DNA from: a virus
Virus record (IMG/VR): IMGVR_UViG_3300031972_003132
Coordinates: 1-25,096 of that record
DNA length: 25,096 nt
Reading direction: 5' to 3' (one strand)
Made by a program: the position numbers and the translations under genes. The notes beneath the pieces are model-generated. The model was not told the origin of the DNA and did no database searches. It was given only the letters and a program-made list of their open reading frames with translations. This document shows positions 1 to 25,096 of the stretch, in pieces; the stretch's first letter is position 1, and each line of letters starts with the position of its first letter.

Positions 1-1037
1 GCGAGCATCTCGACCGGCTCGACGCGCTCGGCGCCGAGGTTGGCGAGCGCCTCGAGCGCGTATTTGCCGTTGAAGGCGGTGGCGTGCGGCTCGGCCGCTT
101 CGCAGGCGATCGTGTCCTCGGCGTCGCCGATATCGGCGCTTGCGGCCTTCAGCGTCAGCGCGCCCTCGGCAAGCTCGAAGCGCATGCGGCTGTCGCGGCC
201 GTTGGCAACCGTGCTCACCCGGTCGATCGCGGCGGAGAGTGCCGCCACCACGGCCGAGGCGCGCTGCGGAGACCCTTCCGGAATGACGCGCTTGTAATCC
301 GGGAAGGTGCCGTCGACGAGCTTCGAGACGATCGCGGTCTCGCCATGGGCGAAGCGGATCTTCTCGCCCGTGATCTCGATCGTCACGGGCTCCTTGCTCT
401 TCTCGATCATCTTCAGAACGACCGGCACGGTGGCGCGCGGCAGGATGACGCCGGGGAAGGCATCCAGTGCCTCGACGGCGAGCGCGCGGCGGGCGAGGCG
501 GTGGCCGTCGGTCGCGACCAGGATCAGCTGCGTCGTGCCGTCGGCCTTCGTGTGGTGCTCGAGAAATATGCCGTTCAGATAATAGCGCGTCTCCTCCGTC
601 GAAATGGCGAAGGCGACGGCCTGGAGGCGTGCGGCGAGCGCATCGGCCGGAATGCTGAGGGTGACCGGGTTTTCCGGGCGGGCGAGCGTCGGGAAGTCGG
701 CGACGGGCAGGAGCAGCAGCTTGAAACGGGCGCGGCCGGCGCGCACCGTGACGTCGCGCTCGGTCGGCTCGAAGACGATGTCGTCGGCCGCCGCCTTGCC
801 GGCGATATCCTTGAGCAATGCGCCTGGGCAGGTGAAGGCGACGGAGGCTTCCAGCCGGGCGGGAAGCCGGGCGCTGATCTCGATGTCGAGATTGGTGGCC
901 GTCAGCGTCACGGCCTCGTCGCCGGCCTCGCCGACGATCATGACATTCTGCAGGATCGGGATCGTGTTCTTGCGCTCGATCGCCTTTTCGCAGAGCGCGA
1001 GCACGGCGGAGAGTTTTGACTTTTCAAGCGTCAGCAT
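1..1037 (-). CDS. dnaN: DNA polymerase III beta subunit (sliding clamp), partial
   Basis: The reverse strand from the ATG at 1037 stays open to the left window edge, giving about 345 codons; the usual clamp is about 370 residues, so only the C-terminal end is missing. The N-terminus MLTLEKSKLSAVL, the segment ERKNTIPILQNVM and the central block STEETRYYLNGIF followed by VATDGHRLARRAL are DnaN signatures, as is KLVDGTFPDYKRVIP. Known role: a dimeric ring around DNA that tethers polymerase and other clamp-binding proteins. It overlaps the 3' end of the upstream gene by 7 bases and is distal in a leftward operon with SSB, HD and DUF2303 genes, so I read it as a phage-borne clamp and not the host gene. 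No polymerase is visible in the window. It may recruit host Pol III or replace the host clamp (inference). Confidence 0.93.
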   Translation of the reverse strand, partial: MLTLEKSKLSAVLALCEKAIERKNTIPILQNVMIVGEAGDEAVTLTATNLDIEISARLPARLEASVAFTCPGALLKDIAGKAAADDIVFEPTERDVTVRAGRARFKLLLLPVADFPTLARPENPVTLSIPADALAARLQAVAFAISTEETRYYLNGIFLEHHTKADGTTQLILVATDGHRLARRALAVEALDAFPGVILPRATVPVVLKMIEKSKEPVTIEITGEKIRFAHGETAIVSKLVDGTFPDYKRVIPEGSPQRASAVVAALSAAIDRVSTVANGRDSRMRFELAEGALTLKAASADIGDAEDTIACEAAEPHATAFNGKYALEALANLGAERVEPVEML

Positions 1038-1588
1038 GGGTTTTCCTTGTCCTCACGGCGCGCGGACGCGTCCGGACGGGGCGGCTCGGCCGGCAGGAGG
1101 GACCTGCCATCGGCTCCGATGGTGAAAAGAATGTCGTGCGACCAGTGGCCCATGCCGACGAGGGCGTCAGACGGTTCCGCGAAGTGGAAGGTCTCGGCAT
1201 AGTGCCCGGCGAACTCCTCGATCGTCTCGGCGCCAATATCGCTTTCCTCAATCGACCAGAACCAGTTTGCGTCGTCTGGAATTCCGGTCTCAAGCGCGAC
1301 GGTGGGGGCGCCATCGAACATGTCGGGCGTCTGGCCGCAGCGATGAGCGCGCGTCAGGCTGCCGTCCGGCGCTATGCCGATATTGACCTGGCCGAGGTGG
1401 CGAAAGAAGCAGAAGGAAACCACTTCGCCGGGTGCCCAAATAGCGGTCGGCTCCTTCTGCTCGGGGTCGAACCGGATTTCCGTGCGTCCTTCGGCATCCG
1501 GTGCGAGCCAGCCTTCCGGCCGATCGCAGTGCTCGGGCAGGATCTCGTCGAGAAGTATGGATGGATACCACTGGCGATCGCTTGGCAT
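1031..1588 (-). CDS. Hypothetical phage protein
   Basis: About 185 residues; I do not recognise a family. The protein is acidic and rich in Trp, Pro and Phe, with no membrane segment or signal peptide. Middle segments such as APGEVVSFCFFRHLGQVNIG and EESDIGAETIEEFAGHYAE look like a folded cytoplasmic protein. Two in-frame ATGs (1594 and 1588) are possible. GGAG lies only 3 bases before the first but 9 before the second, so the second is preferred. Its stop overlaps the start of dnaN by 7 bases, so the two are probably translationally coupled and may act together. No function is assigned. Confidence 0.75.
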   Translation of the reverse strand: MPSDRQWYPSILLDEILPEHCDRPEGWLAPDAEGRTEIRFDPEQKEPTAIWAPGEVVSFCFFRHLGQVNIGIAPDGSLTRAHRCGQTPDMFDGAPTVALETGIPDDANWFWSIEESDIGAETIEEFAGHYAETFHFAEPSDALVGMGHWSHDILFTIGADGRSLLPAEPPRPDASARREDKENPC

Positions 1589-1662
1589 GACCATAAGCTC
1601 CGGTTGAAGGTTGCCCGTGACGGCGGGAGGCGGCGGCCGTCACGGGCGGGGGCAGTCCGCCG

Positions 1663-2589
1663 TCAGGCGGACATCTCGGGCGTGCCCTCGAAGTGGGGCA
1701 GGCCGGTTTCGGTGGCGGCGCGTTCCATGTCGCGCACGACCTCTTCCGTGATGGCGACATCCGGGCGGTAGAGCTGGCAGATCCAGGAGATCGCGCCGCC
1801 GGCGAGCCGGTAGCGCAGGCGGACCGGGATGCGGGTCGGCTTGCCGCGGAAGAAGGGCGGGACGGAGAGGATGAAGAGACCCGGCACCTGGAGCTTGTTG
1901 CCCTGCGCGTCGCGGTGCTCTTCCTCCCAGGTGATTTCGCCTTCGCCGGTCTGCAGCGTCACGGAATTCTTGACCCGCGAGGCGGAATGGACCTGCAAGC
2001 CCTTGGACAGCGCCACCAGCTCGTTGGGGAAGGCGACCTTGAAGCCGAACATGCGGCGGAAGTCTTCTTCCTCCTGCGTGTCGGGCGTGGCGAGGTCGGC
2101 GATGTGATCCTCGATGAATTCGGCGAAGGTCGTCTGGTCCATCGCCTTGGTGTTGACCTTGACCCATGCCTTCCAGGAATCGGAGAGCGGGAATTCGTAG
2201 TGGATGCGGTGCTGGCCATAATCGGCCTCGGTCGTCTCGGTCCGGTGATAGTCGATGACGGCGGTCAGCGACGGCTTTTCCCAGTCCGTGTCGGCGAAGA
2301 TGACGCTGTGGCCGGTCTTGTGGCGATCGACGAGGGCGATGAAGCTTTCGAGCGTCAACACGTCGGCCGTGCCGGTCTTGCGCTCCGGCGCGGTGCGCCA
2401 GGCCTCGACGATTTCCTTGACCGACGCGACCGTGCCGGATTTCCGGTTGAGCAGCGCCGGCACTTCCAGCGGCAGGCCGGGGGGCGCGTGCTGCAAGGTG
2501 ACGCTGACAATTGCCGAGCCTGCCTTGTCAGCGAGTTCCTGGATGGCGTCGATCGGCGGCCAGGCGGTGTCTTTGGATGCAAGTGTCAT
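1663..2589 (-). CDS. DUF2303 family protein (YfdQ-like)
   Basis: A 308-residue protein. The central part has the DUF2303 pattern: VTLESF-like start, FADTDWEKPSLTAVIDYH, then ADYGQHRIHYEFPLSDSWKAW and a TTFAEFIEDHIADLATP stretch, followed by a beta-rich C-terminal half with paired Arg/Pro motifs (RIPVRLRYRLAGGAISW). Length is normal for the family. DUF2303 proteins (such as YfdQ of an E. coli prophage) are frequent in early operons of temperate phages, next to SSB or HD-domain genes as here; their biochemical role is not established. An SD-like AAAGG lies about 9 bases before the ATG. Family assignment is from sequence pattern only. Confidence 0.85.
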   Translation of the reverse strand: MTLASKDTAWPPIDAIQELADKAGSAIVSVTLQHAPPGLPLEVPALLNRKSGTVASVKEIVEAWRTAPERKTGTADVLTLESFIALVDRHKTGHSVIFADTDWEKPSLTAVIDYHRTETTEADYGQHRIHYEFPLSDSWKAWVKVNTKAMDQTTFAEFIEDHIADLATPDTQEEEDFRRMFGFKVAFPNELVALSKGLQVHSASRVKNSVTLQTGEGEITWEEEHRDAQGNKLQVPGLFILSVPPFFRGKPTRIPVRLRYRLAGGAISWICQLYRPDVAITEEVVRDMERAATETGLPHFEGTPEMSA

Positions 2590-2645
2590 GGTTGTGACCT
2601 TTCTGGGTTGGGAGGACGTCTCAGGCTTTTGCGGGAGGGCGCGTC

Positions 2646-2984
2646 TCAGGCGTCGCGGGGCACCTCGCGCGGGCCGGCGAACATGTCGTGCTGCTGCGGA
2701 TGCTGGGTGGAGAGCTTGCCGTCTTCGACGATCCAGTAGACCGAGGCGCGGCGCGGGCGGCGCGGCGTCTTACTGTCCATCGAGGCGTTGATGGTCACCA
2801 TGCCGTTGGCGACCTCGAGGCCGAGCTTCAGATTGACATGGCCCTTGTGCACGGCCTTCGGGCTGTCTTCGGACAGCTGGCCAAGCTCGGCCAGCGTCTT
2901 CGTGATCAGGTCGGAGAACTCCTTGTTCAGGTCTCCGCCCTCGAGAATGCCGAGCAGGGATTGTGCGTCGCGGATCGTCTTCAT
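2646..2984 (-). CDS. Hypothetical phage protein
   Basis: 112 residues, unrecognised. The N-terminal half (KTIRDAQSLLGILEGGDLNKEFSDLI) is predicted helical. The middle has alternating hydrophobic residues (HVNLKLGLEVANGMVTINASM), suggesting beta strands, followed by a basic patch TPRRPRR and a polar Gln/His-rich tail. GGAG sits 10 bases before the ATG. It lies between ssb and the DUF2303 gene with short gaps (15 and 56 bases), so it is part of the same leftward transcript. The basic patch would fit nucleic-acid contact, but no motif proves it. Confidence 0.75.
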   Translation of the reverse strand: MKTIRDAQSLLGILEGGDLNKEFSDLITKTLAELGQLSEDSPKAVHKGHVNLKLGLEVANGMVTINASMDSKTPRRPRRASVYWIVEDGKLSTQHPQQHDMFAGPREVPRDA

Positions 2985-2999
2985 CGCGTCAGGTCTCCG

Positions 3000-3518
3000 T
3001 TAAAAGGGAATGTCGTCGTCCATGTCGCGCGAGAAGCTCGACGGGGCAGAGGATTGAGAAGCGCCCGAAGCGCGGCTTTGTCCGATTTGCGTGCCTGCGG
3101 CAGCGCGGTCGTGATCGAGCCCGTAGCTTTCCGGGCCGTCGCCGCCGGCGCGGTAGCCGGTGCCTTCGCGGCGGTCGAGCATCTGGAGGCTGGCGGAAAA
3201 GCCCTGCAGCACGACTTCCGTCGACCATCGGTCATTCCCGGAATTGTCCTGCCACTTGCGGGTCTGGAGCTGGCCTTCGATGTAGAGCTTGGCGCCCTTC
3301 TTCACATATTGCTCGACGAGTTTGGCGAGGCCCTCGTTGAACACGACGATGGTGTGCCACTCGGTCTTTTCGCGGCGCTCGCCCGAATTCTTGTCGCGCC
3401 AGCTTTCGGAGGTGGCGAGGCGGATCGAGGCGATCGCGCGGCCATCCTGCGTGCGGCGGATTTCCGGATCGGCGCCGACATTGCCGACGAGGATGACCTT
3501 GTTGACGGAGCCGGCCAT
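3000..3518 (-). CDS. ssb: Single-stranded DNA-binding protein
   Basis: 172 residues with the complete bacterial SSB layout. An OB fold occupies about residues 1-110 (start MAGSVNKVILVGNVGADPEI, then WHTIVVFNEGLAKLVEQYVKKG and LYIEGQLQTRKW). A low-complexity Ser/Gly/Gln linker follows, and the acidic tip DMDDDIPF at the C-terminus is the conserved peptide through which SSB recruits replication and repair proteins. Length is normal. GGAGG stands 9 bases before the ATG, and the start overlaps the upstream stop (TGATG). With dnaN on the same transcript it suggests a small phage replication/recombination set. It is probably expressed from the leftward promoter near 6147. Confidence 0.97.
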   Translation of the reverse strand: MAGSVNKVILVGNVGADPEIRRTQDGRAIASIRLATSESWRDKNSGERREKTEWHTIVVFNEGLAKLVEQYVKKGAKLYIEGQLQTRKWQDNSGNDRWSTEVVLQGFSASLQMLDRREGTGYRAGGDGPESYGLDHDRAAAGTQIGQSRASGASQSSAPSSFSRDMDDDIPF

Positions 3519-3886
3519 CAGGCTTGCCCTCCGGCCTGGCGATCATGTGCAACGGCCACGGCGTCGGCCTTGCGGATGAGCGTGTCGTGCAGGGCGAGCA
3601 GCGCGACGGCGAGTACGAGGGTGCATTGCGGCTCTGTGAGCGCGCGCGGATCGCCGGCGGCCACCTTCATGGCGAGCGCATGGGCGGCTTCCATCATGAC
3701 GGGGCCGACCAGGACATGGTTGCGGCTGTCGGCAAGGATTGCGGCGCCGGGCAGGAAATAGGCCTCGCGTTCGCCATCCTTGAAGGTCCCGTCGAAGACC
3801 GTGCCGGCCTCCGTCGTGACATAGAGGGTGCGATCCGGGCTGACCTGGCCGACGGCGCGGGCGTGGATTGTTTTCGGGGCACTCAT
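3518..3886 (-). CDS. Hypothetical phage protein
   Basis: 122 residues. The longer open frame extends upstream, but the ATG at 3886 has a strong SD (GGGAGGA, 6 bases upstream) and overlaps the upstream gene's stop in a TGATG junction, the pattern of this operon. An N-terminal beta-rich part (HARAVGQVSPDRTLYVTTEAG) leads to a helical C-terminal half (MMEAAHALAMKVAAG; TLVLAVALLALHDTLIRKAD). The last helix is hydrophobic but contains His, Asp and Lys, so a membrane segment is doubtful. No family is recognised. It lies between ssb and the HD-domain gene. Confidence 0.72.
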   Translation of the reverse strand: MSAPKTIHARAVGQVSPDRTLYVTTEAGTVFDGTFKDGEREAYFLPGAAILADSRNHVLVGPVMMEAAHALAMKVAAGDPRALTEPQCTLVLAVALLALHDTLIRKADAVAVAHDRQAGGQA

Positions 3887-4539
3887 CAGCTGTCCTCCCG
3901 TTCCCGCGCGCTGCGGCGCGCGGCCGCGAGCTGCGGCTCGCCGATCAGGCGCTCGGCCATTTCGATGAATTCCATTTCGGCCTTGACCGCCGGCCAGGGG
4001 CGGAAGTCGGAGACGCGGGGCGGACTGACCCGCGGGAACTGGCTGGCTGTGCGATCGCCCATCAGGGCGCGGGCCTCGAAGGCGCACATGCGGGCATCCA
4101 TCGAGGTGACGACGTTTTTCTGGAGCGCATTCCAGCGGGCGGGCGCCGGCAGGCCGAAGGCGTCATAGATCGGCTCGTCCCAGGCGGCCTTGACGCGGTC
4201 GAGCGCGGCGCGGAAGCCGGGGATCATGGCGTCCATGAGTTTCGTCACCGGCGTTGGCACGTCGCCGAGCAAGGCCTCGTGCGCGTCATGGAAAAGGAAG
4301 AGGCTGGCGAGGAAGCTATCCTTGCGCTCGGCCTCGATGGCGCGGGCGCCGAGGACCGAATGCTGCGCGACCGAATAGGCCATGCCCTCCGGCACGCCAT
4401 TGAAGCGGGCGATGCGCGACAGCCGGCCGGCGACGAGGCGAAGGTCGATCTCGCTGGCGCGCGGGCGGCTGAGGTCCATGACCGAGCCATCGTGGCGGAA
4501 GGACCAGACCGGGTTCGGGGTGAGTTTGGGAGATGCCAT
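3886..4539 (-). CDS. HD-domain phosphohydrolase (YfbR/YfdR-like nucleotidase)
   Basis: 217 residues. The HD metal-binding residues are visible: H60 (SVAQHSVLGARA), H84-D85 in FLFHDAHEALLGDVPTPV, and a later Asp near residue 148 (SMDARM). The HDAHEALLGDVPTP block is characteristic of YfbR/YfdR-type enzymes, which in E. coli YfbR remove the 5' phosphate from deoxynucleoside monophosphates. The start is the ATG at 4539, with GGAGG 9 bases upstream and TGATG overlap with the preceding stop. The longer open frame upstream has a shadow-like Arg-rich sequence. In a phage early operon it could adjust the nucleotide pool or destroy a nucleotide signal; the exact substrate is not visible from sequence. 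Confidence 0.88.
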   Translation of the reverse strand: MASPKLTPNPVWSFRHDGSVMDLSRPRASEIDLRLVAGRLSRIARFNGVPEGMAYSVAQHSVLGARAIEAERKDSFLASLFLFHDAHEALLGDVPTPVTKLMDAMIPGFRAALDRVKAAWDEPIYDAFGLPAPARWNALQKNVVTSMDARMCAFEARALMGDRTASQFPRVSPPRVSDFRPWPAVKAEMEFIEMAERLIGEPQLAAARRSAREREDS

Positions 4540-4769
4540 CACTGCACGCCTCCGATGCGCCAGCCATGGCCGGTGCGCGCGGCATAGAAGGAAAACCACT
4601 CCGGCCAGGCCTGTCGCAGCTTCGCGCCGTCCTCTTCGAAGAGCATGTGCAGGAAGCGCACGGCCTCGAAGAGATCGCCGCAGGCGGGCTCCGCGACCTC
4701 CTCGAGGAAGTCGAGCGCGATCAGGAGATCCGCGATGGCGATGCTGCGATCCGGCACGGCCTCGGTCAT
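4539..4769 (-). CDS. Small hypothetical phage protein
   Basis: 76 residues starting at MTEAVPDRS. It is acidic and helical with many Leu, Glu and Phe (ADLLIALDFLEEVAEPACGD and LFEAVRFLHMLFEEDG), ending in a Trp/aromatic stretch WPEWFSFYAARTGHGW. No family is recognised. The ATG overlaps the stop of the upstream small membrane protein (TGATG) and its own stop overlaps the HD gene's start, so it is embedded in a coupled string. Its SD is poor, consistent with translation by re-initiation. An in-frame ATG four codons upstream is possible but less consistent with the junction pattern. Confidence 0.68.
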   Translation of the reverse strand: MTEAVPDRSIAIADLLIALDFLEEVAEPACGDLFEAVRFLHMLFEEDGAKLRQAWPEWFSFYAARTGHGWRIGGVQ

Positions 4770-4939
4770 CAGAACACCCATGTGCCGAGGGCGATGCCGA
4801 TGCAGGCGAGCGCGAAGCCAATGCCAACGCCGATGATCAAAGTCTGCATGTCGCGGTCGCCCGGCTCGGTGAACTTCATGGGTTCGCCGTAGAACTCCGA
4901 CGACTGGAGCACGAAGCGGTTGTCGGGAAACTTGTCCAT
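4769..4939 (-). CDS. Small single-pass membrane protein
   Basis: 56 residues. A polar N-terminal half (MDKFPDNRFVLQSSEFYG) is followed by one clear hydrophobic segment at about residues 33-55 (TLIIGVGIGFALACIGIALG) ending in TWVF. SD GGAGG lies 8 bases before the ATG. It overlaps the downstream gene by one base. Function unknown; small inner-membrane proteins of this kind occur in phage early operons, sometimes in exclusion or inhibition of host functions, but nothing here proves that. Confidence 0.7.
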   Translation of the reverse strand: MDKFPDNRFVLQSSEFYGEPMKFTEPGDRDMQTLIIGVGIGFALACIGIALGTWVF

Positions 4940-4942
4940 CGA

Positions 4943-5176
4943 TCAAGCCTCCAGCCGGCGGACGGAGCGGCGGCGGGCGAGCGCGTGCGCCGCTTCGCCA
5001 TGGCGGCGGCAGACGCGTTCGGAGAAGCCGCGCAGGCGCAGCGCCTCGCCGGTCATCACCTCGCCGCCGTGACCCATTTCGCGGATCGTCTCGGCCAGCT
5101 TCTCGGTGACCGAACGCTGGCAGCGCGGTGGCGCGGCCTGGATGACGGCTGCGGGATTGCTCTGGTAGCGGATCAT
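4943..5176 (-). CDS. Small hypothetical phage protein
   Basis: 77 residues starting MIRYQSNPAAVIQ, with AAGGAG 9 bases before the ATG at 5176. It is very basic in its C-terminal third (ERVCRRHGEAAHALARRRSVRR). The middle (SVTEKLAETIREMGHGGEVMTG) looks helical and could be a small DNA-binding fold, but no HTH can be assigned with confidence. It is the gene immediately left of the first 57-bp repeat copy, and is followed after 3 bases by the small membrane protein. Confidence 0.68.
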   Translation of the reverse strand: MIRYQSNPAAVIQAAPPRCQRSVTEKLAETIREMGHGGEVMTGEALRLRGFSERVCRRHGEAAHALARRRSVRRLEA

Positions 5177-5193
5177 GGGCGTGCTCCTTCGGC

Positions 5194-5250
5194 CTTGCGC
5201 ATGGTGGCGAAGCTGCCAGAATGCGACGTGTGATTGAGATGGAGGGGACG
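5194..5250. repeat. 57-bp direct repeat, copy 1
   Basis: Identical to 5693-5749 except at two positions (55 of 57). The repeat lies between divergent genes: leftward 4943-5176 and rightward 5255-5494. Its right end carries the SD (GGAGGGG) of the plus-strand gene. It probably holds a duplicated control region. Confidence 0.93.
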
Positions 5251-5254
5251 TGCG

Positions 5255-5494
5255 GTGACGCCGACGCATTACAGCTACCGTTGCCGGAAGGGCGTCGCGG
5301 AGATCGTCTGGCGCATCGATCGCGGCCGGCCCGCGTGGCATTGCTATTTCAACGGCGAATGGCTCGGCGGCTATGCCGCGGCTCAGGTTGCCGTCGAGGA
5401 AGTGGCAGGCGGATCCTGCAACTGGCCGTCCGAGGGCGACATCTCGACCTTCGGCATATCGGACGATCTTTCCGAGTGGGCCGTGCGAAAATAG
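5255..5494 (+). CDS. Small hypothetical protein
   Basis: 79 residues from a GTG start at 5255, which follows GGAGGGG by 7 bases; an upstream in-frame ATG at 5234 lies inside the repeat and lacks an SD. The sequence is compact and aromatic (MTPTHYSYRCRKGVAEIVWR, then AWHCYFNGEWLGGY) and ends with a WPSEGDIS...GISDDLSEW motif of the sort seen in short conserved hypothetical proteins of rhizobia (from memory, not searched). It runs against the leftward operon and its last 112 bases overlap the convergent gene 5383-5676. It is probably transcribed from within the 57-bp repeat. Confidence 0.7.
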   Translation: MTPTHYSYRCRKGVAEIVWRIDRGRPAWHCYFNGEWLGGYAAAQVAVEEVAGGSCNWPSEGDISTFGISDDLSEWAVRK

Positions 5495-5676
5495 GTGCAG
5501 GCGTGCGCCACCGCATCGGCCGTCTCTTCGTCGAACAGCAGGTGAAGAACGCCAGCCGGTGTGTCGAAGGACACTGCCGCGACCTGCCGCGCGCCGTCCC
5601 GCACGCAGTTGGTCGGGAAGGTCGTCCCCCGCCAGCGCGCCGGCGTGAACTGGTCGAAGGGCTGTCTGGTGGACAT
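5383..5676 (-). CDS. Small hypothetical phage protein
   Basis: 97 residues. GGAG lies 7 bases before the ATG. The N-terminal two thirds looks like a genuine folded protein (RQVAAVSFDTPAGVLHLLFD, then ETADAVAHACTYFRTAHSE); the last 25 residues are low-complexity Ser/Pro/Thr and fall where the gene overlaps the convergent plus-strand gene. It would be the first leftward gene after the promoter at about 6147. Function is unknown. The overlap makes one of the pair less certain; the plus-strand gene's C-terminus looks the better conserved there. Confidence 0.58.
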   Translation of the reverse strand: MSTRQPFDQFTPARWRGTTFPTNCVRDGARQVAAVSFDTPAGVLHLLFDEETADAVAHACTYFRTAHSERSSDMPKVEMSPSDGQLQDPPATSSTAT

Positions 5677-5692
5677 TGGGGCACTCCGGAGT

Positions 5693-5749
5693 CTTGCGCA
5701 TGGTGGCGAAGCCGCCAGAATGCGACGTGTGATTGAGATGGAGGGAACG
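5693..5749. repeat. 57-bp direct repeat, copy 2
   Basis: Second copy of the 5194-5250 repeat. It again sits between a leftward gene (5383-5676) and a rightward gene (5750-6079) and supplies the rightward SD (GGAGGG). Confidence 0.93.
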
Positions 5750-6079
5750 ATGCGAAAGGTCTTGCTGGCCGCACTCGGCGCGATCTGCGTTGCGGGCGCG
5801 GCTCACGCCGGAGAGCGGGAAAACGCCATGCGCCACATTGCGCAGGTCACGGCGGTGCAGAAGCTCTGCTCGAAGGTGGCCGTCAACAGCGGCCTGGTGC
5901 TCATGGTCGCCATGCGGTTCAGCATCGACTTCGAGCGCGACCAGGCCGAGATGATGGCACTTGTCGCCGAGCAGACGGCGCCTTGGGAGGGGCAGGGCGA
6001 GGATGCGGCCTGCACGGCTGGCATCCTGCTCTACGGGCCGGAGGGCTCCAGCGTGCCCAATCTGTTGAAGTGGAAGTAG
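5750..6079 (+). CDS. Small secreted/periplasmic protein
   Basis: 109 residues. It begins with a clear signal peptide: MRKVLLAALGAICVAGAAHA with a basic n-region, hydrophobic core and an AHA cleavage motif. The mature part has four Cys-poor helices, includes two cysteines (QKLCSKV and AACTAG) and ends SSVPNLLKWK. GGAGG precedes the ATG by 5 bases. The frame is also open upstream through the 57-bp repeat, but the ATG directly before the signal peptide is the obvious start. Export to the periplasm is inferred from the signal peptide. It lies opposite the leftward transcript, so it may be expressed mainly in the lysogen, perhaps as a conversion gene (inference). Confidence 0.75.
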   Translation: MRKVLLAALGAICVAGAAHAGERENAMRHIAQVTAVQKLCSKVAVNSGLVLMVAMRFSIDFERDQAEMMALVAEQTAPWEGQGEDAACTAGILLYGPEGSSVPNLLKWK

Positions 6080-6117
6080 CGGCGGCATTCGCTGGCGTCC
6101 GGTTTCGGAATGCGGGC

Positions 6118-6147
6118 ATGATAATGCGTAATTTAATACGCTGTCAA
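6118..6147 (-). promoter_or_regulatory. Leftward promoter (PL-like) with operator in its spacer
   Basis: On the minus strand TTGACA (6147-6142) is followed after 18 bases by TATCAT (6123-6118). The spacer includes the 16-bp palindrome at 6126-6141. A repressor bound there would block polymerase. It points toward the leftward operon (dnaN, ssb and others). Confidence 0.6.
6126..6141. promoter_or_regulatory. Operator candidate OL1
   Basis: GCGTAATTTAATACGC, a near-perfect palindrome. Its reverse complement differs at one position from the operator candidate at 7778-7793. It is probably bound by the repressor encoded at 7035-7718. Confidence 0.68.
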
Positions 6148-6151
6148 TCGA

Positions 6152-6171
6152 AATTACGCACGTAATTACGC
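6152..6171. promoter_or_regulatory. Operator candidate OL2
   Basis: Contains a 7-2-7 inverted repeat (AATTACG-CA-CGTAATT, 6152-6167). In the 16-base register 6156-6171 it matches 12 of 16 positions of the 7778-7793 operator. It lies between the leftward promoter and the TTG start of the plus-strand gene at 6192, so it could regulate both directions. Confidence 0.55.
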
Positions 6172-6191
6172 CTTGGTGTCGGGAGGGGATT

Positions 6192-7034
6192 TTGGAGACC
6201 GTTCTGCTTGTCGCCGTGATCGTGGCGTTCGCGGTCGTCGCGCTGCGCTTTCTCGACTGGCTGTTCGGCCATCGCTCGAAGCGACCGGCGCCTCCGCCGC
6301 AGCCGCGCCGTCCGCCCGACGAAGTGTGGGTGCCGCCGCGCCGGGAGCCGTCGCAACGACATGTCTTTTCCTCCCGGTCCGTTGCCTCCCGGAGTTCGGC
6401 CGCACCGGCCGCACCTGTCGCAGTTGCGCCGCTGACGGCCGGCATGAATTACCGGATGGAATATGGCGATGTGGATGGCGTGGTGACGGACAGGCTCGTG
6501 CGCGTGCAGGGCGCGGCGCTGGAATATGGCCTCGGCTATCTCCGGGCCTATTGCCATCTGCGCGGCGCGCAGCGGACCTTTCGCGGCGACAGGATCCTCG
6601 CGCTTCGCGAGGATGGCGGCGCGATGGTGGCCCGTCCGGCGGAAGCCGTCGCGCAGCTCGCCCGACTGATGGGAGAGAAGGACCCCGAACATGACCGGGT
6701 GATGAGTCGCGTGAGGGGCGGTCTCAACGCGCTGATCTGGATTGCGCAGTCGGACCGGGATGTGACGGTTGACGAAGCGGAAATCCTGATGGACTTCATT
6801 GCCGCGCGTAACGGGCTGGCGGGCGCCGCCTATGCCACCGTTCCCTGGCGACAGGATCGTGCGGCCGCCTATATCGACGATGCGCGCCCGACCTTCGCGA
6901 CCGCCATGGGCGCGCTCGCAAAAATGTCGAGAAGCGGCAAGGAATTCAAGCTGATGGAGGATTTCGCAGAGCGCCTTGTCGCGTGCGGCGGCGCAGGCGC
7001 TGCGAACCGGAGACGGCAGTTGTTTCCGGGCTGA
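6192..7034 (+). CDS. Membrane-anchored WYL/TerB-like domain protein
   Basis: 280 residues from a TTG start, with GGGAGGGG a few bases upstream. Residues 4-26 form a transmembrane anchor. About 30-80 is a Pro/Arg/Ser-rich linker. Residues 86-139 resemble a WYL-type domain (NYRMEYGDVDG, then YLRAYCHLRGAQRTFRGDRI, the usual ligand-sensing beta barrel with the R-x-F-R-x-D-R-I signature). Residues 175-265 are helical with IAQSDRDVTVDEAEILMDFI, like TerB/DjlA-type acidic domains. No DNA-binding domain is seen. It sits tail to tail with the repressor (stops adjacent) inside the immunity region, with operator sites just upstream, so expression is likely tied to the lysogenic state. Membrane sensing or exclusion is possible but unproven. 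Confidence 0.82.
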   Translation: METVLLVAVIVAFAVVALRFLDWLFGHRSKRPAPPPQPRRPPDEVWVPPRREPSQRHVFSSRSVASRSSAAPAAPVAVAPLTAGMNYRMEYGDVDGVVTDRLVRVQGAALEYGLGYLRAYCHLRGAQRTFRGDRILALREDGGAMVARPAEAVAQLARLMGEKDPEHDRVMSRVRGGLNALIWIAQSDRDVTVDEAEILMDFIAARNGLAGAAYATVPWRQDRAAAYIDDARPTFATAMGALAKMSRSGKEFKLMEDFAERLVACGGAGAANRRRQLFPG

Positions 7035-7718
7035 CTACAGCCCGAAAAGCTCGCTGTTCGTCATGATCTTGTGAACGGCATGCACCGTTTCGCGAAGGAT
7101 ATCGACGGTGGCCTTCGGGTTGTGCTTGTCGAGGGTGATGTGGCGTTCGGTCCGCTTGGCGAGCAGTCCGATCGTCGCCTCATAGCCTTCGCCGGGGTGG
7201 CGGCACTGGATCACCACGGCATCGCCGATGCCCGGCGGCTTGTGCGGATTGGCAAAGATCAGGTCGCTCGGCCAGAACTGCGGGATCATCGACTCACCCT
7301 CGACATAGAGACCGTAAATGTCTTTTGCGAAGCGCAGGCCGGGCGGCCGCCGCGCGTAGTCGATCGGATCGGTGTTGAGCTGGAAAGACCCCTTGAGATG
7401 CGAGCCGGCAGCCGTGCCCAGGATCGGCACGTCGCGTGGAAGTTCGTAAGTCATGGGGAGTGATGGTGGCTCGGCCTTCGCGCGTGGCGCCGGCTTTGCG
7501 ACGTCCGACAGGGTCTCGACATCGAGCAGCCATTCCGGGGTCGTTTCGAGGACGCGCGCGATCTTGTAGATCGTATCGATGCGCGGGTTCTTCGTCGTGC
7601 CGTCCAGGATCTTGCGGAGCGTCTCCTTTGCGCCGGTCGCATCGATCGATACGCGAGCGGGCGTCTTCCCGGTCTCGGTCAGTCTTTGTTTAATTCGTGA
7701 AATCAACACGTTGCTCAT
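7035..7718 (-). CDS. CI/LexA-like phage repressor (HTH + S24 peptidase)
   Basis: 227 residues. An XRE-like HTH occupies about residues 9-65 (ETLRKILDGTTKNPRIDTIY, then ARVLETTPEWLL). A linker follows, with an Ala-Gly pair (A104-G105) suited to self-cleavage, and then an S24 peptidase domain: nucleophile S143 in YVEGESMIPQFWPSD and a probable general base K188 (GLLAKRTERH). Known behaviour of the family: RecA-ssDNA stimulated self-cleavage ends lysogeny. There is no SD. On the minus strand a perfect TATAAT ends 7 bases before the ATG, so transcription should start at or next to the A of ATG, giving a leaderless mRNA as for lambda cI from PRM. An operator covers this -10, implying autoregulation. 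Confidence 0.94.
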   Translation of the reverse strand: MSNVLISRIKQRLTETGKTPARVSIDATGAKETLRKILDGTTKNPRIDTIYKIARVLETTPEWLLDVETLSDVAKPAPRAKAEPPSLPMTYELPRDVPILGTAAGSHLKGSFQLNTDPIDYARRPPGLRFAKDIYGLYVEGESMIPQFWPSDLIFANPHKPPGIGDAVVIQCRHPGEGYEATIGLLAKRTERHITLDKHNPKATVDILRETVHAVHKIMTNSELFGL

Positions 7719-7721
7719 AGC

Positions 7722-7737
7722 GCGTATTATATGACGC
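7722..7737. promoter_or_regulatory. Operator candidate O1 over the repressor -10
   Basis: GCGTATTATATGACGC, an imperfect 16-base palindrome containing the minus-strand TATAAT (7731-7726) of the repressor promoter. Binding would shut off the repressor gene, as OR3 does in lambda. Confidence 0.6.
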
Positions 7738-7754
7738 GCCCCTTTCCATGGACA
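7726..7754 (-). promoter_or_regulatory. Repressor promoter (PRM-like), leaderless
   Basis: On the minus strand TGTCCA (7754-7749, 3 of 6 to consensus) is separated by 17 bases from a perfect TATAAT (7731-7726). The predicted start of transcription coincides with the ATG at 7718. The poor -35 directly next to an operator (7755-7770) fits a promoter that needs activation. Confidence 0.6.
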
Positions 7755-7770
7755 GGGTAATAAAATACGT
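7755..7770. promoter_or_regulatory. Operator candidate O3 at activating position
   Basis: GGGTAATAAAATACGT matches 12 of 16 bases of the operator at 6126-6141. Its centre is about 44 bases upstream of the predicted repressor transcription start, close to the position of OR2 relative to lambda PRM, and 23 bases from the centre of the neighbouring operator. Confidence 0.5.
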
Positions 7771-7799
7771 TGACATGGCGTATTTAATTACGCATCAAT
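7770..7799 (+). promoter_or_regulatory. Rightward promoter (PR-like) with operator in its spacer
   Basis: A perfect TTGACA (7770-7775) is followed after 18 bases by ATCAAT (7794-7799). The spacer carries the palindrome GCGTATTTAATTACGC (7778-7793). Transcription should start about 7805-7806, at the ATG of the next gene. Confidence 0.6.
7778..7793. promoter_or_regulatory. Operator candidate O2 in PR
   Basis: GCGTATTTAATTACGC, the best palindrome of the right-hand set, placed between -35 and -10 of the rightward promoter exactly as its near-identical copy (6126-6141) is in the leftward promoter. Confidence 0.68.
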
Positions 7800-7805
7800 T
7801 GCGCC

Positions 7806-8204
7806 ATGACGCTTCGAGAAAGACTGCTGCTCATTGCCGAGACCTATTGTTCGCTTTCGGGAACATCGAAGGCGCGCGTCTCGACGGTCGTGCTGTCCGG
7901 CGGTCGCCGGCTGGCGATGATCGAGGCGGGCGGGGACATCGGCACGGAGCGCTATGAGCGCGCCATGCAGTGGTTTTCCGACAACTGGCCCGAAGGGGCC
8001 GACTGGCCGGAGGGCGTGCCGCGCCCCGGTCGTGACCTTTCCTGCGGCGGTGGAGCAGAGGCAGCTCGCGGGTCTCATAAGCCCGAGGTCGCCGGTTCGA
8101 GTCCGGCCCCCGCAACCAGCCACACCCTGAAGAGCGAACCGGGGCGGGAGGGCGTGCCATCGGGCGCCTTCCCGTTGCCAACCTGCCCGGAGGCTGCGGA
8201 ATGA
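7806..8204 (+). CDS. First right-operon gene, unknown (Cro position)
   Basis: 132 codons if read to the stop at 8204. The first about 75 residues look genuine: MTLRERLLLIAETYCSLSG, then KARVSTVVLSGGRRLAMIEAGGD and ERAMQWFSDNWPEGADWPEG. This resembles short conserved rhizobial phage proteins whose helical middle could be an HTH-like fold (from memory, not searched). The rest of the frame runs straight through the tRNA gene at 8043-8118, so the natural C-terminus has probably been lost or replaced. There is no SD; the ATG coincides with the predicted transcription start, so the message may be leaderless. By position it corresponds to cro, but that role is inferred only from place and size. Confidence 0.62.
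   Translation: MTLRERLLLIAETYCSLSGTSKARVSTVVLSGGRRLAMIEAGGDIGTERYERAMQWFSDNWPEGADWPEGVPRPGRDLSCGGGAEAARGSHKPEVAGSSPAPATSHTLKSEPGREGVPSGAFPLPTCPEAAE
8043..8118 (+). tRNA. tRNA with CAT anticodon (Met-type), one extra acceptor base
   Basis: A cloverleaf can be drawn: D arm GAGC-AGAGGCA-GCTC, anticodon stem CGGGT/GCCCG around loop CTCATAA (anticodon CAT), variable region AGGTC, T arm GCCGG-TTCGAGT-CCGGC, and an encoded 3' ACCA. The 3' acceptor strand is CCCCGCA, but the 5' strand is TGCGGCGG, one base too long, so one C must bulge. The initiator mark of three G-C pairs next to the anticodon loop is missing (a G-U closes the stem), so it looks like an elongator Met or, if modified, an Ile(CAT) tRNA. 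It overlaps the reading frame of the gene 7806-8204. Whether it is charged and functional is open. Confidence 0.82.
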
Positions 8205-8295
8205 AGTGGTCTCTTTCATGCGGTCCCCCTTGAGCGGCTGATCTGCCGACCAGACGACCATCGCAAACCGAAACCATTCCCGCCACGGGAAACGA

Positions 8296-8341
8296 CGCCG
8301 GGTTTTCCCGGCGCGGGAACCCTTTTGTCCGCCGGGCGGAC
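8296..8341 (+). terminator. Hairpin cluster before the HTH gene; possible terminator
   Basis: This lies in the 151-base gap 8205-8355. CGCCGGG-TTTT-CCCGGCG (8296-8313) is a perfect hairpin. An alternative stem pairs GGGTTTTCCC with GGGAACCC and is followed by TTTT (ends about 8325). A third perfect palindrome, GTCCGCC-G-GGCGGAC (8327-8341), ends just before the SD of the next gene. The two overlapping structures could act as a weak or conditional terminator separating the tRNA from the downstream operon. No long T-run is present, so this is uncertain. Confidence 0.4.
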
Positions 8342-8355
8342 CGGAGAAGCGAATC

Positions 8356-8859
8356 ATGACCGAGCCGAACGAATTCACGAACCGCTGGAACCTTCGCCTG
8401 CTCGCCGCGCAACGCGACCTCGTCGAGGCCTGCGGCGGCATCGCCCGTGTCGTCGAGCGCACCGGCTATTCGAAATCCCAGGTCGGGCGCTGGAACGGCG
8501 GGCTGGAGCGCGACCTCATGCCGCTCGCCGCCGTGCTCATGCTGGAGGCCGATGCGGGCCGGCCGCTCATCACCGCCATCATGGCCGAATTTCACGGCCG
8601 GGAACTTTCCGGCGAAGGCGAGGGGCAGCGCGACGGGCTTCACTGCCTGTCGGCGCTGAATGCCGAGCTTGTCGAGGTCTGCGGCCAGATGATGGTCGAG
8701 ACCGTGCGCGCCAAGGCCGACGGCGTCGTTTCGCGCTCCGAGGCCGAGCGGCTGCGAACGCTGTCGCGCCGGGCGGAAACGATCCGCGCGAAGATCGACG
8801 CGGAACTCGCCGGGGTGCAGGCCAAGGGCGGGCTATCGGTGGTCGGGGGCGGGGCATGA
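8356..8859 (+). CDS. Phage HTH regulator
   Basis: 167 residues. About residues 14-62 form a helix-turn-helix of the phage regulator type (AAQRDLVEACGGIARVVERT, then GYSKSQVGRWNGG), followed by LMPLAAVLMLEADAGRPLIT, the usual helix after the HTH in CII/YdaS-like phage regulators. The C-terminal third (SRSEAERLRTLSRRAETIRA) is a long charged helix that may mediate oligomerisation. GGAG lies 9 bases before the ATG. Its stop overlaps the next start (ATGA). Placed early in the rightward operon, it may control the later genes or the lysis-lysogeny choice; targets are not known. Confidence 0.78.
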   Translation: MTEPNEFTNRWNLRLLAAQRDLVEACGGIARVVERTGYSKSQVGRWNGGLERDLMPLAAVLMLEADAGRPLITAIMAEFHGRELSGEGEGQRDGLHCLSALNAELVEVCGQMMVETVRAKADGVVSRSEAERLRTLSRRAETIRAKIDAELAGVQAKGGLSVVGGGA

Positions 8860-9095
8860 CCGGCTCACCCGAAACCGAACTGCGCCGGCTTGACGCGCGC
8901 AAGCTGCATGCGATCGCGCGCCTGCATCAGGATCTCGCCTTTGTCGGCGCGGCCCTCGGCGAGAACGCGATGAAGGCGCTGGCGGCGGAAGAGGCGGACA
9001 CGCTGACTGCCCGCGAGGCGGTCGAGGGTGCCGTTGCCTGGCGGCCGGCGACCATTGCGCCCGACCAGTGGCGCCATTCCGCGAGGGCCTGGTGA
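8856..9095 (+). CDS. Small hypothetical protein
   Basis: 79 residues from the ATG at 8856, which overlaps the previous stop (ATGA). It is largely helical and charged (ELRRLDARKLHAIARLHQDL and NAMKALAAEEADTLTARE) and ends in a Trp-containing tail, AWRPATIAPDQWRHSARAW. No family recognised. It couples the HTH gene to the GcrA gene (TGATG at 9093-9097). Confidence 0.68.
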   Translation: MTGSPETELRRLDARKLHAIARLHQDLAFVGAALGENAMKALAAEEADTLTAREAVEGAVAWRPATIAPDQWRHSARAW

Positions 9096-9688
9096 TGGTG
9101 GACGCCTGGACGGATGAGGACATTGCCGAGGCCGCGCGTCGCTGGAAGCGCGGCGAGAGCGCCGGCACGATCGCGCAGGCCATGGGTCGGACACGCAATG
9201 GCGTGCTCGGCCTGATGTACCGCAAACGCGAGCGCTTTCCGCTGCGCGATGCCGCCATGGGCATCAAGCGCGCCGGGCGCGGCTCTTCTCCGCCGGCGAT
9301 GCCGCGGCCGGAAGCGCGGCCGAGGCCTGTCCCGGTTGCGAAACCGGCAGAGCCCGTCCACCGGCCGCCGGCCGCGACACAGGCGCCGCGCCCCGTCGCG
9401 CCCGATGTCGTTGCGGCGACCCGTCCCGGCTTTTTCGCCCATCGCGACCGGCTGCAGGCCGGCAGCGCGCCGGTGGCGCTGGTCGACCGGACGACCCGGC
9501 AATGCGCCTGGCCGCTCACGGATTTTCTCGATGCCTCGCCGGCCGACATGCCCTGCTGCGGCGCGCCCGTTGCCAGCGGGCGGGCCGGCGGCAGCTATTG
9601 CGCGGCCCACGCCGTGCTTGCCGTCGGTCAGGGCACCCGGACCGAGCGGATGGCGGTCGCGGTCGCCTCCGGACGGAGGGCCGGCTGA
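9095..9688 (+). CDS. GcrA-family cell-cycle regulator
   Basis: 197 residues. The N-terminus MVDAWTDEDIAEAARRWKRG continues into an HTH (SAGTIAQAMGRTRNGVLGLM), the GcrA DNA-binding domain. A Pro/Ala-rich linker covers about residues 65-130. The C-terminal block has the GcrA-type Cys pattern: QCAWPL, then CCGAPV and SYCAAHAVLAV. Known role of host GcrA: a sigma70-associated transcription factor active at promoters carrying CcrM-methylated GANTC. A phage copy beside a DNA methyltransferase gene could redirect methylation-dependent transcription or tie phage timing to the cell cycle (inference). The start overlaps the preceding stop (TGATG); a GTG one codon later is possible. Confidence 0.9.
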   Translation: MVDAWTDEDIAEAARRWKRGESAGTIAQAMGRTRNGVLGLMYRKRERFPLRDAAMGIKRAGRGSSPPAMPRPEARPRPVPVAKPAEPVHRPPAATQAPRPVAPDVVAATRPGFFAHRDRLQAGSAPVALVDRTTRQCAWPLTDFLDASPADMPCCGAPVASGRAGGSYCAAHAVLAVGQGTRTERMAVAVASGRRAG

Positions 9689-10032
9689 TGCGCTTCCTGC
9701 AAACGAACGCCTTCTTCGTTCTCGTCATCCTCGCGCTGCTGCTCGCGGGCATCGTGCTTCTCCTCCTGCCCGGCCGGGCAGCGGCGCATGATGCGCCCAC
9801 CGGCTGGTCCTATCCCTATTCCTGCTGCACCAACCACGATTGCAGGATGATTGCCTCCGCCGCGGTCGGCGAGGGGCCGAAGGGATACACGATCCACGCC
9901 ACGGGCGAGCTTGTGCCCTATCAGGACACCCGCGTGCGGCATTCGCCCGATGGCGATTTCCACTGGTGCAGCGTCGCCGGCAAGGACGATACGCGCACGA
10001 TCTGCCTCTTCGTGCCGCCGAGGGCGTTCTGA
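9688..10032 (+). CDS. Exported Cys-rich hypothetical protein
   Basis: 114 residues. A signal peptide or signal anchor occupies residues 8-33 (AFFVLVILALLLAGIVLLLL followed by PGRAAAHDA; AAA-H is a possible cleavage site). The mature part has cysteines in YSCCTNHDC, HWC and TIC, with GELVPYQDTRVRHSPDGDFH between; similar short exported proteins recur in rhizobial phages and chromosomes (from memory). The even number of cysteines suggests disulfides in the periplasm. TGATG overlaps lie at both ends. The longer upstream frame is a shadow of gcrA. Confidence 0.78.
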   Translation: MRFLQTNAFFVLVILALLLAGIVLLLLPGRAAAHDAPTGWSYPYSCCTNHDCRMIASAAVGEGPKGYTIHATGELVPYQDTRVRHSPDGDFHWCSVAGKDDTRTICLFVPPRAF

Positions 10033-12752
10033 TGAGCGTTCACGATCGAGACATTCATCGGGCTTACGAACAGTTTCTCGAAGCCAAGGTGCCGGCCGCA
10101 CCCCGGCTCGGCTTCGAGGTCGCGGCCGAGGCGGTCAATCCGCTGTTGAAGCCGATGACGCGCGCGATCGTGCCCTGGGGCTGCCGTGGCGGGCGGCGCG
10201 CCTATTTCCTGCGCTTCGGCCTGCACAAGACCTCGACGCAGCTGGAGACCGGTCGGCAGGTGCTGATGAAGGAAGGCGGGCACGGCCTGATCGTCTGCCC
10301 GCTCGGCGTCAAGCAGGAATTCTTCCGCGAGGTCGCGCTCTATCACCCGGACCTGCGGCTGAAGTTCATCCGCACCACGGCGGAGATGGAAGAAAAGAAC
10401 ACGCCCGGCACGGGCGAGAAGCTCATCCACATCACGAACTACGAGAGCGTGCGCGAGGGCAAGATCGATTGTTCGCTGCTCACCTTCGTCTCGCTCGACG
10501 AGGCGGCGGCGCTGCGCGGGTTCGGCGGCACCAAGACCTTCCGCACCTTCATGGCCAAGCTTGCCGGCGACGACCGGGAAGCGGGTGTGAAGACGGCGGG
10601 CGTGCCCTATCGCTTCGTCGCGACCGCGATCCCGGATCCGAATGAATATATCGAGTTGCTCGCCTATGCGGCATTCCTCGGCGTGATGGATGTCGGCGAG
10701 GCGAAGACCCGCTTTTTCAAGCGCGACAGCGAGAAGGCCGACCGGCTGACGCTGCATGCCCACAAGGAAGAGGAATTCTGGCTGTGGGTCGCCTCCTGGG
10801 CGCTCTTCGTGCAGAAGCCGTCCGACCTCGGCTTTTCCGACGAGGGCTATGAACTTCCGCCGCGCGACATCCGCTGGCACGAAATCCCCTCCAACCATGC
10901 CGCCGCCGGCGCCGAGCGCAGCGGGCAGGGCCGGCTCTTCGCCGATGCCGCCCATGGTGTCGTCGACGCGGCGCGGGAGAAGAAGCGATCGCTCGATGCC
11001 CGCGTCGCCAGGATGATGGAAATCCGCGCCGAGGACCCGGATGCGCACCGCATCATCTGGCACGATCTCGAAGACGAGCGCCGGGCGATCGAGGCGGCGA
11101 TCCCGACCGTGCAATCGGTCTGGGGCAGCCAGGATCTCGGCGAGCGCGAGGAGCGCGTCATCGCCTTTTCCAACGGAGACTTCGCCGAGCTTGCCACCAA
11201 GCCGGTACTCAACGGCTCCGGCTGCAATTTTCAGTACCATTGCCGACACAACATCTATCTCGGCATCGGCTTCAAGTTCCACGACTTCTTCCAGTCGCTC
11301 TTCCGCACCCAGCGATTTGGCCAGACCGAGCAGGTGCGCGCCGACCTCATCTATACCGAGGCGGAGCGCAAGACGCGGGCCGAGCTGGAGCGCAAGTGGC
11401 GCGAATTCGAGGTGCAGGCCGAGAAGATGGCGGCGATCATCCGCCGCTTCGGCCTGGCGTCGAGCGCGATCGACGGGGCCTTTGGCCGACAGATGGGCGT
11501 CAAGCGGCGGGAGGTGACCGGTGGCGTCTCGGACAAGGGCGACTGGCTTTACAAGCTGGTGCACAATGACACGATCCTGGAAACCTCGGCGATGGAGGCC
11601 GACAGCGTCGACCTGATCGTCACCTCCATCCCCTTTTCGACGCAATACGAATACACGCCGTCCTATCACGACCTCGGCCACACCGACGACGACGCGCATT
11701 TCTGGTCGCAGATGGATTTCCTGACGGGCGAGTTGCTGCGCGTGCTGAAGCCCGGGCGGCGCGCCGTCATCCATGTCAAGGACCGGATCGTGCCCGGTGG
11801 CATCACCGGCTACGGCTTCCAGACCGTCTCGCCCTTTTCCGACGATTGCGTGGCGCATTTCCGCCGGCACGGCTTCGCCTTCCTGTCCCGCGTGACCATC
11901 GGTACGGACGTGGTGCGCGAGAACAACCAGACCTATCGGCTCGGCTGGTCCGAACAGTGCAAGGATGGGACCCGCATGGGCCACGGAATGCCGGAATACC
12001 TGCTGGAATTCCGAAAACCGCAGACCGACCGCTCGCGCGGCTATGCGGACGTGCCCGTGGTGAAGGCGAAACCCGATTTCGTCAGCGTGATCGACGGGCG
12101 GCCGGTGGATGCCGGCGACGACGATTACGATGCCAAGCGCATCGTCGCGGTGCCTGGCACCGGCTATTCGCGCGGGCGCTGGCAGCTCGATGCGCATGGC
12201 CAGTGGCGCTCCTCCGGCGACCGGCCGCTTTTGCCCGATGAGCTTGCGCGGCTCGTGCGGCTCGACGCCAAGCAGATCTATCGCGGCTGGAAGGCCTTCT
12301 GCCTCTCCACCGTCTACGACCACGAAACGCATGTCGCCTTCTGCGAGGCGCTGGACGAAGCCGGCCGCCTGCCGCCGACCTTCATGATCGCGCCGCCCCA
12401 TTCCGACCATCCGGAGATCGTGACGGATGTGGCGCGCATGCGCACGCTCAACATGCTGCAGGCGAAGAAGGGACGGGAGATGCATCTCTGCCCGCTGCAG
12501 TTCGACATCGTCGAGCGGGCCGTGCGCGCCTACAGCAACCCCGGCGAACTGGTCTTCGATCCCTTCGGCGGCATCATGACGGTGCCCTATGTGGCGCTCG
12601 GTCTCGGCCGGCGCGCAATTGCCACCGAACTCAACCCCGATTATTTCCGCGACGGCTGCCACTATGCCGAGCTTGCCGCCGGCGGCGGCAAGGGGCCGTC
12701 GCTCTTCGACCTGATGGCGCTGGAAGCCGGACAGGCGGAGGCGGCGGAATGA
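10032..12752 (+). CDS. Fused SF2-helicase-like and N4/N6 DNA methyltransferase
   Basis: 906 residues. About 40-450 follows the SF2/SNF2 helicase layout, but key motifs are altered: motif I GLHKT (63-67), motif II DEAA (156-159), motif III TAIP (198-201), motif VI region RTQRFGQTEQVR (425-436). About 510-665 and 815-880 form a beta-class amino-methyltransferase, with the catalytic motif first (SIPF at 532-535, followed by YEYTPSYHDLGHTDD) and the SAM motif FDPFGG (842-847) near the C-terminus. Likely reaction: SAM-dependent transfer of methyl to exocyclic N of A or C. The ATPase half may be inactive or altered. No restriction enzyme is nearby, so self-protection from host restriction is the simplest role. 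The start overlaps the previous stop. Confidence 0.87.
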   Translation: MSVHDRDIHRAYEQFLEAKVPAAPRLGFEVAAEAVNPLLKPMTRAIVPWGCRGGRRAYFLRFGLHKTSTQLETGRQVLMKEGGHGLIVCPLGVKQEFFREVALYHPDLRLKFIRTTAEMEEKNTPGTGEKLIHITNYESVREGKIDCSLLTFVSLDEAAALRGFGGTKTFRTFMAKLAGDDREAGVKTAGVPYRFVATAIPDPNEYIELLAYAAFLGVMDVGEAKTRFFKRDSEKADRLTLHAHKEEEFWLWVASWALFVQKPSDLGFSDEGYELPPRDIRWHEIPSNHAAAGAERSGQGRLFADAAHGVVDAAREKKRSLDARVARMMEIRAEDPDAHRIIWHDLEDERRAIEAAIPTVQSVWGSQDLGEREERVIAFSNGDFAELATKPVLNGSGCNFQYHCRHNIYLGIGFKFHDFFQSLFRTQRFGQTEQVRADLIYTEAERKTRAELERKWREFEVQAEKMAAIIRRFGLASSAIDGAFGRQMGVKRREVTGGVSDKGDWLYKLVHNDTILETSAMEADSVDLIVTSIPFSTQYEYTPSYHDLGHTDDDAHFWSQMDFLTGELLRVLKPGRRAVIHVKDRIVPGGITGYGFQTVSPFSDDCVAHFRRHGFAFLSRVTIGTDVVRENNQTYRLGWSEQCKDGTRMGHGMPEYLLEFRKPQTDRSRGYADVPVVKAKPDFVSVIDGRPVDAGDDDYDAKRIVAVPGTGYSRGRWQLDAHGQWRSSGDRPLLPDELARLVRLDAKQIYRGWKAFCLSTVYDHETHVAFCEALDEAGRLPPTFMIAPPHSDHPEIVTDVARMRTLNMLQAKKGREMHLCPLQFDIVERAVRAYSNPGELVFDPFGGIMTVPYVALGLGRRAIATELNPDYFRDGCHYAELAAGGGKGPSLFDLMALEAGQAEAAE

Positions 12753-13180
12753 GCGGGGCGCGGCTCACCATCGTCTGCGACGACGCGCTGACCGGGGCGC
12801 TGCGCGTGCTGGAATGCCGCCCGGCGGCGCTGCCGTCCTGGGCGCGCGTGCTGACGGAGCCGGCCGACATCCTTGCCTTGCCGAATGGGTCGCGCTGTAT
12901 CGGCACCTTCACCCGGCGCGGCGGGCATGTCTCGGCCGCCGAATATGCCTGGCGCGAGCGCCGCGCGATGGGCGGGATTTCGGCCGGGCTGACCGGCGAG
13001 GAAATCGACGCGCTTTCGGCCTTCATCGCCAAGCGCGATGCAGAGGGCCGCGTGTCGATCGGCGGCATGGCCGTCGAGGATCTCGAAATCGCCGACCGCA
13101 ACCCGCCGACCAGCTTTTCCCCGCCGCCAACTCCTGCCGATGGCGCGCCCGCGCGAACCCTTTCCTCGAGGTGGACATGA
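12749..13180 (+). CDS. Hypothetical protein between the two methyltransferases
   Basis: 143 residues from an ATGA overlap with the methyltransferase stop. About residues 4-35 are beta-rich (RLTIVCDDALTGALRVLECR), then SRCIGTFTRRGGHVSAAEYA and a helical stretch GLTGEEIDALSAFIAKRDAE; the tail is Pro-rich and disordered. No family recognised. It ends in an ATGA overlap with the next gene. Its conserved-looking core and place suggest an accessory of the modification genes or simply another early regulator. Confidence 0.72.
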   Translation: MSGARLTIVCDDALTGALRVLECRPAALPSWARVLTEPADILALPNGSRCIGTFTRRGGHVSAAEYAWRERRAMGGISAGLTGEEIDALSAFIAKRDAEGRVSIGGMAVEDLEIADRNPPTSFSPPPTPADGAPARTLSSRWT

Positions 13181-13761
13181 CCAGACTTGCGCTCTTCGGA
13201 CACGTCGAGATCACGCCCGAACAATTCCAGGCCATGGCGCCGCATGTGAAGACGGAGGCCGCCCTTCTGGCGCGGGAGCGTCTGCTGGCGATGCCGGCGG
13301 CCGAGTGGGCCAAATGGCAGCCGGAACAGGTGGCGGCGGCGATCGGCGCCGATGTCTTCCAGTTTCACGACGCGCTGATGGCGCGCCATGCCTTTTCGCC
13401 CTTCGCGGAAATCCGGAGCGCCGAGCGCGACGAGCCGTCCGTCTCCCGCGCGGCCGTCCAGTCCGTTCTGATGCCGTCGCGCGCCTCGGCCCGGCTGCTC
13501 GGCTGGATGGTGCGCCAGCCCGGCATGAAGACGACGCTGACGATGCCGGCGCTCGAAGCGGCCGTTGGCCTCGGCGCCGGCACGGCGCGCTATGCCGAGG
13601 AACGGCTGCAGCGGCAGGGGCTGATCGAGCGGATCCCGGCAAAACGCGCCCGCGACCGGGGCTTCGCGGTGACGGAAGCGGGGCTTTCGGCCGCGATCGA
13701 GGCCGGGCTGGTGGAGGCCGGCAGCGAGGCCGCCACCGGCGCCGTGGGATCGGCGCCATGA
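13177..13761 (+). CDS. Winged-helix-like hypothetical protein
   Basis: 194 residues. The N-terminal 75 are helical (EITPEQFQAMAPHVKTEAAL and KWQPEQVAAAIGADVFQFHD). About 103-170 reads as a winged helix: ARLLGWMVRQPG, MPALEAAVGLGAGTARYAEE, RLQRQGLIERIPAKR and a basic wing RDRGFAVTEAG, like MarR-type transcriptional regulators. DNA binding is inferred from this pattern. ATGA overlaps on both sides. Confidence 0.72.
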   Translation: MTRLALFGHVEITPEQFQAMAPHVKTEAALLARERLLAMPAAEWAKWQPEQVAAAIGADVFQFHDALMARHAFSPFAEIRSAERDEPSVSRAAVQSVLMPSRASARLLGWMVRQPGMKTTLTMPALEAAVGLGAGTARYAEERLQRQGLIERIPAKRARDRGFAVTEAGLSAAIEAGLVEAGSEAATGAVGSAP

Positions 13762-14105
13762 GCGGGATGCAGACCATGTCCGGAACCGAGCAGCGCATGC
13801 GCCCGCGCCGCGACCCGATGCGGAAGACGAAGACGCTGCTGATCGTGGCGCCGAGCCTTTTCCAGTGCTTCCACACCGCGCGCGAGCACGGGCTGACGCC
13901 GGGCGCCATCGAGAATTTCCGCAACGTGACGAAGGCGATCGAGCTTCGCGGCGTCACGCCCGGCACGCCGTACATCACGCTCAACCGCGCCTCCTGGGGC
14001 GGAACGCAGCAGGGCTTCGACCTCGACCAGGCGCTCGGCGCCCTGGAGCGGCTCGGCCGGGTCCGGCCGGCGCGGGCGGACGATATCGAGAATTCGAGGG
14101 GGTAG
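13758..14105 (+). CDS. Small hypothetical protein upstream of the C5 methyltransferase
   Basis: 115 residues. The first 25 are Met/Arg-rich and possibly disordered, so a later Met (near KTKTLLIVAPSLFQCFH) could be an alternative start. The core (TAREHGLTPGAIENFRNVTK and VTPGTPYITLNRASWGGTQQ) is well-formed but unfamiliar. ATGA overlap at the start and 3 bases between its TAG and the next ATG. No function assigned. Confidence 0.68.
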   Translation: MSGMQTMSGTEQRMRPRRDPMRKTKTLLIVAPSLFQCFHTAREHGLTPGAIENFRNVTKAIELRGVTPGTPYITLNRASWGGTQQGFDLDQALGALERLGRVRPARADDIENSRG

Positions 14106-14108
14106 GGG

Positions 14109-16244
14109 ATGCTGGTCGATACACTCTTTGCCGGCATGGGGCGCGATCCGATCGCGCGGGGCACGACGGCGCCGAAGCTGATCGTCGACAGTTTCGCCGG
14201 CGGCGGCGGGGCCTCGACGGGGATCGAGATGGCGCTCGGCCGCTCGCCCGATATCGCGATCAACCACAATCCGGCGGCGCTCGCCCTGCATGCCGCGAAC
14301 CATCCGGACACGCTGCATCTTTCGGAGAACATCTATCGCGTCGATCCGCTCGACTACATGCGCGGCCGGCATATCGGGCTCGCGCATTTCTCGCCGGACT
14401 GCAAGCACTTCTCCAAGGCCAAGGGCGGCAAGCCTGTGGAGCGCAACGTGCGGGACCTCGCTCATGTCATCCCCCACTGGGTGCGCCGCATCCGGCAGGG
14501 CGGCGGCGAGATCGACGTCATCACGATGGAGAATGTCGAGGAATTCAAGGACTGGGGGCCGCTGATCGAGACGGCGCGCGGCCTGATGCCGGATCCTGCC
14601 CGCAAGGGCGAGACCTTCAAGGCCTGGTGCAGGGAATTGAAGCGGCTCGGCGGACGGATCGAGTTTCGCGAGTTGCGGGCCTGCGACTATGGCGCGCCGA
14701 CGATCCGCAAGCGCTTCTTCGCCGTCATCCGATTCGACGGCAAGGCGATCGTCTGGCCGGAGCCGACGCATGGGGCGCCTGACGACCCTGATGTCATCGC
14801 CGGGCGGAAACTGCCCTGGGTCTGGGTGGCGGGCTGCATCGACTGGACGCTGCCTTGCCCCTCGATCTTCGACACGGCGGCGGCGATCTTCGCAAAGCAT
14901 GGCTTGCGCGCCGTGCGCCCGCTGGCGGACGCCACGATGGCGCGGGTGGCGCGGGGGATGAAGCGCTATGTGCTGGATGCCGAGCGGCCGTTCATCGTGC
15001 AGACCGGCTATGGCGAGCGGCCGGGACAGGCGCCGCGTACGATGGATGTCAACGCGCCGCTCGGCACGGCGGTGGCCGGCGGCATCAAGCATGCTGTGGT
15101 CACGCCGTCGGTCATCCGCTTCAACACGGGCGCGACGGGGCAGGACTGCCGGGAGCCGCTTTCGACGATAACCGCGAACGGCTTCATCAAGCGGCCGGGC
15201 GGTGCGGCGCCGCTCGGCGTCATCGCGCCGCACCTCGCGTCCTACTACAGCCATACGGACGGGCGGTCGGAGCGAACATCGCAGGTGACCGATCCGCTCG
15301 CCACGGTGACGACGGAAAACCGGCATGCGGTCATCGCGCCCGTCCTGTCGGCCGCGCAGCATGGCGGATCGGTTCGTTCTGTCGACGGGCCGCACCACAC
15401 GATCACGGCAAGCCCGAAGGACCAGAACGCCGTCATTATCCCGACCCTCGTCGGCTGCGGCGGACGGGCCGGGCAAAGCCGCCCGCGCGGCGTCGACGAG
15501 CCGATGGCAACGCACACGACGAAGGCGGATGTCTGCGTCGCCGCGGCCTTCGTCGCGCAGCACAACAATGACATCAGGCGCGAGGGCGGGGTCAATCCGG
15601 GGCGGCGGGCGGACGAGCCGCTGTCGACCGTCACGCAATCCGGCAGCCACCAAAACGTTGTGGCCGCGCATATGATGAGCATGAAGGGCAGCGACCGGCG
15701 CGGCTCGCCAGCCGATGCACCGCACCCGACCATTCTCGCCGGCGGCGGACATTCCACGCTCGTCGCACCCTACTTGCAGGCCTATTACGGGACCGGCGAC
15801 GGCGGCGAGGAAGACCAGCCGGCGCGTACCATCACGACGAAGGACCGGCACGGCCATGTCGAGGCGGCACTCTCCGCGCCGCCCTTCACCGACGACCAGG
15901 CGGACCGGGCGCGCGACGTCGCGGCCTTCCTGCGGGCGCACGGCTTCTGGGACGAGCGCGAATTCGTGACGCTCGCGATCGGCGGCGACATCTTCGTCAT
16001 CGTCGATATCGGCATGCGCATGCTGACGCCGCGCGAACTCTACAACGCGCAAGGCTTTCCGCCCGACTATGTGATCGACGGCGGCTGGCACCAGCCGGAA
16101 GACGGGAGCGATCCGGTCTGGGTCGACTTTCCGAAGAGCGTGCAGGTCTCCTGCGTCGGCAACAGCGTCTCGCCGCCCGTGATGGCGGCGCTGGTCGCGG
16201 CGAACTGCCCGGATCTGGCGCTGATGGCGGAGGCGGCGGAATGA
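14109..16244 (+). CDS. C5-cytosine DNA methyltransferase with repeat-built insert
   Basis: 711 residues; typical C5 enzymes have 350-450. Motif I (DSFAGGGGASTGIEMALG, residues 27-44), motif IV with the catalytic Cys as SPDCKHFSKAKGG (95-107; Cys98, not the usual PCQ), motif VI MENVEEF (140-146), motif VIII ACDYGAPTIRKRFF (191-204), motif IX LTPRELYNAQGFPPDY (639-654) and motif X GNSVSPPV (684-691) are all present. About 310-590 is a target-recognition region built from eight degenerate repeats, each with P-x-x-T-x-T (Pro at 317, 350, 396, 428, 465, 504, 538, 571) followed by an AVIAP-like strand. It methylates cytosine C5 at an unknown site, probably for restriction evasion; no cognate endonuclease is present. 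Confidence 0.93.
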   Translation: MLVDTLFAGMGRDPIARGTTAPKLIVDSFAGGGGASTGIEMALGRSPDIAINHNPAALALHAANHPDTLHLSENIYRVDPLDYMRGRHIGLAHFSPDCKHFSKAKGGKPVERNVRDLAHVIPHWVRRIRQGGGEIDVITMENVEEFKDWGPLIETARGLMPDPARKGETFKAWCRELKRLGGRIEFRELRACDYGAPTIRKRFFAVIRFDGKAIVWPEPTHGAPDDPDVIAGRKLPWVWVAGCIDWTLPCPSIFDTAAAIFAKHGLRAVRPLADATMARVARGMKRYVLDAERPFIVQTGYGERPGQAPRTMDVNAPLGTAVAGGIKHAVVTPSVIRFNTGATGQDCREPLSTITANGFIKRPGGAAPLGVIAPHLASYYSHTDGRSERTSQVTDPLATVTTENRHAVIAPVLSAAQHGGSVRSVDGPHHTITASPKDQNAVIIPTLVGCGGRAGQSRPRGVDEPMATHTTKADVCVAAAFVAQHNNDIRREGGVNPGRRADEPLSTVTQSGSHQNVVAAHMMSMKGSDRRGSPADAPHPTILAGGGHSTLVAPYLQAYYGTGDGGEEDQPARTITTKDRHGHVEAALSAPPFTDDQADRARDVAAFLRAHGFWDEREFVTLAIGGDIFVIVDIGMRMLTPRELYNAQGFPPDYVIDGGWHQPEDGSDPVWVDFPKSVQVSCVGNSVSPPVMAALVAANCPDLALMAEAAE

Positions 16245-16246
16245 AA

Positions 16247-16921
16247 TCAATACGTCAAGACGTCTCCGGTAGCGCGTATCACGACGGGGTGATGTGTTTG
16301 ATCGAGCAGGTTTCCATGCAGTTCGAACGTCACTACGTGACGCTGTGCAAGTGCAGAATCGTCAACCTTAGTCGAGACTTGTACGGTGAGGACGGCGTCA
16401 GGAACCGGGCCGGCGCGATTTTCCCATCCGGGCACGAAGACCTTGTTTCGAAGTGCGCCGTCGTCACTCAAGGTGTAGTTGGAACGACTATCTTCACCGC
16501 AGACCGAATACTTGAGAAATTGGACGGTCAGTTTCTTGTCGATATTTTGGCCGACGATATGGCTCAAGAGGAATGGACGCCGGTTCCAGTTGACAAGGCG
16601 AATTCTGATCTCCGCAAGTTCGGCCTCATAGTCGGTCGCAAACGCTGCGGGCAGGCTGTCTCCGAGTGCAAAATCGGTCTGCCGCTGCTGATGTTTCAGC
16701 TGTCCATAGAGAACGGCAATGGTTGTTGCTGCTGCGGCGGCGGCAGCCCATCCGCTCAGGGCTGCAATCCATTCCCTGATACATTTGCCTTCGGTTCCGA
16801 TACACGCGACGTCTTGAAAGCTCGTCAAAGCGAGCATGCCAAGCATGACGATTGCGAGCAGGACCGCGACTATCCATCCGATGGCATGGGAAAGTTCGTC
16901 GTCTCGTTTTGGCCCTGTCAT
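16247..16921 (-). CDS. Two-TM membrane protein, probable moron
   Basis: 224 residues from the ATG at 16921 (MTGPKRDDELSHAIGW); in-frame ATG and TTG codons up to 16978 are alternatives. Two transmembrane segments lie near residues 13-35 (AIGWIVAVLLAIVMLGMLAL) and 50-71 (WIAALSGWAAAAAAATTIAV). Between them is a short loop with two Cys, and a soluble beta-rich C-terminal domain follows. It is the only minus-strand gene in the rightward operon and clearly lower in GC (about 50% in a sampled line). It lies exactly between two ATGA sequences where the flanking genes would otherwise overlap. A weak promoter (TTGCAA-N17-AATGCT) precedes it. Role unknown; superinfection exclusion or another lysogen trait would fit. 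Confidence 0.78.
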   Translation of the reverse strand: MTGPKRDDELSHAIGWIVAVLLAIVMLGMLALTSFQDVACIGTEGKCIREWIAALSGWAAAAAAATTIAVLYGQLKHQQRQTDFALGDSLPAAFATDYEAELAEIRIRLVNWNRRPFLLSHIVGQNIDKKLTVQFLKYSVCGEDSRSNYTLSDDGALRNKVFVPGWENRAGPVPDAVLTVQVSTKVDDSALAQRHVVTFELHGNLLDQTHHPVVIRATGDVLTY

Positions 16922-16989
16922 GCATGCCCCGATGCTTTCCGAAAGTTTGAGCATTCCAGAGTGCGACAGCGATTGCAACGGGTGCTTGC

Positions 16990-18351
16990 ATGAGCAGCAT
17001 CCTCGACGAATTCATCGCCGACGCGCGGGCGGTCGACCTGGAGACGGTCGCAGGCCTTTGCGGCGTCGCGGTCAAGGGCAGGGCCGACGAGAAGAAGGGG
17101 CCGTGCCCGCGCTGCGGCGGCAAGGACCGCTTCTCCATCAACTTCCGCAAGGGCGTGTGGAACTGCGGGCATCTGGGCGGCGCCGGCGGTGACGGGCTGG
17201 CGCTCGTTGCCCATTGTCATGATTTCGACCTGAAGCGCCGCGCCGGGCTGATGGAGGCCTGCGCCGTCATCCTAGGCCGGCCGGTGCCCGAGGGCGGCGA
17301 ACGGGAAAGCGAGGACGAACGGACGGCGCGGGCGGCAAGGCTGGCGGCGATCGCGGCCGAGCGGAGCGCGGAACGCGCCAGCCGCGCGGCCGAGGCCGAG
17401 GCCTGGCGGCTGAAGGCGATCGAGAAAGGACGCGCCTTCTGGTTTCGCGCGGTGGATGCGCGCGTCTCCGATGTTGCCGACTATCTCCGGCTGCGCACCG
17501 GCTTTGCCATGCCCGATGGCGTCTTCGAGAACCTGCGGCTGTCGCCCCGGCACGGCTACTGGCACGGCGAGGACGAGCGCGGCCACCGGCTGGAACTGCA
17601 CAACGGCCCGGCGATGATCGCGCCCTTCGTCACGCCTGATGGAAAGGTCGTCGGCTGCCACGAGACGTGGCTCGATCTCTCGGCAGAGCCTAAATATCGG
17701 CCTGCTCTTTTTGCGCTCACGGCCGAGGGCCTCCGCCAAAAATCCTTGCGCGCCTGCGGCGGCGCGGGGGAGCGGCCAAACGTGGCCGACGGCCGCTTGG
17801 CCTTGCCGCCTTCGGCGGATGTCGAGGCCGGCATCTATGAGCGCCTGCCGACCAAAAAAATGCAGGGCGCCGTCAAGGGCGCGATGATCCCGCTGCTGGG
17901 CGATCTTGCGGCCCTGCGCTGGATGGGCGGCGAGGGGATCGAGAACGTGCTTGCCGTCGCCGGCGCCGAGGGGTTTCGCGCCGACACCTTCTATTTTGCC
18001 GCCGGCAGCCTCGGCAACCTGGCGGGGCCGGCGGATGCGTCGTCGGGCATTGCGCACCCGACGATCAGGAAAGCTGACAAGAACGGCGTGCTGCGGCCGG
18101 TGCGCGTGCAGGGCTGCGTGCCGAAACCGGGCAGCGAGGCGGATTGCGTCGCGATCGCGGATCACGTCAGCGAGATCGTGCTCGTCTGCGACGGCGACAG
18201 CGAGCCGGTCATGACGGCCGCGGCGGTCGCCCGGACGATCGCGCGCCATCGCCGCGACGGCCGCGTCATAGCCGACTGGTGGCCACCACGGGGCCGGGAC
18301 TGGGCAGGGGCAATCCTTGCCGGATTGACGATCATGGGCAGGGCAGCGTGA
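16990..18351 (+). CDS. DNA primase (zinc finger + TOPRIM)
   Basis: 453 residues. A zinc-binding domain near the N-terminus has C39-x2-C42 in GPCPRCGGKDRFSINFRKG, then WNC(59)GH(61), with the fourth ligand not in the usual CxxC form. A long Arg/Ala/Glu helix spans about 105-150. A TOPRIM-type domain lies near the C-terminus: EIVLVCDGDSEP (395-406) and DWWPPRGRDW. The product should make RNA primers at the phage origin. About 45 residues around 239-285 look inserted and are encoded by palindrome-rich DNA. It is coupled to the helicase gene by GTGA. Together the two split the activities of P4 alpha-type proteins. Confidence 0.88.
   Translation: MSSILDEFIADARAVDLETVAGLCGVAVKGRADEKKGPCPRCGGKDRFSINFRKGVWNCGHLGGAGGDGLALVAHCHDFDLKRRAGLMEACAVILGRPVPEGGERESEDERTARAARLAAIAAERSAERASRAAEAEAWRLKAIEKGRAFWFRAVDARVSDVADYLRLRTGFAMPDGVFENLRLSPRHGYWHGEDERGHRLELHNGPAMIAPFVTPDGKVVGCHETWLDLSAEPKYRPALFALTAEGLRQKSLRACGGAGERPNVADGRLALPPSADVEAGIYERLPTKKMQGAVKGAMIPLLGDLAALRWMGGEGIENVLAVAGAEGFRADTFYFAAGSLGNLAGPADASSGIAHPTIRKADKNGVLRPVRVQGCVPKPGSEADCVAIADHVSEIVLVCDGDSEPVMTAAAVARTIARHRRDGRVIADWWPPRGRDWAGAILAGLTIMGRAA
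17700..17845. repeat. Palindrome-rich in-frame insertion in the primase gene
   Basis: Between the codons for KYRPALF and LPTKKMQG lies a stretch unlike the rest of the gene: CAAAAATCC and CTCTTTTT tracts and multiple hairpins (GGCCA-AACG-TGGCC; GGCCAA far-paired with TTGGCC; CCGCC-TTC-GGCGG). It encodes Ala/Arg/Gly/Pro-rich residues. It resembles mobile palindromic elements that insert in frame in alphaproteobacterial genes. The borders are approximate. Confidence 0.5.
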
Positions 18352-20174
18352 CAGACAGGAAAACGAAACCGAACACGCTGCCGCCGGAGTTGATGGAGAT
18401 CCTTGCCCATGCCGGTGTGGACGCGGCAGGCGATTTCCCCGCAACCCCTTCTGACGATCGCGAGACGCCTGAAACTGTCGACGACGGCGAGCCGGGGGCG
18501 GCGCCCGACCGCGACGGCAAGGTCGACATGGATGTCGTTTCGCATTGCGCGGGCCTCGACCATTCCGACACGGACAATGCGCAGCGGCTGAAACTGCATT
18601 TCGGCGAGGACCTGCTCGTCGTGACGCAGGAGAAGGCCAAGGAGGCGCTCTTTGCCGTCTGGACGGGCACGCACTGGGATGTGGCGAATGGCGGGCCGAA
18701 GGCGCTCGCGATCGCGCAGAAGCTTGGCGGGCGGATCGCGCTGGAGACGACCTTCATCAAGCCGACGGAGCGCGAGCAGCGGGTGATCGATGCCGGCCGC
18801 GCGGCGCTGAAGGTCGACGAGGCCGACCGCTCGCCGCTCGACCGGGCTCTTGCGGCGCGCGCCGAAAAGGCGATCGAGGCGCATGGCAAGCGGGTGAAGC
18901 GCCGCATGGACCATGCGGTCTCATCAAAGAACATCGCCCGAATGCGCGCGGCACTGACCTGTATCGCGCCGCATATCATGCGCCCGCCCGACGACTTCAA
19001 CGCCGATCGCATGATGCTCGCCACCCGCAACGCGACGCTGAAATTCCGTCAGAAGATCGAGACCAGGGCGAACCCGGCCTTCGCCTCGGCCGAGAAGACA
19101 CCCGACGTGCCGGAGACGATCGATGTCTGCACCGACACGCGCCTCGAGGTCGTGAAGGGGCATCGGCGCGGCGATCTCATCACCCATGTCGTGCCCGTCG
19201 ATTTCGACCCGAAGGCGCTCTGCCCGCGCTGGCTCGCCTTTTTCCGCAAGATGCAGCCGGACCCGACGGTGCGCCGGCTGATCCAGATATCGTCGGGCCT
19301 CGGCCTTGTCGGCATCACGGTGCAGAAACTGTTCTTCCACTATGGCGACGGGGCAAACGGCAAGTCGGTCTACATGGAAACGCTCTGCCGGATGCTCGGC
19401 GAGACCTCCGTCACGCTGCCCTCGACCTCGCTGATCGGCGAAAGCGGGTCGTCCGGCAGCGCCAGCCCCGATCTTGCCCGACTGCTCGGCCGGCGACTGC
19501 TGCGCGTCAAGGAGCTGCCGGAGGGCGAGGACCTGAAGGAGGCGCTGGTCAAGGAACTGACGGGCGGCGAGACGATCACCGCGCGCGACCTCTTTGCCGG
19601 CTACATGGACTTCCAGGCGCTCTTCGTCGCCATGATGAGCGGCAACGGCTATCCGAAGATCACCGGCACCGACAACGGAATCTGGCGGCGCATGGCCGTC
19701 GTGCACTGGCCGGTGAAGATCCCGGAAGACGAGCAGCGCGAATTCGAGGAAATGCTCGCCTATTTCGAGCCGGAATATGCCGGCATTCTCAACTGGCTGA
19801 TCGAGGGCGTTCACATCTTCCTGAAGGAAGGGCTGGTGATCCCCGACGCGGTGCGCAAGGCCACCCAGGACTATCGCGACGACATGGACCGCACGGCGGC
19901 CTTCGTGGCCCGCTGCATCATCCGCGACGACGCCGCACCGCAGCTCCAGGCGCGCGACCTCTACCATGCCTATTGCGACTTCACGATCGACGAGGGCGGC
20001 AAGCCGATGAACGTCACGGCCTTCGGCCGCGCGATGGCGAAGAAATTCCACAAGGATACCAGCGGCCGCATCGTCTATTACGCCGGCATCAGGCTGACCA
20101 ACGTGCCGGACCGCACGCCATCGCCGCCGCAAGGCCGCTTCGACGACAGTCCGTTCCCGGAGGATTTCCGGTGA
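18348..20174 (+). CDS. P4/D5-type SF3 replicative helicase
   Basis: 608 residues from a GTG that overlaps the primase stop (GTGA). The first about 60 residues are polar and probably disordered. A D5_N-like region follows (about 185-320). The SF3 ATPase has Walker A GDGANGKS (333-340), LLGRRLLRVKELPEGEDLKE as the Walker B region, then KELTGGETITARDLF, the C motif region FVAMMSGNGYPKITGTDNGI and RRMAVVHWP. A winged-helix-like C-terminal part (about 510-595) would bind DNA. Known relatives unwind phage or plasmid origins. The iteron array directly downstream (20239-20474) is its likely target. Confidence 0.93.
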   Translation: MTDRKTKPNTLPPELMEILAHAGVDAAGDFPATPSDDRETPETVDDGEPGAAPDRDGKVDMDVVSHCAGLDHSDTDNAQRLKLHFGEDLLVVTQEKAKEALFAVWTGTHWDVANGGPKALAIAQKLGGRIALETTFIKPTEREQRVIDAGRAALKVDEADRSPLDRALAARAEKAIEAHGKRVKRRMDHAVSSKNIARMRAALTCIAPHIMRPPDDFNADRMMLATRNATLKFRQKIETRANPAFASAEKTPDVPETIDVCTDTRLEVVKGHRRGDLITHVVPVDFDPKALCPRWLAFFRKMQPDPTVRRLIQISSGLGLVGITVQKLFFHYGDGANGKSVYMETLCRMLGETSVTLPSTSLIGESGSSGSASPDLARLLGRRLLRVKELPEGEDLKEALVKELTGGETITARDLFAGYMDFQALFVAMMSGNGYPKITGTDNGIWRRMAVVHWPVKIPEDEQREFEEMLAYFEPEYAGILNWLIEGVHIFLKEGLVIPDAVRKATQDYRDDMDRTAAFVARCIIRDDAAPQLQARDLYHAYCDFTIDEGGKPMNVTAFGRAMAKKFHKDTSGRIVYYAGIRLTNVPDRTPSPPQGRFDDSPFPEDFR

Positions 20175-20365
20175 TGATCAGCGCTCCCCGCAACCCCTTT
20201 TCGCCGCGCCGCATGGGCCGCAAACTCCCGCGGGGGCGCGATAGTTGCGATAGTTCGGACGATAGTTTCGCGATAGTTCGGCGGGGGGAAGGGGGAGTAA
20301 AATCAAGGGCTTGCGATAGTTGCGATAGTTTTCGCGCGCTCAATAGAATGACGGCAAAGGGGTGA
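20174..20365 (+). CDS. Small ORF coding across iterons, doubtful
   Basis: 63 codons starting in a TGATG overlap with the helicase stop. The junction pattern favours translation, but the protein is basic and then mirrors the DNA repeats (DSCDSSDDSF, later CDSCDSF), which is what an ORF read through the iteron 8-mer would give. It may be translated without a selected function. Confidence 0.4.
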   Translation: MISAPRNPFSPRRMGRKLPRGRDSCDSSDDSFAIVRRGEGGVKSRACDSCDSFRALNRMTAKG

Positions 20366-20474
20366 GGGGAAAATTTCTTACGTCACCAGGGAAAAACTGT
20401 CGCAACTATCGAACCCATTGAAATCATTAAACTTAACTATCGCAAAACTCTCGAAAAACTATCGCAAACTATCG
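20239..20474. repeat. Iteron array, candidate replication origin
   Basis: CGATAGTT occurs six times on the plus strand (starts 20239, 20248, 20260, 20271, 20314, 20323) and its complement AACTATCG four times (starts 20404, 20435, 20457, 20467), plus one single-mismatch copy at 20446. Several extend to TTGCGATAGTT. The two groups face each other across a more AT-rich core (about 20331-20403). The location right after primase and SF3 helicase genes suggests the replication origin; P4 alpha binds comparable short iterons. Confidence 0.72.
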
Positions 20475-20490
20475 CAAGGAAGAAACGATC

Positions 20491-21270
20491 ATGAAAACCA
20501 TGACGATCCATGAACTTCTGCACTGGGCTTACTGCCAGGAGCTGGGAAAGGTCGGCGGCACGATGGCCGACACCAGCGGCGGATACAGCGCTGCCTGGGA
20601 GCGGACGCAGGAGATGGCGGCGCTCGGCACGCTGATCGACCGCAGCCCGAACGTCTTCGGCATCGTTCCGACCTCGGTCTATGAGGGCGAGCCGCATGTC
20701 GACGCGCTGACGGTCGGCCAGTTCGTGCGCAAGATTGAGACGGTGGCCGATCTTGCGCCGCCGTCCGGCTGGCAGCCCTTCCCGGAATTCGACGATCCGC
20801 ATGGTGTGATCGCCGAGGAGATCGGTACGGTCGTGTCGCAGTGGTGGCTGAAGGGCGAGCGAGCGAATTCCGCAGCGCTGCAGGCGCTGATCGTTCGCTC
20901 GGCCGTCATCGGGCGCGGGCCGGACTGGTCGGCGGAGGCGCCGAGGGTCGTGCCGCTGATGAAATGGGGCAATCCGATGTGGTTCATCGAGAAGAAGACG
21001 AAGGACGCGCTCGGCCGGGTCTATGCCTATGAGACGGATGGCTTCGACAAGCGCAAGCGGCGCCCACGGCCGGGCGCCTACCAAAAATATCGCCTGGTCG
21101 AGCCGATGCGCGGGGCGATCATGGCGCGGCTCGACTGGCATCTGTGGCAGATGGCGCTGGCGCGGCTCGCCAACGGGCTCGCAAATCACCTGATCGACCA
21201 TCGCATTGCGGGGTTCATCCCTTTTCGCGCGCCTTGGGAAGAAGCCGCCGAACTTCGCGCAAGTCTTTGA
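20491..21270 (+). CDS. Hypothetical phage protein
   Basis: 259 residues, ATG preceded by AAGGAAG at about 8 bases and directly downstream of the last iteron. The sequence is soluble with many Trp and Gly residues: MTIHELLHWAYCQELGKVGG, a middle WWLKGERANSAALQAL, then a basic patch DKRKRRPRPGAYQKYR and a helical end RLDWHLWQMALARLANGLAN. I do not recognise the family. Its place between the origin and the packaging genes suggests a replication-linked or late-control role, but there is no motif to support either. A terminator lies about 85 bases after its stop. Confidence 0.78.
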   Translation: MKTMTIHELLHWAYCQELGKVGGTMADTSGGYSAAWERTQEMAALGTLIDRSPNVFGIVPTSVYEGEPHVDALTVGQFVRKIETVADLAPPSGWQPFPEFDDPHGVIAEEIGTVVSQWWLKGERANSAALQALIVRSAVIGRGPDWSAEAPRVVPLMKWGNPMWFIEKKTKDALGRVYAYETDGFDKRKRRPRPGAYQKYRLVEPMRGAIMARLDWHLWQMALARLANGLANHLIDHRIAGFIPFRAPWEEAAELRASL

Positions 21271-21354
21271 TCCTGCGCGATAATATTTTCTCGTTTTGCC
21301 CCTGTTTTGCGGCGGCTGCTTGACATACTATCGAGGTGTACAAAAAGGTTCGGC

Positions 21355-21386
21355 AAGCCCGCTGGCGGAAACGCTCGGCGGGTTTT
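21355..21386 (+). terminator. Intrinsic terminator
   Basis: AAGCCCGC pairs with GCGGGTTT (one G-U), enclosing an inner GCG-GAAA-CGC hairpin, followed by TTTT. It lies in the 142-base gap 21271-21412 and would end the early transcript before the late genes. A perfect TTGACA (21320-21325) lies just upstream but has no convincing -10. Confidence 0.65.
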
Positions 21387-21412
21387 GCATTTCCCGACCG
21401 AGGGAGGCGACC

Positions 21413-21469
21413 ATGCGCCCCGCCGCTGTAATGGCGGCACGCTTTGCGAGGCTGTCCGATGACCGTTGA
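21413..21469 (+). CDS. Possible 18-codon leader ORF
   Basis: A short ORF (MRPAAVMAARFARLSDDR) with a strong SD (GGGAGG, 5 bases before its ATG). Its stop lies after the start of the minor tail gene, an 11-base overlap in another frame, so it could serve as a translational leader for that gene. It may equally be chance. Confidence 0.3.
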   Translation: MRPAAVMAARFARLSDDR

Positions 21470-21995
21470 ACTCAGGATTGATGCGTCCGACTTCGAGACG
21501 CTCGGCCGCGCGATCGCGCGTCTGCCCGGAGAAATCAAGGCCAAGGCGATGGCGCGGGCCATGCGGCGCATGCGCGACATGACGCGCACGCGGGTGGTCA
21601 AGCGATCGGCCGAGCGGACCGATATTCCGGTCGGCATGGTGCGGGCGCTGACGACGGCCGCCTTCAATGCGGGTGGCAATACGATCGAGATCGTCGAGAA
21701 GTCGGGATGGATCGGGCTCTACAAGCTCGGCGCCCGGCAGACGCGAACGGGTGTGACGGTGCGGGGGCGGGGTTCGTACCGCTCGGCCTTCATCGCGAAG
21801 ATGAAGAGCGGACACACCGGCGTCATGATCCGCGAGGGCAAGTCGAGGTTCCCGATCAAGGAACTGTTCGGCGCGAACCCGGCGCACGACGTCACGAACA
21901 ACCCGGATGTTTTCATCGAGGTGCTGGCCGAGGTGATCGAAAGCCATCTGGCACCCCGCGTTCTGCACGAGATCAGCCGCCTCATCCCCGGCTGA
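21459..21995 (+). CDS. Minor tail protein Z-like protein
   Basis: 178 residues. Layout as in the phage minor tail protein Z family: N-terminal FETLGRAIARLPGEIKAKAM and a basic helix ARAMRRMRDMTRTRVVKRSA, a middle EKSGWIGLYKLGARQTRTGV, then GHTGVMIREGKSRFPIKELF and a helical end VFIEVLAEVIESHLAPRVLH. In lambda, GpZ acts late in tail assembly. GAGG lies 7 bases before the ATG at 21459. Finding it before the terminase genes, away from where a tail cluster would be expected, is unusual. The family call is from the FPIKELF-centred pattern. Confidence 0.75.
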   Translation: MTVELRIDASDFETLGRAIARLPGEIKAKAMARAMRRMRDMTRTRVVKRSAERTDIPVGMVRALTTAAFNAGGNTIEIVEKSGWIGLYKLGARQTRTGVTVRGRGSYRSAFIAKMKSGHTGVMIREGKSRFPIKELFGANPAHDVTNNPDVFIEVLAEVIESHLAPRVLHEISRLIPG

Positions 21996-22085
21996 CACAC
22001 GGCCCCACCCCCCTGGGTATAGGGACCGTACAAACTTTCACCCCCCTTGCGGGGCGGGGCGACCCCGAAATCGTGCCAGTCTGAG

Positions 22086-22144
22086 GGTAAAATAGAAGCC
22101 TAAACTTCTAAAGACCGGCTAAAGAGCTAAAGATCGCGGTAAAG
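22086..22144. repeat. Short repeats upstream of the terminase, possible packaging site
   Basis: In the 154-base gap before the small terminase: CTAAAG at 22108, 22119 and 22127, GTAAAG at 22139, and a hairpin TAGAAG-CCTAAA-CTTCTA (22093-22110). GC-rich stems lie just before (CGGGG-CGA-CCCCG, 22055-22067). Repeats and a bend-prone AT-rich tract beside the terminase genes are expected for a cos or pac recognition site; the cut position cannot be seen. Confidence 0.45.
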
Positions 22145-22149
22145 TCGAG

Positions 22150-22800
22150 ATGGAAGGTGCCGTCAGCAAGGGCGAGTTCGCCGCGATCATCGGCGTTTCG
22201 CCGGGCCGGATCAGTCAGTACCTGACGGAAGGCAAGATCACGGCGGCCTCGCTGGTCGGCAGCGGGCGGTCGGCCAAGATCAATGTCGAGCGGGCAAAGG
22301 CAGACCTTCGGCTGACGCTCGACGTTGGTCAGCGCATCGGCAATGGCAGCGAGACGCGGCTCGATCCGCTGGACGAGGCCTCGCCGCTTCCTGCGGATCA
22401 GGGTTCCCGCACTGCCAACGTCCTGCCGGCTGCCGGCGGCGTCGATTACGAGATCAAGCAGCAGAAGCTCGAGCAGATCCGCCGGGCGAACCGTAACGGC
22501 GCGATCGAGGAAGCCAAGCAGCGCGGCCAGCTGATCGAGACCGACCTGGCGCAGGCCCAGATGAGCCGGGTCGCCGCTGCGATGCTCGAAATCTTCGAGG
22601 GCGGGCTCACCGACATGGCGATGGCTGTAGCGGCCGAGTTCAAGCTGCCGCAGCGTGACGTCAAGCACCTGATGCGCCGGTCGTTCCGGACCGTGCGGGA
22701 GACGGCGGCGAAGCAGATGAAGCTGAAAGAGATCAGCCTGCCGGAGACGGTCGGCACCGCGATCGACGCGCCCGATATCGAGCAGTCCGACCTGACATGA
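22150..22800 (+). CDS. Terminase small subunit
   Basis: 216 residues. An N-terminal HTH (SKGEFAAIIGVSPGRISQYL, then TEGKITAASLVGSGRSAKIN) resembles the lambda Nu1 DNA-recognition domain. A long helical middle (DYEIKQQKLEQIRRANRNGA, then IEEAKQRGQLIETDLAQAQM) and a C-terminal helix set would give oligomerisation and large-subunit binding. The stop overlaps the start of the GpA gene (ATGA). The SD is weak. It should bind the packaging site, likely the CTAAAG repeats just upstream. Confidence 0.88.
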   Translation: MEGAVSKGEFAAIIGVSPGRISQYLTEGKITAASLVGSGRSAKINVERAKADLRLTLDVGQRIGNGSETRLDPLDEASPLPADQGSRTANVLPAAGGVDYEIKQQKLEQIRRANRNGAIEEAKQRGQLIETDLAQAQMSRVAAAMLEIFEGGLTDMAMAVAAEFKLPQRDVKHLMRRSFRTVRETAAKQMKLKEISLPETVGTAIDAPDIEQSDLT

Positions 22801-24746
22801 CCTCCGTCATCATCGAAACCGCCAATGCCGAACGCATTTCCTATGCGGTCCTTCACGCGGTGCTCAACCCGCCGGCGGATGTCGATTACCTCGACTGGGC
22901 CGAGCAGAACATCGTATTTTCGGAGCTGGAGAGCCCGGATTATCCGGGGCCGTACAACCGGCGCCTGTTCCGCTACTTCGACGAGCTGCTGACCGCGCTG
23001 TCGCCGGCCGACCTCTGCCGCATCGTGACGCTGATGAAGTCGGCGCAGATCGGCGGCACGGTCGTCGCGAACATCTATACCGGCGGCTCAATGGACATGG
23101 ACCCGTCGTGGTTCCTTTATGTCCATCCGACGGAGAACAACGCCGAGCGCTGGAGCAAGATGAAACTTGCTCCGATGCTTCGCAACACCACGTCGCTCTC
23201 GGCGCTCTTTCCGAAGAAGAGCCGGGACGGTCTCGATTCGCTGCTCTACAAGGAGCGCGCCGACGGCCGCGGGGCGATCCAGATCTCGGGTGCAAACTCG
23301 GCGGCGTCGCTTTCGCAGGTGACGATGAAGCGGCAGGTCCAGGACGACCTGTCGAAGTGGGAGAACAATTCCGGCGGCGACCCGGAAACGCAGGCCGACA
23401 GCCGTTCGCGCGGGGTCGAAGAGGCGAAGATCTTCAAGATCTCGACGCCTCTTGTCATGCCGGGCTGCCGGATCACGGCGAACTTCGAGGCGGGCAGCCA
23501 GGAGCATCCCTACGTTCCGTGTCCGCATTGCGAGCACATGCAGATTCTCGAATGGGAGAATATGCTCGCCAACCTCGACGAGGATCATCCGGAGCGGGCG
23601 CACTTCACCTGCATCGAGTGCGGCACGGAGATCGAGGAATATCACCGTCAGCAGATGCTCGACGGTCTGGAATGGCGGGCGCACAACCAGTCGCAAAAGC
23701 GTTTTCACCGCTCGTTCTACGTCTGGTCGGCCTATAGCCCGCTGCAGAGCTGGGAGCGGATCGCGCGGGAATGGCTGTCTGCAAAGGGCGATCCCGCCTC
23801 CGAACAGACCTTTCTGAACGACACCGTCGGTAAGGCCTATGTGACGGCGGGCGAGGCGCCGCCCTGGGAAGCGCTGCGCGACCGGGGCGCCAAGTCCGAC
23901 TATCCGCTCGGGACGATCCCGACGGGCGGCCTGGTCTTCACGATCGGCATCGACTGCCAGGGCGACCGGGTCGAATGGCAGGCGGTCGCGTTCGGCCGCG
24001 ACTTCCGGCGCTTCGTCGTCGATTGCGGCGTGATACCCGGCCACATCTCGTCGGCCAGCTGCCAAGAGCGCCTCGATGCGCTCGTCGTGCAGACCTGGCC
24101 GAACCGGGCCGGCAACCGGATTGCCCCGGACCGGGTCGCGATCGACGGCAACGCCTATACCGAAGAGGTGTGGGAGTGGGCCAAGCGCCATCCGGCCTCG
24201 CGCGTCGTCATGGTGCGCGGCAGCAACACCGACAGCGCCCCGCTCACGCAGCGGGTGAAGAAGGAACGCAACGCGAAGACGGGCAAGCTGCTCAAATATT
24301 CGCGGCGCTTTTACAACTTCAACGCCTCGATCCTGAAGATGGCGCTTTACCGGAACGCGGCAAAGCTCGATCCGCTGGAGCGCGGCTATGTCTCGTTTCC
24401 GACCGGGCTCGAGGACGAATTCTACCGCCAGCTCACCTCCGAGCGCCGGGTTCCGAAAAAGCTGAAGTCCGGCTTCACGGAATATAAGTGGGAAAAGGAT
24501 CCCATGCAGGCGAACGAGATGCTGGACACGATGAACCAGGCCGAGGTCGCTGCGATCCTCTTCGGCATCCGCGGCCTGCCGGATGCGATCTGGGACCGGC
24601 TCGAGGCCGAGCGCGAGACGCCACCGGCCGACCAGCAACTCGACTTCGAGGACGGGCTCTTTGCCGTCGCGGCCGGGACCAACCAGACACATGCGCCGAC
24701 GGCCAAGCCGTCGGCGAAATCGAACAGATGGAAGAATCGCAAGTGA
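22797..24746 (+). CDS. Terminase large subunit (GpA family)
   Basis: 649 residues, full length for GpA. An N-terminal DYLDWAEQNIVFSELESPDY leads to a Walker A-like KSAQIGGT (81-88; GpA proteins typically have this form with GKT, here GGT). SWFLYVHPTENNAERWSKMK follows. A zinc-ribbon-like pair CPHC ... CIEC lies in the middle. Then comes the endonuclease part beginning FTIGIDCQGDRVEWQAVAFG with later acidic residues (DRVAIDGNAYTEEVWEWAKR). It packages DNA into the prohead using ATP and cuts the concatemer. ATGA and GTGA overlaps with its neighbours. Confidence 0.96.
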   Translation: MTSVIIETANAERISYAVLHAVLNPPADVDYLDWAEQNIVFSELESPDYPGPYNRRLFRYFDELLTALSPADLCRIVTLMKSAQIGGTVVANIYTGGSMDMDPSWFLYVHPTENNAERWSKMKLAPMLRNTTSLSALFPKKSRDGLDSLLYKERADGRGAIQISGANSAASLSQVTMKRQVQDDLSKWENNSGGDPETQADSRSRGVEEAKIFKISTPLVMPGCRITANFEAGSQEHPYVPCPHCEHMQILEWENMLANLDEDHPERAHFTCIECGTEIEEYHRQQMLDGLEWRAHNQSQKRFHRSFYVWSAYSPLQSWERIAREWLSAKGDPASEQTFLNDTVGKAYVTAGEAPPWEALRDRGAKSDYPLGTIPTGGLVFTIGIDCQGDRVEWQAVAFGRDFRRFVVDCGVIPGHISSASCQERLDALVVQTWPNRAGNRIAPDRVAIDGNAYTEEVWEWAKRHPASRVVMVRGSNTDSAPLTQRVKKERNAKTGKLLKYSRRFYNFNASILKMALYRNAAKLDPLERGYVSFPTGLEDEFYRQLTSERRVPKKLKSGFTEYKWEKDPMQANEMLDTMNQAEVAAILFGIRGLPDAIWDRLEAERETPPADQQLDFEDGLFAVAAGTNQTHAPTAKPSAKSNRWKNRK

Positions 24747-25096
24747 CGACGACGGGTGACAGCGTGACGGCGGGCAAGCGGCCGGGCGGGGCGGTGCCTT
24801 CCGTCCGGCCGCGTGCCGGCTATCTGCGCGACACGAAGTCCGGGATCATTGCGGCGCGGCCGGCCTATCTGCGCGAGCACCGCGACGAGGTGCGGCGGGT
24901 GTGGGATCGGACAGCAGCGCTCGCCATGGACCTGATCCAGAATTCCGGACGTCTGAAGGGCGCGTGCGACCAGATCATCGCCGACACGGTCGGCAGCGAG
25001 CTGGCGCTCAATCCGCAGCCGGACCTGACGGCGCTCGGCTATGACGATGCCGAGCGGCGCGACTGGATCGCGATGGTCAAACGCCGTTGGAAGATG
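24743..25096 (+). CDS. Portal protein, lambda family, partial
   Basis: The first 118 codons of a longer gene cut by the window edge. RAGYLRDTKSGIIAARPAYL, then LIQNSGRLKGACDQIIADTV and GSELALNPQPD is the start of lambda GpB-type portals. A GTG start overlapping the terminase stop (GTGA) is preferred, with GGAAG 8 bases upstream; an in-frame ATG at 24728 has no SD. The portal is the dodecameric entry ring for DNA packaging. Confidence 0.92.
   Translation, partial: MTTTGDSVTAGKRPGGAVPSVRPRAGYLRDTKSGIIAARPAYLREHRDEVRRVWDRTAALAMDLIQNSGRLKGACDQIIADTVGSELALNPQPDLTALGYDDAERRDWIAMVKRRWKM

Follow-up and report, generated by a model that had tools for sequence, protein, structure and literature searches.

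Origins read by related helicases

In the replication origins of SaPI/PICI satellites, an AT-rich stretch immediately 3′ of the helicase gene is flanked by two opposed sets of iterons (PMC6092414, PMC7581432). The C-terminal domain of SaPI Rep binds this iteron origin just downstream, and the C-terminal domain of the SCCmec helicase Cch2 binds repeats just downstream of its own gene (PMC7581432). In P4, short iterons are bound by the winged helix of an SF3 helicase that works with a TOPRIM-type primase (as summarised in PMC4234260). A comparable arrangement is annotated in Lactobacillus phage A2 (NC_004112), in which a rep_origin (32208–32717) overlaps the 3′ end of the primase–helicase gene. 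This rep_origin holds an opposed ACGGGAGG array of four and four sites. The A2 origin has been the subject of experimental work. P4 has its ori and crr at separate loci and a single alpha protein.

Here we analyse a 25,096-base stretch of viral DNA (the window), in which positions 20239–20474 are very probably the place where a temperate tailed phage of Rhizobiales starts its replication, an origin that would be opened by the D5/SF3 helicase of the phage itself. An origin bound and opened by this helicase is the reading best supported by sequence comparison, and its closest parallels are the SaPI/PICI origins and phage A2, not P4.

Replication genes and the predicted initiator

The genes and parts of genes that bear on initiation are as follows.

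16990–18351, + strand: primase gene (phrog_510, DNA primase), with a zinc ribbon (PF08273), DUF7146 and a weak Toprim_3 match
18348–20174, + strand: D5_N/SF3-type helicase gene (608 amino acids, phrog_1156), the proposed initiator
19896–20099, + strand: part encoding the predicted C-terminal winged helix, the proposed iteron reader (model pLDDT about 90; covariation)
20067–20069, + strand: codon of the wing arginine, R574 from the GTG start (R581 in P0001), which co-varies with the C of the GCGA iteron

The GTG start of the helicase overlaps the stop of the primase (GTGA). The TOPRIM-type primase and the SF3/D5 helicase come from two genes, rather than from a single fused primase–helicase of the P4 type; the earlier note had likewise assigned the functions of alpha to two proteins. 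The helicase matches D5_N (PF08706, E = 1.8e-12) and, in profile searches, 7ola and pox D5. Its AlphaFold model (mean pLDDT 86) has a winged helix at the C-terminal end; D5_N, an SF3 AAA+ core and this predicted winged helix together place the protein in the D5/SF3 initiator group. The best structural match in VIA-align is the SaPI5 primase–helicase, with 7ola at Z 27.7 (344 residues) and 7om0 at Z 27.1 (398 residues, extending to residue 578); next come poxvirus D5/E5 and the primase–helicase of African swine fever virus. When the C-terminal part was searched alone with a profile, the nearest relatives, all of them weak (E = 0.17 to 1.2), were the winged helices of RFX proteins, SaPI5 and P4 alpha. 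RFX proteins use the wing to read DNA, and such a mode would fit, by analogy, the wing code described below.

An opposed iteron array downstream of the helicase

The array begins 65 bp past the helicase stop, immediately 3′ of the initiator gene, and ends 16 bp upstream of the start codon of the next gene, which encodes a phrog_9306 protein. Its parts are as follows.

20239, 20248, 20260, 20271, 20314 and 20323, + strand: exact copies of CGATAGTT
20404, 20435, 20457 and 20467, − strand: exact copies of CGATAGTT
20239–20278, + strand: left outer iterons, exact CGATAGTT matches at 20239, 20248, 20260 and 20271
20301–20313, + strand: spacer element AATCAAGGGCTTG in the left spacer, adjoining the inner pair and matching the IHF-consensus-like WATCAANNNNTTR perfectly
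20314–20330, + strand: left inner iteron pair, exact matches at 20314 and 20323
20331–20394, no strand: AT-richer core separating the two halves, with the dyad centre at about 20362; the proposed melting site
20395–20411, − strand: right inner iteron pair, AACTGTCG (one mismatch) at 20395 and AACTATCG at 20404
20411–20423, − strand: degenerate mirror copy of the spacer element, TTTCAATGGGTTC (two mismatches)
20435–20474, − strand: right outer iterons at 20435, 20446 (AACTCTCG, one mismatch), 20457 and 20467

The earlier note had counted ten exact copies, six in one direction and then four in the other, around an AT-richer core, and this count is exact: all ten CGATAGTT copies in the window lie within 20239–20474. 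By chance, 0.28 copies would be expected per window, and none of 100 dinucleotide shuffles contained ten or more. In the 450 bp past the helicase stop, the 8-mer score peaked at 21.4; shuffles did not exceed 5.5, nor did control windows of the same record exceed 8.3. Two further reverse sites carry one mismatch each (AACTGTCG at 20395 and AACTCTCG at 20446); when they are counted, the array has 12 iterons, six forward and then six reverse. The two sides mirror each other as 4+2 | 2+4, each with an inner pair and an outer quartet. Successive iterons are spaced by 9, 12, 11, 43 and 9 bp on the left and by 9, 31, 11, 11 and 10 bp on the right, which puts the left sites 36, 46, 88, 100, 112 and 120 bp, and the right sites 36, 44, 76, 86, 98 and 108 bp, from the dyad.

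The core between the halves spans 62–64 bp and is 48% AT, compared with 34% for the window, so that opposed sets of six sites flank an AT-richer stretch, as in a PICI-type origin. G-rich, purine-rich runs occupy the + strand of the left spacer (20279–20300) and of the core (20350–20373) and are kept in several close relatives.

We take WATCAANNNNTTR to be the IHF consensus. The spacer element lies 56–60 bp from the dyad in the clade of the window and is mirrored with one mismatch in several relatives, in which TTTCAATGGGTTG and similar sequences occur at the mirrored spacer position. Perfect WATCAANNNNTTR matches number 12 in 37 origins of the discovery set described below (60-fold over the rest of those loci) and 9 in about 37 hold-out loci (14-fold enrichment). 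The TTR part of the match overlaps the TTG flank of the iteron itself; because this TTG belongs to the iteron flank, the true excess lies in WATCAA. A candidate IHF bend at the spacer element would join the quartet to the pair.

Comparison with satellite, phage and SCCmec origins

As in SaPI/PICI origins, two iteron sets flank an AT-rich stretch directly 3′ of an initiator helicase, with a primase upstream (separate or fused), and the C-terminal domain of a D5/SF3-type helicase is predicted here, from sequence, to read the iterons. The SaPI5 primase–helicase (7ola/7om0) is also the best structural match to the phage helicase. Unlike a SaPI/PICI satellite, which lacks structural and packaging genes of its own and depends on a helper, the phage encodes its own TerL (phrog_15), TerS (phrog_57) and neck protein (phrog_27), as a tailed phage does. 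A further difference lies in the 4+2 | 2+4 layout and the spacer element, which we describe here. Phage A2 shares the opposed array and has a related primase–helicase (28.7% identity), whereas its primase and helicase are fused, its iteron sequence is different and its host is a Firmicute. SCCmec likewise has a D5-family self-loading helicase, Cch2, with repeats just downstream (PMC7581432), but its putative origin has three 5-nt direct repeats, another primase type and no opposed 6+6 array.

P4 alpha (origin-binding domain 1KA8) resembles the proteins here in its SF3 helicase, TOPRIM-type primase and winged-helix iteron binding (predicted for the phage). The earlier note had taken P4 as the parallel and read the locus as ori and crr fused in one place. 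That framing gives way to the published SaPI/PICI layout (PMC6092414, PMC7581432): SaPI5 is the top structural match, the A2 rep_origin is alike, and the P4 alpha origin-binding domain is a weak sequence relative of the phage C-terminal domain (E = 1.2). A second, crr-like array was absent from the window, and five records with the same iteron (31–56 kb, maybe fragments) held one cluster each. P4 is a more distant parallel that works alike, and the locus is probably not a P4-type ori/crr pair.

A conserved layout with changing iterons

We compared about 80 related phages. The discovery set comprised 55 rhizobial prophage or phage loci found with the helicase (39 of them non-redundant; locus numbers carry an L), and the hold-out set 45 further loci from a second viral scan. 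In most of the 55 loci the strongest local repeat lies directly after the helicase gene, and an opposed array lies downstream of the helicase in nearly all of them. The iteron itself takes at least eight different sequences, differing between phages as GCGATAGTT, GGATAGTT, TGACAGTT, TGACCAGTT and TGCACCAGTT, with GCGACAGTT, GCGAGGGTT, TGGAGGGTT and GGCGGGGAT also present among the 55 loci. Across the 39 non-redundant loci, 435 of 472 sites point as expected, toward the core; most cores measure 59–75 bp, and nearly all have a higher AT content than their locus. Six is the commonest number of sites in the left half (18/37) as well as in the right (19/37), with counts that depend on the score cut-off. 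Sequence comparison thus shows that the layout is kept while the iteron sequence changes.

An array was present in 42 of the 45 hold-out loci. No clear array stood at the expected place in L018, L019 and L051 of the discovery set or in L116, L131 and L137 of the hold-out set, and inspection of phage R4C revealed no clear array. Beyond these sets, an array of twelve sites occurs in Aurantimonas phage AmM-1, and a weaker array in Paracoccus phage Pthi1. Given the arrays of A2, AmM-1 and Pthi1, a statement that no other known bacterial replicon is so organized fails for tailed phages.

In the TGCGAGGGTT clade (L037, L039, L123, L129, L130 and L135), single iterons are reversed, mirror-symmetrically in both halves (<>>><>><<><<< and similar patterns), as if this were a fixed part of the layout. 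In phage RcapNL (L062, 4336–4656), a putative opposed array has the helicase gene on one side and the annotated cohesive end on the other, a position in which origin and genome end would be neighbours.

The neighbours of the array also bear on whether the repeats are instead operators, through which the helicase or another phage protein would switch the downstream operon from phrog_9306 to the packaging genes. This is unlikely. The short 16-bp distance to phrog_9306 would suit an operator, as would a promoter-like match (TTGCGA-18-TAGAAT, 20320–20349) that lies in the core and overlaps an inner iteron; in L031 and phage RR1-A, moreover, other genes separate the array from the helicase and the array stays beside phrog_9306. 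However, in L032 and L052 it is the helicase that the array adjoins, with phrog_9306 about 0.8 kb further on, and in L036, L040 and L046 the array is present but phrog_9306 is missing from that place. The array is therefore not dependent on one neighbour gene. Its length of more than 230 bp with dyad symmetry also exceeds the needs of a repressor, and the AlphaFold model of the phrog_9306 protein (pLDDT 87) had no PDB match above Z 4.1 and none to a DNA-binding fold. An origin array may have a second, regulatory role.

Covariation of the iteron with the helicase wing

An arginine in the helicase wing, four residues before an invariant wing tyrosine (located by alignment column), goes with a C in the repeat (the second letter of GCGA), and absence of the arginine goes with TGGA or TGAC. 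The arginine is present in 19 of 20 loci with this C and in 1 of 19 without it, and the rule fits 37 of the 39 discovery loci. Among 2,489 column–residue tests across helicase, primase and phrog_9306, the wing arginine and alanine 542 ranked as the top two for this base. Applied to the hold-out set as fixed beforehand, the rule was right in 41 of the 42 loci with an array (24 with C and arginine, 17 with neither); the exception, L115, has a doubtful array model. On a tree built from helicase cores, with the C-terminal domain left out, there were 11 independent switches of the iteron letter; the arginine changed in the same way in 10 of these switches and in the opposite way in none (sign test, p about 0.002).

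In a scan of 20-residue windows corrected for overall helicase distance, the peak fell on helicase residues 578–597 of P0001 (partial r 0.47), with the best values elsewhere being 0.19 in the primase and 0.23 in phrog_9306; in the AlphaFold model, the co-varying residues sit in the wing, between the last strands of the winged helix. Ten close relatives divide into CGATAGTT and GGA(T/G)AGTT groups. Only five of 392 variable helicase columns separate these groups, four of them within eight wing residues; outside the helicase, one primase column and one at the very end of phrog_9306 do so. L007 and L014 have helicase cores that are 94% identical, yet differ in their wings and belong to different iteron groups. 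For iteron letters nearer the opposite end, the best association is with the turn that precedes the recognition helix (T553, G557 and G558); this signal follows one clade and is common to other columns too.

The primase and the phrog_9306 protein were rejected as iteron readers, being weaker in the 20-residue scan and in most base-by-base scans, but single columns of either reach 0.7–0.9 in pairwise or clade-driven tests, and the scans alone are not decisive. Single-column pairwise correlation over close relatives is too noisy to rank residues, with some other columns scoring equally high, and a high value near residue 85 of P0001 in a 12-residue scan was taken as noise. Because the C-terminal codons are so near the iterons, the covariation could arise if a single block recombined. 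Neither the helicase residues nearer the array than the wing nor the phrog_9306 columns near its start separate the ten loci, which speaks against block recombination, although the caveat remains. From the strong covariation and the hold-out fit we infer that the C-terminal winged helix of the helicase is the part that reads the iterons.

The same covariation weighs against a packaging (cos/pac) site bound by the terminase small subunit. The terminase genes do lie 1.7 kb downstream, and the cohesive end of RcapNL falls within about 300 bp of its helicase gene. However, relatives with the same iteron (L007, L008 and L013) have unrelated terminases (TerL about 26% identical to that of the window), relatives with near terminases (L011, L014, L020 and L049) carry other iterons, and iteron identity tracks the helicase wing. 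Since the iteron does not follow the terminase, we reject a packaging site as highly improbable. Clustered iterons can also serve as centromeres, but a partition site of a plasmid-like prophage has hardly any likelihood here: a ParA-like gene was not found among the proteins covered by a partial scan, the co-variation is with a replicative helicase, and several relatives are chromosomal prophages.

The earlier note's reading of a probable origin, with the helicase C-terminus as its predicted recogniser, is supported at the level of sequence by the far-above-chance array, the conserved layout and the co-change of iteron and wing. These comparisons suggest a PICI-type origin carried by tailed temperate phages, whose recognition code is readable.

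Proposed mechanism of initiation

We infer a scheme that comprises iteron binding itself, strand opening, loading of two hexamers, IHF binding and bidirectional replication. The D5/SF3 helicase would be the initiator, with its C-terminal winged helix binding each 8–9 bp iteron and the wing arginine reading the GC end. The opposed halves (4+2 | 2+4) would load two oppositely directed helicase assemblies, head to head on either side of the core; the AT-richer core would be the place of strand opening, and each assembly would close on one strand. The separate TOPRIM primase would then prime both forks. An IHF-consensus spacer element would bend the DNA so that the outer four sites meet the inner two.

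A more specific version, which we put forward tentatively and hold to be rather less probable than its opposite, is that each half-origin is a counted platform: six iterons, folded by a host bending protein at the spacer element, one per subunit of the helicase hexamer, with 6 | 6 encoding two opposed hexamers. If so, specificity would evolve through a simple wing-residue code. The at least 11 independent switches of origin sequence amount to a natural experiment that could pinpoint the DNA-reading residues of the helicase, and the system would open origin recognition and loading by self-loading D5/SF3 helicases, to which the poxvirus enzyme belongs, to direct tests in a harmless phage.

Genome context

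Downstream of the array, the gene order is phrog_9306, neck protein, small terminase and large terminase. Many relatives lie in records of 40–58 kb and some in rhizobial genomes, such as the prophage of Rhizobium sp. Root1203 (L048). The packaging and neck genes, together with these large records and rhizobial genomes, indicate a temperate tailed phage and not a satellite. A PICI-type origin as a family trait of Rhizobiales tailed temperate phages would bear on the origins of satellite replicons.

Other genes in the window were also recorded. The phrog_9306 protein (20491–21270) is encoded beside the array in about 50 relatives, at 25–52% identity. A 930-amino-acid protein (9960–12752) combines a helicase-like part (phrog_16) with an N6/N4 DNA methyltransferase domain (PF01555), and a 711-amino-acid C5-cytosine DNA methyltransferase (14109–16244; PF00145, phrog_116) has a long insert between its matched halves. 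A predicted tRNA-Met(CAT) gene (8043–8118) lies near an S24-type repressor gene.
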